Source: Flavobacteriales bacterium
GTDB taxonomy: Bacteria; Bacteroidota; Bacteroidia; Flavobacteriales_D; Sanyastnellaceae
DNA: 64,000 nt
Assembly: GCA_018402085.1 (NCBI GenBank)
Contig: JAGYJM010000002.1
Span: 620,001 to 684,000 of the forward strand
Direction of reading: 5' to 3'
The notes under the pieces are model-generated. The model was given only the letters and a program-made list of their open reading frames with translations, had not been told where the DNA came from and did not search any database. Positions 1 to 64,000 of this stretch are shown here, one piece after another. Both the position numbers and the translations under genes were made by a program. Position 1 is the first letter of the stretch; each line of letters begins with the position of its first letter.

Positions 1-117
1 CATAAGTCACACCCGTTCTTCACAGGTAAGGTACAGTTCGTAGATACTGCCGGTCGTATTGACAAGTTCAATAACAAATACGGCAAGTGGAAGAAAGACA
101 AAAAAGAAGAGAAATAA
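1..117 (+). CDS. rpmE2: 50S ribosomal protein L31 type B, 3' end only
   Basis: The window opens inside this gene; only the last 38 codons are present, ending in TAA. The readable tail ([23 protein letters not shown], then a lysine-rich end) is the typical C-terminus of type B L31, the zinc-independent paralogue of a large-subunit ribosomal protein. It is followed at once by a strong terminator. Whether zinc-binding cysteines are absent cannot be seen because the N-terminus lies outside the window, so the type B assignment rests on the tail alone. Confidence 0.85.
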
Positions 118-138
118 GCCTCTGTGGCTTTATCGATA

Positions 139-164
139 AACCCCGCATCGCGGGGTTTTTTTTT
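139..164 (+). terminator. Rho-independent terminator of rpmE2
   Basis: A 6-bp GC stem (CCCCGC/GCGGGG, loop ATC, 141-155) is followed by nine T. It lies 23 nt after the L31 stop codon and ends before the convergent riboflavin gene. Confidence 0.9.
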
Positions 165-203
165 AACTTGATTTCTGAGCAGGTAAGCGACAGACTCTTT
201 GTC

Positions 204-1331
204 TCAGCTGATCATGTCAAATGAAAGGGTGTCAACAATATTGAGGCCGAAGACCGTTACATTGCGTCTGCGCTTTGGAGAATTTGACAGTAACACCATG
301 TTGTGTACGCTAAGATCACGCAAGATCTGCGCTCCGATACCGTAATCTTTTGGGTCCATAGCCTGGGCCGCATGGTTTGGTTCTTCCTGAAGGTCAGCGT
401 AAGCTTCGATCTCGTCTATGAGTCCTCGACTTTTACGAAGCCGGTTGATGTACACAATCACGCCTTTGCCCTCCTTTTCAATGTGGGCCATTGCTTTGCG
501 CAGTAGTTCCCCTTTGCCAAAATTCTGGGCGTTGAAAATGTCGCCGAGCATGCTGCTTGAGTGAACCCGCACCGGAATGGTCTCGTTTTCGGTCCACTCC
601 CCCTTCACTAAAGCAAGGTGCTCACTGTCAGTGGTCACCTGTCGGTATGCAATCAAACGCCAGTCGCCGTGTATCGTTTTGAGGCCCACTTCACGCTGAC
701 GTTCAATGAGCGAGTCATTCTCAAGCCGGTAAGCAATCAAATCAGCAATGCTCACGATCCTGAGGTCGAAACGTTCGGCAATTTCAAGCAGTTGTGGCAG
801 GCGTGCCATAGAGCCATCGTCGTTCATAATCTCCACAATCAAACCTGCTGGTTCAAAGCCCGCAAGGCGCGCGAAGTCAATCGCCGCTTCGGTATGACCG
901 GCCCTGCGAAGCACGCCGCCCGCTTTGGCACGCAAAGGAAAAATATGTCCGGGACGCCCAAGGTCTTCGGCCTTTGTCGCAGGATCAATCAATGCCTTGA
1001 CGGTCTTAGAACGGTCTGATGCCGATATACCCGTCGTTGTACCATGTCCGATCAGATCAACAGAAACCGTAAACGGTGTTTCAAATTGAGCGCTGTTCTG
1101 GTTTACCATGAGCTCCAGACCTAGCTGATTGCAACGCGATTCTATCAGAGGAGTGCAAATCAGACCCCGTCCGTGCGTCGCCATAAAGTTGATGATTTCG
1201 GGCGTTACGTTTCGCGCAGCGGTCAGGAAATCGCCTTCATTTTCACGATCTTCATCATCTACCACAATGATCACTTCACCGTTGCGAATCGCTGCGATCG
1301 CCGATTGGATGCTATCGAGTTCTTTTTTCAT
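204..1331 (-). CDS. ribB: 3,4-dihydroxy-2-butanone-4-phosphate synthase with degenerate GTP cyclohydrolase II domain (RibBX-like)
   Basis: 375 residues. Residues 1-205 are a complete RibB domain, which converts ribulose 5-phosphate to the four-carbon precursor of the riboflavin xylene ring: the acidic loop EDRENEGDF (27-35), THGRG (52-56) and RPGHIFPL (126-133) are all present. Residues 215-375 resemble GTP cyclohydrolase II, but its three zinc cysteines are gone (the region reads HSSSMLGD at 257-264 and NFGKGELL at 270-277) and the RQEGRGIGL motif is replaced by INRLRKSRG. The C-terminal half therefore cannot be an active RibA. A complete RibA is encoded at 7765-8355. This is the same architecture as the RibBX variant described in proteobacteria. 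Start chosen at 1331 because a -7 box lies 5 nt upstream. Confidence 0.92.
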
Positions 1332-1336
1332 CGCTG

Positions 1337-1344
1337 CAAAGGTA
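1337..1344 (-). promoter_or_regulatory. -7 element TACCTTTG of ribB, next to the ATG
   Basis: On the minus strand TACCTTTG matches the Bacteroidota -7 consensus TAnnTTTG and stands only 5 nt before the ATG, so the transcript should start at or within a base or two of the start codon. I see no clear TTTG at -33. Confidence 0.6.
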
Positions 1345-1377
1345 GGGTTTGCGTCTCTATAGTTTGTTGTATGCTTT

Positions 1378-1400
1378 CTGCCTTACGGCAGGATGGATGC
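1378..1400. repeat. Degenerate REP-like hairpin near def
   Basis: CTGCC-TTAC-GGCAG hairpin (1378-1391) followed by GGATGGATGCG. It resembles the four stronger elements (5101, 9363, 9437, 37284) that pair a small hairpin with GGATGCGAAC, but the decamer is interrupted. It lies between ribB and def. Confidence 0.35.
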
Positions 1401-1409
1401 GTCTTCTTT

Positions 1410-1417
1410 ATCTTTGC
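1410..1417 (+). promoter_or_regulatory. -7 element TATCTTTG of def
   Basis: TATCTTTG fits TAnnTTTG; it is 17 nt before the ATG at 1435, predicting a leader of roughly 10-12 nt. It would drive the def, lipoprotein, YbjQ-like, alkB-like operon. Confidence 0.6.
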
Positions 1418-1434
1418 ATTTCAATCAAGAACCA

Positions 1435-2013
1435 ATGATTCTACCTATTGTTGCGTACGGCGATCCCGTACTGAAGAAAGCCGCACAAGAGATCGATCAG
1501 AACTATCCTGATCTTGACAAGCTGATCGAAAACATGTTTGAAACCATGTACCAGGCACAGGGCGTAGGTCTCGCGGCGCCGCAGATTGGCGAATCGATTC
1601 GCCTTTTTATTGTTGATGCCTCGCCTTTTGCGGAAGGCGATGACGGTGACCCGGCCTGTGAAGATTTCAAGCGCGTCTTCATCAACCCGGTACTCTTCGA
1701 TGAAAACGGTGAAGAATGGGGATTCGAAGAAGGGTGTTTGTCTATTCCCACCATTCGGGAAGAAGTGCAGCGCAAAGAGCGCTTGAAAATTGAATACTAC
1801 GATGAAAACTGGGACCTATATGAAGAAGAGCTGGACGGTATGCCGGCACGCATCGTGCAGCACGAATATGACCACATTGAGGGGGTACTCTTCACCGATA
1901 GAATTTCGGCCCTTAAACGTACCTTGCTTAAAGGCAAACTCGTTGATATCTCCAAAGGAGACGTAGATGTGAATTACAAAATGCGGTTCCCTAAACTAAA
2001 AAAGAAACGATGA
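1435..2013 (+). CDS. def: Peptide deformylase
   Basis: 192-residue cytoplasmic metalloenzyme that removes the formyl group from nascent N-terminal methionine. All three family motifs are present: GVGLAAPQIG (43-52), EGCLSIP (99-105, metal-binding Cys101) and HEYDH (143-147, two metal histidines and the catalytic glutamate). The frame is open from an ATG at 1393, but the ATG at 1435 (MILPIVAYGDPVL) gives the standard N-terminus and lies downstream of the -7 box. First gene of a tight four-gene operon: its TGA overlaps the next ATG (ATGA). Confidence 0.95.
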   Translation: MILPIVAYGDPVLKKAAQEIDQNYPDLDKLIENMFETMYQAQGVGLAAPQIGESIRLFIVDASPFAEGDDGDPACEDFKRVFINPVLFDENGEEWGFEEGCLSIPTIREEVQRKERLKIEYYDENWDLYEEELDGMPARIVQHEYDHIEGVLFTDRISALKRTLLKGKLVDISKGDVDVNYKMRFPKLKKKR

Positions 2014-2585
2014 AGTACTTGCCCTGTATGCTCTACGTAAGCCTGCTCATGCTGGCTTCATGCACAACGCAAAGTTCTGAAAATGAACAGAACGAAGTTG
2101 AAGCTGACCCGAAAGTCATGATGCTGGAAGATTTGGAACAAAAGCTCGAACGTATTGAAGAGCTCGAAAAGAAAGTTGTGTTAGACCGTGAAATGAAAGA
2201 TTATGCTTCGCGAAGCAAACTGATCGTAGCGTACAGTGTCTTTGTGAACAACCATCGCCAGGATCCGCGGGTTCCGGAATATTTATTTCGTGCAGGAAAA
2301 CTGGCGAATGAGATTGGAAAGCCCCGCAAGGCCATTGAGTACCTCTCTGAGGTGCATGACAGTTATCCGAATTTCGATAAGCGTGCTGAATCCGCCTTTC
2401 TCGTGGGCTTCATTTACGAGCATATGCTCAATGACCGCGAAATGGCTCAAAAAGCCTACGAAGCGGTTATTGACAACTACCCGGATTCACAATGGTCAGC
2501 GGATGCCAAAGCGAGCATTGATCTTTTGTACTTGACAGATGAGCAAAAGATTGCGAAATTTAAAGAGCAACAAGAGGCTCAATGA
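2010..2585 (+). CDS. TPR-containing lipoprotein
   Basis: 191 residues. The N-terminus is a lipoprotein signal with lipobox LASC (Cys about residue 19), followed by an acidic stretch and a short helical segment rich in E and K (about 35-60). Residues about 70-180 form tetratricopeptide-like helical pairs (VPEYLFRAGKLANEIG, AESAFLVGFIYEHM, AQKAYEAVIDNYPDSQWSADAK), similar to the YbgF/BamD type of repeat. It is probably an envelope scaffold protein; no partner is shown by context. Start overlaps the def stop by 4 nt and its own stop overlaps the next start by 4 nt, so translational coupling is likely. Confidence 0.8.
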   Translation: MKYLPCMLYVSLLMLASCTTQSSENEQNEVEADPKVMMLEDLEQKLERIEELEKKVVLDREMKDYASRSKLIVAYSVFVNNHRQDPRVPEYLFRAGKLANEIGKPRKAIEYLSEVHDSYPNFDKRAESAFLVGFIYEHMLNDREMAQKAYEAVIDNYPDSQWSADAKASIDLLYLTDEQKIAKFKEQQEAQ

Positions 2586-2902
2586 TTATCAGTACAACGC
2601 CGGATGCCCCAGGATACCATATCGCTGAAGTGAAAGGCATTGCCCGTGGTAGTACCGTACGTGCCAGAAATGTGGGGCGCGACTTCACCGCCATGCTTAA
2701 AGGTATCGTAGGTGGTGAAATTCAAGAGTACACCCGCCTCATGGCAGACGCCCGTGAGTCGGCATTGCAAAGGATGCAAGAAGATGCAAAGCGCATGGGA
2801 GCCAATGCGGTTGTCAACATGCGGTTCACGACCAGTACGGTAATGCAGGGCGCTGCAGAGATTCTGGCCTACGGAACGGCGGTGGTGGTTGAAGCGAAGT
2901 GA
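2582..2902 (+). CDS. YbjQ/UPF0145 family protein
   Basis: 106 residues, the usual length of the UPF0145 (DUF74, 'putative heavy-metal-binding') family. Recognisable features are the N-terminal strand MIISTTPDAPGY, the segment KGIVGGEIQEYTRLMADARESA (split across 40-62), and the glycine-rich GANAVVNMRF near residue 78. The fold forms a pentamer in solved members, but the biochemical role is unknown. Overlaps the upstream lipoprotein gene by 4 nt, so it belongs to the def operon. Confidence 0.85.
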   Translation: MIISTTPDAPGYHIAEVKGIARGSTVRARNVGRDFTAMLKGIVGGEIQEYTRLMADARESALQRMQEDAKRMGANAVVNMRFTTSTVMQGAAEILAYGTAVVVEAK

Positions 2903-2918
2903 AGCATTTCAGACGGAT

Positions 2919-3983
2919 ATGAAATTCAGAGGACTGAAGTATTGCGCGGTTTTTACACTCCCACTGACTGTGGCGATTTCTTTCACCAGTGAAGGATGGA
3001 TGACCTATATCCCTATGCTCTATGCTTTCGGGCTCATACCGCTCATAGAGTTATTCACCCCTTCAGATCCGGAAAACCTCGCAGAGGCGGAAAAAGAAAT
3101 AGTGAAAACTGACAAACTTTACGATAGCCTGCTCTATTTTACCGTTCCGATGCAATGGGCTTTCGTCGTCTGGTTCCTTTTTGTTGTCAGTGAACCGGGT
3201 TTGGAGACTTCCAGTCTTGTTGGTCGTATTATGGGATTGGGCATGCTTTGCGGCGTGGTAGGAATCAATGTCGCTCATGAACTGGGGCATCGCTCTAATA
3301 AATCAGAACAGAACCTGGCCAAGATGCTGCTCTTGTCATCCCTGTACATGCACTTCTTTATTGAGCATAATCGAGGCCATCACAAAAATGTGGCAACAAC
3401 TGAAGATCCCGCTTCAGCCCGAAAGAATGAAACGGTCTATGTTTTTTGGTTTCGCAGCCTGATATTTTCCTGGATGCACGCCTGGAAACTTGAAAAAGTA
3501 CGACTGAACAGAAATGGAAAGGCAGTGATCTCACTTGATAATGAGATGTTGAGGTTTCAGCTTATACAGGCAGGTCTGTTACTTCTTATAGTCATATTGG
3601 CAGGCAGTATGGTTGCACTTTGGTTTGCGCTTGCGGCACTTATGGGAGCGCTCTTGCTTGAAACTGTAAATTACATCGAACATTACGGCCTCAGCCGCAA
3701 CCTTCAAGATAACGGACGGTACGAGCGGGTTATGCCTTGGCACAGCTGGAATTCAGATCACATCGTTGGGCGTATTCTTCTCTTTGAGCTCACCCGTCAT
3801 TCAGATCATCACTACAAGGCCAGCAAACCCTATCCTTTACTTGACCACATCGACGAAGCGCCGCAGTTGCCCACCGGCTACCCCGGTATGATGCTGCTTT
3901 CGCTCTTTCCACCCGCATTTTTTGCCGTGGTAAACCCTCGAATTGGAGCCATGAAGAATCAGTCACCGGTAAAGACGGCCTGA
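2919..3983 (+). CDS. AlkB-type membrane di-iron hydroxylase (alkane 1-monooxygenase family)
   Basis: 354 residues with several hydrophobic helices. It carries the histidine boxes of AlkB-type di-iron enzymes in order: HELGHRSN, HNRGHHKN, the NYIEHYG motif typical of alkane hydroxylases rather than desaturases, and HSDHHYKAS. The family inserts oxygen at terminal methyl groups of alkanes using electrons from rubredoxin; no rubredoxin gene is in the window, so substrate is uncertain. The frame is open from a TTG at 2889, but ATG 2919 (MKFRGLKYC) begins directly before the first membrane helix and falls 16 nt after the previous stop. Fourth gene of the def operon by spacing. Confidence 0.85.
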   Translation: MKFRGLKYCAVFTLPLTVAISFTSEGWMTYIPMLYAFGLIPLIELFTPSDPENLAEAEKEIVKTDKLYDSLLYFTVPMQWAFVVWFLFVVSEPGLETSSLVGRIMGLGMLCGVVGINVAHELGHRSNKSEQNLAKMLLLSSLYMHFFIEHNRGHHKNVATTEDPASARKNETVYVFWFRSLIFSWMHAWKLEKVRLNRNGKAVISLDNEMLRFQLIQAGLLLLIVILAGSMVALWFALAALMGALLLETVNYIEHYGLSRNLQDNGRYERVMPWHSWNSDHIVGRILLFELTRHSDHHYKASKPYPLLDHIDEAPQLPTGYPGMMLLSLFPPAFFAVVNPRIGAMKNQSPVKTA

Positions 3984-4028
3984 TCGTTCATTTTTTCTCA
4001 TTTTTGTCGCTGTCAATCTAGTGCAAGT

Positions 4029-5099
4029 ATGAGCCAGAAATTTCGTCCAGGTGTGCTTTGGGGAGAAGAAGCCCAAAGTCTGTTGAATTACGCGAACGAA
4101 CAAGATTTTGCCCTGCCGGCAGTCAACGTGGTGGGCACAAACTCAGTCAATGCCGTGCTCGAAACGGCACGAGAAGTAAATTCACCGGTCATCATTCAGT
4201 TTTCAAACGGCGGAGGTCATTTCTTCGCAGGAAAAGGGCTCTCCAACGATAACGAACAAGCCGCTGTTCTCGGTTCAGCAAGCGGCGCGTTGCATGTGCA
4301 CCAAATGGCGGAAGCTTACGGCGTGCCGGTCATTTTGCATACCGACCATTGTGCAAAGAAATTGCTGCCCTGGATTGACGGACTGCTCGAACATGGTGAA
4401 CGCTATTTTGAGCAGCACAAACGTCCGCTTTACAGCTCTCACATGCTTGATCTCAGTGAAGAACCGATCGAAGATAATATCGAAATCAGTAAGCGCTACT
4501 TCGAGCGTATGAACGCTCTTGGAATGATCATCGAGATTGAGCTGGGCGTTACCGGAGGTGAGGAAGATGGCGTTGACAACACCGGCATTGACAGCTCCAA
4601 ACTTTACACCCAGCCAGAAGAAGTAGCCTACGCATGGGAGCAACTGCGCCAGGTTAGCGACCACTTTACCGTTGCCGCTGCCTTCGGAAACGTGCACGGG
4701 GTATATAAACCCGGTAACGTTGAGTTGAAACCGATCATCTTGCAGAATTCACAAGAGTTCATCCGGCAAAAACATAACACGGCGATAAATCCTGTGAATT
4801 TCGTCTTCCACGGAGGTTCAGGCTCATCCGTGGATGAAATTCGCGAAGCGATTTCTTACGGTGCGATTAAAATGAACATTGACACAGATATGCAATGGGC
4901 ATTTCTCTGTGGCGTCCGTGACTACATGACCGCGAATATGGATTATCTCCAGACGCAAATCGGTAATCCTGAAGGTGACGATAAGCCAAATAAGAAGAAG
5001 TATGACCCGCGTATGTGGTTGCGGGAAGGAGAGAAGCATTTCGTCAAACGTCTTGTAAAAGCTTTTGATGATCTCAACTGCATTGGGCGTAACGCCTGA
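4029..5099 (+). CDS. fbaA: Fructose-bisphosphate aldolase, class II (type A)
   Basis: 356 residues, about the length of E. coli FbaA, which it resembles closely. It catalyses reversible cleavage of fructose 1,6-bisphosphate in glycolysis and gluconeogenesis. Visible active-site motifs: HTDHCAKKLLPW (from about 104; metal His and catalytic Asp), ELGVTGGEEDGV (about 170-182), NVHGVY with a metal histidine, FHGGSGSS phosphate loop (about 258-265) and the NIDTDMQWA segment. Starts 45 nt after the alkB-like stop. A REP-like hairpin element begins 2 nt after its stop codon. Confidence 0.96.
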   Translation: MSQKFRPGVLWGEEAQSLLNYANEQDFALPAVNVVGTNSVNAVLETAREVNSPVIIQFSNGGGHFFAGKGLSNDNEQAAVLGSASGALHVHQMAEAYGVPVILHTDHCAKKLLPWIDGLLEHGERYFEQHKRPLYSSHMLDLSEEPIEDNIEISKRYFERMNALGMIIEIELGVTGGEEDGVDNTGIDSSKLYTQPEEVAYAWEQLRQVSDHFTVAAAFGNVHGVYKPGNVELKPIILQNSQEFIRQKHNTAINPVNFVFHGGSGSSVDEIREAISYGAIKMNIDTDMQWAFLCGVRDYMTANMDYLQTQIGNPEGDDKPNKKKYDPRMWLREGEKHFVKRLVKAFDDLNCIGRNA

Positions 5100-5100
5100 T

Positions 5101-5126
5101 GTTCGCATCCTGCCTTTTCAGGCAGG
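5101..5126 (+). repeat. REP-like element: GTTCGCATCC plus hairpin
   Basis: The decamer GTTCGCATCC (5101-5110) runs directly into a perfect 7-bp stem CCTGCCT/AGGCAGG with loop TTTC (5109-5126). No T-run follows, so it is not a standard terminator. The same decamer with a different stem occurs at 9363-9386, 9437-9461 and 37284-37307. The remaining intergenic sequence to 5323 shows only a weak -7-like TATTTTGC at 5274. Confidence 0.6.
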
Positions 5127-5323
5127 AAAACAGCAAAATGAAATTATTCGACCAATTGACTGATCGGTTAATTTAGGTTTGGTTGCCTGAATATCAGTTC
5201 TTAAGATTGTCTTTATCGTCGACTCTAAGTGGCTTCTGCAGGTAGTGTATGTGAACGTTCGAATGAAAATTCGTATTTTGCATAACCTTCAATGGACCAT
5301 TTACCTTAACCAAAACGAGTCAG

Positions 5324-7636
5324 ATGAAATATTTCTACAGCATAGCTGCGTTTCTTGCAGTGGCTTTTATCTCATTATCATCACAAGCTGCGTTTACCGG
5401 TCTTTCTTCTGAGATCGTCGCTGTTGACGGTGTCACAGGAATGACAACCTACCGTGTATACGCAGATTTTGATGACCCCAATGATCAATTGATTTCTTAT
5501 TACGGGCTCGATTCTGCTCCTATGGAAGTGATCGTAGGTACGAGCTTGTACCAGAACACGGCTTTTGGAGGCGCGACGTCTCTGGCCATCAACACCTTGC
5601 TGTTTCCCTCGTTCCCTGATCTGGAGTATGACAGCTGGTTTGCGCTGGGGCTCGACTCTCAGACGGGCAACAATATGCAATTTGTAGGCTTCGACTTCTC
5701 ATCATTTGAGGCAGGTGGCAGTATGATTGTCAATGACATCGTAGGAGGCACCATCTTTGTTCTCCCCGGTGAGCCGCAGGCACTGCCGGTTGGCGGACGA
5801 GTCCTGATCGGGCAGTTTACCACAGACGGGACGATTGATTTCCTGATGAACGTCCAGTGGCGTGACAGCAACAATGTCAGCTTTCAAAATGAAGGGCTGA
5901 CCCTGAGCCTGCCTCAGGCCAATCCCGGCTGTACAGATCCTGATGCGGATAACTTTGATCCTACGGCAACGGAGGATGATGGTTCTTGCACCTATCCTGC
6001 GCCCAGCTTTTCAGGACTGACCTGGGAAACGGTAGCTACAGGTGTTGCAGGAGGCAGTTTTAACACCTACCGTGTGTATGCAAACTTCAGCAATCCGCTG
6101 GATCAGCTCACGGCCGTATACGGACAGGATGTAACGCCTCTTGAAATCACATCTACCGGTTCCTTCTTCCAGCAAACTTTGCTTTCTGGTCCTTTTTCCA
6201 CTGATTACAACCCGGCCGATATAGGCATCGACCCCGATGTGCAATATGATTCATGGGTAACCATTGGTGCAGAAGACGTAAATAACAACAACCTACAAAG
6301 CCTGAACGTTGATGCCAGCACCTTTGAAGCAGGTGGTGACCTTATCGTAAACTCAGCAACTGGCGGCGCATGGTTTGTATTCCCAGACGATCAGCCGGCA
6401 GCCTTTCCTGATCCGAGCGGACGTGTGCTCGTGGCGCAGGTGACAACAGATGGGTTTGTTGACCTTACCCTCAACCTCCAATACCGCGCGCAAGACGGAA
6501 CCAACCCGCAGGAGACCAACCTCCAGTTAAGTTTCCCTCCTCAAATCCCAGGGTGTACTGATCCCGAAGCGTGTAACTTTAACCCAAGCGCCAACGAAGA
6601 TGACGGTACGTGTATCTTCCCTGACGGATGCACCGATTCAGCCGCTTGTAATTTCGATCCTGCTGCACAATGCGATGACGGCTCTTGTATCCTTCCTGAT
6701 GGATGTACCGATGCAGCCGCTTGTAACTTCGATCCTGCAGCAACTTGTGATGATGGCTCGTGTATCCTCCCTGACGGGTGTACCGATGCCGCGGCCTGCA
6801 ACTTTGACCCTGCTGCGCAGTGCGATGACGGCTCGTGTATCCTCCCTGATGGATGTACTGATGCCGCGGCCTGTAACTTTGACCCCGCTGCACAGTGCGA
6901 TGATGGCTCATGTATCCTTCCTGATGGATGTACCGATGCAGCCGCCTGTAACTTTGACCCTGCAGCGACTTGTGACGATGGTTCATGCATCCTGCCTGAC
7001 GGATGCACCGACTCAGCGGCTTGTAACTTTGATCCTGCCGCCCAGTGCGATGACGGCTCATGTGTACTCCCAGACGGATGCACCGACTCAGCGGCCTGTA
7101 ACTTTGACCCTGCAGCACTTTGCGACGATGGTTCATGTATCCTGCCTGACGGGTGTACAGATCCCGGAGCCTGCAACTTCGATCCTGCTGCGCAGTGTGA
7201 CAACGGAAGCTGCGAGTTCGTGAGCTGCGCAGGCTGCACAAATCCAAATGCTGATAATTACGACCCTTCTGCAACCATTGATGATGGCTCTTGTGTGGTA
7301 GGTGGTTGTACGTACGAAGCTGCAACTAACTTCGACCCGGCAGCGACCGTTGATGATGGCTCATGTCTCTTTGATGATAGCTGCGCCGGACTTGTATTTG
7401 GTTGCACAGACCCTGCAGCATTCAACTTTGATCCTGCAGCGAACACTGACAATGGTGGATGTATTGCCGTGCAGCCGGGATGCATCGATCCGGCTTTCTC
7501 TAACTTCAATCCTTATGCAAATACTGACGATGGCAGTTGCGCAAATACATGTATTGGCGATCTGAATAATACAGGTGAGGTCAATTCTGCTGACCTCCTG
7601 CTCTTCCTTGGTTCCTTCGGAACAGTTTGTCAGTAA
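5324..7636 (+). CDS. Secreted modular protein: two copies of a shared beta domain, 14 Cys/Asp repeats and a dockerin-like end
   Basis: 770 residues with a signal peptide (cleavage after SQA, about residue 22). Residues about 24-200 and 226-405 are two copies of the same domain (TYRVYA, D-S-W, FEAG, GRVL followed by TTDG), which also appears alone at 42449-43066 and at the N-terminus of 38383-41454. From about 203 and again from 408 come fourteen repeats of the form CTDxxACNFDP..DDGSC, probably disulfide- and calcium-stabilised; eight are near-identical 75-bp units. The C-terminus (GDLNNTGEVNSADLLLFLGSF) resembles a single dockerin type I calcium loop rather than a T9SS sorting domain. Function unknown; a surface or released adhesin/structural role is inference. 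Confidence 0.85.
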   Translation: MKYFYSIAAFLAVAFISLSSQAAFTGLSSEIVAVDGVTGMTTYRVYADFDDPNDQLISYYGLDSAPMEVIVGTSLYQNTAFGGATSLAINTLLFPSFPDLEYDSWFALGLDSQTGNNMQFVGFDFSSFEAGGSMIVNDIVGGTIFVLPGEPQALPVGGRVLIGQFTTDGTIDFLMNVQWRDSNNVSFQNEGLTLSLPQANPGCTDPDADNFDPTATEDDGSCTYPAPSFSGLTWETVATGVAGGSFNTYRVYANFSNPLDQLTAVYGQDVTPLEITSTGSFFQQTLLSGPFSTDYNPADIGIDPDVQYDSWVTIGAEDVNNNNLQSLNVDASTFEAGGDLIVNSATGGAWFVFPDDQPAAFPDPSGRVLVAQVTTDGFVDLTLNLQYRAQDGTNPQETNLQLSFPPQIPGCTDPEACNFNPSANEDDGTCIFPDGCTDSAACNFDPAAQCDDGSCILPDGCTDAAACNFDPAATCDDGSCILPDGCTDAAACNFDPAAQCDDGSCILPDGCTDAAACNFDPAAQCDDGSCILPDGCTDAAACNFDPAATCDDGSCILPDGCTDSAACNFDPAAQCDDGSCVLPDGCTDSAACNFDPAALCDDGSCILPDGCTDPGACNFDPAAQCDNGSCEFVSCAGCTNPNADNYDPSATIDDGSCVVGGCTYEAATNFDPAATVDDGSCLFDDSCAGLVFGCTDPAAFNFDPAANTDNGGCIAVQPGCIDPAFSNFNPYANTDDGSCANTCIGDLNNTGEVNSADLLLFLGSFGTVCQ
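6623..7222 (+). repeat. Eight in-frame 75-bp tandem repeats
   Basis: Units begin at 6623, 6698, 6773, 6848, 6923, 6998, 7073 and 7148, each starting with the codons for DGCTD and encoding 25 residues with four cysteines. They differ mainly at synonymous positions and at S/A and Q/T/L substitutions, with the last unit most diverged. The high identity makes this a likely site of length variation between strains. Confidence 0.9.
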
Positions 7637-7664
7637 CCAGAATAACCAAGTAGCATTCTATAGA

Positions 7665-7689
7665 GGGCTCCGGAAGGAGCCCTTTTTTT
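7665..7689 (+). terminator. Rho-independent terminator after the repeat protein
   Basis: Perfect 7-bp stem GGGCTCC/GGAGCCC with loop GGAA followed by seven T, 28 nt after the stop codon. Confidence 0.92.
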
Positions 7690-7716
7690 GATTCCTGATA
7701 AACCTGACGAAAACCG

Positions 7717-7724
7717 TACTTTTG
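7717..7724 (+). promoter_or_regulatory. -7 element TACTTTTG of ribA
   Basis: TACTTTTG followed by C matches TAnnTTTG and lies 40 nt before the RibA ATG. Confidence 0.5.
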
Positions 7725-7764
7725 CAAGGCGAACAATCAAGCGTTCGCTGCGGTTAGCCTCCTG

Positions 7765-8355
7765 ATGAAAAAACTTGCTGAGAGCAGACTTCCTACTGAA
7801 TTCGGATCTTTCCGGATGATCGCTTATGACAGCGGAATCGGAGAGTTTCCGCACCTTGTTATGCAGTCTGAGGTAAGGCCTGATGACGGTCCGGTGAACG
7901 TGCGGGTGCATAGCGAATGCATGACAGGTGATGTATTCGGAAGCCTGCGTTGCGACTGCGGCGAACAGTTGCATTCAGCCATGCGTACCTTTGGCAAACA
8001 GGGAGGGTACCTGATTTACCTTCGCCAGGAAGGTCGCGGAATCGGCCTTGTGAATAAGCTGAAGGCCTACAATCTCCAAGATGAGGGCATGGATACGGTC
8101 AGCGCAAATGTAGCACTTGGGTTTCATGCTGATGAACGTGACTACGCTCCGGCAATCGAAATTCTGAAGCACCTCAGTATAGATGAGATTCGCCTGTTCA
8201 CGAACAACCCGGAGAAGATAGAGGCATTTGAAGGTACGGGTATCACCGTGATAGAGCGCATACCTATTGAGGTGGCCCCACAAGACGAAAGTGAAGGCTA
8301 CCTGCGCACCAAGAAGGAACAAATGGGGCACGTTTTTCGCAACTTCAAATTCTGA
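7765..8355 (+). CDS. ribA: GTP cyclohydrolase II
   Basis: 196 residues, the normal length of stand-alone RibA, the first enzyme of riboflavin synthesis (GTP to the pyrimidine 5-phosphate, formate and pyrophosphate). All three zinc cysteines are present in HSEC (about 50-53) and LRCDCGEQL (about 63-71), and the GTP-binding RQEGRGIGL is intact (about 92-100). It complements the RibB-fused domain at 204-1331, which lacks these residues. Monocistronic by context: preceded by a terminator and its own -7 box, with the convergent deacetylase gene ending 3 nt away. Confidence 0.96.
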   Translation: MKKLAESRLPTEFGSFRMIAYDSGIGEFPHLVMQSEVRPDDGPVNVRVHSECMTGDVFGSLRCDCGEQLHSAMRTFGKQGGYLIYLRQEGRGIGLVNKLKAYNLQDEGMDTVSANVALGFHADERDYAPAIEILKHLSIDEIRLFTNNPEKIEAFEGTGITVIERIPIEVAPQDESEGYLRTKKEQMGHVFRNFKF

Positions 8356-8358
8356 TCC

Positions 8359-9261
8359 TCAGAAGTACAGTTCTTGCGCCAGCCTAAATGTGTTGGCATG
8401 CGCATCCACAATGATGCGGATGTCTTCTGAATAACCGCCTCCCATTGCGCAGGCAACAGGTACCTCGTTGCGCCGGCAGGTTTCAAATACAATACGATCC
8501 CGTTCACGGCAACCCTGAACCGTTAGCCCAAGACGCCCCAGCTTATCACTGGCCAGCACATCCACACCTGTTTGAAAAAACACAAAGTCAGGTTCAGTCA
8601 GATCGAATAAACGGGGCAAGGTCTCCCTCAGGATGTTCAGATATGTGCTGTCATCAGTACCGTCAGCCAGCGGAATGTCGAGGTCACTCTGCTCTTTGTG
8701 AAGCGGATAGTTCTTTTCACCGTGCATGGAGAACGTAAAAACGCGGTCATCATCTGCAAAGATTTCAGCGGTGCCATTACCCTGATGCACATCAAGATCG
8801 ACGACCAGAATTTTGTGCGCAAGCCCGGTGGTCAACAGATGACTTGCGCCGAGAGCAATATCATTTAGCAGGCAAAAACCTTCACCGTGGTTACGATATG
8901 CATGGTGGGTGCCGCCTGCAATATTCAGTGAAACGCCGTGTTTAAGCGCATACAAAGCGCAATCAATTGTGCCCCGCATAATGCGCCGCTCACGCTGAAC
9001 CAACGCCTCACTGAGCGGAAAACCGGTTTTGCGTTCTTCTTTCCGGCTGAGCTTCAGTTCACGCAGTTTATCCCAATAGGCGCTGTCGTGCGTCTTCAAA
9101 ATTGAAGGTTCGTCTAGCAGGTCAGGCGAAAAAAAGGCATCCTCGTTGATGCATCCTTCATGCAGCAGTTGCTCGGGTAGCAACTCATACTTCTCCATCG
9201 GAAAACGATGTCCTTCAGGCAGAGGATGCGCATATTCAGAGTGCCAGGCGATTTTCAGCAT
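8359..9261 (-). CDS. Histone deacetylase family (acetoin utilisation/APAH-like) hydrolase
   Basis: 300 residues. Zinc-dependent deacetylase fold with the class motifs in order: GGTHHA (116-121, catalytic His pair), DLDVHQGNGT (155-164, zinc Asp and His) and GVDVLASDKLGRL near 242 (second zinc Asp). Bacterial members deacetylate small molecules, polyamines or proteins such as acetyl-CoA synthetase; the substrate cannot be read from context. Convergent with ribA with only 3 nt between stop codons, so no terminator separates them. Upstream 9262-9478 contains REP-like hairpins and no gene. Confidence 0.9.
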   Translation of the reverse strand: MLKIAWHSEYAHPLPEGHRFPMEKYELLPEQLLHEGCINEDAFFSPDLLDEPSILKTHDSAYWDKLRELKLSRKEERKTGFPLSEALVQRERRIMRGTIDCALYALKHGVSLNIAGGTHHAYRNHGEGFCLLNDIALGASHLLTTGLAHKILVVDLDVHQGNGTAEIFADDDRVFTFSMHGEKNYPLHKEQSDLDIPLADGTDDSTYLNILRETLPRLFDLTEPDFVFFQTGVDVLASDKLGRLGLTVQGCRERDRIVFETCRRNEVPVACAMGGGYSEDIRIIVDAHANTFRLAQELYF

Positions 9262-9362
9262 AGATGTTATCTCGGCTTAATAGACAAGAAGTTGCGCAGC
9301 ATGTTCAGGATGAGGTGCTTTTTTTAGCTGAGCCTTCTGATTGCGATTTCCTTGAGATGATC

Positions 9363-9386
9363 AACGCAAAAGCGTTGGATGCGAAC
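9363..9386 (-). repeat. REP-like element: hairpin plus GGATGCGAAC
   Basis: Stem AACGC/GCGTT with loop AAAA (9363-9376) directly followed by GGATGCGAAC (9377-9386). Read on the minus strand it is GTTCGCATCC plus hairpin, the same arrangement as at 5101. It faces the copy at 9437, giving an inverted pair about 50 nt apart. Confidence 0.6.
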
Positions 9387-9436
9387 AGGATCAGGACATA
9401 CTTCGGCGCTCGTGATCACTTTCGTTTGGTTTTTTG

Positions 9437-9461
9437 GTTCGCATCCCGTGATTTTTCACGG
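9437..9461 (+). repeat. REP-like element: GTTCGCATCC plus hairpin
   Basis: GTTCGCATCC (9437-9446) runs into stem CCGTGA/TCACGG with loop TTTT (9446-9461). A further hairpin in the other orientation, GGTGT-AAAA-ACACC followed by GGATATC (9460-9479), abuts it and reaches the stop codon of the DUF819 gene. Together with 9363-9386 this forms a BIME-like cluster. Confidence 0.6.
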
Positions 9462-9478
9462 TGTAAAAACACCGGATA

Positions 9479-11008
9479 TCAGAGGTAAATAGCGTGCATA
9501 AGCTCCATACACAGAATGGCTGCTATAGTGCCCACGGCATAACCAAGCACAGCCAGTAACACTCCCACAGGCGCAAGGGCAGGGGAGAAGGCCGAAGCAA
9601 CGATAGGCGCAGAGGCTGCGCCTCCGATATTGGCCTGGCTGCCCACGGCAACGAAAAAGAAAGGTGCACGAATCAACTTGGCCACTGCTAAAAGCACCGA
9701 AATGTGCACCAGCATCCAAATGATACCAATAAGGATGACCGACCAATACTTGTTCCAGTTCTCGTAGAGCTCAACCAGGTTCATTTTCATTCCGATGGTA
9801 GCTACCAGCACATACAATAAGATGCTTCCGATACGTGAAGCGCCTGCGCCCTCATAGCTGCGGGCCCGGGTAAAAGATAAACCGATACCGATAATGGTCG
9901 CGATAATGATGATCCAGAAAAACTCTTTTTCAAGGGAGCTCAGATAAACTACCAGTGAGTCAGGGTCTGCAGCCTTTATTTCGCTGAACGTCTCAGTGAA
10001 CCAGGGTGCGGCATTGTCAGCAAAGAGGTGCGCGATGGCTACGCCACCGAAGCCGAAGGCAAGAATGATCGAGATATCTGTGAACGATGGCACGCGTGCG
10101 ATGCTGGCCTGATAGTCTTCAACTTTCTTTTTGAGTGCCTCTACAGCAGAGTTGTCTGCTTTAAGTTTACGGTCAAGTGCAACACTGATACCAGCACCCA
10201 CTAACAAGAAGGCCATCCAGAGATTGGCCACAAAAACATCCACAATTACCATGGCCGAGAACTGCGTGGTCTGTGTGTCGGAGATCTCTTTGAGCGCGGT
10301 TTGATTAGCTCCACCGCCAATCCAGCTACCTGCAACGGTAGAAAGTCCGCGCCAGAATTCACTGTTCATGTTAGTGAGCGTTTCACCCGATGCGATCTGA
10401 GGCCAGGCGCTGGCATTGATATTCGCAAGCGAGTCAGCCAGGCTAAGATCTACTATTGAGCGGAAACGTTCGTCAGCGATTTTTTCAGTGGCATGTATAG
10501 AATCAACGTTGAGCTTTACGGCGTCGTTCCAGATGAGTACGTCGCCTTTGGTGACTGAATTACCCGAATTCACGGCCAGTTTAATTGCATCTGAAGGAGC
10601 GGTGATAGCACGCTCTATGGTGACATCAGGTTGTAAAATACTGCCGTCAATTTTTGATACGATGTAGAGCGCGATAGGGCCCCCAATGACAATCCCAAAG
10701 GTGGCTGTGAAAAACATCACCAGTGATTTTGGACCGAGGTTGACAATGGCTTTCAGGTCAATACTCAGGCACAGCAACACAAGACTTGCCGGCAGCAGAA
10801 AACGCGAGGCTACGAAGTAAAGATTCGAGCTCTCCCCGTCTACAAGTCCGAACGAATTGTAGAAGGCCGGAATGAAATAGCACAGCAGTAAAGAAGGTAC
10901 ATACTTGTAAAAGCGTGAAGTACGCGGGTGATTCGAGGTGTAGAATATAAAAGCCAGTGTTGAAAGCAGCAGGCCGAGCACAACGGCGTCGTTCGTGATC
11001 AAGGTCAT
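9479..11008 (-). CDS. DUF819 family membrane protein with an extra internal segment
   Basis: 509 residues with about ten hydrophobic helices. It matches the DUF819 (YjcL-like) family of transport-like proteins by the segments LLPASLVLLCLSIDLKAI (73-90), GSWIGGGANQTALKE (227-241) and the C-terminal helices with ANIGGAASAPIVA. Members are usually nearer 400 residues; here residues about 121-215 form a hydrophilic insertion between helix 3 and the GGGAN motif, presumably on one face of the membrane. Substrate unknown. Transcribed divergently from the SRPBCC gene at 11100; REP-like hairpins adjoin its stop. Confidence 0.82.
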   Translation of the reverse strand: MTLITNDAVVLGLLLSTLAFIFYTSNHPRTSRFYKYVPSLLLCYFIPAFYNSFGLVDGESSNLYFVASRFLLPASLVLLCLSIDLKAIVNLGPKSLVMFFTATFGIVIGGPIALYIVSKIDGSILQPDVTIERAITAPSDAIKLAVNSGNSVTKGDVLIWNDAVKLNVDSIHATEKIADERFRSIVDLSLADSLANINASAWPQIASGETLTNMNSEFWRGLSTVAGSWIGGGANQTALKEISDTQTTQFSAMVIVDVFVANLWMAFLLVGAGISVALDRKLKADNSAVEALKKKVEDYQASIARVPSFTDISIILAFGFGGVAIAHLFADNAAPWFTETFSEIKAADPDSLVVYLSSLEKEFFWIIIIATIIGIGLSFTRARSYEGAGASRIGSILLYVLVATIGMKMNLVELYENWNKYWSVILIGIIWMLVHISVLLAVAKLIRAPFFFVAVGSQANIGGAASAPIVASAFSPALAPVGVLLAVLGYAVGTIAAILCMELMHAIYL

Positions 11009-11099
11009 CTGGATTTGGTTTTAGGATTGGGCAATATAAAACTTAAGTATGAGCCAACATTTTGCTAATTTCATCTGAACACCTTCAATCAAAATTGCG

Positions 11100-12101
11100 A
11101 TGAAATTTTTAAAAGCCCTTTTGCTTATTATCCTGATACTCGCAGGAATTTGGGTCACCCTTTGCCTGATAGGACCCTCACAACTCAACGTGAGCCGATC
11201 AACGTTCATGGAGACCACTCCGGCGGCCGTTTACGAAGAAGTGGCTAATTTCAACAAGTGGCCAGCATGGAGTCCGTGGGCAAATCAAGATACGACCATG
11301 GTGACCAGTATTTCTGGTTCACCTTTTGGAAAAGGCGCTGTCATGGAATGGGTATCCGACGAGATGGGCGAAGGAAGACAAGAGATCACTGCTGCGATCC
11401 CCAATAAAGTGATCACATGTATGCTGACCTTCAGCAACATGCCGGGTGATCATAAGGCAGAATGGTTTTTTGACGCTGAGGGAGAGGATACAAAAGTGAC
11501 CTGGACCATGGAAAGCGCGGAGGTGCCTTTTTTAATCCGTGGCTTGCTGCTGATCTCGGGTGGCGCCAAGCCGCTGGCGGATCAGTATGATCAAGGGCTT
11601 GCAGACCTCAAACGTGTGGTGGAGGCGAAACCATTATTTAAGCCTCAGTTTACAGATGCACCGGGCTTCTGGTATATCGGCATTGAAGCGGATTCGGTAA
11701 CCGCCGCAATGCTGGCAAATGGCAGCATGCATGAACGCGCCTATCTGGCGATACAGGAGTTCTTGCAAGACCGAGACTTGATACAATCAGGAATGCCGCT
11801 CACCTTTACCAGGAGATTTGAAGAGGGGGTCATGGATCTCACTTTTGCGCTCCCGGTGGCAGACAGTGTCGGAGTGACAGATAATTTTGTGATAGATCGT
11901 GTACCGGCAGGGCGCGTCGCATCTGCGATTCACAAGGGAGCCTACGATATGGTAGATGAGACCTGGAATAAGTTTGACCCCTATTTTGAGGCCTATCCGC
12001 AATCATTCCGCTATTATCCTTACGAGCAATATGTAAATGACCCGGCTGACGTGCAAGATTCAACAGACTATCTTACGCGCATTGTTTTTCCGGTAGACTA
12101 A
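11100..12101 (+). CDS. Membrane-anchored SRPBCC plus GyrI-like binding protein
   Basis: 333 residues. One N-terminal membrane helix (about 4-24) leads to an SRPBCC/polyketide-cyclase-like domain (about 30-170; starts RSTFMETTPAAVYEEVANFNKWPAWSPW in two readable blocks) and then a GyrI-like effector-binding domain (about 175-333; IDRVPAGRVASAIHKGAYDMV). Both are hydrophobic-ligand-binding folds; the pairing is common in Bacteroidota annotation but the ligand is not known. Start is the only ATG before the membrane helix. Followed by a bidirectional terminator. Confidence 0.82.
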   Translation: MKFLKALLLIILILAGIWVTLCLIGPSQLNVSRSTFMETTPAAVYEEVANFNKWPAWSPWANQDTTMVTSISGSPFGKGAVMEWVSDEMGEGRQEITAAIPNKVITCMLTFSNMPGDHKAEWFFDAEGEDTKVTWTMESAEVPFLIRGLLLISGGAKPLADQYDQGLADLKRVVEAKPLFKPQFTDAPGFWYIGIEADSVTAAMLANGSMHERAYLAIQEFLQDRDLIQSGMPLTFTRRFEEGVMDLTFALPVADSVGVTDNFVIDRVPAGRVASAIHKGAYDMVDETWNKFDPYFEAYPQSFRYYPYEQYVNDPADVQDSTDYLTRIVFPVD

Positions 12102-12161
12102 TTCGTGCCTGTGCCTTTCGATGCTCTGGCATCTGAGCAGCGAAGAAATTATAGCAAAGCA

Positions 12162-12196
12162 AAAGGCCCATCACTCGAGAGAGCGATGGGCCTTTT
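12162..12196. terminator. Bidirectional terminator between SRPBCC and metalloprotease genes
   Basis: An 11-bp stem AAAGGCCCATC/GATGGGCCTTT (12162-12172 and 12185-12195) carries T-runs on both strands, serving the plus-strand gene ending at 12101 and the minus-strand gene ending at 12230. Confidence 0.92.
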
Positions 12197-12229
12197 TAAT
12201 TGACCAAGTAAATTGGTCTCCACCCTATT

Positions 12230-15200
12230 TCATCGTATCATCAACTTCTCCTCAAAAACTTGGCCAAACGACCGGACTTGCAGGATATACATCCCAGGAG
12301 CCAGGCGGTTCGTAAAAAACAGTGTAAGATGCTCCTGTTCGGAGACGATAGATAATTGTGTGTTTTCAACACGCCTTCCGTTATTGTCGTAGACGCTTAT
12401 TTCTAATACGTCACCATCCTGGTGAAGGTTACCGAATGCGATTGAAATTTTTTCTCCGTTACCGGGGTTCGGGAAAATACTCGTTACAAATAACTGATCG
12501 TCAGAGTCATTGACGCCACTTGGCGTGCCGAACTGAAGTACACAACTGCTGCTCCAGTTACTGAAGAGTTCATTGACACTTGCGCGAACCCGCACTTCAT
12601 ACTGTCCGCCTTCGATCCATTCGGCCTGGGGAACCATCAATTGAGGAAGAAAACTTGTGATAACGGTATCATGAGCGGCATGGGCGAAAGACCATTCATA
12701 AACTGAAGTACCCGTCACCGCATTGCAGGTGAGAAGATTAGCGGTATCAAAAACACCAAGGCTACAGTCGGTAGTACTGATAGACGTCTCCGGAACCGTT
12801 TCACTCGTGCTAATGGTACAAACCGGCCCCCAGTCGCTCCAGATTTCATCGCTGTTCATTACACGAATGCTCACTTCAAGCGTTTCTGCATAGCCAAGTC
12901 CGCTTACGCTGCTCAGCACAAAGCCGGGATTGTTTCCGATAGAGTAGGCTTCGTTGTAGAAGCCATTGGCAGAATTGGTGAAGCGCCAGTGGTACATTTC
13001 TGCTCCGGCAACCGGAATGCAGTAGACTTCATCGTCAAGTAAGAGATTGATCGATCCACATGAGTTTTCATCGAGTTGCGTGAATTCGGGTGCTACGTCA
13101 CATTCGTAAGGCACCTCCACATTATTGATAACTGAGCACCCGTTGTCGTCTGAAATAGTCACGCTGTAGATGCCTGAGCTTACGTTCTCAAGCAGGTTGC
13201 CGGTTGAACCGTTTGACCAGTTAAAACTGAGGTTACCGGTGCCTCCCATGGCATTTATGATAGCTTGACCATCTTGTCCTGCACAGGTTTCCGGATTGAG
13301 CAGCAGGGCTTCACCGCTAAGAGCAGAAGGTTCAATGATCTGCACGCTTTCAACAGCCTGGCAACCATTTGCATCGGTAACTTCGAGCATATAAGTGCCA
13401 GCACTGAGTGACGAAAGCACTTGAGCGTCTTCTCCAGAATTCCAATTAAAAACGTACGGAGGTGTACCGCCGGTAATAGTGGCGTTTGCGGTTCCATCGT
13501 TCATGCCTGCGCATGAAATATCTGATTTAAAAACAGTCAGATTTAGCGCTGCAGGTTCTTCAATGGTAACAGATGCCGAACCTTCACATCCGTCTGAATC
13601 ACTCACATTCACAGTGTACTCTCCCGGAGCCATGTTGCCGATTGAGGCACCTTGAGCTCCGTTTGACCATAGGTAGAAGTATGATCCATTTCCGCCTGTG
13701 GCAAGGGCACTGACACTGCCATTTGTTTCACCGCTGCATAACACCGGCGTGGCAGTGGCGTTGACATTCAAGCCGTCAGCCTCGGTAATATCAAAGTCTT
13801 CGTTGATGCTGCAGCCGTTGGCGTCTGTGACCGATACACTGTAAGAACCGGGAGCAAGCCCGGTGATTGCTTCACCAGTTTCTCCCGTACTCCAATTATA
13901 AGCGTAGGGTGGCGTACCTCCTTGCACACTCGCAGTGGCCGCACCGGGGTTGCCATTGCAGCCAATGTCTTCATCGAAGAGGTTGATGGTAAGCTCCTGA
14001 GGTTCGGTGACTGAGACAGACGCATTCGCGCTGCACCCATTCACATCAATCGCGGTGACCGTATAGCTTCCTGCAGGAAGACCGCTGATCGTGCTTCCAC
14101 TCTGCCCTGTATTCCAGGAAAGACCAAACGGACCATTGCCTCCGCCGGTACTGACGGATGCCAGTCCATCTGAAGCCCCGTTGCAGCTAACATTCACACT
14201 GTTCATGGTAAGACTGATCGCAGAGGGGTTCGGAACCGTAGCTGTTTGTTCTGTTATGCAACCGGAGGCATTTGTTACCGCCACAGAATAAGAGCCCGGA
14301 CTCACTCCGCTGAGGTTTTGAGTAGTGGCGCCGTTGCTCCACTGAAAACTGAAGGATGCCGGGTTTGCAATAGAAAGGTCGATCGCCCCGTTATTGCCAT
14401 CATGACAAGATGGTGCACTCGGAATCATGGTGTAATCAGGGGCTGCGTTCACTGTAATTATAGCCTCTATAGTATGGCTGTCGCTTCCATCAGCATTGCT
14501 GACCAATAAGGAGGCATTGTAAGTGCCGGGTGTCTCGTAGAAGATATTCTGAGGGTTCTGGCTGCTGGATGAAGCGGGACTTCCTCCCGGAAACGACCAG
14601 CTCCACGAGGTGGGGTTTCCTGAACTCATGTCACTGAAGTCAACACTTGCTTCTTCGCATCCGCCAGATGCACTGAAGCTGAAATTGGCAACAGGCGGCA
14701 CAGGGTCATTGTTAGCCTCTACGCAGAACTCATGCGAAGCCTCAAGTCCCCAGTCACCGCCTCCTTCGGCGATTGCAGTGCCATCTGCACCAAGCAGTTC
14801 GTAGCTGCCGTTGGTAAAACTTTGACCGTCGCCATAAGCGTCATACATGACGAGTGTGTAGCATCCTGCCGGGAGACAAAGGGTTTCTTCAAAGGTGGTT
14901 CCCTGGCTGTTATTGATGTAGGGGCCTCCGTTCACAATTTCTACATCATTCTCGAATACAGACCATGTAGTTTCTGTCCCGAAGAAGTCAACCGTAATGT
15001 TCAGAGTAACGCCATCACCGGTTGAAACTATGAACTCGGTTTCATCTTCATTATTAGACGCGTTGGCATCCGCTACACCGTTTGGTTCCGAAGCCCATGC
15101 GAAGAAAGTGTGTGAGCCTGTTGCGGCGAACATTGCAGGAAGAGTAACCCACTCAGAAGTGCCTGGCGAAAGGTTGCCGTTCCAGGTGAAAGTTTGTGTG

Positions 15201-16357
15201 GCGCCGCCGGTGACATTGTACTGAATGGTACACGAGCTCAGTGATGAGCTGCCGAAATTTGTGAGAAACACTTCCGGTTCGAAAGAATTATTACACAAGA
15301 TACCAGATGGATGACTGACGGAGGTGATGCCTACATCATCCGCCACTACAGGCTCACAGCCGAAGCTTTGTAGCAGGGTGGCCCTTTGTGAGACCAGTGT
15401 ATTGCGCATTCTTTCCCGCTGACCTTCGGTGAACATATCACGGCAGGTTTCAGCAGTGTAATCCATATAGTTTTCTACTTGCTGGGTGCCTCCACAGGCC
15501 GGGTTGTTGCAATTACCGCCAAGTGTGGTAGGAGGGGTGTCACATACACGATCGCCTTGCGATGAACAGTTGGATTCATCGTCGCAATCATTGGTGCCAT
15601 GAAAGGTGTGATACAACCCAAAGTAATGCCCCACTTCATGACTAAAGGTGCGGTTCATGTCAGTATTAGACTTGAGATTTCCTACCGTTCCGAAGGCATT
15701 ATGCAATAAGACGATACCATCACGTATGTTATCAAAAGGAAAATAGGCGAACCCTTGAATACCCCCACCGGCATTGTTATTCTCTATCTCGTTCACGATC
15801 CATACGTTCATGTAATCTTCCCGAGGCCAAACAGAGAGACTCTTGATGGCTTCTTCATCTGCTCCGAAATCTCCGTTTACATTGATTCCTTCTTCAGCGT
15901 ATGGCGGAATCACTGACCCGTCAACGCGCTGAATTCCGGTAGTTGAATTTCCGTCCGGATCACGTGTGGCAAGACAGAATTCGATGCCTACATCCACACC
16001 GTCGCCATCGCCATTGGTGCCGGGTAGTTTGCGGAAATCTTCGTTGAGCGCTTCAATGGCGCTGAAAACCTGTTCGTCTGAAATGTTACTGCCTACGCCT
16101 ACTGCTTCACCTTCGTGAATGACGTGAATGACAACCGGAATCACATAAATATCATCGCTTCGATCATGGCCGCGCTCATCATGCATACGCTGAAGGCTCT
16201 GCTCGAAGTTGAACCAGGAGCGCTGGTAGAACTCATTTTCTTCGAGTTCTCTCTCATGAATTAGATCTGATCCGCATGAAGGCGAGTCACTTTGTCCGAA
16301 GGCACTCACCGATGCAAAGAGCATGATGAATAAAAGGGAATACTGGAATGTTTTCAT
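12230..16357 (-). CDS. Secreted M43 (pappalysin-like) metalloprotease with PKD, SprB repeats and T9SS type A sorting domain
   Basis: 1375 residues. Signal peptide (about 1-21, ends AFGQ). Residues about 70-335 are an M43 zinc metalloprotease: HEVGHYFGLYH at 240-250 gives the three zinc ligands and catalytic glutamate, with a downstream NYMDY Met-turn and several cysteines (CDDESNC, CDTPP). A jelly-roll-like region and a PKD domain (ASVDFSDMSSGNPTSWSWSF in part) follow, then six SprB repeats ending in VTDANGC-type motifs, two lower-confidence beta domains with YEWSF/YHWRF strands, and a type A sorting domain (IFPNPGNGE, NGRRV, LAPGMYILQV) at about 1295-1375. Cell-surface or released protease exported by T9SS. 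Codon use matches neighbours. Confidence 0.92.
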   Translation of the reverse strand: MKTFQYSLLFIMLFASVSAFGQSDSPSCGSDLIHERELEENEFYQRSWFNFEQSLQRMHDERGHDRSDDIYVIPVVIHVIHEGEAVGVGSNISDEQVFSAIEALNEDFRKLPGTNGDGDGVDVGIEFCLATRDPDGNSTTGIQRVDGSVIPPYAEEGINVNGDFGADEEAIKSLSVWPREDYMNVWIVNEIENNNAGGGIQGFAYFPFDNIRDGIVLLHNAFGTVGNLKSNTDMNRTFSHEVGHYFGLYHTFHGTNDCDDESNCSSQGDRVCDTPPTTLGGNCNNPACGGTQQVENYMDYTAETCRDMFTEGQRERMRNTLVSQRATLLQSFGCEPVVADDVGITSVSHPSGILCNNSFEPEVFLTNFGSSSLSSCTIQYNVTGGATQTFTWNGNLSPGTSEWVTLPAMFAATGSHTFFAWASEPNGVADANASNNEDETEFIVSTGDGVTLNITVDFFGTETTWSVFENDVEIVNGGPYINNSQGTTFEETLCLPAGCYTLVMYDAYGDGQSFTNGSYELLGADGTAIAEGGGDWGLEASHEFCVEANNDPVPPVANFSFSASGGCEEASVDFSDMSSGNPTSWSWSFPGGSPASSSSQNPQNIFYETPGTYNASLLVSNADGSDSHTIEAIITVNAAPDYTMIPSAPSCHDGNNGAIDLSIANPASFSFQWSNGATTQNLSGVSPGSYSVAVTNASGCITEQTATVPNPSAISLTMNSVNVSCNGASDGLASVSTGGGNGPFGLSWNTGQSGSTISGLPAGSYTVTAIDVNGCSANASVSVTEPQELTINLFDEDIGCNGNPGAATASVQGGTPPYAYNWSTGETGEAITGLAPGSYSVSVTDANGCSINEDFDITEADGLNVNATATPVLCSGETNGSVSALATGGNGSYFYLWSNGAQGASIGNMAPGEYTVNVSDSDGCEGSASVTIEEPAALNLTVFKSDISCAGMNDGTANATITGGTPPYVFNWNSGEDAQVLSSLSAGTYMLEVTDANGCQAVESVQIIEPSALSGEALLLNPETCAGQDGQAIINAMGGTGNLSFNWSNGSTGNLLENVSSGIYSVTISDDNGCSVINNVEVPYECDVAPEFTQLDENSCGSINLLLDDEVYCIPVAGAEMYHWRFTNSANGFYNEAYSIGNNPGFVLSSVSGLGYAETLEVSIRVMNSDEIWSDWGPVCTISTSETVPETSISTTDCSLGVFDTANLLTCNAVTGTSVYEWSFAHAAHDTVITSFLPQLMVPQAEWIEGGQYEVRVRASVNELFSNWSSSCVLQFGTPSGVNDSDDQLFVTSIFPNPGNGEKISIAFGNLHQDGDVLEISVYDNNGRRVENTQLSIVSEQEHLTLFFTNRLAPGMYILQVRSFGQVFEEKLMIR

Positions 16358-16665
16358 TTTACGACCCTGTCAGGTTCACTCTTGCGTTTACCGTATCAGG
16401 GGCGCCAAGGTTACGTTGAACAGCCATGCGCTTTGTAAGACTTTTCCGCAATACCTTCATTCAAGACCTGCCACGATCATTTCTGTATTCCTCATCCAGG
16501 TCTATTCAAGAAATGAGATAACCCACAGTTGAAGGATTTCCTGCGGCCTGTTAACGTATCCTGCAGTTTTGAAGGCGTTCATCAGAGCTGTACAACCTAT
16601 CAGTTCAATCGAGAAATTTCTGTTAGGTACACAATGGTTCCAGCGCCTCACAGCAGGTACCGGCG
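16358..16665. other. Gene-free region upstream of the metalloprotease
   Basis: 308 bases between the protease start and the FKBP terminator. I see no supported ORF, no TAnnTTTG box close to the protease ATG and no obvious repeat. It must hold the protease promoter, but I cannot place it. Confidence 0.5.
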
Positions 16666-16693
16666 AAAAAAAAAGCCCGCATAGTGCGGGCTT
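16666..16693 (-). terminator. Rho-independent terminator of the yaaA-FKBP operon
   Basis: 9-bp stem AAGCCCGCA/TGCGGGCTT with loop TAG; on the minus strand it is followed by a run of eight or more T. It lies 24 nt after the FKBP stop. Confidence 0.92.
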
Positions 16694-16716
16694 GAGTATA
16701 TTCAGTGCTAAAATGT

Positions 16717-17418
16717 TTATTTCTGAGCGTCACTTTGCACTTCTATCAGCTCTACCTTAAAGATCAAGGTGCTGTAAGGTTTGATTTTTTGGCCTGAACC
16801 TCGTTGCCCATATGCGAGGTCTTGCGGAATGTAGAACTCATAGGTAGCTCCCTCTTGCATAAGCTGCAGCCCTTCAGTCCACCCACTGATCACCTGATTC
16901 AGGCGGAATGTAGCCGGCTCACCGCGCTCGTAAGAGCTGTCAAAGACGGTGCCGTCGATCAACGTGCCTTCATAATGCACAGTGACCTGATCGATGGCGG
17001 CAGGTGTCGCACCCGTGCCTGCTTCAATCACTTTGTACTGAAGACCACTGTCTGTTTCGATTACACCTTCTTTGGCGCGGTTTTCATCGAGAAAGGTCTG
17101 TCCTTCAGCTTTCGCTTCTTCAATTTGAACCTCACGAATGCGTTGCATCTCCTCACGTACTAAAAGATCAGCGCTTTCAATGTCCATTAAACGTTCAGTG
17201 GTATCGCCGTGCTCTTGAAGTCCTTTAAGAAAAGCAGCCTCATTGAGGTTGTTGATACCCTGAGCTTCGAGATTGCTCCCGATGCTGAGTCCGATGGCAT
17301 AAGAGATCGAATCCTGACGGGTTTCGATGCTCGCTTTTCCTGCGTTTACGGATTCGTTTGATTTGCAGCTTGCGAAGATCACTGCTACAAATAGGGTGAG
17401 GTAAGTAATGTGTTTCAT
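16717..17418 (-). CDS. FKBP-type peptidyl-prolyl isomerase, lipoprotein (Mip/FkpA-like)
   Basis: 233 residues. Lipoprotein signal with lipobox FASC (Cys18). Residues about 33-120 are the helical dimerisation domain of Mip/FkpA proteins (DSISYAIGLSIGSNL), and about 125-230 the FKBP catalytic domain (VTVHYEGTLIDGTVFDSS, VISGWTEGLQLM, YGQRGSG, LIFKVELI). It should assist folding of periplasmic or outer-membrane proteins. Its ATG overlaps the yaaA stop by 4 nt, so it is the second gene of a two-gene operon; a strong terminator follows. Confidence 0.93.
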   Translation of the reverse strand: MKHITYLTLFVAVIFASCKSNESVNAGKASIETRQDSISYAIGLSIGSNLEAQGINNLNEAAFLKGLQEHGDTTERLMDIESADLLVREEMQRIREVQIEEAKAEGQTFLDENRAKEGVIETDSGLQYKVIEAGTGATPAAIDQVTVHYEGTLIDGTVFDSSYERGEPATFRLNQVISGWTEGLQLMQEGATYEFYIPQDLAYGQRGSGQKIKPYSTLIFKVELIEVQSDAQK

Positions 17419-18191
17419 TTTGTGGGTACCTGGTCACGTGTGAAAACCAGTTCTTTTTCGTTAGACAATCTTGAATTATAAATATAGCCCATACCATCAA
17501 AGGCTTGCAGCTCTTCAATGGAAGACAATTGATTGCGGATGATAAAACGCGCCATCTTGCCACGTGCGTGCTTTGCGTAGGTCATCAATGGCTTGTACTC
17601 GCCGTTTTTAAGGTCTTTGAAGTGACAGGTGACAATATCGCGTTTGAGCTCAGACTGATCAACGGCCTTGAAGTACTCATTCGAAGCGAGGTTGATCAGC
17701 GGGCCGTCAACGTCTGTGTTGTTAATGACCTTGGTGACTTTATCACGCCAGTATGCATAAAGATGGGGTGTATGCTTGTCAATTTCAAGCTTCGTTCCCA
17801 TTTCAAGCCTGTAGGGCTGCATGAGGTCAAGCGGACGAAGAATACCGTAGAGCCCACTCAGAATGAATAAATGCTTCTCGGCATATTCGAAGTCAGGATC
17901 AGTGAGGGTGTGAGCGTTCAAACCACGGTAGACTTCTCCCTGAAAAGCCAATACGGCTTGGCGGGCATTACCGGCGTGAAACGGCCGCTCCCAGTCATGA
18001 AAGCGCTGCTTGTTGAGGTCAGCGATGTCTTCGCTTACGCTGAACAGCTCTTGAAGACGCTTTGACGAGAACTTGCGCAGCTTCTTGACCAGGTACTCCG
18101 CTTCATCGAGGTAGAGCGGTTGGCTCGCACTCTCGGTAACCGGAGTAGATTCAAAATCAAGGGTTTTTGCCGGAGAGATGACTATCAGCAT
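17415..18191 (-). CDS. yaaA: Peroxide stress protein YaaA family (UPF0246)
   Basis: 258 residues, the full length of YaaA. Family signatures: MLIVISPAKTLDFES at the start, SEDIADLNKQRFHDW (about 65-79), FILSGLYGILRPLDLMQPYRLEMGT in two blocks (about 110-133), INLASNEYF and the C-terminal HARGKMARFII. YaaA lowers intracellular iron during hydrogen peroxide stress in E. coli and binds DNA; the role here is by homology. It is the first gene of an operon with the FKBP lipoprotein (4-nt overlap) and has its own -7 box at 18218. Confidence 0.93.
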   Translation of the reverse strand: MLIVISPAKTLDFESTPVTESASQPLYLDEAEYLVKKLRKFSSKRLQELFSVSEDIADLNKQRFHDWERPFHAGNARQAVLAFQGEVYRGLNAHTLTDPDFEYAEKHLFILSGLYGILRPLDLMQPYRLEMGTKLEIDKHTPHLYAYWRDKVTKVINNTDVDGPLINLASNEYFKAVDQSELKRDIVTCHFKDLKNGEYKPLMTYAKHARGKMARFIIRNQLSSIEELQAFDGMGYIYNSRLSNEKELVFTRDQVPTK

Positions 18192-18217
18192 ATATTAAGT
18201 TGCGTTGGCTTAATCAG

Positions 18218-18225
18218 CAAAAGTA
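18218..18225 (-). promoter_or_regulatory. -7 element TACTTTTG of yaaA
   Basis: Minus-strand TACTTTTG followed by C; 26 nt before the ATG. Confidence 0.5.
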
Positions 18226-18232
18226 ACGAACT

Positions 18233-19069
18233 TCAATCTTCCCGATTCAATTTGATGCCCCTGGGGGTAATTCGAATCTTTCGCTCTTTATACAATTTGC
18301 CAATGGCTTGTTTGAAGGTGTTCTTACTCATTCGCAGCCGCAGCTTGATTTCTTCAGCGTCTGTATTGTCGGTCAGTCGCAAGTAACCACGGTGCTCATG
18401 CAGCTTTTCCATGATTTTCACAGCCGCCTCTTCTACTTTGTCACGGCCTGAAGGATACATGGAGATTTTCAATCGCCCCCGGTCTATTTCACGCACATAT
18501 CCGGTGTATTCGTCACCTTTTCTTACACCTGAAAGCATATCGTTCTTGTGTAAAAAACCGGCATAATGCTCGTCAACAAGTATTTTTCGACCGTCAGGAA
18601 CCTTGTCGAGCACAATGAAACGCACCTTGTCACCAGTGTCGTGCTGTGGGTCATCTTTGAATACATGACCGATTCTTGTGGTAAGAATCAACCGCTCTTC
18701 ACTACGATTGTAAAGCATGGTCATGTAGTAACGATGACCTTCTTCAATGGGTTCGGCCTGATGTTCTATAAAGAGCGGTAGGTCTTCTTCGAGTCCGATG
18801 TCGACAAAACCTACACCACTGCTCACTTGCTTTACTTGCAAAAAAGAAAGTTTCCCTATTTCAACCAATGGTTGTTTCAGGGTGGCGCGCAACTCACGGT
18901 CGCGATCTGTGTATATAAACACATCCAGAAGGTCACCCTCTTTTACGTCTGCAGCGAGCTCGCTCAGACGAATCGGGATGGCCTGTCCGAAGGCGTCCAT
19001 ATACGCTTGATTCCTTTCCAGGCGAACGAGTTCGAGTCGTTGCCGCTTTCCGGGGCTAATGAAAAACAT
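18233..19069 (-). CDS. CvfB-like S1 RNA-binding protein
   Basis: 278 residues from the chosen ATG. It shows the CvfB/YitL architecture: repeated OB/S1 modules (about 1-65, 70-135, 145-215, with GVGFVDIGLEEDLPLF and GDEYTGYVREIDRGRLKISMY in part) and a C-terminal winged-helix-like segment (about 225-278: LRMSKNTFKQAIGKLYKERKI). CvfB proteins bind RNA and affect virulence gene expression in Firmicutes; the role here is unknown. The frame is open further upstream to 19156, but ATG 19069 gives the standard start (MFFISPGKRQRLELVR) and a -7 box lies just 6 nt before it. Confidence 0.88.
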   Translation of the reverse strand: MFFISPGKRQRLELVRLERNQAYMDAFGQAIPIRLSELAADVKEGDLLDVFIYTDRDRELRATLKQPLVEIGKLSFLQVKQVSSGVGFVDIGLEEDLPLFIEHQAEPIEEGHRYYMTMLYNRSEERLILTTRIGHVFKDDPQHDTGDKVRFIVLDKVPDGRKILVDEHYAGFLHKNDMLSGVRKGDEYTGYVREIDRGRLKISMYPSGRDKVEEAAVKIMEKLHEHRGYLRLTDNTDAEEIKLRLRMSKNTFKQAIGKLYKERKIRITPRGIKLNRED

Positions 19070-19075
19070 GAGGGG

Positions 19076-19083
19076 CAAAGGTA
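19076..19083 (-). promoter_or_regulatory. -7 element TACCTTTG of the cvfB-like gene, next to the ATG
   Basis: Minus-strand TACCTTTG followed by C, ending 6 nt before the ATG at 19069. A leaderless or near-leaderless mRNA is predicted. It rules against the longer reading frame, whose start would lie upstream of the promoter. Confidence 0.6.
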
Positions 19084-19113
19084 GACATTCACACTTGTCG
19101 ATTGGTATTTTCC

Positions 19114-19121
19114 TACATTTG
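19114..19121 (+). promoter_or_regulatory. -7 element TACATTTG of the 19150 gene
   Basis: TACATTTG with a TTG at 19095-19097, 16 nt upstream. Divergent from the cvfB-like promoter 30 nt away; predicted leader about 20 nt. Confidence 0.6.
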
Positions 19122-19149
19122 ATCAGAATCGATCCAACCAAACAATCAA

Positions 19150-21027
19150 ATGACAACCTATTTCAAGCCGCTGTTTGCGGCATGTTTTTTAGCTGCAACT
19201 TTCTCAACTTCAGCTCAGTGTGATCCGGATGAAACTGAAATTACCCTTACTCTGTACACCGATGCATGGGGGTATGAGTCATACTGGGAGATGTATCCTG
19301 AAGGAAGTGAATGCGGTGAAAATTCCTACCTCTCCGGTGGTAATCTCGATCAGGTAGGATGCACCGGTGCCGGTGAACAGGATGCACAAGGAGGAAACGG
19401 CTATGAGAGCAATTCCACCTTTGAAGCAGGGCCGGTATGTGTGCCCACAGGAGAACCCCTCGTGCTTGAATTCGTTGACGATTGGGGTGACGGTGGTACC
19501 ACCTTCGAAGTTTTTGAAAATGGCCAGTTCGTTGGCTTTTATATAGGCTCAGGAAGTGGAAATGTGTGGGTGTTTACGCCTGGTGAAAATAACATTCCGA
19601 TATACGACGAGCCGTGTACAGCCGAACCGGTCGAAATCGACGGCCCATCAATAGCGCTCAATAACGAAAATGCCATCGCCTCGCTCAATGAGGTGAGCCC
19701 CGGAGGTGGAAACTGTGCCCTGCCAGGGACCTGGTGCGAAGGAGCAGTAACCCATTCAGTCTGGGCATCTTTCACACCGGAGCAGGCAGGAAGTGTCGAA
19801 ATTACCACCTGCTTGTCGGGCACAAACATGGATACTCAAATCGCACTCTGGCATGGCAGCGATTGCCAGGATCAATCTTCCTTTAACCTGCTTGCAGCCA
19901 ATGATGACATGCTCTCAGGATGCGGAAGCGGTAATGGCTTCGCGTCTACCATGTATGCAGGTTGCCTCGAAGCTGGGGAAACTTACCTCATCCAGATCGA
20001 TGGATGGAACGGCGCTACCGGCGATATCGAACTGCAAGTGCTCAGTTATGATGATACCCCGGTAATGAATGCCTTTGTAAACGGTATCCCTTGTGCATTG
20101 AACAAGGGAGAAGATGGTGACGGCTCCATATTTCCCTACATCGTAGGGTTCGGAGAGACATTTGATGCGAGCTGGGAAGGGCCGAATGGCTTTACTTCTG
20201 ATGACCAGGATATTACCCAACTCAATCCCGGAACCTACACCCTTACCGCATCTACTGCCTGTGGTGATGTATTCACAGAGTCTTTTGAAATCACCATGCC
20301 ACCCCCGATCAGCGCCACATTTGAAATTGAACACCCGCAATGTCCACTTTCTGCAGATGGACTCATTTCGCCTGATATTATCGGTGGAGCTTTGCCTTTT
20401 AGCTATGAATGGTCAGGTCCGAATGAATTCTTTTCAGAAGAAGCACTCCCGGAGAACCTGAATGAAGGGCCGTACAGCCTGCTCGTGACCGATAACAACG
20501 GCTGTACCTATGAGCAGAACATCACCCTCACGGCAACCAATGCAATCAACCTGAACCTCGGTGATAACACTGAGCTGTGCAACGATGATGTGCTGGTGCT
20601 CTCAGGTCCTGTCGGCTATGAGTACCTGTGGCAAGACGGCAGCGTGAACCAGTTCTTTGTCGTTGATGGTCAGTCTCTGGGTGAAGGCGAATACAGCTTT
20701 GTTCTCAATGTGACCAACCCGGAAGGATGCGACGCCACCGATGCCGTGACCATTGATATCATTGATTGTACGGTCTCCATTGATGAATCAACACAGGAGT
20801 TTCTCGTATACCCGAATCCTGTTCAATCAGTACTGAACCTCAAGGGGATGCCTTTGGATGCTGCTTTACAAATACATGATGTAACCGGGCGGCTGGTGCA
20901 TGCAGAGCAGCTTCAGGTCAGCGCAAAAGCGCTGGATGTCAGTAGCTTTGCCCGCGGTCAGTATGTGTTGAGCGTTGCTTCTTCAGATCGTCAAACCGTC
21001 ATAAAACGTATGATTACACTGCATTGA
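19150..21027 (+). CDS. Secreted T9SS type A cargo with jelly-roll and SprB-like domains
   Basis: 625 residues. Signal peptide ends near TSAQ (residue 23). N-terminal region (about 25-160) contains LTLYTDAWGYESYW and FVDDWGDGGTTFEVFENG, a beta-sandwich motif frequent in T9SS cargos; about 175-300 resembles a pre-peptidase C-terminal or jelly-roll domain (SVWASFTPEQAGSVEITTC, YLIQIDGWNGATGDIELQV). Around 385-460 is one SprB repeat (GGALPFSYEWSGP, LLVTDNNGC). The last 75 residues are a type A sorting domain (VYPNPVQSVLNL, DVTGRLVH, ARGQYVLSV, KRMITLH). No catalytic motif seen; function unknown. Confidence 0.88.
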   Translation: MTTYFKPLFAACFLAATFSTSAQCDPDETEITLTLYTDAWGYESYWEMYPEGSECGENSYLSGGNLDQVGCTGAGEQDAQGGNGYESNSTFEAGPVCVPTGEPLVLEFVDDWGDGGTTFEVFENGQFVGFYIGSGSGNVWVFTPGENNIPIYDEPCTAEPVEIDGPSIALNNENAIASLNEVSPGGGNCALPGTWCEGAVTHSVWASFTPEQAGSVEITTCLSGTNMDTQIALWHGSDCQDQSSFNLLAANDDMLSGCGSGNGFASTMYAGCLEAGETYLIQIDGWNGATGDIELQVLSYDDTPVMNAFVNGIPCALNKGEDGDGSIFPYIVGFGETFDASWEGPNGFTSDDQDITQLNPGTYTLTASTACGDVFTESFEITMPPPISATFEIEHPQCPLSADGLISPDIIGGALPFSYEWSGPNEFFSEEALPENLNEGPYSLLVTDNNGCTYEQNITLTATNAINLNLGDNTELCNDDVLVLSGPVGYEYLWQDGSVNQFFVVDGQSLGEGEYSFVLNVTNPEGCDATDAVTIDIIDCTVSIDESTQEFLVYPNPVQSVLNLKGMPLDAALQIHDVTGRLVHAEQLQVSAKALDVSSFARGQYVLSVASSDRQTVIKRMITLH

Positions 21028-21054
21028 GTGAAATCGCGCGCTTGACCCGGAGGC

Positions 21055-22098
21055 TCAGGATACCTCGGTTTGCCTAAGAAGTGAAGTGATGCGATCAATC
21101 AGATGGTCGTCGATCTCGCGGTGCATCACAAAGCGAATGTGATCCGGACCAAATGGCATAGCGCGTATTCCGAGCGTATCGAGTTGCTTGCAGTAGCCTG
21201 CCGCATTCGAGGCACCTACTGTCTGAAAAATGATGATGTTGCTCTCTACAGGAAGCACATCCACCACCCAACTGAGCTCTTTGAGCACCGCACCGAGCGC
21301 TCGTGCCCTTCGGTGATCCTCGCTGATTTCAGGTAAGTGATGTTCGAGTGCATAAATACCTGCAGCCGCAAGAATGCCCACCTGACGCATGCCTCCACCC
21401 ATAGACTTACGCACACGATGCGCCTCACTAATGAATGCTTTGTCACCAATCAAGACGGAACCGGCAGGAGTGCCTAAACCTTTTGAAAGGCACACAGAAA
21501 TACTGTCGAAAAGCGATCCGTATGTCTGTGGCGTAACTCCATTTTCGGCGAGCGCATTGAAGACACGTGCACCATCGAGATGAAAACCGAGCCCATGACG
21601 CCTCGCCGCGGTAGCAACCTCCTGAAGCTGTGACCATGACCATACAGCTCCTCCTCCTTTGTTGACGGTGTCTTCAACCGCTACCAGACGGGTTCTCGCG
21701 TAATGACTGTCGGGAGGGTTCACCGAAGCATCCACCGCTTTTGCGGTGAAACAACCGCGCAGACCGTCAAGCAAACGCACTGATAAACCTGAATTGCGGG
21801 CCATCCCCCCACCTTCATAATTGTAGATATGAGCCAGTTTATCGCAAATGACCTCGTCTCCCGGACGCGAATGGACATTGAGTGCAATTTGATTTGTCAT
21901 GGTGCCGCTCGGACAAAATAGAGCGGCTTCATGTCCGAACATATCGGCTAGCTGCTCTTGCAATGCATTCACCGTGGGGTCTTCACCGAATACATCATCG
22001 CCCGTTTCGGCATGCATCATGGCATTGAGCATGCCTTTAGTTGGCCGCGTTACGGTATCACTTCGCAAATCAATGGCAGATGTAAGTTTCTGGGTCAT
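21055..22098 (-). CDS. ltaE: Low-specificity L-threonine aldolase
   Basis: 347 residues from the chosen ATG (MTQKLTSAIDLRSDTVTRPT). PLP-dependent fold-type I enzyme that splits threonine to glycine and acetaldehyde. Motifs: IDLRSDTVTRPT at the N-terminus, GDDVFGEDPTVNALQ, FCPSGTMTNQIA, GLGFHLDGARVFNA and the PLP-lysine segment SVCLSKGLGTPAGSVL. The frame is open to 22179 but that part has no family similarity and would overlap the divergent J-domain promoter. Convergent with the upstream T9SS cargo gene, 27 nt apart. Confidence 0.94.
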   Translation of the reverse strand: MTQKLTSAIDLRSDTVTRPTKGMLNAMMHAETGDDVFGEDPTVNALQEQLADMFGHEAALFCPSGTMTNQIALNVHSRPGDEVICDKLAHIYNYEGGGMARNSGLSVRLLDGLRGCFTAKAVDASVNPPDSHYARTRLVAVEDTVNKGGGAVWSWSQLQEVATAARRHGLGFHLDGARVFNALAENGVTPQTYGSLFDSISVCLSKGLGTPAGSVLIGDKAFISEAHRVRKSMGGGMRQVGILAAAGIYALEHHLPEISEDHRRARALGAVLKELSWVVDVLPVESNIIIFQTVGASNAAGYCKQLDTLGIRAMPFGPDHIRFVMHREIDDHLIDRITSLLRQTEVS

Positions 22099-22115
22099 GA
22101 AGATGGTCTTTGATA

Positions 22116-22123
22116 CGAAGGTA
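22116..22123 (-). promoter_or_regulatory. -7-like element TACCTTCG of ltaE
   Basis: Minus-strand TACCTTCG, the TTCG variant of the -7 box, 17 nt before the ATG. The identical octamer precedes uvrA. Confidence 0.4.
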
Positions 22124-22158
22124 AGAAGCTGCGGCAAGCCCGAAATGCAGCCGAGGCG

Positions 22159-22166
22159 TATATTTG
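22159..22166 (+). promoter_or_regulatory. -7 element TATATTTG of the J-domain gene
   Basis: TATATTTG, 54 nt before the ATG at 22221. It excludes the longer reading frame starting at 22164. Confidence 0.5.
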
Positions 22167-22220
22167 TATCTTCAGGCAATGTTTCACCGGTTTTGCTGTT
22201 GCAACAAGTGCGCAGTGTCT

Positions 22221-22775
22221 ATGAAAGATTATTTTCGCATACTTGAATTACCTGAAAATGCTGATCTCGACGAGATCAAAGCGGCATACAGGAAACTGGC
22301 AAAGTCTTATCACCCTGATCTTAATGACGCCCCGGATGCAGCGAAGCGTTTCATCATGATCAATGAAGCTTATGAGTTTCTGAGTGACGATACCAGACGG
22401 GCATACTACCGCGCAAGGCGCAGTTCGCGGGTCAGTGAAGCAGAAAAAGAGCGCAGGGAAGCTTATTACCGCGACTGGATTCGTCGTCAACAAGAGGTTT
22501 CGAGGCAACGTGCTCAGGAATATGCCCGATCGAACTACAAAGACTTTGTGAACTCTCCCTTTTATCGCACAGCAATGGTCATGAACAAGGTCTACAATTA
22601 TGTTTTTCTAGGGCTTGGCTTTGTGATGATTTTCACTTCGGTCTTGCTTTACCTGCGTGATGGCGAACGCATGATCAAAGAGGGGCAGCCCATTGCAATG
22701 GTTTTATTGCCCGGCTTTATTGGTGTGATGTTCACCTACGGAGTTTGGTATTTTCTCTTTAAGCACAAATACTAA
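22221..22775 (+). CDS. J-domain (DnaJ-like) membrane protein
   Basis: 184 residues. Residues 2-65 are a J domain (DYFRILELPENADLDEIKAAYRKLAK, split at the turn) with the HPD signature in SYHPDLND; it should stimulate an Hsp70 ATPase. A charged helical region (about 68-110, REAYYRDWIRRQQE) follows, then two membrane helices (about 123-148 and 160-180). No G/F or zinc-finger region, so this is a class C J-protein that probably recruits DnaK to the membrane. Start at ATG 22221 is fixed by the J domain and the -7 box. Confidence 0.9.
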   Translation: MKDYFRILELPENADLDEIKAAYRKLAKSYHPDLNDAPDAAKRFIMINEAYEFLSDDTRRAYYRARRSSRVSEAEKERREAYYRDWIRRQQEVSRQRAQEYARSNYKDFVNSPFYRTAMVMNKVYNYVFLGLGFVMIFTSVLLYLRDGERMIKEGQPIAMVLLPGFIGVMFTYGVWYFLFKHKY

Positions 22776-22871
22776 GCAAGAATCATAAGCTGAATTGACG
22801 CAAGTCAGTCTTCTGAGACCACGCAATGGTTGCGCAGCACGTAGTTTTGGGCCACTAATGAAGGCGCCGCG

Positions 22872-23825
22872 ATGCTGATTGAAATTTTACCGCTGCTTGC
22901 AGGGGGGCTTGTGCTGTTTATTTACTCAATAGCGAGGCTTTCCGAAACGATGGAGAACCTTTTTTCGGGAAAGGCCCAAGAAGTCATTCAGCGATATACC
23001 TCCAACGCCCTGCTGGGGGTGGTGGTAGGCACGGTAGCAACTATTCTGCTCGGCTCTTCCTCTGCCGTGATCATTCTGACCATTGTATTTATCAATGCAC
23101 GTACCCTGAATTTCAAACAGGCCATTGGCATTATCCTTGGCGCCAATATCGGAACGACTTTTTCAAGTCAGTTGATCACGCTTGATATCGGAAGATTCTC
23201 GGTGGTTCCGATGTTTATCGGACTCGCGATGGCTTTATTCTCGAGCACCGAAGCATGGAAGAAGAAAGGCAATGGCATGCTCTATTTTGGAATGCTTTTC
23301 TTTGGTTTATTCGTGATTGAATCTTCCGTTGCACCGCTGCGCAACAGTCAGGTTTTCCTTGATTGGATCGCTCAACTCGATCATCCGGTGCGCGGAGCTC
23401 TTACCGGTGGGCTCGTGACATTATTGATTCAGTCGTCAAGTGCTACCGTTGGACTAGCCATCGTACTTGGAAAGCAAAACCTATTGAGCCTCGCCGGCGG
23501 TATTGCCGTTATGCTGGGTGCTGAACTGGGAACCTGCTCAGACACCCTGCTGGCGACCATCAAGGGCAGCCGTCAGGCATTCAGAGCGGGCGTCTTTCAC
23601 CTTGCATTCAATTTCACCACCATTGTCATTGGTCTCTTGTTGTTTCAACCCTTCGTGAGCATGATTGAGGGCCTCTTTCCGGATGCACCGCTCAACCGGC
23701 AAATCGCCCATGCACATGTCACATTCAATGTGCTGGGTGTGTTGATGGCGCTACCGTTTACAACACTCGCAGATCGCGCGCTTACCCGCCTTATTCCGGA
23801 GAAAAGCCCCCATGTGAAAGGCTGA
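22872..23825 (+). CDS. Na/Pi-cotransporter II-like membrane protein
   Basis: 317 residues, about eight hydrophobic helices. It has the two inverted QSSS/GSSS motifs of the Na+/phosphate cotransporter family: GSSSAVIILTIVF (about 61-73) and QSSSATVGLAIVL (about 190-202), each followed by a glycine-rich helix (GANIGTTFSS, GAELGTCSD). The C-terminal PhoU-like domain found on many bacterial members is absent, so it ends after the membrane part. Substrate phosphate is by homology. Confidence 0.9.
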   Translation: MLIEILPLLAGGLVLFIYSIARLSETMENLFSGKAQEVIQRYTSNALLGVVVGTVATILLGSSSAVIILTIVFINARTLNFKQAIGIILGANIGTTFSSQLITLDIGRFSVVPMFIGLAMALFSSTEAWKKKGNGMLYFGMLFFGLFVIESSVAPLRNSQVFLDWIAQLDHPVRGALTGGLVTLLIQSSSATVGLAIVLGKQNLLSLAGGIAVMLGAELGTCSDTLLATIKGSRQAFRAGVFHLAFNFTTIVIGLLLFQPFVSMIEGLFPDAPLNRQIAHAHVTFNVLGVLMALPFTTLADRALTRLIPEKSPHVKG

Positions 23826-23851
23826 TCTTTTCACGGCTCACTTGACTGCCG

Positions 23852-23859
23852 TATCTTCG
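23852..23859 (+). promoter_or_regulatory. -7-like element TATCTTCG of the S46 peptidase
   Basis: TATCTTCG, TTCG variant, 22 nt before the ATG at 23882. Confidence 0.35.
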
Positions 23860-23881
23860 ACAGTTCAAACCGGAATTTACC

Positions 23882-26128
23882 ATGAAAGTAAAACTGCTCG
23901 TCGCACAGATGTATGTCCGCATCTGCTCTCTCATCATCGTTGCCTTTTTTAGCACCAACCTTCTTGCTACAGAAGGGATGTACATCCCTGCGCTCCTCGA
24001 ATCTATCGAAGACGAAATGCGGTTGATGGGACTGAAACTTAGTGCCGAAGACATTTACTCGGTGAACCAGTCGTCGTTGAAAGATGCCATTGCTCAATTT
24101 GGAGGAGGATGTACTTCAGAGTTGATTTCCTCACAAGGTCTGCTGCTCACCAACCACCATTGCGGTTACAGTCAAATCCAGTCACACAGCAGCGTTGAGA
24201 ATAACCTGTTGAAAGAGGGGTTCTGGGCTCAGAGCCTGAAAGATGAGCTTCCAAACCCCGGGCTTACCGCCACGTTTATCGTCCGAATGGAGGATGTCAC
24301 TGAAGCTTTGATCAAAGGAATCACCGATGACCTAGCCCCTTCAAGGCGAAAGGAGCTGCTAGAGGCCAACCGAAAATCCCTGATAGATGCGGCTGTAGAT
24401 GGAACAGCACACGAAGCATTCATTCGTCCGTTCAACTACGGTAACAGCTACTTTATGATCGTCACTAAAACTTACCGTGATGTGAGACTGGTTGGGGCTC
24501 CTCCGTCAGCGATCGGGAAATACGGCGGCGATACTGACAATTGGATGTGGCCCCGCCATACCGGTGATTTCTCCATTTTTAGAATTTACGCCGATGAGAA
24601 TAACCAACCGGCAGCGTACAGCGAGAGCAATCGCCCGTACGAGCCTGAACGCCATTTGCATATTTCCCTTGATGGGGTTGAAGAAGGAGACTTCACTATG
24701 GTGTATGGTTTTCCGGGAAGTACGCAGCAATATATCACCGCAGAAGCGGTGGATTATATTGTGAACGAGTCAAACCCTATGCGAATCGAGTTTCGTGAAA
24801 CAAGCCTCGGAGTGATCGATGCAGCGATGCAATCTTCTGAAGAGATTCACATTCAATACGCAGCTAAACAATCGCGCATATCGAATGCCTACAAAAAATG
24901 GATCGGACAAAACCAGGGGCTGATTGAGCTAAATGCGCTCGACAAGCGCTGGGAACTGCAACGGGGATACAGAAAAATGGCTGAAATCAGGCAAAATCAA
25001 AATTATGTGCACGCCATTGATACGCTTGGCGCGCTCGAACAGCAAATTAAAGATTACCGTAAAGCAAGGGAAGTGTTTATCGAATACTACTTCTACGGTC
25101 CGGAGGTATACAGCTTTGCAAAAAACTTCGAACCCCTCATCGAAGATTATGCCCAGCTCGAACAAGACGGTAAACTCGATGAAGCCATCGAAAAGCTTCG
25201 TCAGGCAAGTGAAGCACATTTTAAAAACTACCACTTACCTACAGACAAAGATATCTTCGCGAATCTGACCAAGCTGTATCTCGATCACATGCCCGTTGAA
25301 CTCACGCCTGAAATATTTGTGGAGTACGCCAGCAAAAACAACTGGAATGGCATGCAGATGGCTGATAATCTCTATAATGCCACAGCATTCGCACGACTTG
25401 AAGATGTCAGTAAATTACTTGATAAGCCCTCTGCCCGTGCCTTTGAGAAGCTTGCGAAAGACCCGGCTTACGTAATTGCAAATGCGATGTATGACGGTTA
25501 TATAAGGCTGGTAAGACCAACCTATGAGTCGCTTCAGCAGGAGATCGATGCCAGCATGAAGGTCTACATGCAGGGCTTAATGGAGATCTTCCCAAACCGC
25601 AACTATTGGCCGGATGCTAATAGCACCCTGCGCCTTACCTACGGTAAAGTAGAAGGAAGTTCCCCCATAGATGGCATTGCCTATAAATACTATACCACGG
25701 CCGAGGGCATTTTGCAAAAGTACAATACCGGGCTTGAAGACTATGACTTGCCTGAGAAACTGCGGGTATTGCTCGAGAATAGAGCATATAAGCAATACGC
25801 ACATCATACAGGTGAACTCATGGTGTGCTTTACCGGTAGCAACCATACTACCGGCGGCAATTCAGGCTCTCCGGCATTGAATGCCAGCGGACATCTGGTC
25901 GGTCTCAACTTTGACCGCTCATGGGAAAGCACCATGAGTGATATCTATTTCGCCCCCGAACGTTGCAGAAATATCATGGTAGATATTCGCTACATATTGT
26001 GGGTCATTGATGTGTACGCCGGTGCCGAGCGATTAATCAATGAGATGACACTCGTGAAAGGTGTCGGACAGGAACAACCGGAGCGTGAGCCCCTGCAGGA
26101 GCTAGAGAAAGGAGCAAAACAAGGTTAA
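23882..26128 (+). CDS. S46 dipeptidyl-peptidase, DPP11-type
   Basis: 748 residues. Signal peptide (hydrophobic core 13-28). S46 family serine peptidase that removes N-terminal dipeptides in the periplasm. Catalytic His is in TNHHCGY (about 97-103), Asp in GGDTDNWMWPRHTGD (about 221-235) and Ser661 in GGNSGSP. The residue 18 positions after the catalytic serine is Arg679 (NFDRSW); in Porphyromonas gingivalis this position is Arg in DPP11 (Asp/Glu specific) and Gly in DPP7, so acidic-residue specificity is predicted. An alternative start is ATG 23909. The C-terminus is charged without a sorting domain, as expected for a periplasmic enzyme. Confidence 0.93.
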   Translation: MKVKLLVAQMYVRICSLIIVAFFSTNLLATEGMYIPALLESIEDEMRLMGLKLSAEDIYSVNQSSLKDAIAQFGGGCTSELISSQGLLLTNHHCGYSQIQSHSSVENNLLKEGFWAQSLKDELPNPGLTATFIVRMEDVTEALIKGITDDLAPSRRKELLEANRKSLIDAAVDGTAHEAFIRPFNYGNSYFMIVTKTYRDVRLVGAPPSAIGKYGGDTDNWMWPRHTGDFSIFRIYADENNQPAAYSESNRPYEPERHLHISLDGVEEGDFTMVYGFPGSTQQYITAEAVDYIVNESNPMRIEFRETSLGVIDAAMQSSEEIHIQYAAKQSRISNAYKKWIGQNQGLIELNALDKRWELQRGYRKMAEIRQNQNYVHAIDTLGALEQQIKDYRKAREVFIEYYFYGPEVYSFAKNFEPLIEDYAQLEQDGKLDEAIEKLRQASEAHFKNYHLPTDKDIFANLTKLYLDHMPVELTPEIFVEYASKNNWNGMQMADNLYNATAFARLEDVSKLLDKPSARAFEKLAKDPAYVIANAMYDGYIRLVRPTYESLQQEIDASMKVYMQGLMEIFPNRNYWPDANSTLRLTYGKVEGSSPIDGIAYKYYTTAEGILQKYNTGLEDYDLPEKLRVLLENRAYKQYAHHTGELMVCFTGSNHTTGGNSGSPALNASGHLVGLNFDRSWESTMSDIYFAPERCRNIMVDIRYILWVIDVYAGAERLINEMTLVKGVGQEQPEREPLQELEKGAKQG

Positions 26129-26221
26129 GTGTAGCATCTTCCTACATCATACGACAGTGTCTTTCCTACAAGGCGCATTCCAAAAACCTGGTAGCTTTAT
26201 TCAAGGTGAAATGGAGACGAT

Positions 26222-26881
26222 TTGGAAACACATGATTGCTTTGGCTGGCCGGTTGCGGCTTCGGCTTTAACCGACGTCCTTTTGTGGGTTGAAGATTGTC
26301 TGGACCTCGACCAGAGAGCATTCGTGCGACTTGTTGGAGCCAGAGATATCCTTACCAGAATGAATGGGTACCGCGATATTCATGGAGAAGACCTGGTGGT
26401 CTTCACCGCTTCTATCGCCGCTACCCTCACCAGTGCCTGCTGCGATAAAGATATTCTGGCGGTCAGTGCCCGAAAGGTGGTACGCGTTCTTCATGAAATT
26501 GCAAGCGATAACGGAATCAATACCCTCGTTCTCTCTGACTACGAATTGCCGGAAGGAGTAGATCAATGGAAACAACGCATGCAGAAAACTTCCGTCGTTT
26601 ATGATCAGTTGAGAGAAGAGGAAGATTTAGCCTTGATCGAAGAAAGTATCGTGACTCGCCGAACCGAACTGGTGATCAGCTATGCATCACCTTTACTCAC
26701 CAAAAGACTTTATGATAAGTTTACGAAAATCTGGGCAAAACCTTTAACCGTCGTACAGTTACCCTACACTGGTCATGCCAGTCCGAAAGCGGTCTGGAGC
26801 GAGAAAATTATCAATGCAAAGCTGCATTCGAAACTCGCAATTCTCGCTTTGAGCGGTAATTTCAGCTCAGAAAGTAAATGA
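26222..26881 (+). CDS. Hypothetical protein, no recognised family
   Basis: 219 residues if the TTG at 26222 is used; the frame closes upstream at a TGA (26207) and the first ATG is 46 codons further in, so a non-ATG start is needed. The sequence is a soluble alpha/beta protein without signal or membrane segments: helical N-terminus (ASALTDVLLWVEDCLDL), two cysteines at SACCDKD, and a strand-rich C-terminus (ELVISYASPLL, LTVVQLPYTG). I do not recognise it. Its last 20 nt overlap the end of the small minus-strand gene at 26862. Confidence 0.6.
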   Translation: METHDCFGWPVAASALTDVLLWVEDCLDLDQRAFVRLVGARDILTRMNGYRDIHGEDLVVFTASIAATLTSACCDKDILAVSARKVVRVLHEIASDNGINTLVLSDYELPEGVDQWKQRMQKTSVVYDQLREEEDLALIEESIVTRRTELVISYASPLLTKRLYDKFTKIWAKPLTVVQLPYTGHASPKAVWSEKIINAKLHSKLAILALSGNFSSESK

Positions 26882-26966
26882 CGGTAATGGCAAGAGCCAA
26901 TAAGATGATTGCGAACACAACCGGTCCGCCTACTTCATTTTGTTCTGCCTCCTTGTGAGATCCCAT
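26862..26966 (-). CDS. 34-residue single-pass membrane protein
   Basis: Short frame MGSHKEAEQNEVGGPVVF.. with a hydrophobic helix of about 20 residues (PVVFAIILLALAITVIYFL) ending two residues later at TGA. Support for being real: a perfect -7 box TATTTTTG lies 18 nt upstream of the ATG on the same strand, and the topology (charged N-terminus, glycine pair, one helix) is typical of small subunits or regulators of membrane complexes. It overlaps the 3' end of the hypothetical gene by 20 nt, tail to tail. Partner unknown. Confidence 0.6.
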   Translation of the reverse strand: MGSHKEAEQNEVGGPVVFAIILLALAITVIYFLS

Positions 26967-26984
26967 TTCGTAAGATTTTGAAGA

Positions 26985-26992
26985 CAAAAATA
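26985..26992 (-). promoter_or_regulatory. -7 element TATTTTTG of the small membrane protein
   Basis: Minus-strand TATTTTTG, perfect TAnnTTTG match, 18 nt before the ATG at 26966. Confidence 0.55.
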
Positions 26993-27200
26993 GCAGATTC
27001 ACAGCGTGGTCGTCAAGAGAAACAGTCGTTTTTTTCAAAACGACTCCACGGATGTGATAGTGAAGCCTGCGGTCTTATTTGCGCACCAGAAAGACCTCGT
27101 TGAACATAGAACCCGCATTAATCTTAGATTCATTGTGCCGTTTGATAAGCAATGTACATTGCAATGAATGGTTTCATTCGTTAATTAGTTTAAGTGTTTA
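26993..27200. other. Gene-free stretch with palindromes before a strong terminator
   Basis: No supported ORF. Notable is the 14-nt palindrome GCAATGTACATTGC followed by the near-palindrome AATGAATGGTTTCATTCGTT at about 27156-27185, just before the terminator at 27201. This could be the 3' UTR of the 26222 gene or a small RNA. I see no TAnnTTTG box inside on the plus strand. From 27231 to 27409 lies the upstream region of the CotH-domain gene, with only a weak TAACTTTA near 27337. Confidence 0.4.
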
Positions 27201-27230
27201 GACCTCCCTTAGCCGGGAGGTCTTTTTTTT
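27201..27230 (+). terminator. Strong Rho-independent terminator
   Basis: 8-bp stem GACCTCCC/GGGAGGTC with loop TTAGCC and eight T. It is 320 nt after the nearest upstream plus-strand stop codon. Confidence 0.92.
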
Positions 27231-27409
27231 CCAACACCCGCTGATATGAATGGGAACGGAGATTCCTATGAAAGCGATCTGGCAGGAAATACGGCGCGAA
27301 CCCTGTATTCTTTGAAGTACGTTCTTAATGATTCCTTAACTTTATGCGGCTGAATGCAACCTATGGCGCGTAGCCGTGGTCTATACAGCGAGTAAACCTG
27401 CAAAAGAGA

Positions 27410-30400
27410 ATGTTCAGAAACAGCTTAACCATTGCGTTTGTCTTGATTTTTGTACTCGGAGCTTCTTCCATGAGTGCCCAACTCGTGTTGAACGAATTTT
27501 CGATCGCAAACTATGATGGCTTCCAGACTGGAGGAGACTACGAAGATTGGGTCGAAATCTACAATCCGACAGGCGCCGCGATTGACGCAGGAGGCTATTT
27601 CCTGAGCGATAACCCGGCGAATCCAACAAAATTTGAAATTCCGGCAGGGAATAATGTGCCCGCCGGTGGGTATTTGATCATTCTTCTGACCAATGATTAC
27701 GATGCTGACCCCTTTATGTATGGTTACCTAAACACTACGTTCAGAGTGAACCAGACACAAGGCGAATCCGTGATCTTCGCTGACCCGGGAGGTGCCATAC
27801 TCACTGAATGGGCATTCGGTACAGTTATCTCCCCAAATCAACGCAATCACAGCTATGGACGCATCGGCGACGGCGCGGCTGATTGGGGAATTTTCACGAA
27901 CCCAACCCCGGGCGGAAATAACGGAACTAACGCATTCACAGGTTACGCAGCTGTCCCGCAATTTGATACCGATGCAGGTTATTTTGCCGGAGGCTTGACC
28001 GTCGGCATATCAGCCGAACCCGGTTCGGATATTTACTACACCACCGATGGTACAGACCCTGATCCCGGTGATCAGCTTTATACCGGTCCGATAACCGTAG
28101 ACCAGACAACGGTCATCCGTGCGATTGCCTACCCCAACGACGGTGATCTACTTCCCAGCTTTGTTGAAACTAACACCTATTTTACCGGTGACGACCAGCA
28201 CAGCGTCATCGTATGCAGTGTGTCAGGACCAACGCTTAGCGATGGAGAGTGGTTCGGAGACGAATTCATGGCCATTGAAATGTTCCACCCGAACGGAGAG
28301 TTCTGGACGGAAGCCGCCGGTGACTCAAATGAGCACGGAAACGATTCAAATGCCTACGGACAAAGAGGTTTTGACTACGTAGGCCGAGATGAATTGGGCT
28401 ACAAACACGAGATCGATGAACAACTCTTTCATGTGAAAGAACGCGATCTCTATCAACGCCTCATATTCAAGGCTGCGGCCAATGATAATTACCCCTTCGA
28501 ACCCGGTGCGCACATTCGGGATGCTTTTGTGCAGACCCTTTCACATAACGCCGAACTTCGACTAGATGAACGTACCAATGAAAGCTGCATCGTTTATATT
28601 AATGGCGAATACTGGGGCGTTTATGAGTACCGCGAGAAAGTGGATGATCTCGATTTCACAGAAGAATACTACGACCAAAGCCGTCACTTCGTAGACTTCA
28701 TCAAAACATGGGGTGGAACATGGGAAGAGTATGGCTCAATCGATGACTGGAATACGCTCGTTGATTTCATCATGACCAACGATATGTCTGACCCGGCCAA
28801 CTACGATTATGTAGAATCAGTGCTCAATACCCGCAGCCTTATTGACTACTTCATCCTCAACTCTTATATTGTATCTGCTGACTGGCTGAACTGGAATACC
28901 GGCTGGTGGCGAGGACGTCACCCTGACGGTGACGCAAAAAGATGGCGCTACATCCTCTGGGATATGGATGCCTCATTTGGTCACTATATAAACTATACAG
29001 GAGTGCCCGATACCGGTCCGTCAGCTGCCCCATGCAACCCTGAAACGTTAAATGATCCCGGTGGGCAAGGGCATACAAATATATTCAATGCCCTAATGGA
29101 GAATGAAATCTTCTTCTCCGACTACATTAACCGATGGGCAGACCTCAATGCATCTTACTTCAGTTGTGACTACATGAATTTCCTCCTCGATAGCATGATC
29201 AATGTGATCGAACCGGAAATGACACGCCAGTTTGAACGCTGGGGCGGATCATACGCCGGCTGGCAAGGTGAAGTCGATGAACTCTACAGTTTCATCAATG
29301 AACGATGCCCGAACGTGTCAGAAGATGACGATGTGCTCGATGAAGGAATCGTAGATTGCTACGATGTTGAGCCGATTACCATCACCATCATCATTCAGGG
29401 ACTTGGCGAAGTAGAAGTAGAAGCCTTCGACGTTACACCCGATATGATTCCCTGGGAAGCAACCTATTACGCTAACCTACCCATCGATCTTGACGCCGAA
29501 GAAGACCTCGAAGGCATCTTCTTGTACTGGGAAGTCATTGAAGGTGACCTGGTCATTGACGACATCAATAACCCTGATATTCAAATCACGCCAAGTGGCG
29601 ATGTTACCATCGTTGCTTGGTTTACGGATAACATAGAACCTCAACCAGTCATGTTCGACGTGCAACCTGAAGGCGCAGGAGATATTCTCGTGGCCGCCCA
29701 ATCGGTAGCACCTTACCCCAATACCATTATTGTTGAGGGAGGGCTCAATACCTTTGAGGCGGTTCCGGAAAACGAATGGTTCGTGTTCTCGCATTGGGAA
29801 ACCATTCATGCCAATATGATGCCTTCTGACGAAGACCCTGAAACTACCGCCATGATCGCTCTGCCCGATACAGTTGTCGCTGTTTTTGAAGAGTTACCTA
29901 ACGCAGAACTTTACGTAGATGTGCAACCTCCGGGAGCCGGGTGGATCACTATTGATGGCACTGAAATCGCGACTTATCCGCTCCTCGATACGCTCGCCGC
30001 TGAACAAGATTTTGTCTTCCAGACGGGAGGGGGGGATCAGTGGACCGTTTTCTCTCATTGGGAAGTCAATCATGCACCGATTAACCCTGATGAATTTGCT
30101 GAACAGATTACTCTTAATTTCTCGCAAGATGATACCGTTATAGCCGTCTACGAGATTATCCCGAATTACACAACAACCGTTCGCGTCGAACCGGCTCAAG
30201 CCGGACGAGTACTTGTGGCGGATCAGTTGATGGTTGAAGATGAGTGGACGGGGCAGCTCGAAGGTGATACTCCTCTGAACTTCCGCGCTCAGGCTGATCA
30301 ATTCTGGTTCTTTGACTCCTGGGAAGCAGTCTACCATGCGCCTGATGGCGGCGCAGAAGCGCCGGATGTTGAATTCACCCTGAACATTCCGGACACGATT

Positions 30401-30712
30401 GTTGCACATTTCGTGGAAGAACCGTTCAATGTATTCGTGCCAAATAGCTTTACACCAAATAATGACGGTATTAACGATGTATTCAAAGCTGAAGGGTCAG
30501 CTTGGGAACCAGGATCCTTCGAGATATGGATATACAACCGTTGGGGACAACTGGTCTACAATAGCACAGACCCTGAAGAGGTGTGGCTCGGTAACGCCAA
30601 TCAGGGTACGCACTATGTGGAAGATGAGATTTATGTCTATCGCCTGCATGTGAAGTCAGTTCACAGGGTAGAACCGCAAGAGTATTCCGGACATATTACG
30701 GTCATAAGATAG
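27410..30712 (+). CDS. Secreted CotH-domain protein with lamin-tail domain, InlB-like repeats and T9SS type B sorting domain
   Basis: 1100 residues. Signal peptide (cleavage after MSAQ, about 24). Order of parts: lamin-tail domain (about 25-160, LVLNEFSIANYDGF, DWVEIYNPTG), a chitobiase-type Fn3-like segment (about 190-255, IYYTTDGTDPDPG), a CotH kinase-like domain (about 265-620, NGEYWGVYEYREKVDD, ILWDMDASFGHYIN), four beta repeats of about 88 residues (655-1008) each built around a W/HWE motif (SHWETIHAN, SHWEVNHAP, DSWEAVYHAP), and a CHU_C/gliding-type sorting domain from 1010 (PNSFTPNNDGINDVF, YNRWGQLVYNS). CotH proteins phosphorylate spore coat or surface proteins; the target here is unknown. 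Confidence 0.88.
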   Translation: MFRNSLTIAFVLIFVLGASSMSAQLVLNEFSIANYDGFQTGGDYEDWVEIYNPTGAAIDAGGYFLSDNPANPTKFEIPAGNNVPAGGYLIILLTNDYDADPFMYGYLNTTFRVNQTQGESVIFADPGGAILTEWAFGTVISPNQRNHSYGRIGDGAADWGIFTNPTPGGNNGTNAFTGYAAVPQFDTDAGYFAGGLTVGISAEPGSDIYYTTDGTDPDPGDQLYTGPITVDQTTVIRAIAYPNDGDLLPSFVETNTYFTGDDQHSVIVCSVSGPTLSDGEWFGDEFMAIEMFHPNGEFWTEAAGDSNEHGNDSNAYGQRGFDYVGRDELGYKHEIDEQLFHVKERDLYQRLIFKAAANDNYPFEPGAHIRDAFVQTLSHNAELRLDERTNESCIVYINGEYWGVYEYREKVDDLDFTEEYYDQSRHFVDFIKTWGGTWEEYGSIDDWNTLVDFIMTNDMSDPANYDYVESVLNTRSLIDYFILNSYIVSADWLNWNTGWWRGRHPDGDAKRWRYILWDMDASFGHYINYTGVPDTGPSAAPCNPETLNDPGGQGHTNIFNALMENEIFFSDYINRWADLNASYFSCDYMNFLLDSMINVIEPEMTRQFERWGGSYAGWQGEVDELYSFINERCPNVSEDDDVLDEGIVDCYDVEPITITIIIQGLGEVEVEAFDVTPDMIPWEATYYANLPIDLDAEEDLEGIFLYWEVIEGDLVIDDINNPDIQITPSGDVTIVAWFTDNIEPQPVMFDVQPEGAGDILVAAQSVAPYPNTIIVEGGLNTFEAVPENEWFVFSHWETIHANMMPSDEDPETTAMIALPDTVVAVFEELPNAELYVDVQPPGAGWITIDGTEIATYPLLDTLAAEQDFVFQTGGGDQWTVFSHWEVNHAPINPDEFAEQITLNFSQDDTVIAVYEIIPNYTTTVRVEPAQAGRVLVADQLMVEDEWTGQLEGDTPLNFRAQADQFWFFDSWEAVYHAPDGGAEAPDVEFTLNIPDTIVAHFVEEPFNVFVPNSFTPNNDGINDVFKAEGSAWEPGSFEIWIYNRWGQLVYNSTDPEEVWLGNANQGTHYVEDEIYVYRLHVKSVHRVEPQEYSGHITVIR

Positions 30713-30782
30713 GCCCGCACCTCACGCATTTTTTGCAAAAACAATTTCTGCTTCCTCTCCGGCGTTTCACGACCTTTGCTGC

Positions 30783-31622
30783 ATGCGTTTAGACGGGGTC
30801 GGACTCATGCTGATATCTGTGGTTTTATTTACCACGGCAAATGTGCTGGTGAAGATGATCGGCTTTTTGCCGACTTCCCAGATTGTATTTTTACGATCGT
30901 CAATATCTCTCGTTCTTTGCGCAGCTTATGTATTGTACAGAGGATTCCCCTTTTTAGGTCATAACCGCAAATGGCTCATCATTAGAGGGCTGTTCGGCAT
31001 GATCGCACTGACGCTCTTCTTTTACACCATTCAGCACATTCCGCTCGCAAGTGCAACCGTAATCCAATACCTCTCGCCTGTATTTACTGTGATCCTTGCG
31101 ATGGTATGGCTCGGTCAAAGAGTGCGTCCGGTGCAGTGGCTTTTCCTCGCCATGGCAATCGCCGGCGTTGTGATGGTGAAAGGCTTTGACCCTAACGTGC
31201 CCCTTCGTTTTCTCCTCATCGGTATTGTAGCCGCCTTGTTAGCCGCAATTGCTTACTTCGCAACGATGAAGTGCAAGGCGACCGATCACCCGGTCGCTAT
31301 TGTTATGTACTTTCACTTGATAGCTACGCCCGTTATGGGAGGAGCTAGTGCCCTTGACTGGCACCCCATTGGCTTAAAGGAGTTCAGCATGGGAATGGCA
31401 ATAGGTCTCTTATCCGTGCTGGCTCAAGTGGCCATGGCTTTCGCAATACACAGAGAAGACGCTTCAGTTGTTACACCCTTTAAGTATGTAGGTGCAATTC
31501 TCGCGCTGGGTATCGGATATTTTATCTTTGACGAGTCGCTTAGTTTCTTAAGCATCACCGGAATTGTTCTCGTTGTTCTCGGTGTCACGCTCAATACCCT
31601 GGCCCGCCGATATCGCTGGTAA
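30783..31622 (+). CDS. EamA/DMT superfamily transporter
   Basis: 279 residues with about ten membrane helices in two homologous EamA halves (about 1-135 and 140-275). The FLRSSISLVLCA and ASATVIQYLSPVFTVILAM segments in the first half and ASVVTPFKYVGAILAL in the second are typical of RarD/YdcZ-like metabolite exporters. Substrate unknown. A -7-like GACCTTTG lies 4 nt before the ATG, the same close spacing as for several other genes here. Confidence 0.92.
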   Translation: MRLDGVGLMLISVVLFTTANVLVKMIGFLPTSQIVFLRSSISLVLCAAYVLYRGFPFLGHNRKWLIIRGLFGMIALTLFFYTIQHIPLASATVIQYLSPVFTVILAMVWLGQRVRPVQWLFLAMAIAGVVMVKGFDPNVPLRFLLIGIVAALLAAIAYFATMKCKATDHPVAIVMYFHLIATPVMGGASALDWHPIGLKEFSMGMAIGLLSVLAQVAMAFAIHREDASVVTPFKYVGAILALGIGYFIFDESLSFLSITGIVLVVLGVTLNTLARRYRW

Positions 31623-31700
31623 ATCACCATTCAACAGTGAATACCAACAACTCAATCGGAACTCCAATGAGGTTCTTTCGGTACAGACTTCCTTTGCACC

Positions 31701-32042
31701 ATGATAGCAGTAATCACACGACTTGAGGTCAGGAGTCTCCTACACCTGCCGCGTTTCTTTAAATATGCCATACCGTCTGCGGTAGCGGCAAAGCAGCCTA
31801 ATGGTAACGTATTTGCTTCTACAAAGCCACTAAACTGGAGAACGCATTGCACCCTGACCATCTGGGAAGACATGCAGGCCATGCGCTCCTTTATCAGCTC
31901 AGAACCACATCTGAGCGCAATGAAAATCTCGCGAAGAGTAGCCTCAGATACCGCTTACTGGCACTGGGAAACCGATCACATTCCTACGTGGGAAGAGGCG
32001 CTTAAAATGCTGCAGGAGGCCTCGTCACACGCAAGGTCATGA
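31701..32042 (+). CDS. Small dimeric alpha/beta-barrel (antibiotic-monooxygenase-like) protein
   Basis: 113 residues. The pattern CTLTIWEDMQAMRSFISSEPH followed by HLSAMK, AYWHWE and PTWEEALKML resembles the DUF3291/spheroidene-monooxygenase-like branch of the dimeric alpha/beta-barrel fold, where the WEDxxAMRxF segment is characteristic. Function unknown. A -7-like TTCCTTTG stands 4 nt before the ATG. Its TGA directly abuts the stop codon of the convergent mutase gene (no spacer). Confidence 0.65.
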   Translation: MIAVITRLEVRSLLHLPRFFKYAIPSAVAAKQPNGNVFASTKPLNWRTHCTLTIWEDMQAMRSFISSEPHLSAMKISRRVASDTAYWHWETDHIPTWEEALKMLQEASSHARS

Positions 32043-35000
32043 TTACATATTCCGGCGGTACTGACCCCCCACTTCGAACAAGGCATCAGTGATCTGACCA
32101 AGCGAACAGATTTTACAGGCTTCCATCAACTCGCTGAACAGATTTTCGTTTTGAACCGCAGTCTGCTGTACACTTGAAAGTGCCTGTTCAATGGCGCTCT
32201 TATTTACTTTGTGAAGCTGTTTGAGCATTTCAATCTGGTACTCCTTTTCCTGTTGGGTTGCGCGAATCACCTCACCGGGCACTACCGTAGGGGAGCCTTG
32301 CTTATTCAAGAAAGTATTGACGCCTATGATCGGGTATTCGCCTGTGTGCTTCAGCGTTTCGTAGTAGAGGCTTTCTTCCTGAATCTTGCTGCGCTGGTAC
32401 ATCGTTTCCATAGCCCCTAGAACACCGCCCCGCTCAGTGATGCGATCAAACTCAGTCAATACAGCTTCTTCTACTAGGTCCGTGAGCTCTTCGATGATGA
32501 AAGAACCTTGGAGCGGATTCTCGTTCTTAGCGAGGCCGAGCTCTTTATTGATGATCAATTGAATTGCCATGGCTCTGCGCACCGAGGCCTCTGTTGGCGT
32601 GGTTATTGCCTCATCATATGCATTGGTGTGAAGCGAATTACAATTGTCGTAAATCGCATACAAGGCTTGCAGTGTGGTGCGAATGTCATTGAAATCGATT
32701 TCCTGGGCGTGCAGTGAGCGACCGCTGGTCTGTATATGGTACTTCAGCATTTGCGCGCGGGCATTGGCTCCGTACTTCATCTTTAAAGCCTTTGACCAAA
32801 TGCGACGAGCCACACGACCAATCACGGCATATTCAGGATCGATCCCGTTCGAGAAGAAAAACGACAGGTTCGGCCCAAATTTGTCAATGTCCATACCCCT
32901 ACTCAGGTAGTACTCAACATAGGTGAATCCATTCGCCAGTGTGAAGGCGAGCTGCGTAATCGGGTTGGCTCCGGCTTCGGCAATGTGATAGCCCGAAATG
33001 GATACAGAATAAAAGTTCCTGACATTCCGGTCAATGAAGTACTCCTGTACGTCACCCATAAGGCGCAATGCAAACTCGGTAGAGAAAATACAGGTATTCT
33101 GTGCCTGATCTTCTTTCAGAATATCAGCCTGTACGGTGCCACGAACCTTGCTCAGTGTATCAGCTTTGATGCGCTCGTAAACATCTTTGGGCAATACCTC
33201 GTCTCCGGTGATCCCAAGAAGTAACAAGCCTAATCCGTCATTTCCTTCGGGGAGTTCTCCCTGATAGGCCGGACGTGCGATACCGCGATTCTCCCACTTC
33301 GCCTCCAGGGCTTTCTCTACCTCAGGTGATAGGCCGTTTTCATGAATATACTTCTCACATTGCTGGTCAATTGCAGCATTCAGAAAATAACCCAGCAGCA
33401 TGGGAGCCGGACCATTGATGGTCATCGACACACTGGTGTAGGCATCGGCCAGGTCAAAGCCGGAATACAGCTTTTTAGCATCATCCAGACAACAAATCGA
33501 TACGCCGGAATTGCCAATTTTACCGTAAATGTCCGGGCGATGATCCGGATCGTTTCCATAAAGAGTGACCGAGTCAAAAGCGGTTGACAGACGCTTCGCC
33601 GGCATACCCAACGATACGTAGTGAAAGCGTTTATTCGTGCGTTCAGGTCCTCCTTCTCCTGCGAACATTCGCGTCGGATCCTCTCCTTCACGCTTGAAAG
33701 GATAAATTCCGGCGGTGTATGGAAATTCGCCGGGCACGTTTTCATGAAGCATCCAGCGAAGCAGCGCACCCCATGATTTATACTTTGGCAAGGCCACCTT
33801 CGGAATGCGGTTGTGACTGAGCGATGGTGTACCGGTCTGGATGCGCAGCTCTTTGTCGCGCACGTTGAATATGAACTCTTCGTTGCGGTACTTCTGAATG
33901 CGGTCTTCCCATTCTTCTAGCATCTGTAGGTTTCGCTGGTCAAAGTCGAGATTCAACTCTTCATATTGAGCATCGAGACCTTTTAACAGACGGTCTTTGT
34001 CTTCCAATGATGAACCCTCGATAGAAACGCGTGACGTGCGAAGAGCATAAAGTTGCTCCGCGATATGGCATTGACGTTCAACCCATTCATCATAACTGCG
34101 GTTGTTCTCTGAAATCTCACTCAGGTATCGGGTGCGCTCAGGCGGGATCACAAAGATCTTCTCCGATGCTCCGAACCTCGCAGTGAAACTCGATTCCAAG
34201 GCGGTCTCGGTCTTTGCGGAGAGCGTATCCATAATGGCCTTGTACAAACTATTGGTGCCAGGGTCGTTAAATTGAGAAGCTATCGTGCCGAACACCGGAA
34301 GTTCTTCGTCTTTCGCATCCCATAACTGGTGGTTGCGCCGATACTGCTTCTTTACATCGCGCAAAGCGTCTTGTGCACCACGCTTGTCAAATTTGTTGAT
34401 CGCCACGAGGTCAGCAAAATCCAGCATGTCAATTTTTTCGAGCTGGGTGGCCGCACCGAACTCCGGGGTCATGATGTAGAGCGAAACATCGCTGTGATCC
34501 ATGATCTCTGTATCCGACTGACCGATACCACTTGTCTCTAGAATGATCAGGTCAAAACCGGCAATCTTCAAAATGGCCAGGGCGTCGTTGACATGCTTTG
34601 AAAGCGCAAGGTTGCTCTGACGGGTCGCAAGTGAACGCATGTAGACCCGATTGCTCTTCACGGCATTCATACGGATCCGGTCACCAAGCAGTGCCCCTCC
34701 CGTTTTTCGCTTGGATGGGTCTACCGAGACAACGGCAATCCGCTCGCTATCAAAGTCAAGTAGAAACCGCCTGATGAGCTCATCCACCATTGATGACTTT
34801 CCTGCACCTCCGGTGCCGGTGATGCCGAGCACAGGAGTGGTGATTTTCTCTGCTTGAGCACGCAGCTCAGTAAGCATAGCCGCGTTCTCTTCCGGAGCAT
34901 TCTCAGCAGCTGAAATCAGCCTCGCAATAGCGCCTGGATTGCTCGGACTGAGTGATTGGACTTCCCCGTTCAGTTGAACTCCTGTAGCAAAGTCACTTTT

Positions 35001-35423
35001 TTCAATAAGGTCATTGATCATCCCCTGCAGACCAAGCTGCCTTCCGTCATCTGGGTGGTATACACGGGTAATGCCATATGCATGCAACTCTTTGATCTCT
35101 TCAGGAAGTATGGTTCCACCTCCTCCTCCGAAAATCTTGATATGTGAAGCACCTTTTTCTTTGAGCAGATCATACATGTACTTGAAGTACTCCATGTGGC
35201 CCCCCTGGTATGAAGTCATAGCAATGGCCTGTGCGTCTTCTTCTATGGCGCAGTCAACTACTTCTTCTACACTTCGGTCGTGGCCGAGATGGATCACTTC
35301 GCACCCCGAACTTTGCATGATCCGGCGCATGATGTTGATCGCTGCATCGTGTCCGTCAAACAATGAAGCGGCAGTGACAATTCTTACTTTATGTTTAGGC
35401 TTATAAGGGGCAACTTGTTCCAT
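32043..35423 (-). CDS. icmF: Fused isobutyryl-CoA mutase IcmF (B12-dependent acyl-CoA mutase with G-protein chaperone)
   Basis: 1126 residues. N-terminal B12-binding domain (about 12-145) with the His ligand in [13 protein letters not shown] (D23, H25), followed by a MeaB-type GTPase domain (about 195-400) with P-loop GTGGAGKS (203-210), INKFDKR and ETSGIGQSD, and a C-terminal substrate-binding TIM barrel (about 560-1120; [23 protein letters not shown] in part, [15 protein letters not shown]-like). This order is unique to IcmF, which interconverts isobutyryl- and n-butyryl-CoA (some forms pivalyl-CoA) and carries its own reactivation chaperone. Own -7 box at 35443; single gene. Confidence 0.95.
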
Positions 35424-35442
35424 GCGTGCATAGGTTTGACGG

Positions 35443-35450
35443 CAAAGTTA
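35443..35450 (-). promoter_or_regulatory. -7 element TAACTTTG of icmF
   Basis: Minus-strand TAACTTTG followed by C, 19 nt before the ATG. Confidence 0.55.
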
Positions 35451-35579
35451 CTTCAAATGCCATGATTGAACAGCCCAACTGATTCTTTGCTCCCAATACG
35501 CCTTATACCCCTCATTGAACCACTCGTTCCCCCTTGAGCAGGAGCGTGTTCCTGCCTTCATACGAATAGCTGAATTTCG

Positions 35580-35587
35580 TACCTTTG
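35580..35587 (+). promoter_or_regulatory. -7 element TACCTTTG of the 35635 gene
   Basis: TACCTTTG, 47 nt before ATG 35635. It lies inside the longer open frame from 35515 and so argues for the later start. Confidence 0.5.
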
Positions 35588-35634
35588 AAAGACAACATAA
35601 GTGCAAAGAGCTTGTTGTAAGAAAAAACACAGGT

Positions 35635-36378
35635 ATGTTTAAGAACGTCAATCTCAGAGATGAATTAACCCGCGCTCGCGGTCCGATTCGCGAAGAAGAA
35701 GCAGATGCCGTACTGAACGAAGCTTTTGCAGTGCTCTACCAAGCATATTGTGATGATGAACGCATCGAAATGACCCTCAAAGAGGGAGCCCACATAAGCC
35801 CAAAACCTGCATTTTCCTGGTCATCGCTCACCCCCGAAAGAATTTTTAATGTCAAAGAAATTCGCGAAACCAGCGTGAAATACCGACTGCGCTTCCTCGA
35901 CACCAAACATTTTAAAGGGGAAATCCCTTACGAGGCCAAAGCGGAAATCAAACGCCTTGAAAAAGCCCTCGGAGCTGAATTGACAGATTTTAAACTGATG
36001 GCGCCAGGTGAACGATTCACACTCACTGACTGTGACAAGGATCCTTTGCTCTTTCTTAAGCTGTCAGACAATTATTATTACCTCATTCACCAATGGGGAA
36101 ATGATATGGCGTGGCACAGAAAATGGATGTTCTGGCCTCTGCGCTCACTCACCACCCTCGGCATATCTGTAGCAACTGTTTCCATGTTACTGGCACTGCT
36201 GGTACCTACCGAATTGATCGTTGGAGATGCGGTACAAACAGCCCTATTTGCGCGACTGGCACTCTTTTTCTGGTGCCTCGTGAGCATTACCTCGGTGGTG
36301 GCGTACGTGGGATTCGCATTCTTTAAAAACGTTAGCGTATTTCAATGGAACAGCCCACACTTTAAGCAAGAATTTTAG
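35635..36378 (+). CDS. Hypothetical protein with two C-terminal membrane helices
   Basis: 247 residues from ATG 35635 (MFKNVNLRDELTRARG). A soluble charged N-terminal part (about 1-160; RIFNVKEIRETSVKYRLRFLDTKHFKGEIP in blocks) is followed by YYYLIHQWGNDMAWHRKWMFWP and two membrane helices (about 175-197 and 208-232). I do not recognise a family. Followed by a strong terminator, so monocistronic. Confidence 0.75.
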   Translation: MFKNVNLRDELTRARGPIREEEADAVLNEAFAVLYQAYCDDERIEMTLKEGAHISPKPAFSWSSLTPERIFNVKEIRETSVKYRLRFLDTKHFKGEIPYEAKAEIKRLEKALGAELTDFKLMAPGERFTLTDCDKDPLLFLKLSDNYYYLIHQWGNDMAWHRKWMFWPLRSLTTLGISVATVSMLLALLVPTELIVGDAVQTALFARLALFFWCLVSITSVVAYVGFAFFKNVSVFQWNSPHFKQEF

Positions 36379-36397
36379 TGACAGACACATACCTGTG

Positions 36398-36423
36398 AAA
36401 GGCCTCCTTGCGAGGCCTTTTTT
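36398..36423 (+). terminator. Rho-independent terminator
   Basis: 9-bp stem AAAGGCCTC/GAGGCCTTT with five-base loop and a T-run of six, 19 nt after the stop. Confidence 0.9.
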
Positions 36424-36481
36424 ATTGCATCTTGTTTTCAGACCTTCACGCACCCTTATTTACGCAAGACCATAGACTCTT

Positions 36482-37291
36482 ATGCCTTTCATCTTTGAGT
36501 TGCTGATATACCTTGTTGCCATTTATGCGCTTATCCTGGCCATCTACTTCCTCATGCAGGATTTTCTGATCTTCAGACCGAAGCAACGTAAAACGGCACA
36601 AGAGTATCGCCTCAGTGCCAGCTATGAAGAGTTTTTCTTTGAGACCTCCGGAAAAGGATACATCCACGGATTGCTGCTGCACCCGAAAGAGAAGCCGAGG
36701 GGGCTTGTGTTCTACCTGCATGGCAATACCGGAAGCATGAAACGCTGGAGTAAGGTAGCGCAAGAACTGCTCGATCTCGGATACGATATTTTTGTCATGG
36801 ATTACAGAGGCTACGGCAAAAGCAGGGGGCGCCGGAGCGAAAGTGCTTTGCACCAAGATGTTATTGAAGTCTTTGACGAGGTTTCGAAGGCCTATAAGGG
36901 GCTTGAACAAGTGGTGTACGGACGTAGCCTGGGTACAGGTTTTGCGGTGCCGCTAGCTGCAAAGCGCACTGTAGACCGCCTGGTGCTCGAAACCCCGTTC
37001 TACAACCTCATCCATGTTGCTCAAACCTATGCTCCCTTTGTACCCATTCGCTACCTGCTTCGTTTCCCTATGCGCTCCGATCTCGTGATTCAAAAGGTGA
37101 AATGCCCCATTCTCATTCTGCATGGCACTGCTGACCGCATCGTGCCGTATCGCTCAGGTTTTGCTCTGTACAACAAGGTCAGGTACCGTGATGATGTTCA
37201 GATGATCACTATTCCGGGCGCACAGCATAACAATTTGAATGCCTATCCCACTTTCTGGGATGGCCTGCGCGTTTTTCTTTCTCGGCGTTAA
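36482..37291 (+). CDS. Membrane-anchored alpha/beta hydrolase (BEM46/ABHD13-like)
   Basis: 269 residues. One N-terminal membrane helix (about 5-25), then an alpha/beta hydrolase: oxyanion region LHGNTGS (about 78-84), DYRGYGKS, nucleophile elbow YGRSLGTG (about 141-148), acid in HGTADRIVP (about 213-221) and histidine in GAQHNNL (about 246-252). The family includes esterases of unknown natural substrate. The stop codon lies inside a REP-like hairpin. Confidence 0.9.
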   Translation: MPFIFELLIYLVAIYALILAIYFLMQDFLIFRPKQRKTAQEYRLSASYEEFFFETSGKGYIHGLLLHPKEKPRGLVFYLHGNTGSMKRWSKVAQELLDLGYDIFVMDYRGYGKSRGRRSESALHQDVIEVFDEVSKAYKGLEQVVYGRSLGTGFAVPLAAKRTVDRLVLETPFYNLIHVAQTYAPFVPIRYLLRFPMRSDLVIQKVKCPILILHGTADRIVPYRSGFALYNKVRYRDDVQMITIPGAQHNNLNAYPTFWDGLRVFLSRR

Positions 37292-37307
37292 AACGCCGGA
37301 TGCGAAC
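37284..37307 (-). repeat. REP-like element: hairpin plus GGATGCGAAC
   Basis: Stem CGGCGT/ACGCCG with loop TAAA overlaps the stop codon of the hydrolase gene and is followed by GGATGCGAAC (37298-37307). An opposing partial copy, ATCC plus CAGCGC-TTTT-GCGCTG, lies at 37451-37469, giving a second inverted pair. Confidence 0.6.
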
Positions 37308-37450
37308 AGTTTATGTTCTTCAGAAGCTCTCCCGAACAAGCAATAATTTATGGGAAGAACCCTATTGCCGTTGAATCAGGCGGTAAACCAACATCCGGCA
37401 TGCGAGATAGGGCTCCGGAACACTGCCTGTGAACACGTGCGTCATTTATC

Positions 37451-37469
37451 ATCCAGCGCTTTTGCGCTG
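37451..37469 (+). repeat. Degenerate REP-like hairpin
   Basis: ATCC followed by stem CAGCGC/GCGCTG with loop TTTT (37454-37469). The upstream part reads CATTTATCATCC rather than GTTCGCATCC. It faces the element at 37284. Confidence 0.4.
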
Positions 37470-37492
37470 TAGAAATCCAAGCAGAAATGCAG

Positions 37493-38224
37493 CTACGTTG
37501 ACTCCTCAGGCTCCACTCCTGAACCGGTGTTCCATTCAAACTGACGACGAATGGATGTGAAATGATCAGGGGGCTGACTGAAAATGGTCACCTCACCGCC
37601 GTTAGGATGCTCAAACGACAGGCTCGCTGCATGCAGAAAAAGCGGTTGGATGCCAAGCGTGTCTCTGAAATACTGATTGTGCTTTCGATCTCCGTGGCGA
37701 GTGTCGCCAATCACCGGATGCCGTAAATGCGCGAAATGCAACCTGATCTGATGAAATCGTCCGGATTTCGGAAGCGCCTCCACTAAGCTGTAACGCGAAG
37801 TAGGGTAACGGCTTATGGCAACTTCAACCTCCGTGTGGGCCAACGTTTTGAAGTGCGTCACTGCAGATCGGGCTTTACCGTCATCGCTTTTCACTTCATG
37901 CTCGATGGTACCTTCTTGAGCCGTGAAGCCTCTCGCCAGCAACAGGTATGACTTCTGAACCTTTTGTTCTACGAACTGATTGCGCAGAGCATTCAGCGCC
38001 TCGGTGTGACAGGCAAACAATACAATGCCGCTGGTCGCTTTATCAAGTCGATGCACAGGGTCAACCTTCAGTCCGGTTTCTGCAGCCAGCCAGCGACGAA
38101 GATTGACATTTTCATAAAAATCGAGGTGGGTGCGATGCACCAGCATTCGATTGGGCTTGTGCACGGCAATCAAGTGCTCATCGCGGAAGATAATCCTTGG
38201 CTTTCCGATCGAGTCTTGCTTCAT
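37493..38224 (-). CDS. truC: RluA-family tRNA pseudouridine synthase (TruC-like)
   Basis: 243 residues. The catalytic aspartate lies in VHRLDKATSGIVLFA (about 57-71), with KSYLLLARG and the C-terminal GRFHQIRLHFAHLRHPVIGDTRHGD (two blocks). The short form without S4 domain and the start IIFRDEHLIAVHKPNRMLVHRT are typical of TruC, which modifies U65 of tRNA; RluA-type rRNA specificity cannot be excluded from sequence alone. A TTCG-type -7 box (TACTTTCG) lies 37 nt upstream. Confidence 0.9.
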   Translation of the reverse strand: MKQDSIGKPRIIFRDEHLIAVHKPNRMLVHRTHLDFYENVNLRRWLAAETGLKVDPVHRLDKATSGIVLFACHTEALNALRNQFVEQKVQKSYLLLARGFTAQEGTIEHEVKSDDGKARSAVTHFKTLAHTEVEVAISRYPTSRYSLVEALPKSGRFHQIRLHFAHLRHPVIGDTRHGDRKHNQYFRDTLGIQPLFLHAASLSFEHPNGGEVTIFSQPPDHFTSIRRQFEWNTGSGVEPEEST

Positions 38225-38261
38225 ATCTGGACGAGGTGCTGAAAAATGGTATTTTCGCGTA

Positions 38262-38269
38262 CGAAAGTA
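38262..38269 (-). promoter_or_regulatory. -7-like element TACTTTCG of truC
   Basis: Minus-strand TACTTTCG, TTCG variant, 37 nt before the ATG. Confidence 0.4.
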
Positions 38270-38323
38270 AGGCAGAGAGACAACCTTTTAACCTTCTATT
38301 ACGATTGTAAGGAGAAGGTTAAG

Positions 38324-38331
38324 TATTTTCG
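38324..38331 (+). promoter_or_regulatory. -7-like element TATTTTCG of the surface cassette
   Basis: TATTTTCG with a TTG 16 nt upstream (38305-38307), 51 nt before the ATG of the first cassette gene. A second TATTTTCG on the same strand lies at 38250. Confidence 0.45.
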
Positions 38332-38382
38332 TGCTCCGCGCGGTTGCACGTTTCGGTCTTGTCACTCAAGGGATGAAATCTT

Positions 38383-41300
38383 ATGAAAAAAACTATACTG
38401 TCTGTAATTGGCATACTCACCTGTCTGGTAGCATTGGCTCAGCCAACAGGGCTATCCGTAGAATATTATCAGGTTCACTATGGTGAGGTGAATGGCGTTG
38501 ACCTTGATGGGTACGTCACCTACCATGTTTTTCTTGAAATGACCAATGAAGATGATTTCCTTTCTGCGATATACGCATTTCTGGGAGTAGATGAAAACCC
38601 TGACAGTGAAGACATTGAAATACTAACAGATTGTGCTTGCTACAATAATGACGATTTTGGCGTCTTTTCCGGGGGGATCAATTCTGCACTAATCCCTACT
38701 TTCCCGGAACTTGATTTTGATACATTCTGGACAATCGGCAAACAATACATTAGTGAACCCGGAGAAGTTTCCTTTGTAGTCGCGAATCCCAACCCGTTTG
38801 ATGATTCAGATCCATGTGAAGCCTGGATTGATGACGGCGCACTGTTTTCTACCTTCGGTCAACCAAATGCTTTCGCGGGGCCGGACGAACGCTTACTCAT
38901 ATTACAAATCACCACGTGCAGCGAAGAATTTTGTGTCGATTTTTGCACTCAGACCTTCGTGGACGGAGTGCAAGCAGACCAAGATTTTACCTGCTTTGAT
39001 CCGGTTTGTTTTCAGAATCCTTGTTCAGCCAATCCGCTACCGGCTGACATCAGCGTGGTAGATGAGATTCTCTGCCAGGGCCAGGAGGCTACCATTGAGG
39101 TCAACCCTGGAGGAAACGGTGATGTTACCTATGAGCTGTTTACAATTGATGGTAATGATGCGTTATTGGTGGCCTCTCAAACCGGCGACCCCTTGTTTGA
39201 CGGAGTGGAGGCAGGAGACTACTTCATCGCAATGACTGATGATGTTGGCTGTCGTGATACAATCGCAGATATCAGCTTTACAGATCCCCCGGGGCTCAAT
39301 GTTTCGGTAGAGCTTACTGCAGATAATGTATGTGGTGACGAAAACACCGCTGAAATTTGTCCGACAATCAATGGCGGACAACCGCCCTACACTATAGAAC
39401 TTATCGCAGCTGATGGCTCATCACAATCGGTCAACGAAGGTGAATGTTTTTCGGGCGTGGCCTGTGTGAATGGAGACGGTACTTTCACGGTGGTGGTGAG
39501 CGATCAAAGCGGCTGTACCTTTGAAGAAGATATTGCGATCAACTGCCCTGAAGCAATGGGTATAGAGGTCATGGTTGATCCTATTTTCTGCAATGGCGAT
39601 GGCAATGCAGAAATAAACTTTGATGTCACCGGAGGCACGGGTGCTATAAACGTATCGCTTGATGTGCCAGATTTTACATTTGACGCGCAAGAAGCCCCGT
39701 TCACGGAAGTTGTTTCGGACGTCGCACCGGGCAATTATACGCTCACACTTACCGATGCGAACGATTGTGTGCTCGAAGAAACGATTCAGATCATAGAGCC
39801 GGATCCGCTCGATGTGGCTTTTGATGCGACGGATATCGCGTGCTTTGGTAACTGTGATGGTGTCATTTCAGCAGATGCCGACGGAGGAACTCCTCCGTAC
39901 ACTTTAACCGTGACAGATGGTGACGGCAATGCCGTTGATGAAGAGGCCCTTTGCGCAGGTACCTATACCGCGACCATAACCGACGACAATGACTGCCAGG
40001 TGAGTGAAACACTGGAGATCATTGAACCGGATGAAATCACCTTTGAAATTGCGAGCTCAGATATTTCTTGCTTTGGTGCAGGTGACGGACAAATCTGCGT
40101 GACCAACGTCGCTGGTGGTACAGGCCAGGTGCAGTGGGCCATTACGTCACCCCCCTCTGAAGCTACTGATCCCGGAACCACTGAGTGTTTCGATATGCTC
40201 TCTGCAGACACCTACGTGATTACCTTTTCGGATGAGGCAGGTTGTGAGATTACAGAGACAGGTATCGTCTTGAACGAACCTGAAGAATTGACGATAGTGA
40301 CCAATGTGAATGGCATCTCCTGCTTTGGTTTCAATGACGGAAGTGTGGAAGTTTCAGCGACGGGCGGAACAGGTCAGGTGTCTTTAACGGCTCCCGAGGC
40401 TGCACCGTTGCCCTACACGGTGGCAGATCTTCTGCCCGGTGAGGTGACGCTGGTTATTCAAGACGAGACCGGCTGTGAAGACAGCGAAACGATTACCATA
40501 GAAGAGCCGATCTCCGTTGAAATTGAAGTGCTCGCTGTGAACGATATCTCTTGCGGTGGTAATTGCAATGGCGCTGTAGAACTTGACTTAAGCGGCGGCA
40601 CAGGTGAATTGGCACTCTTCCTCAATGGAGAGCCCTCTGTGCCTACCGGACTATGCGCCGGAGAGTATGAGGCCATTGTGGTTGATGAGAACCTCTGCCA
40701 GGATACGGCATTCTTTGAGATTATCCAGCCGGACCCAATTGAATTCCTGATTGATGTAGATAATGTCACTTGTACCGGAATGAATGATGGCTCTGTGAAT
40801 GTGTTTCCAACAGGCGGGCAAGGTGACATCACCTGGGAAGTTTTACAGGATGTTGACATCAATAACTTGTTTGAAGGTACCTACACCATTAGTGGGGTAG
40901 ATTCTACCGGATGCACTGCAGACACAACCTTTACGGTAAATGCTGACATTACTGCTGACATTGAAGTTGAAATTTTCACCTCACAGGTAACCTGTTGGAA
41001 TGAATCTGACGGAACAGCCACGGCCGCAGTCACCGGAGGCTCACTTCCGATTAATTACACATGGAATGATCCGAACGGACAAACTACCGCCACTGCAGTG
41101 GGTCTGTCTGAAGGTGTATACTCCGTTACGGTGACGGATGCCATCGGCTGCACGCTTAGCTTCCTTGCTGAAGTTGAACCTACACCGGGATGCTTTTTCA
41201 TCGCCGACGTCCTCACTCCGAATGGTGATGGGGCAAACGATGAATGGATCATTGGCGGACTGGAGTTTTTCCCGAACTCAATGGTGCAGGTATATAACCG

Positions 41301-41454
41301 ATGGGGGCAATTGCTCTTTGAGTCAAGAGGCTACAATACGCGGTGGGACGGAATGTGGAATGGCCGACAGTTGCCGGTTGCTGACTACTATTACGTGATT
41401 ACCTACGACGAAACGCAGGATCCAATCACCGGAACCGTGACCATTAAATACTGA
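38383..41454 (+). CDS. SprB-like surface protein with T9SS type B sorting domain
   Basis: 1023 residues. Signal peptide (about 1-19, ends LALAQ). Residues about 22-205 are a diverged copy of the domain seen in 5324-7636 and 42449-43066 (VTYHVFLEM, DFDTFWTIG, DERLLILQITT). Residues about 225-925 hold seven to eight SprB repeats, each with a C-x-G-x-x-D-G start, a GGTG turn and a VTDxxxC-like end. The last 85 residues are a CHU_C/type B sorting domain (VLTPNGDGANDEW, YNRWGQLLFES, WDGMWNGRQLP). Exported by T9SS and probably displayed on the surface. It overlaps the SprF-like gene by one base, so the two are co-translated. Confidence 0.92.
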   Translation: MKKTILSVIGILTCLVALAQPTGLSVEYYQVHYGEVNGVDLDGYVTYHVFLEMTNEDDFLSAIYAFLGVDENPDSEDIEILTDCACYNNDDFGVFSGGINSALIPTFPELDFDTFWTIGKQYISEPGEVSFVVANPNPFDDSDPCEAWIDDGALFSTFGQPNAFAGPDERLLILQITTCSEEFCVDFCTQTFVDGVQADQDFTCFDPVCFQNPCSANPLPADISVVDEILCQGQEATIEVNPGGNGDVTYELFTIDGNDALLVASQTGDPLFDGVEAGDYFIAMTDDVGCRDTIADISFTDPPGLNVSVELTADNVCGDENTAEICPTINGGQPPYTIELIAADGSSQSVNEGECFSGVACVNGDGTFTVVVSDQSGCTFEEDIAINCPEAMGIEVMVDPIFCNGDGNAEINFDVTGGTGAINVSLDVPDFTFDAQEAPFTEVVSDVAPGNYTLTLTDANDCVLEETIQIIEPDPLDVAFDATDIACFGNCDGVISADADGGTPPYTLTVTDGDGNAVDEEALCAGTYTATITDDNDCQVSETLEIIEPDEITFEIASSDISCFGAGDGQICVTNVAGGTGQVQWAITSPPSEATDPGTTECFDMLSADTYVITFSDEAGCEITETGIVLNEPEELTIVTNVNGISCFGFNDGSVEVSATGGTGQVSLTAPEAAPLPYTVADLLPGEVTLVIQDETGCEDSETITIEEPISVEIEVLAVNDISCGGNCNGAVELDLSGGTGELALFLNGEPSVPTGLCAGEYEAIVVDENLCQDTAFFEIIQPDPIEFLIDVDNVTCTGMNDGSVNVFPTGGQGDITWEVLQDVDINNLFEGTYTISGVDSTGCTADTTFTVNADITADIEVEIFTSQVTCWNESDGTATAAVTGGSLPINYTWNDPNGQTTATAVGLSEGVYSVTVTDAIGCTLSFLAEVEPTPGCFFIADVLTPNGDGANDEWIIGGLEFFPNSMVQVYNRWGQLLFESRGYNTRWDGMWNGRQLPVADYYYVITYDETQDPITGTVTIKY

Positions 41455-42392
41455 TGACGATGAGAAAGTTACTGATCACGTTCGGTGTGCTCCTGATGGC
41501 CGTGTCTTCAGCCGATGCGCAACAGTTGGCGCGCCGTACGCAATACATTTTCAATACATACCTCACCAACCCGGCGGTGGCGGGAACCAAACTTTACAGC
41601 CCCATTGCAGCTTCGTACCGCAGCCAGTGGGCAGGTTTCGATGGTGGACCACAAACCTACCTTCTGAGCGGACACACAAATTTGCCGAACAACCGCATTG
41701 GGGTCGGTGGAATTTTTTATCACGACAATACGGGAGGCGCGATTGCTCGAACAGGAGCTGAACTGACAGGTGCCTATCACGTTGACCTGAACAATCGTGA
41801 CGCTGTCTCTTTCGGTTTGAGTGCACTGTTGAATCAATTCAGTTTTGATGGCGAAGACCTCACCTATCTCGATCAAAACGATGAAGCCCTGATCAATGCC
41901 ATGGAGTCGTCGTTCAACTTTGACGCCAGCTTCGGAATGATGGTATATGGTCCGAACTACTTTTTTGGCTTTAGTATCCCGAATCTGATCCAGACTGAAC
42001 TCGGGTTAGACGGCGTAATTGACGAAGACAACCAGAATGTGAGGCACTACAATTTCATGGGGTCTTACCTCTATTTCTTCAATGACGACTTTGCGATTCA
42101 ACCCTCCGCACTGGTGCGATTCACCGGCGCGACACCGGTTCAGTTCGATATGCTCATGAAAGGAGTTTATCAGGAAACCATCTGGGTAGGTCTCGCGTAC
42201 CGCCATCAAGATGCCGTAGCGCTTGCCCTCGGGGTAGAGTATGAGCAATATGCGATCGGCTATTCTTATGACCTCACCACCACCAATGCACGTAATTTTA
42301 GTCCGCATACACACGAAGTTACCATCGCTTACAATATCCCGAGAACGCGCGGGTTTCAACGTAAACCAATACGTCGACGAGGATTTAGGTAA
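41454..42392 (+). CDS. PorP/SprF family type IX secretion membrane protein
   Basis: 312 residues (or 310 from ATG 41460). Signal peptide ends near ADAQQ. The rest is an outer-membrane beta-barrel of the PorP/SprF family: TQYIFNTYLTNPAVAGTK, SYRSQWAGFDGGPQTY, HTNLPNNRIGVGG and GLAYRHQDAVALALGVEY are family hallmarks. SprF proteins are needed for export or attachment of their neighbouring type B T9SS cargos (SprB in Flavobacterium johnsoniae). Here it directly follows such a cargo, so a dedicated pair is likely. Confidence 0.94.
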   Translation: MTMRKLLITFGVLLMAVSSADAQQLARRTQYIFNTYLTNPAVAGTKLYSPIAASYRSQWAGFDGGPQTYLLSGHTNLPNNRIGVGGIFYHDNTGGAIARTGAELTGAYHVDLNNRDAVSFGLSALLNQFSFDGEDLTYLDQNDEALINAMESSFNFDASFGMMVYGPNYFFGFSIPNLIQTELGLDGVIDEDNQNVRHYNFMGSYLYFFNDDFAIQPSALVRFTGATPVQFDMLMKGVYQETIWVGLAYRHQDAVALALGVEYEQYAIGYSYDLTTTNARNFSPHTHEVTIAYNIPRTRGFQRKPIRRRGFR

Positions 42393-42448
42393 GCCGCGAA
42401 TGAGTTTGGCAAAATCTTTGATAAACCTTGACTAAAACGATTACTGAT

Positions 42449-43066
42449 ATGAAGAATATCTTACTCCTCCTCGCAGGAACAATGATGGCTTTCGGAGCCT
42501 CAGCGCAATTCCTGAGACTGCAAATTGAAGAAGTACCAAACAGCGGTCAGGTGCCCGGTACCACTTATCGTGTATACGCGGTGATGATGAATGAAGGGGA
42601 TATCATTGATGCCGTATTCGCTGAAGAAGGCAGTCCGCTGGAGCTGATAAGCACGAAACCATTTTACCAGCACCCGAAAGGCGGCCCCCTTTCGATAGAT
42701 GTGCAGCGTTTTGATCTGCAAAATGACGCGAAGCTGACCTATGATACCTGGTTTACCATCGGCGCGATGGATAACTACAATAATTATGTGATGGCTTTCC
42801 AGATGGATACCCTTGCCTTCAAAACCTTTGAATCAGGCCAAAACTTTTCAACGGTAAAAAGCGCCTGGTTCGTGACCCCCGATAAGCGACAGGCCATGGC
42901 TGATATGAATGGTCGTATCCTGCTGATGCAGTTCACCACTGCCGGTAGAGTTACCGGAAAGCTCAACATTCACGGTCGCACGCGCGCCACCTTTGATGAT
43001 AATGGCGACGTCATCGAAGGCAATGAAGTGATTGAAGTACGCGGAATTGAGTTTACCGCAGGCTGA
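42449..43066 (+). CDS. Small secreted protein of the shared beta-domain family
   Basis: 205 residues from ATG 42449 (MKNILLLLAG; the frame is open from 42428). Signal peptide ends at SAQ (about 19). The whole mature protein is one copy of the domain found twice in 5324-7636 and once in 38383-41454: TTYRVYAVM, PLELIS, YDTWFTIGAMDNYNN, FESGQNF, GRILLMQFTTAG. No sorting domain. It is the third gene of the cassette after the SprF-like protein (56 nt), suggesting a role together with the SprB-like cargo. Its stop abuts the msrB stop with no spacer. Confidence 0.8.
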   Translation: MKNILLLLAGTMMAFGASAQFLRLQIEEVPNSGQVPGTTYRVYAVMMNEGDIIDAVFAEEGSPLELISTKPFYQHPKGGPLSIDVQRFDLQNDAKLTYDTWFTIGAMDNYNNYVMAFQMDTLAFKTFESGQNFSTVKSAWFVTPDKRQAMADMNGRILLMQFTTAGRVTGKLNIHGRTRATFDDNGDVIEGNEVIEVRGIEFTAG

Positions 43067-43564
43067 TCATTTTGCCTTTTCCTGAACGAAATCAAGCGAA
43101 ACGCTGTTGATGCAGTAGCGCAGCCCGGTCGGCTGAGGACCGTCTTCAAAAACGTGCCCGAGATGCCCGTCGCAGCGGTTGCACACCACCTCTGTGCGGA
43201 GCATCCCGTGACTACGGTCTTCGATGTTTCCGACATGGGAGGAGTCAATTGGCGCAAAAAAACTGGGCCATCCGGTGCCTGATCTGAATTTAGTGGTACT
43301 CGAGAACAATGGTAAACCGCAGGCTGCGCAGAGATAGATGCCTTCTTTTTTGTTGTCCCACAGGTCGCCGGTAAAGGCACGCTCAGTGCCTGCCTGACGA
43401 AGCACGTAGTACTCTTGATCGGTGAGATCTCGCTGCCATTCTTCATCCGATTTCTCTACTTTTTCGCCAGTATATTCAGCATCCGTGCGCTTTTGCGCAC
43501 GATCCTGAGCACACCCCACAAGGGTAGATGTCATCAGGCAAAATGCGATGATATTTCTATGCAT
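43067..43564 (-). CDS. msrB: Peptide-methionine (R)-S-oxide reductase, lipoprotein
   Basis: 165 residues from ATG 43564. Lipoprotein signal with lipobox LVGC (Cys about 17), so the enzyme acts in the envelope, repairing R-methionine sulfoxide. Motifs: two zinc CxxC pairs (CAAC and [12 protein letters not shown]), RSGTGWPSF and the catalytic cysteine in [10 protein letters not shown]. The frame is open upstream to 43669 but that part overlaps uvrA and has no signal. Overlaps the uvrA 3' end by 8 nt: second gene of a uvrA-msrB operon. Confidence 0.93.
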
Positions 43565-46385
43565 GCGTCTCAAATTTCGATTGAAGAAACTTCGCTGTGT
43601 GTGAAGCTTCACATTCAATGAGTGCCCTAGGCGTACCTGTAAATACAACTTGTCCGCCTCCAACCCCACCGTCAGGTCCTAGATCAATGATCCAGTCGGC
43701 TGATTTCATCACATCCGTGTCATGCTCAATCACGATAACTGAATGCCCCTGCCTGATTAGTGCCTGAAATGACTCGAGCAGTTTGCGAACGTCGTGAAAA
43801 TGGAGACCTGTTGTGGGTTCATCAAAGATAAACAAGGTGTGCGCCTGTCTGTCGCCGCGCGAAAGAAATGCAGCAAGCTTAATACGCTGCGCTTCGCCAC
43901 CACTTAACGTGCTGCTGCTTTGTCCGAGACCGAGGTAGCCGAGGCCGACCTCCTGAAGCGGGATAAGTTTTGAAACCAGCCTTTTTGCATCCGCCTTGTC
44001 GTCTTCACCGAAGAAGGCGATGGCTTCGTCAACCGTCAGTTGAAGCACCTGCGAAATGTCTTTCTCACGGTAACGGACTTCCAGAATCTCGTCTTTAAAG
44101 CGGCGCCCCTTGCAGGCTTCACATTGCAGTTTGATGTCTGCCATAAACTGCATCTCAATGGTTACTTGTCCTTCACCTTCACAATTTTCGCAACGTCCGC
44201 CCGCCACGTTAAAGCTAAAGTGCGCAGGTTTATAGCCACGCGCCCTGGCCAAAGCCTGCTTGCTGAAGAGCGAGCGAATTTCATCGAAAGCCTTGACGTA
44301 GGTCACCGGGTTACTCCTCGATGATTTCCCTATGGGGTTTTGGTCAACAAATTCAACAGCTTTAACTGTTCGTACGTCGCCCTCAAGCGCATCCATCTCG
44401 CCCAGCTTTTCACTGTGTTCGCCGAGTGCCCGTTGCACAGCAGGGTAGAGGAGGTCAGTAACAAGCGTTGACTTGCCTGAGCCGCTTACACCGGTTACCA
44501 CGGTCAGCATCCGCAAAGGAAACGCCACGGTTAGATCTTGCAAGTTGTGCTCTCGGGCACCTTTAATGATGAGTAGATCTTTAGGTGTTCGTGTGCTTTC
44601 AGGAACAGGTATTGACATGCGGTGGGTGAGGTATTTGGCGGTCAGCGAAAAATCGCTGGATGCTAACTGAGCATGGTTACCTTCAAAGACAACTTCTCCG
44701 CCATGCGTTCCTGCTTCGGGCCCCATGTCAATCAGGTGGTCTGCAGCAGCCATGATTTCTTCGTCGTGCTCCACTACGATTACCGTATTGCCAAGGTCGC
44801 GAAGGGCCTCCAACACCCGGATAAGGCGCCGTGTATCACGCGGATGAAGTCCGATGCTTGGCTCGTCAAGGATGTACATGCTACCAACAAGGCTGCTTCC
44901 AAGGCAGGTTGACAGATTGATGCGCTGGCTTTCACCACCACTCAGGGTGCTGCTGAGACGGTTTAATGTCAGGTAGCCTAATCCAACATCGCACAGATAC
45001 TGCAGCCGATTGTTGATTTCAATCAGCAGGCGATGGGCAATTTTTTGATCATTTTTTTCAAGCTCCATGGAGCGGAAGAAATCAAGAAGCTCGTTACAGG
45101 GCCTTAACACCAGCTCTTGAATGCTATGCCCAGCAACCTTAACATAAGAAGCATCCTTTCGCAGGCGGGTACCTTTGCATTCAGGACATTTCGTGCGGCC
45201 ACGGTAGCGACTCAGCATCACACGGTACTGGATTTTGTAGCTTTTTTGTTCGAGGTAATCGAAAAAGCGATTTAAGCCTTTGAAATAGCGGTTACCCGTC
45301 CAGAGCAACTCCTGTTGCTCTTCTGTCAATTGATTGTACGGACGGTGAATCGGGAAGTCGAATTCTTCAGCATTCCGGATGAGTTCTTGTTTCCATGTTG
45401 ACAGGGTATCACCTCGCCAACAAGCAATCGCATCGTCGTAGATGGATCGCTTTTTATCAGGGATCACCAGGCCTCTGTCAATACCGATGACCTGACCGAA
45501 ACCTTCACACTGTTTGCAGGCCCCAACCGGGTTATTAAACGAAAAGAAATTAGGAGAGGGTTCTTCAAAGGTCATACCGTCGAGCTCAAAACGGTTGTTG
45601 AAGGCCATCTGTTCTCCGGTGTCTGCGAAAAGAATTACGCATTCGCCGCTTCCTTCGAAAAAGGCGCTTTCTACAGAATCAGCGAGTCGGGTGTCATGCT
45701 CGTTGGATCGCTCAACGGCAAGTCGGTCTACCACGATTGACACTGTATCTTTCTGCTCAACCTTTTCAATCCAGTCAGCTTCGAGGCGAAGGGTTTCGCC
45801 GTTAATGAGTACCCTCGAGAAGCCTTGTTGAAGCAGAAGTTCGAGTTGTTTGTTCAGGGTTCTGTCTTTGCGCGGTTGCAGCGGGGCAAGCACCATGTAG
45901 CGTTCAGCTTCAAGACGATCGCGCATAAAATTGACCACATCAGAAACCCGGTGGCGTTTGACTTCTTGACCTGAAACAGGAGAGAAGGTGCGCCCAATCC
46001 GAGCAAAAAGCAGTTTGATGTAATCGTAGATCTCCGTGCTGGTGCCTACCGTAGATCGCGACGAACGAGAGGAGACTTTCTGCTCAATGGCAATGGCTGG
46101 TGAAATACCATCAATAGCATCTACTTCAGGTTTGTCAAGCCGCCCCAAAAACTGCCTGGCGTATGACGACAAACTTTCTACATATCGTCGCTGTCCTTCA
46201 GCGTATAGGGTGTCGAAGGCGAGCGATGACTTTCCGGACCCCGAGAGACCGGTGATCACTGTGAGTTTATTGCGGGGAATGGCAACGTTGACATTTTTAA
46301 GGTTATGCATCCTGGCACCTTTGATGATAATGTGCCTTTTGGGATCCAATTCGCTAACTTCACTGACGGTTTTTTCTTTTTCCAT
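43557..46385 (-). CDS. uvrA: UvrABC excinuclease subunit A
   Basis: 942 residues, full length. Damage-recognition ATPase of nucleotide excision repair. First Walker [15 protein letters not shown], second [11 protein letters not shown]; zinc-finger cysteines in [27 protein letters not shown] and CEACKGRRF; two signature motifs LSGGESQRI and LSGGEAQRI; Walker [13 protein letters not shown] and [12 protein letters not shown]. The frame extends 60 codons further but ATG 46385 ([10 protein letters not shown]) gives the normal N-terminus and follows a -7 box. Operon with msrB. Confidence 0.97.
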
Positions 46386-46428
46386 GCGGGATACCTGGTT
46401 TCGGGCAGCGTCTCCGGATCTGCCGGAA

Positions 46429-46436
46429 CGAAGGTA
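46429..46436 (-). promoter_or_regulatory. -7-like element TACCTTCG of uvrA
   Basis: Minus-strand TACCTTCG, 43 nt before the ATG; same octamer as before ltaE. Confidence 0.4.
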
Positions 46437-46507
46437 CACAGAGCACATACTAAAGTGAATGCGCCATGCGTTATTAAGGTAAGTTAACAGAATAGCGTGG
46501 TGCAAAG

Positions 46508-46540
46508 TTTGGAACGACGCCAGGAATTTTTGTATATTCG
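46508..46540 (+). promoter_or_regulatory. Promoter of the ECF sigma gene
   Basis: TTTG at 46508-46511 and TATATTCG at 46533-46540 with 21 nt between them, matching the Bacteroidota -33/-7 arrangement (spacing 17-23). Predicts a leader of about 110 nt. Confidence 0.55.
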
Positions 46541-46588
46541 AAGCTGAAATCGCCGTAAAAGGCACAAACAGGAACCGTATAGATACAC

Positions 46589-46652
46589 CTTTACTCTAAG
46601 AATCAAATCGTTGAATGGGACGCCCATGAGGGTGTCCGCGAAAAGAGTAAGG
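46589..46652 (+). promoter_or_regulatory. Structured 5' leader of the ECF sigma mRNA
   Basis: An outer stem pairs 46589-46597 (CT TTACTCT) with 46644-46652 (AGAGTAA GG), nine pairs including one G-U. Inside it is a hairpin with 8-bp stem GGACGCCC/GGGTGTCC, loop ATGA (46618-46637). The 3' arm of the outer stem covers the purine-rich region 5-13 nt before the ATG, so pairing could restrict translation. Confidence 0.4.
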
Positions 46653-46656
46653 TAGT

Positions 46657-47244
46657 ATGAAAGCGAATCAAATTCCTGACCGCGACCTAGTACGTCAGTA
46701 CATAGGCGGTAATGACCAAGCATTTGAAACATTGTTGAACCGCCACAAGAATCAGATCTTCACCAAGATCCTGATGCTCGTGAAAGATCGGGAAGTGGCC
46801 GATGACATTTTTCAAGACACCTTTATTAAGGTGATCAACACCTTGCGCTCCGGGCGCTACAATGAAGAAGGGAAATTTCTTCCGTGGGTGCTGCGCATAG
46901 CGCACAACCTATCGATCGACTATTTCCGAAAAGGCAAGAAAATGCCGAAGGTGCGCAGCGATGAAGAGAACGATGTGTTCGCCACCATCCCCAATGAGGA
47001 TATGCACGTAGAAGATGAGCTGGTCTGGAACCAGATGCTCAGCGATGTCAAAGATCTGCTGGATCACCTTCCGGAAGAGCAACGTACGGTGGTAATGATG
47101 CGCCATTATTACGGCATGAGTTTTAAAGAGATTGCCGAGACTTGCGACATTTCAATCAATACCGCTCTCGGACGCATGCGTTACGCATTGATTAACTTGC
47201 GCAAGGTGATCGAAAAGCACAACATCAACCTGACCCTATCGTGA
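46657..47244 (+). CDS. ECF-type RNA polymerase sigma factor
   Basis: 195 residues. Region 2 (about 14-85): AFETLLNRHKNQIFTKILM, ADDIFQDTFIKV and LPWVLRIAHNLSIDYFRKGK, which binds the -10/-7 element. Region 4 (about 135-187): LPEEQRTVVMMRHYYGMSFKEIAE followed by the helix-turn-helix DISINTALGRMRYAL. No anti-sigma gene of the FecR or zinc type follows, only an 82-residue acidic protein. Long predicted leader with hairpins. Confidence 0.93.
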   Translation: MKANQIPDRDLVRQYIGGNDQAFETLLNRHKNQIFTKILMLVKDREVADDIFQDTFIKVINTLRSGRYNEEGKFLPWVLRIAHNLSIDYFRKGKKMPKVRSDEENDVFATIPNEDMHVEDELVWNQMLSDVKDLLDHLPEEQRTVVMMRHYYGMSFKEIAETCDISINTALGRMRYALINLRKVIEKHNINLTLS

Positions 47245-47288
47245 AAAATGTGACAGGAGTGCAATAATCAAAAAGGCATAGCGTTATC

Positions 47289-47537
47289 ATGGAGGTAATC
47301 CTAAAGAAACAAACCTTCAAGCCTATGGCCGACTTTACACTTGATGATTTTTCTGATTTTGCGAAATGGGAGCAAGAAGAACGGAATGCACTTTTCAATG
47401 CTGATGATATGGTAGAAGAACAAGAGCAGTTGGAGAAGCCTGGCGAAGATGCGGTTGATCGCATCCTGGCATACAGCAAAGCTTTGTCAGTGCGTTTTAC
47501 CGAACGGCAACGGCCCATTCAGATGATTCTTAATTAA
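47289..47537 (+). CDS. Small acidic protein downstream of the sigma factor
   Basis: 82 residues, rich in D and E (DFTLDDFSDFAKWEQEER, DDMVEEQEQLEKPGEDAV), ending AVDRILAYSKALSVRFTE..MILN. No signal or membrane helix. It lies 44 nt after the sigma gene and before a shared terminator, so the two are co-transcribed. An anti-sigma or sigma-modulating role is a guess from position and charge only. Confidence 0.65.
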   Translation: MEVILKKQTFKPMADFTLDDFSDFAKWEQEERNALFNADDMVEEQEQLEKPGEDAVDRILAYSKALSVRFTERQRPIQMILN

Positions 47538-47544
47538 AAATTCA

Positions 47545-47567
47545 GCCGCCTTCGGGCGGCTTTTTTT
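47545..47567 (+). terminator. Rho-independent terminator of the sigma operon
   Basis: 6-bp stem GCCGCC/GGCGGC with TTCG tetraloop and seven T. Its T-run overlaps the stop of the convergent exonuclease gene. Confidence 0.93.
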
Positions 47568-48882
47568 ATGCCTTCGAAATCAGCTCCCGTATGATCGAAC
47601 GGGTCATTTCACTGGTCGGAACCCGGTTGAGAAAATTTTTGAGCAGCTCAACGCGCTCAGCTGCGAGGTCTTCGTTCCTGTCTACGAATCCGTAACCGAC
47701 GAGCTCACCGTTCTCGACCCAGACAAACGACGATTCGCTTTCTTTTCTACCCTCTCCCTGTACGATGATGCGTCCGCCGCCCGCTGACAGCTCCTCCCTC
47801 AGCGCTTCGAGTTTTTCGTTGTGCACGTCTGCATCCGGCAAAGGCTCGCCCGTTTGATGCAGCCCCAGTAGTGAGGGGTGGAGTTCATAGCGTCTGCACC
47901 AGCCCAATGCCGCATCCCTCGCTTCTGCGAGGCTATGAAAAACGAGATCGCCCTTCATACCCGGCTTCAGGGGCTGAATACTCCAGCGCACATACCCCAT
48001 GCGATCGCGGTACTGCTGAATCGAAAAGCGCTTTGCAGGACGTTTCTGTGCAAAATTATAAGGTGGCCAGTGCTTTCGGATTTCAGCATCTTCAAGGAGG
48101 CGTGCGATGGCCGTGGTTCCTGTGAGTTCGAAGCTGATCGAGGTAATGTCAGACAGAAAAGCCTGACGCCGTTTTGAATCCATCTTGCCGCCAAAATGCT
48201 GCCGGATACGTTTCTTGATATTCGCAGACATCCCGATGTAGAGAATTTTGCCCGTGCGATCGTGAAAGTAGTAGACACCGGTACGCTCGGGAAGCCGATG
48301 AAATTGCTCTTCAGGCAACGAAGGGGGCAGCCATTGCGCAGCGTTGCCCCGTTTCAGCTGCTGGTCAATGATGCCCGATTGGTCACGTGCCACCATGCGG
48401 TGGAAGAGCTCAACGGTGGCCATGGTATCGCCCATGGCGCGGTGTCGGGCTTCGTTATCAATGCCAAAGCGATCGCAGATGCGACCGAGACTGTAACTTG
48501 GCAGTCCCGGGAAGATTTTTCGAGCCAGACGCACGGTGCACAGTCGCTGCGGGTGGAAATAATAGCCGTATGCTTCGAATGACTTTTTGATGAAAGCGTA
48601 ATCAAAGCCCACATTGTGAGCGACAAAAACAGCGTCTTTGAACCAGTCGTAAAGCTCTTCAGCCAAGTCTTCAAACCTCGGCGCTCCTTCAACCATTTCA
48701 TTGCTGATGCCGGTGAGCTGAGTGATGTGAAAGGGAATCAGATGCTCAGGCTGCACAAGTGACTGGAAACGGTCAATTTCACTTACACCGTCAGTCAGCA
48801 CCACCGCTATCTCAGTGATGCTGTTCGCAGCAGCGTGCGAACCTGTAGTTTCGATATCAGTAATGGCGAAGATGCGCGACAC
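47566..48882 (-). CDS. DnaQ-type 3'-5' exonuclease fused to GIY-YIG nuclease domain
   Basis: 438 residues from a GTG at 48882; the frame is open to an ATG at 48969, which would overlap the divergent gene's promoter. Residues about 1-170 are a DEDDh exonuclease (ITDIETTG, HNVGFDYAFIKKSF, HRAMGDTMATVELF). Residues about 200-280 are a GIY-YIG domain (TGVYYFHDRTGKILYIGMSANIKKRI in blocks; RLLEDAEIRKHWPPYN), as in the UvrC N-terminus. The C-terminal 150 residues are unassigned. Such epsilon/Cho-like fusions are thought to act in DNA repair. Confidence 0.88.
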   Translation of the reverse strand: MSRIFAITDIETTGSHAAANSITEIAVVLTDGVSEIDRFQSLVQPEHLIPFHITQLTGISNEMVEGAPRFEDLAEELYDWFKDAVFVAHNVGFDYAFIKKSFEAYGYYFHPQRLCTVRLARKIFPGLPSYSLGRICDRFGIDNEARHRAMGDTMATVELFHRMVARDQSGIIDQQLKRGNAAQWLPPSLPEEQFHRLPERTGVYYFHDRTGKILYIGMSANIKKRIRQHFGGKMDSKRRQAFLSDITSISFELTGTTAIARLLEDAEIRKHWPPYNFAQKRPAKRFSIQQYRDRMGYVRWSIQPLKPGMKGDLVFHSLAEARDAALGWCRRYELHPSLLGLHQTGEPLPDADVHNEKLEALREELSAGGGRIIVQGEGRKESESSFVWVENGELVGYGFVDRNEDLAAERVELLKNFLNRVPTSEMTRSIIRELISKA

Positions 48883-48925
48883 GAGCGGGCGTGTGTAACA
48901 GGTCAGGATACTCTTCAAATGTCTG

Positions 48926-48933
48926 TAAATTTG
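48926..48933 (+). promoter_or_regulatory. -7 element TAAATTTG of the cyclophilin gene, next to the ATG
   Basis: TAAATTTG ends 4 nt before ATG 48938 and 7 nt before ATG 48941, predicting a leaderless mRNA. Confidence 0.55.
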
Positions 48934-48940
48934 GTTGATG

Positions 48941-49780
48941 ATGCGAGGTTTACTGTTTGTATTTTCCACAATGCTGCTGGCGTGTGCTTCTGATTCTCCG
49001 CCACCGGCTCAACCTACGGAACCGGCTTCAAACCATGCGACCACTGCGCAGGGAGAGGCGCTTGAAATGGATTCTGCCACCGCTGAACGAGTGCGAAAGC
49101 GACAAGTGGGCGTTTGGCCCCGCCTCTCGCACGATAAGGCTGTGCCATTTCTCAAGGAGTATGTCGCTGAATTTGATTCGCAGCATTCGTCAGCGGAGCA
49201 GACCCTGGTAGAGATTGTAACCGATATGGGAGTGATCAGGGTGAAGCTGTACGACGACACCCCTCTTCATCGGGCGAATTTTCTTTATTTGATCGAGCGC
49301 AATTACTTCAATCCGACACAGATTGTTCGGGTGGTTGACGATTTCGTCATTCAAGGAGGGAACAGCGAGGAAAAAGAAGACCAGGAAAAGCGTTTTTTGA
49401 TTGGCGAGTACAGTTTACCGGAAGAGATGCAACGTCATCACCTGCATTTTAGTGGAGCCCTTGCGATGTCACGCAAGTATGAAGATAACCCGGAAAAAGA
49501 TTCCGCTCCTTATGATTTTTATATCGTGGAGGGCGCTCAATGCAGTAATGCAGAGTTGTTTCAGGCGACCAGGAAACATGGCATAGCTTACACTGAAGAA
49601 GAAAAAGAGCGCTACCGGACCCAGGGTGGGGCTCCTCACCTTGATGGTGATCATACTGTTTTTGGAGAAGTAGTCAGTGGTATGGACGTGGTCAAAGAGA
49701 TCGCCGGGGTAGAAACAGACGCAAGTGAGTGGCCGATCAGAGAGATTAGGGTTGAAATGCAGGTGTTGCCCAAGAAGTAA
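48941..49780 (+). CDS. Cyclophilin-type peptidyl-prolyl isomerase, lipoprotein
   Basis: 279 residues (one more from ATG 48938). Lipoprotein signal with lipobox LLAC (Cys about 14), a proline/threonine-rich linker and a helical segment to about 85, then a cyclophilin domain (about 90-275): TDMGVIRVKLYDDTPLHRANFLYLIE, FVIQGGNSEE, LAMSRKYEDNPEKDSAPYDFYI, HTVFGEVVSGMDVVKEIA. Acts on envelope proteins. Second PPIase lipoprotein in the window besides the FKBP at 16717. Confidence 0.92.
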   Translation: MRGLLFVFSTMLLACASDSPPPAQPTEPASNHATTAQGEALEMDSATAERVRKRQVGVWPRLSHDKAVPFLKEYVAEFDSQHSSAEQTLVEIVTDMGVIRVKLYDDTPLHRANFLYLIERNYFNPTQIVRVVDDFVIQGGNSEEKEDQEKRFLIGEYSLPEEMQRHHLHFSGALAMSRKYEDNPEKDSAPYDFYIVEGAQCSNAELFQATRKHGIAYTEEEKERYRTQGGAPHLDGDHTVFGEVVSGMDVVKEIAGVETDASEWPIREIRVEMQVLPKK

Positions 49781-49890
49781 GGCTTGAGCCCTTGGCTGAT
49801 CTGGTGCTGTATATTTATTGATCCCGATGCAATATTTACCGACCTTTACAAAAAGCGTTTTTCTTTTCAGAACCTCGCGAAATTAAATCG

Positions 49891-50787
49891 ATGAAAAAGA
49901 CGAATTCACTTTTACTCAGCTTGCTGCTTACTGCTTCAGTTGCTTTCGGTCAGGATGATGACCTCTGGGAGTTTCCAGAGCGCAGCGGCTTTGTATTCGG
50001 CATCAATATAGGCGGTTACTTTGGCAACAAGGGCAGCGCGAATTTTTATAACGGCACCGCAACATACGATATTAACGATGTGCAGGCGCAAATGTATTCG
50101 ATTGAAGAGCGCTTGTTTCTGAATGATCAGGTAGTTCAGCAGGTCACAAATCTGATTGCGGCAGAGGCTTACACCATTCCTTTTGATTCACCTCCCGCAG
50201 ATATGCGCTACAATCCTTCGCTCATGGTGGGATTCAGGCTGGGGTATCGCTTTAATAATGAGAACGGCATCTTTCTCGATGCGAATTTCACGCGCTTGCA
50301 AGCTGCCGATAAATTTACATTGCAAACCAATCTGATACCGAATCCATCTGAAGGAACAGCCGACATCCGCCTGTACAATATCATTGGCCAGGAAGAACGT
50401 ATGAGTATTTGCCTGGGTTACCGTGCAGGGATCGTCATCAATGAGATGATGAACTGGTATGTAGAAGGTGGAGGTACCATGCTGGCCACACGTGTGAATG
50501 AGAACTACCTTGAGATTGAGGGTACCACTTTTGACCTGATGATTGGCGCGCAATTCGGGGCAAACTTCCTAAACGGTCCCAATAGCAACCTTACAGCGGT
50601 GGGCTTTGGCTTTTACGGGGGTACCGGTGTAGAGGCTTTCTTTGATGAGAAATATGAAATTGACCTGGGAATTCGCATGATGCGTGACCAGGTGACCCTG
50701 GGAGGCCCGCCGAATGAGGAAAGAAACCTCAATATTTTTCAAGAGCGGCTGAGCAACTGGGCGGTTTTTTTCAGCTTTAGTATGTAA
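49891..50787 (+). CDS. Outer-membrane beta-barrel protein
   Basis: 298 residues. Signal peptide (about 1-20, ends VAFGQ). The rest alternates short amphipathic strands (FVFGINIGGYFG, PSLMVGFRLGYRF, GIFLDANFTRLQ, NWYVEGGGTMLAT, VGFGFYGGTGVEAFF) and ends in an aromatic strand NWAVFFSFSM, typical of outer-membrane barrels. No closer family recognised. Followed by a terminator-like hairpin. Confidence 0.8.
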   Translation: MKKTNSLLLSLLLTASVAFGQDDDLWEFPERSGFVFGINIGGYFGNKGSANFYNGTATYDINDVQAQMYSIEERLFLNDQVVQQVTNLIAAEAYTIPFDSPPADMRYNPSLMVGFRLGYRFNNENGIFLDANFTRLQAADKFTLQTNLIPNPSEGTADIRLYNIIGQEERMSICLGYRAGIVINEMMNWYVEGGGTMLATRVNENYLEIEGTTFDLMIGAQFGANFLNGPNSNLTAVGFGFYGGTGVEAFFDEKYEIDLGIRMMRDQVTLGGPPNEERNLNIFQERLSNWAVFFSFSM

Positions 50788-50800
50788 TCAACGATATAGA

Positions 50801-50827
50801 AAAGGGCTCTCCGTTGAGAACCCTTTT
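50801..50827 (+). terminator. Probable Rho-independent terminator
   Basis: Stem of about 11 pairs (AAAAGGGCTCTC against GAGAACCCTTTT, one mismatch), loop CGTT, but only four T at the end. Confidence 0.75.
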
Positions 50828-50965
50828 CGAAACCTTAACCAAAATAACTACTCAATAAATCGCTAATGCCAGTTATTGAAACTGTTACCCGAATATAAAT
50901 TCAATCTTAAGAGAATGAAAGAGGTACTTGAGTAACGGCACCTGGCTCACGTAAACGGTAGCAAT

Positions 50966-51502
50966 TTGCAAAGCAAAGGAAATACGATAAGGCGTTTTGA
51001 AGACGCAGGTTTCGACGAGCGGTTCAGGTATTATATCGGGTTAGTGTCTTCTAATAACCCTATTGATGCCCTGAAATCAAGCTATCATTCGACGAGTGCT
51101 GTTTTGGAGCAGCTTTCACTAGATCGTTGGAACTATCGATACGCACCAGGAAAATGGTCGATTGCAGAGTTGGTGCTGCACGTAATTGATACTGAGCGCA
51201 TCATGAGCACCCGTGCTTTGCGCTTCGCGCGGGGAGAGCAACAGGTGTTGAGTGGTTTTAACCACTTGGAGTATGTCGTGGCGAGCAACGCTGACGGACG
51301 AGCACCTGAAGGCATTCTTTCTGAGTACTACTCTGTGCGGTCTTCAACACTAGCGCTTTACAGCGGCATGGGCGATGAAATGCTTCAACGCAAAGGACGG
51401 TTCAGTGACAATGAACTTGTTTCGGTGGCGTCATTAGGGTTGCTGATGGCTGGACATGACGCACACCACCTGGCTGTGCTTGAGCAAAGTTATCTCAGTT
51501 GA
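50966..51502 (+). CDS. DinB-family protein
   Basis: 178 residues from a TTG start; the frame closes upstream at TAA (50933) and the next ATG is inside the domain, so a TTG start is needed. DinB/YfiT four-helix fold with the metal histidines in LVLHVIDTER (about 70-79) and AGHDAHHLAVLEQ (about 162-174), plus YRYAPGKWSIAEL. Members are metal-dependent, often thiol transferases; the substrate is unknown. Its stop is 3 nt from the convergent lipoprotein gene. Confidence 0.85.
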   Translation: MQSKGNTIRRFEDAGFDERFRYYIGLVSSNNPIDALKSSYHSTSAVLEQLSLDRWNYRYAPGKWSIAELVLHVIDTERIMSTRALRFARGEQQVLSGFNHLEYVVASNADGRAPEGILSEYYSVRSSTLALYSGMGDEMLQRKGRFSDNELVSVASLGLLMAGHDAHHLAVLEQSYLS

Positions 51503-51505
51503 GTC

Positions 51506-52111
51506 TTATTGCACTGTAATCTCTACAGTGGTGGCCTCCTTAAAATCTGAAGTTCGAATGACGGCTTGATTACCCTGAACACTTACTTCATTATGACTGC
51601 AAGATTTTACAGGCGTTGCGAATTTCATCGTAGTCTCAAACTGCACCATCTGACCGAATTGTGATGTGTCGACCTGAACAAAATACTGAATGGTATTGCG
51701 TTTACGGTTGATTACAAATTCAGGTGTTGGTTCATTCTCCTCATAATTCTTCAAAAAAGCCGTGTTCAGTGCTTCTATATTGTCAAAGGCGAACATGATG
51801 TTCACTTTGAGGTCAGCAGTGTCAGCGAGAAATCGCAGGTCTTTCAGTCCTTGCTCACTACCTACGTTCATTGCACTATCAATTTCGTAAAGGAAATCTT
51901 CCAGAAAAGCACGTTTGAGCATCCTTAATGAATCCGGATTCGTGGGTATCTCTTCGCCTGCCATCGACATGGAGACGTCAAATAGTTCACTCATATCGAG
52001 CTTCACGGTGGATGAACCTGAGAAATCTTCATTGAAGGTGATCTCCTGCTGCACCAGGCATGAAGTGAAAAGCAAGGTCACAATGACAAAAAAGGCGGCA
52101 ATGCGCTTCAT
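51506..52111 (-). CDS. Lipoprotein of unknown function
   Basis: 201 residues. Lipoprotein signal with lipobox FTSC (Cys18), then VQQEITFNEDFSGSSTVKLDMSELFD, a beta-rich N-terminus that recalls LppM-like proteins, a helical middle (about 60-130) and a beta C-terminus. No firm family. It reads away from the repeat array that begins 50 nt upstream of its start. Confidence 0.75.
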   Translation of the reverse strand: MKRIAAFFVIVTLLFTSCLVQQEITFNEDFSGSSTVKLDMSELFDVSMSMAGEEIPTNPDSLRMLKRAFLEDFLYEIDSAMNVGSEQGLKDLRFLADTADLKVNIMFAFDNIEALNTAFLKNYEENEPTPEFVINRKRNTIQYFVQVDTSQFGQMVQFETTMKFATPVKSCSHNEVSVQGNQAVIRTSDFKEATTVEITVQ

Positions 52112-52160
52112 AGCAGTGATTTTAGGTAAATAACGGAAGTTTTTACCAATTCATTACTGC

Positions 52161-53816
52161 TAAGGGATCAGGGATCGGGGATCGGGGATCGGGGATCGGG
52201 GATTGGGGATCGGGGATCGGGGATTGGGGATCGGGGTTAGGGGTTAGGTGTTGGATGTTTGGACTAGCGGCAGGTAAGCAGCGCGCATATTTGCGCGCCA
52301 TTAATGGTCTAAAGCGTCGTAAGAGAGGGACGCCATATTGGCGTCCGAGACGAGGGTTCAATGACCCGATGGGATCGGGGATTGGGGATCGGGGATCGGG
52401 GATCGGGGTTAGGTGTTAGGGGTTAGGGGTTGGATGTTTGGACTAGCGGCAGGGTAAGCAGCGCGCATATTTGCGCGCCATTAATGGTCTAAAGCGTCGT
52501 AAGAGAGGGACGCCATATTGGCGTCCGAGACGAGGGTTCAATGACCCGATGGGATCGGGGATTGGGGATCGGGGTTAGGGGTTAGGTGTTGGATGTTTGG
52601 ACTAGCGGCAGGGTAAGCAGCGCGCATATTTGCGCGCCATTAATGGTCTAATGCGTCGTAAGAGAGGGACGCCATATTGGCGTCCGAGACGAGGGGTCAA
52701 TGACCCGATGGGATCGGGGATTGGGGATCGGGGATCGGGGATCGGGGATTGGGGATCGGGGTTAGGTGTTAGGGGTTAGGGGTTGGATGTTTGGACTAGC
52801 GGCAGGGTAAGCAGCGCGCATATTTGCGCGCCATTAATGGTCTAATGCGTCGTAAGAGAGGGACGCCATATTGGCGTCCGAGACGAGGGGTCAATGACCC
52901 GATGGGATCGGGGATCGGGGATCGGGGATCGGGGATCGGGGATCGGGGTTAGGGATTAGGGGTTAGGGGTTAGGGGTTGGATGTTTGACCAGCGGCAGGG
53001 TAAGCAGCGCGCATATTTGCGCGCCATTAATGGTCTAATGCGTCGTAAGAGAGGGACGCCATATTGGCGTCCGAGACGAGGGTTCAATGACCCGATGGGA
53101 TCGGGGATTGGGGATCGGGGTTAGGTGTTAGGTGTTGGATGTTTGGACTAGCGGCAGGGTAAGCAGCGCGCATATTTGCGCGCCATTAATGGTCTAATGC
53201 GTCGTAAGAGAGGGACGCCATATTGGCGTCCGAGACGAGGGGTCAATGACCCGATGGGATCTGGGGATCGGGGATCGGGGATCGGGGTTAGGGATTAGGG
53301 GTTAGGTGTTAGGGGTTGGATGTTTGACCAGCGGCAGAGCAAGCAGCGCGCATATTTGCGCGCCATTAATGGTCTAAAGCGTCAGAGAGAGGGACGCCAT
53401 ATTGGCGTCCGAGACGAGGGGTCAATGACCCGATGGGATCGGGGATCGGGGATCGGGGATCGGGGTTAGGGGTTAGGGGTTGGATGTTTGGACTATCGGC
53501 AGGGTAAGCAGCGCGCATATTTGCGCGCCATTAATGGTCTAATGCGTCGTAAGAGAGGGACGCCATATTGGCGTCCGAGACGAGGGGTCAATGACCCGAT
53601 GGGATCGGGGATCGGGGATCGGGGATCGGGGTTAGGGATTAGGGGTTAGGTGTTAGGGGTTGGATGTTTGGACTAGCGGCAGGGTAAGCAGCGCGCATAT
53701 TTGCGCGCCATTAATGGTCTAATGCGTCGTAAGAGAGGGACGCCATATTGGCGTCCGAGACGAGGGGTCAATGACCCGATGGGATCGGGGATTGGGGATC
53801 GGGGTTAGGTGTTGGA
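52161..53816 (+). repeat. Array of nine composite repeats: three-hairpin core plus G-rich heptads
   Basis: Nine copies of a core of about 124 bp alternate with G-rich tracts. The hairpin GCGCGCA-TATT-TGCGCGC marks each core and begins at 52281, 52461, 52620, 52814, 53007, 53166, 53346, 53511 and 53691. The core also has GGACGCCA-TAT-TGGCGTCC and, in most copies, GGGTC-AAT-GACCC. The tracts are built from heptads GGGGATC, GGGGATT, GGGGTTA and GGTGTTA, so they carry G4N3 runs able to form G-quadruplexes. Spacings are 180, 159, 194, 193, 159, 180, 165 and 180; after allowing for single-base indels they differ by multiples of 7. No ORF in it is credible. It fills the divergent gap between the lipoprotein gene and serC. 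Confidence 0.95.
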
Positions 53817-53834
53817 CCCGTCCTAAAAAAAGTT

Positions 53835-53890
53835 GACAGCAGACCGCAGACCGCAGACGGCTGACAGCAGACGGTTGACATCAGACAGAT
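53835..53890 (+). repeat. Eight degenerate GAC heptads
   Basis: Eight consecutive 7-mers starting with GAC (GACAGCA, GACCGCA, GACCGCA, GACGGCT, GACAGCA, GACGGTT, GACATCA, GACAGAT) directly after the G-rich array. Same period of seven as the G-rich tracts but different sequence. Confidence 0.8.
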
Positions 53891-53964
53891 TTTAAGCCAG
53901 CGTTAAATTTCAGCGTCGTTCATACCCTGTTGAAAGTAGGTATATTCTGTAATCGCAACATTCA

Positions 53965-53972
53965 TACCTTTG
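53965..53972 (+). promoter_or_regulatory. -7 element TACCTTTG of serC
   Basis: TACCTTTG followed by C, 22 nt before the ATG. It lies about 75 nt after the end of the heptad repeats. Confidence 0.6.
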
Positions 53973-53994
53973 CCCTGAAATTAGCGCACAAAAA

Positions 53995-55065
53995 ATGGCA
54001 AAAAAGCACAACTATTCTGCCGGTCCCTGCATTCTCCCGCAGGAGGTTTTCCAACAGGCTTCAGAAGCTGTTCTCAATTTCAACGGACTCGACCTGAGCC
54101 TTCTTGAAATTTCACACCGCAGTAAAGATTTTGTTGAGGTGATGGAAGAAGCGCGCGCTCTTGTGCGTGAACTGATGGAACTTCCGGAGAACTACGATGT
54201 GCTCTTTCTCCAGGGAGGTGCTTCGCTCGGATTTCTCACTGCGGCTTACAACTACCTTCCTAAAAATGGCAAGGCAGCCTATATTGAGACCGGAACCTGG
54301 AGCACCAAGGCCATCAAAGAGGCGAAACATGTGGGCGAAGTAGAGGTACTGGCTTCAAGCAAAGAAGAAAACCATACCTACATCCCCACCGGTTATGAGG
54401 TTCCAGGTGATGCAGCCTACCTGCACATTACCTCGAACAATACGATATTCGGTACGCAGTATCATTCGTTCCCCAAAGCGGATAACCTCATTTGCGACAT
54501 GAGCTCTGACATCTTCTCACGCAAAGTGAACGTAGAGGATTTCAGCATGATCTATGCCGGTGCTCAGAAGAATATGGGACCTGCGGGGACGGTAGTTTAC
54601 ATTTTTGACAAGGAGCGACTTGGAAAGACAGGGAACAGTATTCCTGCCTACCTCGATCTGGAAGTCCACCTCAAGAAAGACAGTATGTTCAACACGCCGC
54701 CGGTATTTGCGGTGTACGTCAGCATGCTCACCCTTCGCTGGTTGAAAGGTATAGGTGGGGTAGGAGCTATTGAGAAAATCAACAACGCCAAGGCGGAGAT
54801 GATGTACAATGCGATCGATGAGAACCCGCTCTTCACCGGACATGCGCGTAAAGACAGCCGCTCTGCGATGAACGCCACTTTCAGACTGACAGACGATTCG
54901 CTCGCCGGTGAGTTCGACAAGATGTGGAAAGACGCCGGTATCAATGGCTTGAAAGGTCACCGTTCAGTAGGAGGCTACCGTGCTTCAATGTACAATGCGC
55001 TTCCCATTGAGAGTGTCAAGGTGCTCACTGAGGTGATGGACGAATTTGCTCGCGTAAAAGCTTAA
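53995..55065 (+). CDS. serC: Phosphoserine aminotransferase
   Basis: 356 residues, normal length. PLP enzyme making 3-phosphoserine from 3-phosphohydroxypyruvate. Motifs: NYSAGPCILPQEVF at the N-terminus, LELSHRSKDF-like LEISHRSKDF, FLQGGASLGF (about 76-85), DMSSDIFSRKVNV and the PLP lysine in AGAQKNMGPAG (about 189-199), and GHRSVGGYRASMYNA near the C-terminus. First gene of a serC-serA operon (21 nt to serA). Confidence 0.96.
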   Translation: MAKKHNYSAGPCILPQEVFQQASEAVLNFNGLDLSLLEISHRSKDFVEVMEEARALVRELMELPENYDVLFLQGGASLGFLTAAYNYLPKNGKAAYIETGTWSTKAIKEAKHVGEVEVLASSKEENHTYIPTGYEVPGDAAYLHITSNNTIFGTQYHSFPKADNLICDMSSDIFSRKVNVEDFSMIYAGAQKNMGPAGTVVYIFDKERLGKTGNSIPAYLDLEVHLKKDSMFNTPPVFAVYVSMLTLRWLKGIGGVGAIEKINNAKAEMMYNAIDENPLFTGHARKDSRSAMNATFRLTDDSLAGEFDKMWKDAGINGLKGHRSVGGYRASMYNALPIESVKVLTEVMDEFARVKA

Positions 55066-55086
55066 CACCAGAAGAAATTCTATTCT

Positions 55087-56055
55087 ATGAAAATTCTCGC
55101 TAACGACGGTATCCACCCACGTGGAAAAGAGAAGCTTGAAGCTGCCGGCTTCACGGTAGTGACCGATAAAGTTGAACAGGATCAGCTTGCTGAGGCCATC
55201 AATGAAGAGGGCTATACAGGTGTGCTGGTGCGCAGTGCGACCAAGTTGCGCAAAGACACCATTGATGCTTGTCCGAACCTGCGTTTCATCGGTCGCGGTG
55301 GTGTAGGTATGGATAATATTGACGTGGAGTATGCCCGCAGCAGGGGAATTGAGGTATTCAATACACCGGCTTCGTCTTCATTGAGCGTGGCTGAACTGGT
55401 GATGGCGCAGTTGTTCACCCTTTCGCGTCATCTGCATGACAGCAATCGTCAGATGCCGGTGAACGGATTGAGCGAATTTAAGGTACTGAAGAAGAAATAC
55501 GGAAAAGGGCAGGAGCTTCGTGGCAAGACTCTCGGAATCATCGGTTTTGGTCGGATTGGTCGCACGTTAGCTAGCTACGCCCTGGGATGCGGAATGTCGG
55601 TGAAAGCCTATGACCTCTATCCATCTGATGAACCGGTTGAAGTGCATTTGTCAGGTCACGGCATGGTGCAAGTGAAGCCGCCGATGTCTGGTTTGGATGA
55701 ATTGCTGGGAGAATCAGATTATATCAGCTTGCACGTGCCAAAGCAAGATGGCGGTAAAGCCGTGCTGGGCGAAGAAGAGCTCGATAAGTGCAAAGATGGC
55801 GTGATTCTGGTGAACACGGCACGGGGCGGGTCAATTGATGAAGATGCCCTGCTTGCTGCACTAAATAGTGGTAAGGTCAGCGCAGCAGCGCTGGATGTAT
55901 TCGAGAACGAACCCACACCACGCGAAGACCTGCTGAAGCATGCAAAGCTTTCATTGACTCCGCACATAGGTGCTGCTACGTCTGAGGCGCAGGCGCGCAT
56001 CGGACTGGAGCTTGCGACAAAAATTATGGAAATCACCGAAAAGGTGAATGACTGA
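55087..56055 (+). CDS. serA: D-3-phosphoglycerate dehydrogenase, short form
   Basis: 322 residues. First enzyme of serine synthesis, next to serC. NAD-binding motif GFGRIG (about 154-159), catalytic Arg in NTARGGSID, Glu in ENEPTP and His in LTPHIGAAT. It lacks the C-terminal ACT domain found in E. coli SerA, so serine feedback through that domain is not expected. Its TGA abuts the stop of the convergent ABC-F gene (TGATCA). Confidence 0.94.
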   Translation: MKILANDGIHPRGKEKLEAAGFTVVTDKVEQDQLAEAINEEGYTGVLVRSATKLRKDTIDACPNLRFIGRGGVGMDNIDVEYARSRGIEVFNTPASSSLSVAELVMAQLFTLSRHLHDSNRQMPVNGLSEFKVLKKKYGKGQELRGKTLGIIGFGRIGRTLASYALGCGMSVKAYDLYPSDEPVEVHLSGHGMVQVKPPMSGLDELLGESDYISLHVPKQDGGKAVLGEEELDKCKDGVILVNTARGGSIDEDALLAALNSGKVSAAALDVFENEPTPREDLLKHAKLSLTPHIGAATSEAQARIGLELATKIMEITEKVND

Positions 56056-57957
56056 TCAGGCTTCAGCGATTTCACTCAGCTCTAGCCAGCGCATTTCTTT
56101 TTCATCCATTTCACTGATGATGGTGCCGAGCTCTTCAGAGACTTTGGTTAGCTCTTCATGTCCTACTGAAATGTCATTCAGCTTTTCTTCGAGGCTTGCG
56201 CGAATAGCAGTCAATTCTTCAAGGCGTTGAGTGATTTGTTCGAGCTCGTATTTCTCTTTGAACGATAGTTTACGGGGGCCATCGGTTGAAGGAGCCGGTG
56301 ATTTAGGAGTGGTTTTAGGCTTTGGCGTTGAAGATCTCGCTGCTTTGGCCTCCTTTTCTTCTTTATCGCGCAGCATTTTGTAACTCGTGTAATTTCCTCC
56401 GATATCTCTGATATGGTCGGGGTTGCCGAAAACGAAGAGGTGATCCACTAGTTTGTCCATGAAGTAGCGGTCATGGCTGATGATGACGAGGCAACCGGGA
56501 AAATCCTGCAAGTATTCTTCGAGTACGCTTAGGGTAAAGATGTCAAGATCATTGGTAGGCTCATCAAGGATCAGGAAGTTGGGATTGCTCATCAGGATCG
56601 TGAGCAAGTAAAGACGTTTGCGCTCTCCACCGCTGAGTTTCGATATGTATTGATGGTGCATGGATCTGGGAAAGAGAAACCGCTCGAGTAGTTGAGCTGC
56701 GGTAATCTTTGATCCACCTTTTAGCGGAATGACATCGGCGATATCTTTGACCGCTTCGATGACTCTTTGTCCGTCTTTGAAGTTGATCCCTTTCTGGGTG
56801 TAGTAGCCAAAGACAACGGTTTCGCCGATGACGACCTTACCTCCATCCGGCGCTTCTGCGCCGGTAAGCATATTCATAAACGTGGTTTTACCAGAACCGT
56901 TCGGGCCTACAATTCCGAGTTTTTCGCCACGTTTAAAGGCATAATCAAAACCGTTGATCAACTTTTTATCGCCATATCCTTTTCGGATGCGGTGCAGCTC
57001 AACAATTTTCCCTCCGAGCCGGTGCGGGTTGAGGTGCAGGGTCATTTCGTCTTCTTCGAGCTTGACCGTGGCGGATTTCTTCAGGTCTTGAAATGAGTCT
57101 ACGCGGTGTTTTGACTTGGTTGTACGTGCTTTAGGTGTGCTGCGCACCCATTCGAGCTCTTTACGCATAAGGTTTCGGGCCCGCTCCCGGCTGGCCATCG
57201 CGTCATCTTCCCTTTGCTGCTTCTTCTCGAGGAAGTAACTGAAATTACCTTTATATCGAAAGATCACGCCATCGTCAAGTTCGAGGATTTCATCGCAGAT
57301 CACTTCGAGAAAGTAACGGTCGTGTGTGACCATCAAAAGCGTCATGGAGGTGCGGTCAAGGTATTCTTCGAGCCATTCGATCATATCGAGATCAAGGTGG
57401 TTGGTAGGCTCGTCAAGGAGCAGCAAATCTGGCTGAGCGATCAGTACTTTGGCAAGTGCCACCCGCCTTTTTTCGCCCCCGCTCATGGTTTTCACTGACA
57501 TTGACAGGTCATGGAGGTTCAGCTTACCCAGAATCTGCTTGGCGTTACTTTCATATGTCCAGGCATTGTGGCGATCCATCTCGTTGATTGCTTTTTGCAG
57601 TTCTTGCGCATCTGCTGCTTCGCCTTCGAGCACCAGTGCCTCATACTGGCGAATAGCGTGCACCATCTCATTGTCGGCATCGAACAGGTTTTCGAGGATG
57701 GAAAAGTCTTCATTTAGACCGTGATCTTGTGAGAGGTATGCCATTTTACAATCGTTATTGTAAGTGACTTCGCCGTTATCAGGCGTCTCTTCACCGGTCA
57801 GGATTCGCAATAAAGTGGTTTTGCCGGTTCCGTTTCGGGCAACAAGCGCTGTTTTCTGGCCTTTACTCAGTCCGAAGCTGATGTTCTCGAAAATCAATCG
57901 CTCGCCATAGCGCTTGCTGACATTTTCAACCGAGAGGTAATTTGTAGGGGTATCCAT
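56056..57957 (-). CDS. uup: ABC-F family ATPase (Uup-like)
   Basis: 633 residues, soluble. Two ABC domains with Walker A RNGTGKTTLL (about 41-50) and GPNGSGKTTF (about 353-362), signatures MSGGEKRR and LSGGERKRLY, and Walker B LLLLDEPTNHLD and FLILDEPTNDLD; the linker between them (about 245-300) is charged. The C-terminal extension (about 540-633) is a proline/lysine linker then a coiled coil (LEQITQRLEELTAIRASLEEKL in two blocks), as in Uup. ABC-F proteins act on ribosomes or DNA. A -7 box lies 5 nt before the ATG. Confidence 0.92.
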   Translation of the reverse strand: MDTPTNYLSVENVSKRYGERLIFENISFGLSKGQKTALVARNGTGKTTLLRILTGEETPDNGEVTYNNDCKMAYLSQDHGLNEDFSILENLFDADNEMVHAIRQYEALVLEGEAADAQELQKAINEMDRHNAWTYESNAKQILGKLNLHDLSMSVKTMSGGEKRRVALAKVLIAQPDLLLLDEPTNHLDLDMIEWLEEYLDRTSMTLLMVTHDRYFLEVICDEILELDDGVIFRYKGNFSYFLEKKQQREDDAMASRERARNLMRKELEWVRSTPKARTTKSKHRVDSFQDLKKSATVKLEEDEMTLHLNPHRLGGKIVELHRIRKGYGDKKLINGFDYAFKRGEKLGIVGPNGSGKTTFMNMLTGAEAPDGGKVVIGETVVFGYYTQKGINFKDGQRVIEAVKDIADVIPLKGGSKITAAQLLERFLFPRSMHHQYISKLSGGERKRLYLLTILMSNPNFLILDEPTNDLDIFTLSVLEEYLQDFPGCLVIISHDRYFMDKLVDHLFVFGNPDHIRDIGGNYTSYKMLRDKEEKEAKAARSSTPKPKTTPKSPAPSTDGPRKLSFKEKYELEQITQRLEELTAIRASLEEKLNDISVGHEELTKVSEELGTIISEMDEKEMRWLELSEIAEA

Positions 57958-57962
57958 GAAGG

Positions 57963-57970
57963 CAAAAATA
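57963..57970 (-). promoter_or_regulatory. -7 element TATTTTTG of the ABC-F gene, next to the ATG
   Basis: Minus-strand TATTTTTG followed by C, ending 5 nt before the ATG: predicted leaderless mRNA. Confidence 0.6.
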
Positions 57971-58078
57971 CGCTTAAACCTTTGGGCTTTTTCAGGGTTT
58001 GATGATGGTTCGCCTTGTGAGTTGATATGCGCCCTGTCTGCACGATCATCGTATCTTAGGCGTTTCCAAATTGAGATT

Positions 58079-59161
58079 ATGCGTCATTTCCACGAACTTA
58101 CAGTGAAAGAAGTCAGGCCTGAAACGGATGACACCGTATCCGTTCATTTCGAAGTGCCTGAATCACTGAAAGAGACTTTTCAGTTTCTACAGGGGCAGTA
58201 CCTCACGCTACGCAGAGAAATCAATGGCGAAGATGTGCGTCGGTCATACTCAATCTGCAGTGGTGTTGAAGACGATGAGCTTCGGGTAGCCATTAAGAAA
58301 GTAGAGGGCGGAAGGTTTTCAACCTATGCCAATGAAACGCTCAAGGCGGGCGACACCCTTGAAGTCATGCCTCCGATGGGTAAGTTTTATGTTGAACTAG
58401 ACCCAACTCAACAACGGCAGCATGTGGGCTTTGCAGCCGGATCGGGCATTACACCGATGCTATCACTGATCAAGACAACCCTTGTCTCAGAACCAAAGAG
58501 TACCTTCACACTGTTTTACGTCAATCGCACCAGCACCTCGATCATCTTCCGCGACGAGCTCGAAGATCTCAAAGATCGCTACATGAGTCGCTTGCGGATC
58601 TTTCATTTACTGACACGTGAGCCCAGTGATATCCCGCTATTGGGTGGTCGCATTGATGAGGAGCGTTGCGGTAAGCTCTGCGAAGCGTTTTTGGACGTTA
58701 AAGAGACCGATGCGTTTTTTATTTGTGGCCCTGAGCCCATGATTCACGCGGTAAAAGACAAGTTAAAAGCCCTTGATGTAGCAGAAGACCGGATTCATTT
58801 CGAGTTGTTTACATCACCTGCGGCAGGAACGCTACAGCAAAAAACGTATGCCAGGAAAACGGCGCACAATGCTGACGATAAATCAACCGTGCAGATTGTG
58901 CTAGACGGCAGCACCATTCAGTTTGATCTTGATTACGACGGACAAAGCATTCTTGATGCAGCTTTGGAAAAAGGAGCTGACCTGCCGTTCTCGTGCAAAG
59001 GCGGAGTTTGTTGCACCTGCCGTGCGAAGCTGGTGGAAGGAGAAGTAGACATGGAGGTCAATTATAGTCTGGAGCCCGATGAGGTGGAACGTGGTTTCAT
59101 TCTCACTTGTCAGGCGCACCCAAGAAGTGAGAAGGTGGTGGTTGATTTTGATCAGCAGTAG
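58079..59161 (+). CDS. Ferredoxin-type NAD(P)H reductase, PaaE-like
   Basis: 360 residues from ATG 58079 (MRHFHELTVKEVRPET); the frame is open from 57956 but overlaps the divergent gene. FAD domain (RRSYSICSG, about 59-67), NAD domain (GFAAGSGITPMLSLIK about 120-135; FICGPEPMIHAVK) and a C-terminal plant-type 2Fe-2S ferredoxin with Cys in CKGGVCCTCRAKL and a later CQAHP. This is the layout of PaaE, the reductase of phenylacetyl-CoA epoxidase, but no paaABCD is nearby, so the true acceptor is unknown. Confidence 0.9.
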   Translation: MRHFHELTVKEVRPETDDTVSVHFEVPESLKETFQFLQGQYLTLRREINGEDVRRSYSICSGVEDDELRVAIKKVEGGRFSTYANETLKAGDTLEVMPPMGKFYVELDPTQQRQHVGFAAGSGITPMLSLIKTTLVSEPKSTFTLFYVNRTSTSIIFRDELEDLKDRYMSRLRIFHLLTREPSDIPLLGGRIDEERCGKLCEAFLDVKETDAFFICGPEPMIHAVKDKLKALDVAEDRIHFELFTSPAAGTLQQKTYARKTAHNADDKSTVQIVLDGSTIQFDLDYDGQSILDAALEKGADLPFSCKGGVCCTCRAKLVEGEVDMEVNYSLEPDEVERGFILTCQAHPRSEKVVVDFDQQ

Positions 59162-59300
59162 GGGATGGTTGACGGCAGGGCTATTGTCGCCGTTATGTTG
59201 TTGTAGGCGCACACTGCAGTGTGCGCGTACCGGGGGATGGCAGGGCTATTGCCGCCGGGTTGTTGGTGTAGGCGCACGCTGTAGTGTGCGCGCACCGGGA
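59162..59300. repeat. Two tandem copies of a palindrome-containing repeat
   Basis: Two units of about 65 bp share GGGGATGG..GGCAGGGCTATTG.CGCCG, TTGTTG.TGTAGGCGCAC and a hairpin. The first hairpin is a perfect 20-nt palindrome GCGCACACTGCAGTGTGCGC (59207-59226); the second (59272-59291) keeps pairing with a G-U and compensating changes. A third, weaker copy is at 61655-61690. Confidence 0.75.
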
Positions 59301-59315
59301 CGATATCAATAAGAA

Positions 59316-59759
59316 ATGAAGTGGTTTATTAAGAAATGGTCAGAGGTCAGCCGCGATGAACTGTACGCTTTCAGTAAGTTGCGAATCAATGTTTTTATAG
59401 TAGAGCAAGATTGCCCTTATCCGGAGTTTGATGACAAAGACCAGCGCAGTCTGCATTTGTGGGCAACTGAGGGTGATGATGTGGTTGCCTACCTTCGGAT
59501 CTTACCGGCGGGAGTGAGTTATTCTGAGATTGCTATTGGCAGGGTGGTGGTGGCATCTGACCATCGCGGCAGTGGACTGGGAAAAACCTTGATGCGCAGC
59601 GGACTTGACGCCATCCGCCGTTTTTACGGCGAGCAGAAGGTACGAATCAGCGCCCAGCAGTACCTGATTCCGTTTTACACTGATTTGGGCTTCAAAGTAG
59701 TGGGAGAAGGTTATCTTGAAGATGGTATTCCGCATATTCAGATGATAAGGAAACCCTGA
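59316..59759 (+). CDS. elaA: GNAT acetyltransferase, ElaA family
   Basis: 147 residues. ElaA-type GNAT: start MKWFIKKWSEVSRDELYAF, core LRINVFIVEQDCPYPEFDDKD (two blocks) characteristic of ElaA, acetyl-CoA loop ASDHRGSGLGKTLM (about 83-96) and C-terminal YTDLGFKVVGEGYLEDGIPHI. Substrate unknown. It starts 15 nt after the palindromic repeat. Confidence 0.92.
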   Translation: MKWFIKKWSEVSRDELYAFSKLRINVFIVEQDCPYPEFDDKDQRSLHLWATEGDDVVAYLRILPAGVSYSEIAIGRVVVASDHRGSGLGKTLMRSGLDAIRRFYGEQKVRISAQQYLIPFYTDLGFKVVGEGYLEDGIPHIQMIRKP

Positions 59760-59814
59760 ATGAAGCAGTTTACACGCTGCTGTTCGATTGCGAAGAGCAG
59801 TTGACTTGAAAGAA

Positions 59815-59841
59815 AAGGCGGCCTCCTGAGGAGACCGCCTT
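59815..59841 (-). terminator. Terminator of the beta-propeller gene
   Basis: Stem AGGCGG/CCGCCT extended by an inner CTCC-TGA-GGAG hairpin; on the minus strand followed by TTTTCTTTC. It lies 36 nt after the stop of the minus-strand gene. Confidence 0.75.
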
Positions 59842-59876
59842 GTGGCTAGCGTAAGTCACCGGGGTTAGCTCCGGGA

Positions 59877-61502
59877 TTATTCGATAATCAACTTCCGGGT
59901 TTCGACCTCTTTGCCGGTGCTCAAGCGAGCCAGGTAGATACCCGTTGCCAGTTCCGGCAACCTTACGCTGTGGTTCCCTCTTGTTGCAGGGATCATTTTC
60001 GAATAAACTTCTTGTCCGCTCAGATTGAAGACCACCAACTCAGAATGAATCTCTTGAGCTGCCTTGACCAGGGCAGTGACTTGTCCGGCAGACGGATTGG
60101 GCACCAGGCGCAGGCGGTCATGGCGGTTCTCTACAGCCTCTGTCATGTCATCATGAACGGTTTCTGCACCGGGAGGCGCTTGAGAACAGAGCTGCTCTTC
60201 GTTGAGCTGCACTTGAGAAGAAACAAGGAAGGCGGGCATCGAACTCTCTAACTCCTCCGCACGTACACCGATGCCCGCGCTTCCTGTATTGAATATGATA
60301 TCATCTGATGAGAATACTTCGCCAATCTCCGTACTGCACGGATTGACCCCGTCGGTGTCAATTTTAACCGCGATACCGCTGTAGAAGCCCTCTCCGAAAC
60401 TCCGTGTTTCACCCACCATGAGGATGCCGTCATCAGAGGTGCGGGTCATCCCATGACCCACTTCTTTGATTTCGCCTCCATACGCCTGAACCTGCTTGAT
60501 GTTGCCGTCAAAGTTGAAGTGGAGCATCATCAGATCAAGTCCGCCATTACCGAAACTAGCGGTGGCTCCGCCCATCACAAAACTGTCATTTTCAATGTGT
60601 GAAAGGTGAATGCCATGTTCATTGCTTGCAGCTCCAAATTGACGGCTCCAAATGGCTTCAAGTTGCGGGGTTACACGAATCACGAAGGTATCATTCATTC
60701 CGAATGCACCGCCATTGGTGTCGCCCGAAAGCAAGAGGTCGCCGTTTGGAGCCTCTATCATGTCCCAGGCGAGTTCATTCTCAGGCAGGCCGAAGCTCAC
60801 CTGATCGATGAGGTTTCCGTTGCTGTCAAGCCTAAGCAAAACCGCATCATAAGCTGCAGATTCATCGGTGTCTTGATGGCCCCACACAAAGATGTCTCCA
60901 TTGCTGTGGCGGATGGCTTTAAGCGGTACATCGTAGCCGTCAGAGCCATACGAACGTCCCCAGTTCAAGTCACCCGTTGGAGAGAGGTGAGCAACGACCA
61001 TGTCATAATCGTTGTTCGGACTAAATGAATTAGAAAGCAATGATACGAGGAAGCCACCCTCGGGCAGCACAGACACTGATCGGATTTTATCATCCTGATC
61101 ACCGCCCAGTGTGCGCTGCCAGATGATTTCTCCGTCATTGGATACTTCAGCGATGAAGCCATCCGGAAGAACCCCGGGGCCCTCAGGTGTAGTCTGACCG
61201 GCGACGATCACACTTTCTTCTGTAGCTGCAGAAATTTTCTGTAGCGTTTGATTCATGCCGTCATCCAGTGATCTCGCCCAGAGCATTTCGCCATAGGCAT
61301 CCGTTTTGACCAGTAGCATATCGGTACTGGCCTGACTTAGTCCGTTAGAATAACCAACATACATGAAGTGACCGTCGGGTAGCTCAGCGGCATCCATCAG
61401 AAAATCAATCTGATCGGTAGAATAAACGCTCATGAAGTCTTGAGCGGGTAAGGAAAGAGAGAAGAGAAAGAAGCTCACTACGAGAAAGACTTTGTTGCAC
61501 AT
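59877..61502 (-). CDS. Secreted beta-propeller-like T9SS type A cargo
   Basis: 541 residues. Signal peptide (about 1-20, ends LPAQ). Residues about 28-400 hold six or seven repeats of the form DGGFLV-G...D-A-L-V-K-D..G-x-x-W-x-R-x-x-G (LLVKTDAYGEMLWARS, FIAEVSNDGEIIWQRTLGG, VVAHLSPTGDLNWGRSYG, FVIRVTPQLEAIWSRQFG), like the delta-60/kelch-type propellers in bacterial surface proteins. The C-terminal 75 residues are a type A sorting domain (LVPNPSAGQVTAL, LSGQEVYSK, LATGIYLARL, TRKLIIE). No catalytic motif; function unknown. Confidence 0.9.
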   Translation of the reverse strand: MCNKVFLVVSFFLFSLSLPAQDFMSVYSTDQIDFLMDAAELPDGHFMYVGYSNGLSQASTDMLLVKTDAYGEMLWARSLDDGMNQTLQKISAATEESVIVAGQTTPEGPGVLPDGFIAEVSNDGEIIWQRTLGGDQDDKIRSVSVLPEGGFLVSLLSNSFSPNNDYDMVVAHLSPTGDLNWGRSYGSDGYDVPLKAIRHSNGDIFVWGHQDTDESAAYDAVLLRLDSNGNLIDQVSFGLPENELAWDMIEAPNGDLLLSGDTNGGAFGMNDTFVIRVTPQLEAIWSRQFGAASNEHGIHLSHIENDSFVMGGATASFGNGGLDLMMLHFNFDGNIKQVQAYGGEIKEVGHGMTRTSDDGILMVGETRSFGEGFYSGIAVKIDTDGVNPCSTEIGEVFSSDDIIFNTGSAGIGVRAEELESSMPAFLVSSQVQLNEEQLCSQAPPGAETVHDDMTEAVENRHDRLRLVPNPSAGQVTALVKAAQEIHSELVVFNLSGQEVYSKMIPATRGNHSVRLPELATGIYLARLSTGKEVETRKLIIE

Positions 61503-61654
61503 AATTTAAAGTTTAGGAGGGTTTGTTCCTGTTACGCGCATAGCAAAGGTCTTGCTGTGAGGCTTCGACTGATGGGAGCGTAGTCTAAGCCTTACAGTAG
61601 GAATTCATAGATGAATGGATGGCGGGAGCCGGGGTCCGGGAAGGGGGGGCTGGG

Positions 61655-61690
61655 GTGGCTGCAGGCGCACACTGCAGTGCGCTCGCATGT
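61655..61690. repeat. Diverged third copy of the 59.2-kb palindromic repeat
   Basis: GGCTGCAGGCGCACACTGCAG.. followed by TGCGCTCGC matches the palindrome region at 59200-59230, but the right arm is two bases shorter and the hairpin is imperfect. It lies at the end of the methyltransferase gene. Confidence 0.5.
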
Positions 61691-62391
61691 TAAGTATTCA
61701 ACTCACCTGTAATGACGTAACGCCAGCATATATACCGTCCGATACCCACTCTGTTGACGATTTTTTCGACGAACCGCTCAGAAGCGAGAATGAAGTTCCA
61801 GATTGGGCGGCTGTTTGGTATGAAGTTGTAGCCAACGTAACCGCCACTCAGTGGGAGGCTGTACAGGGTGTTGAAGCTCTTGTGTATCACCTTGCCTCCG
61901 AGCTCATCCATGATCTTGAGAGCTGTTTCATAGTCGCACTCTTCATCGAGGTGGCGTGATAAGGAGCGCATGGTGCGTAAAAGTAAGTGCACATTGGGGT
62001 CAAAGAAGACGATGCGCGCATCAGGCTTGGCGACGCGAAGAATTTCTTTCTTCACCTTACCGAAATCTGCCTCACCGTAAAAGTGGTGCAGAGCGTCTCG
62101 CAGAACGATGGTGTCAAACTGATTGTCTTTAAAAGGAAGCGCCTCTGCATTGGCTTCGCGGAAGGTACACTGCGGGTAGCGCTCCTGTGCCTTTGCTACG
62201 GTTTCGCCGTGGTAGTCAATGCCAATGCTATTGAACCCCTTTTCAGTCAGGATAGCCGTTGTCGTGCCATGTCCGCAACCCATGTCCAGGATGTCTTTCC
62301 CTTTGCACTGGTCGGCAATGTGATTGATGTGCTTACGATCCACGCGGCCCCAGAACATATCAAGGCGCTTCTCAGGATTTTTGATTTCCAT
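61690..62391 (-). CDS. Class I SAM-dependent methyltransferase
   Basis: 233 residues. Motif I ILDMGCGHGTTTAIL (about 34-48), acidic loop FNSIGIDYHGETV, and NQFDTIVLRDALHHFYGE (about 97-114) give a UbiE/type 11 methyltransferase core; the C-terminal part (about 150-233) is helical with NSRPIWNFILASERFVEK. Substrate unknown. Transcribed divergently from the glycosyltransferase; the 247-bp gap between them shows no clear promoter match. Confidence 0.88.
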   Translation of the reverse strand: MEIKNPEKRLDMFWGRVDRKHINHIADQCKGKDILDMGCGHGTTTAILTEKGFNSIGIDYHGETVAKAQERYPQCTFREANAEALPFKDNQFDTIVLRDALHHFYGEADFGKVKKEILRVAKPDARIVFFDPNVHLLLRTMRSLSRHLDEECDYETALKIMDELGGKVIHKSFNTLYSLPLSGGYVGYNFIPNSRPIWNFILASERFVEKIVNRVGIGRYICWRYVITGELNT

Positions 62392-62638
62392 AAAACAGTA
62401 AATAGCGTGCAGTCAATGCGGCTTTTGACGTGACCAAGATAGCTTTTTCAAAGTATGTGTCGATGGTGCAGGCTCTCAGCATAGAGCGGTTTCCGTTTTG
62501 CGCATAAGAAAGAAACCCGAAATTAGAGGTTCGATGAAGCATTCTCGAAACATCGTTATGACGTTCTGCTAATTTTTAATTTTCAAGATTTAGCTTTCAA
62601 TTTGCGGTCTTACAGGCAGCGCCTAACGTCTTATCCCT

Positions 62639-63658
62639 ATGACCGTAACCATTGTAATACCCTGTTTGAACGAAGAGCACTACATCGAGCGCTGCCTGGC
62701 ATCGATTCGTTCACAGGATTTCCCGTCAGAACGGCTGGGTGTCTTCGTGGTAGATGGTATGAGTACCGACGGTACGCGTGATCGCATCCGGCCATTTCTG
62801 GCCGAAAAAGAAGACGGATGCACGATTCACCTCATTGATAATCCGGATCGCTTTACCCCTCGCGCGCTGAACCTTGGTATTCAGGCGTCAGACAGTGATG
62901 TGGTCATTATTCTCGGTGCGCATGCCGAGCTTAAAGAAGATTTCGTGCGCCGTAACCTGGAGGTACTGAATGAACAGCCCGAAGCGGGGTGCGTGGGCGG
63001 TGTGATTGAAAATGTGAATGAAAACACGACTGCCGAAGTGATTGCGCGCGCCATGAAGTCGCCATTTGGTGTGGGGAACGCGCGCTTCCGAACGGGTGGT
63101 AAAGCCGGCTTTGTCGATACAGTCGCCTTTGGGGCCTACCGGCGAGAGGTGTTTGAAACTGCTGGATTGTTCGACGAAGACCTCGTGCGCAACCAGGATG
63201 ATGAATTCAACTACCGCATACAGCAGCGCGGATTCAAGGTCTATTTTGACCCATCCATTCGCTCAAAATACTATGTGCGTGGCAGCTTCGGGAAGCTTTT
63301 CAGGCAATACCGGCAGTACGGTTACTGGAAGGTGTATGTGAACAAGAAGCACAACGCCGTAACAAGCATCCGCCAGATGATTCCGTTTTTATTTGTTGCC
63401 TATCTCGCTTTGAGCCTGCTGATATGGCTGCTTCGGGCTGACTGGGGCGGTTTCTTTTTGGGCGGACTCTTTCTCTGGTTTTTCGGTGCACTCACCGCGG
63501 CTTTCTTGCTGCGTACTCCTTCGCCAATGATTACGCCACTTATTCGCGCTTTCTTTACCTTACATTTGAGTTACGGACTGGGCTACGCGCATGGCATCTG
63601 GCATTTCTTAATCCTTCGCCGCGCACCCTCCAGCTCCGGTAAGCGAAGCACACGTTAA
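62639..63658 (+). CDS. Family 2 glycosyltransferase, membrane-anchored
   Basis: 339 residues. GT-A domain (about 1-235): VTIVIPCLNEEHYIERCLAS, VVDGMSTDGTRD, nucleotide-binding VVIILGAHAEL, and NQDDEFNYRIQQRG with the catalytic-site acidic residues, similar to SuccinoglycanB ExoA-like enzymes. Two to three membrane helices follow (about 245-325). It should transfer sugars to a lipid carrier at the cytoplasmic membrane. Its stop overlaps the next ATG by one base (TAATG), so it is in an operon with a probable polymerase gene. Confidence 0.92.
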   Translation: MTVTIVIPCLNEEHYIERCLASIRSQDFPSERLGVFVVDGMSTDGTRDRIRPFLAEKEDGCTIHLIDNPDRFTPRALNLGIQASDSDVVIILGAHAELKEDFVRRNLEVLNEQPEAGCVGGVIENVNENTTAEVIARAMKSPFGVGNARFRTGGKAGFVDTVAFGAYRREVFETAGLFDEDLVRNQDDEFNYRIQQRGFKVYFDPSIRSKYYVRGSFGKLFRQYRQYGYWKVYVNKKHNAVTSIRQMIPFLFVAYLALSLLIWLLRADWGGFFLGGLFLWFFGALTAAFLLRTPSPMITPLIRAFFTLHLSYGLGYAHGIWHFLILRRAPSSSGKRSTR

Positions 63659-64000
63659 TGCCTTCATCCCGCACGATGCAGCGCCTCACAGAGGTGCACC
63701 ATTACCTCACCATTGCACTCGCTGTGCTGTTTCCCTTGAGCAAGCGTCTTGTGCCTCCGTTGATCATTTTGTGGGTGTTGCTTTCGTTTTTTCTTTTTTC
63801 GCGCAGAAATGCGCGGATGGCTTGGTCGACCTTGTTAATCATGGCTTCGTATTACGTCTGCAATGTGCTTTGGCTCTTTCCGAGTGAAGATCGGGATGCG
63901 GCGCTTTTCTCGCTTGAAGTGAAGGCTTCGTTGCTCGTTTTTCCGATGGTCTGGATGTTCCTGCCTCCGTTGAGCTTGAGGAAACGCCTCGATATTCTGC
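63658..64000 (+). CDS. Probable O-antigen ligase/polymerase family membrane protein, 5' part
   Basis: Opens with MPSSRTMQRLTEVHHYLTIALAVLF in two blocks and continues to the window end without a stop (114 codons). It shows three hydrophobic helices (ALAVLFPLSKRLVPPLIILWVLL; TLLIMASYYVCNVLWLF; LLVFPMVWMFLPPLSL) in the spacing seen at the start of Wzy/WaaL-type proteins. Overlap with the glycosyltransferase gene supports a role in polysaccharide assembly. The diagnostic periplasmic loop is outside the window. Confidence 0.65.
   Translation, partial: MPSSRTMQRLTEVHHYLTIALAVLFPLSKRLVPPLIILWVLLSFFLFSRRNARMAWSTLLIMASYYVCNVLWLFPSEDRDAALFSLEVKASLLVFPMVWMFLPPLSLRKRLDIL

Follow-up and report, generated by a model that had tools for sequence, protein, structure and literature searches.

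A third gene sharing the cargo's N-terminal domain type in a conserved type B T9SS adhesin locus of one Flavobacteriales family

RESULTS

The locus and its gene products

Three co-oriented genes, here called A, B and C, lie in the 64,000-nucleotide stretch analysed (the window; positions 620,001 to 684,000 of contig JAGYJM010000002.1), from a 3.78 Mb Flavobacteriales genome assembled in two contigs. Downstream of C, msrB and uvrA are encoded on the opposite strand. The features, in window coordinates, are:

38383-41454, plus strand: A, type B T9SS cargo of 1023 aa; a beta-sandwich domain at the N-terminus, then SprB repeats, with a type B sorting domain at the C-terminus
38440-39027, plus strand: A-N, residues 20-215 of A, homologous to C and of a cysteine-rich subfamily
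41200-41445, plus strand: CHU_C / type B sorting domain, residues 940-1021 of A, from Pfam/NCBIfam profiles
41454-42392, plus strand: B, a 312-aa outer-membrane carrier of the PorP/SprF family, cysteine-free and with a basic C-terminal tail
42449-43066, plus strand: C, a 205-aa protein with a Sec-type signal peptide (by eye) followed by a single domain
42506-43063, plus strand: mature C, residues 20-205, made up of one domain from the family that includes A-N

The gene coordinates of a preliminary description were confirmed on re-checking, as were the 1-nt overlap of A and B (41454) and the 56-nt gap between B and C (42393-42448). The SprB repeats of A are matched by PF13573 (1.6e-32) and its C-terminus by the type B sorting profiles PF13585 (1.5e-22) and TIGR04131 (1.1e-20); its signal peptide, like a putative one in B, was assigned by eye, and the SprF-family gene that goes with type B cargos lies immediately 3'. 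B is matched by PF11751 (8.6e-70) and TIGR03519 (8.1e-74), the latter over positions 1-292 of its 292. No Pfam or NCBIfam family matched C up to E 1, and C lacks a lipobox cysteine; the glutamine at its presumed signal-peptidase site (Q20, the signal peptide again being judged by eye) is invariant among 30 sequences. A scan gave 12 promoter-like sites, against 6.5 (sd 2.4) in shuffled sequence, including a 9 of 12 match directly ahead of C at 42428-42457. It gave two terminator-like sites (shuffles 4.8), none of them in the B-C interval.

Because B contains no cysteine, and the CXC motif was found in the last 40 residues of 0 of 60 orthologues, B is not a carrier of the gliding type. In the available portions of PMC12635249, this motif connects SprF of Flavobacterium johnsoniae to the gliding track. 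A gliding SprB-SprF pair was accordingly rejected as an identity for A-B. The same 60 orthologues have a conserved basic tail, mostly ending like RILxRNRIVK, a form from which the window's own B (RKPIRRRGFR) departs.

A distant domain common to C and the cargo N-terminus

A two-sequence BLASTP comparison of C with A gave E 4e-6 with 31 of 119 residues identical, partly within the signal peptides. Mature C aligns to A with a Smith-Waterman score of 80, a value reached by none of 2000 shuffles (mean 30.3, sd 4.7), while seven later stretches of A score only 26-34. Profiles built from 64 C and 44 A-N sequences were aligned by hhalign with a probability of 99.4 and E 8.2e-22 over 167 columns in local mode, and with a probability of 99.7 over 192 columns at 20% identity in global mode. 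The profile of C orthologues alone matched the N-terminus of the upstream type B cargo at E<1e-3 in 65 of 74 rows with a complete A (two source sets with shared genomes, the window's A being counted twice). Nine rows were missed: one, G033b (416 aa), holds a cargo of another kind, and the other eight (L154, L155, L156, L158, L159, L163, L169 and G012; E 0.07-0.9) lie in or near one divergent A-N group. All 44 aligned A-N sequences have 4-9 cysteines; 34 of the 64 C sequences have none, with a mean of 0.6.

AlphaFold2 models both chains as beta sandwiches (C, pLDDT 88.9, pTM 0.83; A-N, pLDDT 86.6, pTM 0.86), with an equal strand order, helices and split strands excepted, as read without superposition. 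By these comparisons C and A-N share a genuine but distant domain, at about 20% identity. The similarity claimed at the outset thus stands when profiles are compared, and the fold models are in keeping with it. The stronger wording, that C is a copy of A-N, goes too far: the two are homologous (profile-profile E 8e-22), but identity is low and A-N is among the weakest own-genome matches of C.

Comparison of the models with the PDB by VIA-align gave Z up to 6.5 for C and 6.4 for A-N, the matches being Ig-like folds including cohesins; the cohesin structures, at Z about 5, stand amid unrelated Ig-like folds, and these Z values are within the range of common folds. Foldseek returned no match for either model at E<=0.001. 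No PDB relative matched the C sequence, and the best PDB sequence match of A-N was a chance-level one to a coat protein (E 0.033). Pfam searches with 54 members of the domain family, at a maximum E of 5, gave at best E 0.018, to neither cohesin nor OmpA. Cohesins and further Ig-like domains (Als3, MSCRAMMs, ApaG, adaptin ears) have a beta-sandwich fold in general, as the models do, and none matched C in sequence. No Pfam or NCBIfam entry was matched to the family and no solved relative was found for it, yet the domain recurs: this genome has a dozen genes with it, and it is part of a TonB-receptor cassette elsewhere.

Paralogues and origin of C

Twelve genes of the source genome carry the domain, A and C included (14 matches at E<=1). 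The closest own-genome paralogue of C is a 328-aa type A cargo (C2:1823210, E 4.9e-31), and the domain of A (E 0.0025) came 11th of the 12 in one own-genome search for similarity to C and last in another. Five of the ten other domain genes were run against NCBIfam, and all five have a type A sorting domain above cut-off.

In a domain tree of 106 thinned rows, C forms one clade (SH-aLRT 96) and A-N a separate one (92). The group nearest to C is a family of 319-417-aa proteins, whose sole tested member is a type A cargo; support for this placement is 93, and 96 in a second tree, with other families added, that also puts C beside the type A family and away from A-N. Constraining C and A-N together cost 30.9 log units, a borderline result (p-AU 0.0496; quick trees). 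The proposal that C derives from the domain of the neighbouring cargo is thus not borne out by either tree, and with a type A cargo family as sister a duplication of A's own N-terminal domain was rejected, the AU test remaining borderline.

Conservation of the three-gene unit

C was sought in 60 relatives, where matches at E<=1e-5 were confined to the window's family. Within the family, 86 of the 114 genomes searched have C (85 at E<1e-60, plus G518), with SprF no more than 400 nt upstream in 80 of them. Closer reading placed SprF directly upstream of C in three more (G028, G478, G490), and in the last three (G027, G482, G507) the C locus begins at a contig end, so that SprF immediately precedes C in 83 of 83 genomes open to the test (82 of 82 without G518). 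A set of 80 loci from named MAGs, mostly records labelled Flavobacteriales, Bacteroidetes or Crocinitomicaceae (two, Chryseobacterium gleum and Euryarchaeota, look mislabelled), agrees: 60 of 63 C orthologues have SprF directly upstream, the remaining three being cut at contig ends. The corresponding figure for the type A paralogue family is 0 of 17 loci. The neighbourhood check suggested earlier, for C homologues beside SprF, therefore came out in favour of a conserved unit: A-B-C is a three-gene unit conserved across most of one family.

Seven genomes have a SprF match and no C. Two of these matches lie at contig ends (G466, G479), and G466 has a C fragment behind SprF; the other five genomes belong to genus g20, in which SprF was matched in 5 of 9 genomes and C in 0 of 9. 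The single such locus that was read, in G021, has a divergent A-B pair; behind it, in place of C, a GSDH-type cargo is encoded, and a TonB-dependent receptor. C is also missing from seven genomes of genus g4, four of g20 and several other, incomplete assemblies. Genes upstream of A vary among relatives. MsrB- and UvrA-sized genes also adjoin the unit in many of them.

The 42 loci compared give mean pairwise identities of 0.59 (C), 0.51 (B), 0.40 (A-N) and 0.64 (last 90 residues of A); UvrA, taken from 30 of the 42, gives 0.62. The slow change of C would suit an internal protein and the fast change of A-N would suit exposure. Distances correlate with those of UvrA at 0.92 (C), 0.94 (B), 0.81 (A-N) and 0.31 (CTD of A). 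A mirror-tree analysis of the 42 loci left a partial correlation of 0.11 between C and A-N once UvrA was accounted for, so that no co-evolution of the two was detected apart from the species signal.

What follows SprF genes elsewhere in the genome

The source genome has 15 SprF loci. At six, the next same-strand gene encodes a PorE-like protein, with an OmpA domain present in all six; at two it encodes a protein with an FGE-sulfatase domain, which we call GldJ/GldK-like from its position and domain; at one it is C. Only at this locus is the domain found in the cargo or the next gene, and at one other a domain-bearing type A cargo lies three genes off. C itself has no Pfam match to an OmpA-type peptidoglycan-binding domain and so is not PorE-like. 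Five of the six carriers that precede PorE-like genes end in PR[FY]F.

Copies lacking a sorting domain outside the family

A class-wide profile search, with eight candidates scored per genome, matched 42 of 395 genomes, 39 of them outside the family. We sampled 20 outside stretches from 19 of these genomes. A domain protein of 258-291 aa lacking the C-terminal sorting domain (CTD) is encoded in 15 of the 20, and in 14 of these 15 it is accompanied by CTD-bearing copies of the domain; CTDs were called here with a custom profile, NCBIfam being applied to L213 alone. Three longer domain proteins without a CTD match run off their stretches (L209, 550 aa; L225, 977 aa; L227, 1086 aa). A further domain protein, of 227 aa and likewise with no CTD match, is seen in L215.

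A TonB-dependent receptor was recognised by regular expression in 12 of the 20 stretches, one being confirmed by Plug and TIGR01782 (TIGR01782 below cut-off), and a protein with a dockerin-like tail, also by regular expression, in 18 of 20; the one of these run on Pfam gave no match. SprF, sought with a profile of B orthologues, was found in 4 of 20 and is absent from 12 of the 15 with a CTD-less protein. Since the outside CTD-less proteins do not cluster with C in a quick tree, the lack of a CTD probably has more than one origin.

DISCUSSION

Location and role of C

C was at first taken for a surface protein. Although it starts with a Sec-like signal, no type A, B or C sorting domain of the T9SS was matched in Pfam or NCBIfam up to E 1, and in the AlphaFold2 model the chain terminates at the last strand of the domain. 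An ordinary T9SS cargo was rejected on these grounds, and C is likelier to be retained in the periplasm, or exported piggyback, than to be a surface protein.

Type B cargos cross the outer membrane via the T9SS and stay anchored to their carriers through the C-terminal domain. A-B-C would be a type B T9SS adhesin unit passed on by vertical inheritance, in which A is exported by the T9SS and kept anchored to B by its C-terminal domain, A-N presumably being the part of A farthest from the membrane. Sec would carry C to the periplasm, where, having no sorting domain, it would stay or from which it would leave only as a passenger of A. C may then work on the kind of domain that both proteins possess, as a holder of the tip domain or an aid to its assembly, either ahead of export or while it is under way. 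Its gene lies where other carrier loci have PorE-like anchors. Because A, B and C lie side by side across most of the family, C is likely to be a functional component, the third, of a kind of secretion unit so far described with two components or with another third one.

For its binding, location and role alike, we tentatively infer that C is a dedicated partner of A in the PorE-like slot. The main reason for this preference is that CTD-less forms elsewhere go with domain-bearing cargo and not with SprF. Counted against a role directed at A are the absence of a co-evolution signal, the type A sister family, the divergent g20 A-B pair without C, and the divergent A-N group that the C profile does not match. 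The conserved basic tail of B, at least equally compatible with a partner of B, and the separate clustering of the outside CTD-less proteins were counted on the same side. More broadly, a CTD-less single-domain 'self' copy might be a dedicated homotypic assembly or piggyback subunit with at least two occurrences, the A-SprF-C unit and the TonB-receptor cassettes; we consider this generalization doubtful.

That basic tail could be a handle for a periplasmic partner, with C the obvious candidate, and a partnership with B is therefore retained as a close rival. C would then replace PorE as an anchor or plug through the C-terminal tail of B, and its likeness to A-N would be secondary. A CTD-less C sits by default on the periplasmic side of B, PorE-like genes take the next position at six of the 15 SprF loci, and the orthologue tails are unlike the PR[FY]F ends of most PorE-linked carriers. 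In the available portions of PMC12618676 the authors, partly as speculation, tie static anchoring in F. johnsoniae to a PorE-like third gene, and mobile adhesins are without it. However, an OmpA domain is missing from C, the tail of B in the window is off the common form, and most outside stretches with a related CTD-less protein lack SprF by the B-orthologue profile; we regard this partnership as possible, if rather questionable.

A shared ligand is unlikely. Under this explanation the domain would have a small ligand or glycan as its target, which A presents outside and a periplasmic C receives or buffers. The outside cassettes might suggest this, where CTD-less and CTD-bearing copies are encoded together and, in those 12 of 20, a TonB-dependent receptor as well, and so might the receptor behind the G021 A-B pair. 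The A-B-C unit, however, has no such receptor, the best own-genome homologue of the outside cassette's receptor lies about 56 kb away, and no PDB relative that points to a ligand was found. Least probable, and improbable in itself, is that C is merely co-transcribed and functionally unrelated, its linkage reflecting vertical inheritance of a stable neighbourhood: C, B and A-N do track the species signal, MsrB- and UvrA-sized neighbours persist too and a promoter-like match precedes C, but C is always beside SprF where testable whereas genes upstream of A vary, and this alone of the 15 SprF loci shares a domain with the next gene.

Comparison with known systems

The SprB-SprF pair of F. johnsoniae, encoded in the operon sprC-sprD-sprB-sprF, likewise consists of a type B cargo with SprB repeats followed by a SprF-family carrier. 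It differs from A-B in the CXC motif of its carrier, and the accessible part of the literature on it yielded no counterpart of C. Nor was such a third gene found for type B adhesins in the open-licence PMC texts, in the portions available; as described there, these adhesins are two-part (cargo and carrier) or have a PorE anchor, and A-B-C differs from both. A third gene with no export signal (CTD) and the same domain type as the cargo offers a handle on how an adhesin is held, assembled or loaded. There is a further likeness to PG1035-PorP-PorE of Porphyromonas gingivalis and Fjoh_3952-3951-3950 of F. johnsoniae, which in the available portions of PMC9143113 and PMC12618676 also comprise a type B cargo, a PorP/SprF carrier and a periplasmic third protein, the third gene of the F. 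johnsoniae set following the carrier immediately, as C does. There the third protein is a peptidoglycan binder of the PorE type, whereas C consists of one domain related to the N-terminus of the cargo.

Carrier C-termini and SprF loci

Five of the six SprF-family carriers in the window's own genome that are followed by a gene for a PorE-like OmpA-domain protein end in PR[FY]F. Orthologues of B, the PorP/SprF carrier encoded after the type B cargo A, share a basic tail with an end like RILxRNRIVK (C-terminal tails read at L114-L176), from which the window's own B, with the tail RKPIRRRGFR, deviates. Judging from these sequences, the PR[FY]F and RILxRNRIVK-like tails could possibly be a code for the periplasmic partner.

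The same genome holds a further SprF locus:
G000:C2 3315685-3316587, SprF locus L195

Its cargo, of SprB-type sequence, is seen upstream of the carrier as two overlapping frames, which may be one frameshifted gene or two genes. In genome G008 (L084), A is present as a tandem gene pair, coding for proteins of 1031 and 1040 aa, ahead of a single SprF gene and a single gene for C, the one-domain protein lacking the T9SS C-terminal sorting domain (CTD).

Other proteins in the window and the class

Two further window genes were noted:
5324-7636, protein of 770 aa in which the domain common to C and the A N-terminus occurs twice
27410-30712, CotH kinase-domain protein that carries a type B CTD

The first bears DDGSC-type repeats and a dockerin-like tail in place of a CTD, and matched no Pfam family at E 0.01. 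The second, ~8 kb upstream of A, adjoins no SprF gene: an 'orphan' type B cargo.

In other families of the class (L209-L228), a CTD-less domain protein belongs to a recurrent gene cassette, together with type A CTD-bearing domain proteins (355-370 aa and ~450 aa), a TonB-dependent receptor (~1020 aa), a Fib_succ_major protein (~250 aa), a dockerin-tailed protein and a 1000-1300-aa domain protein.
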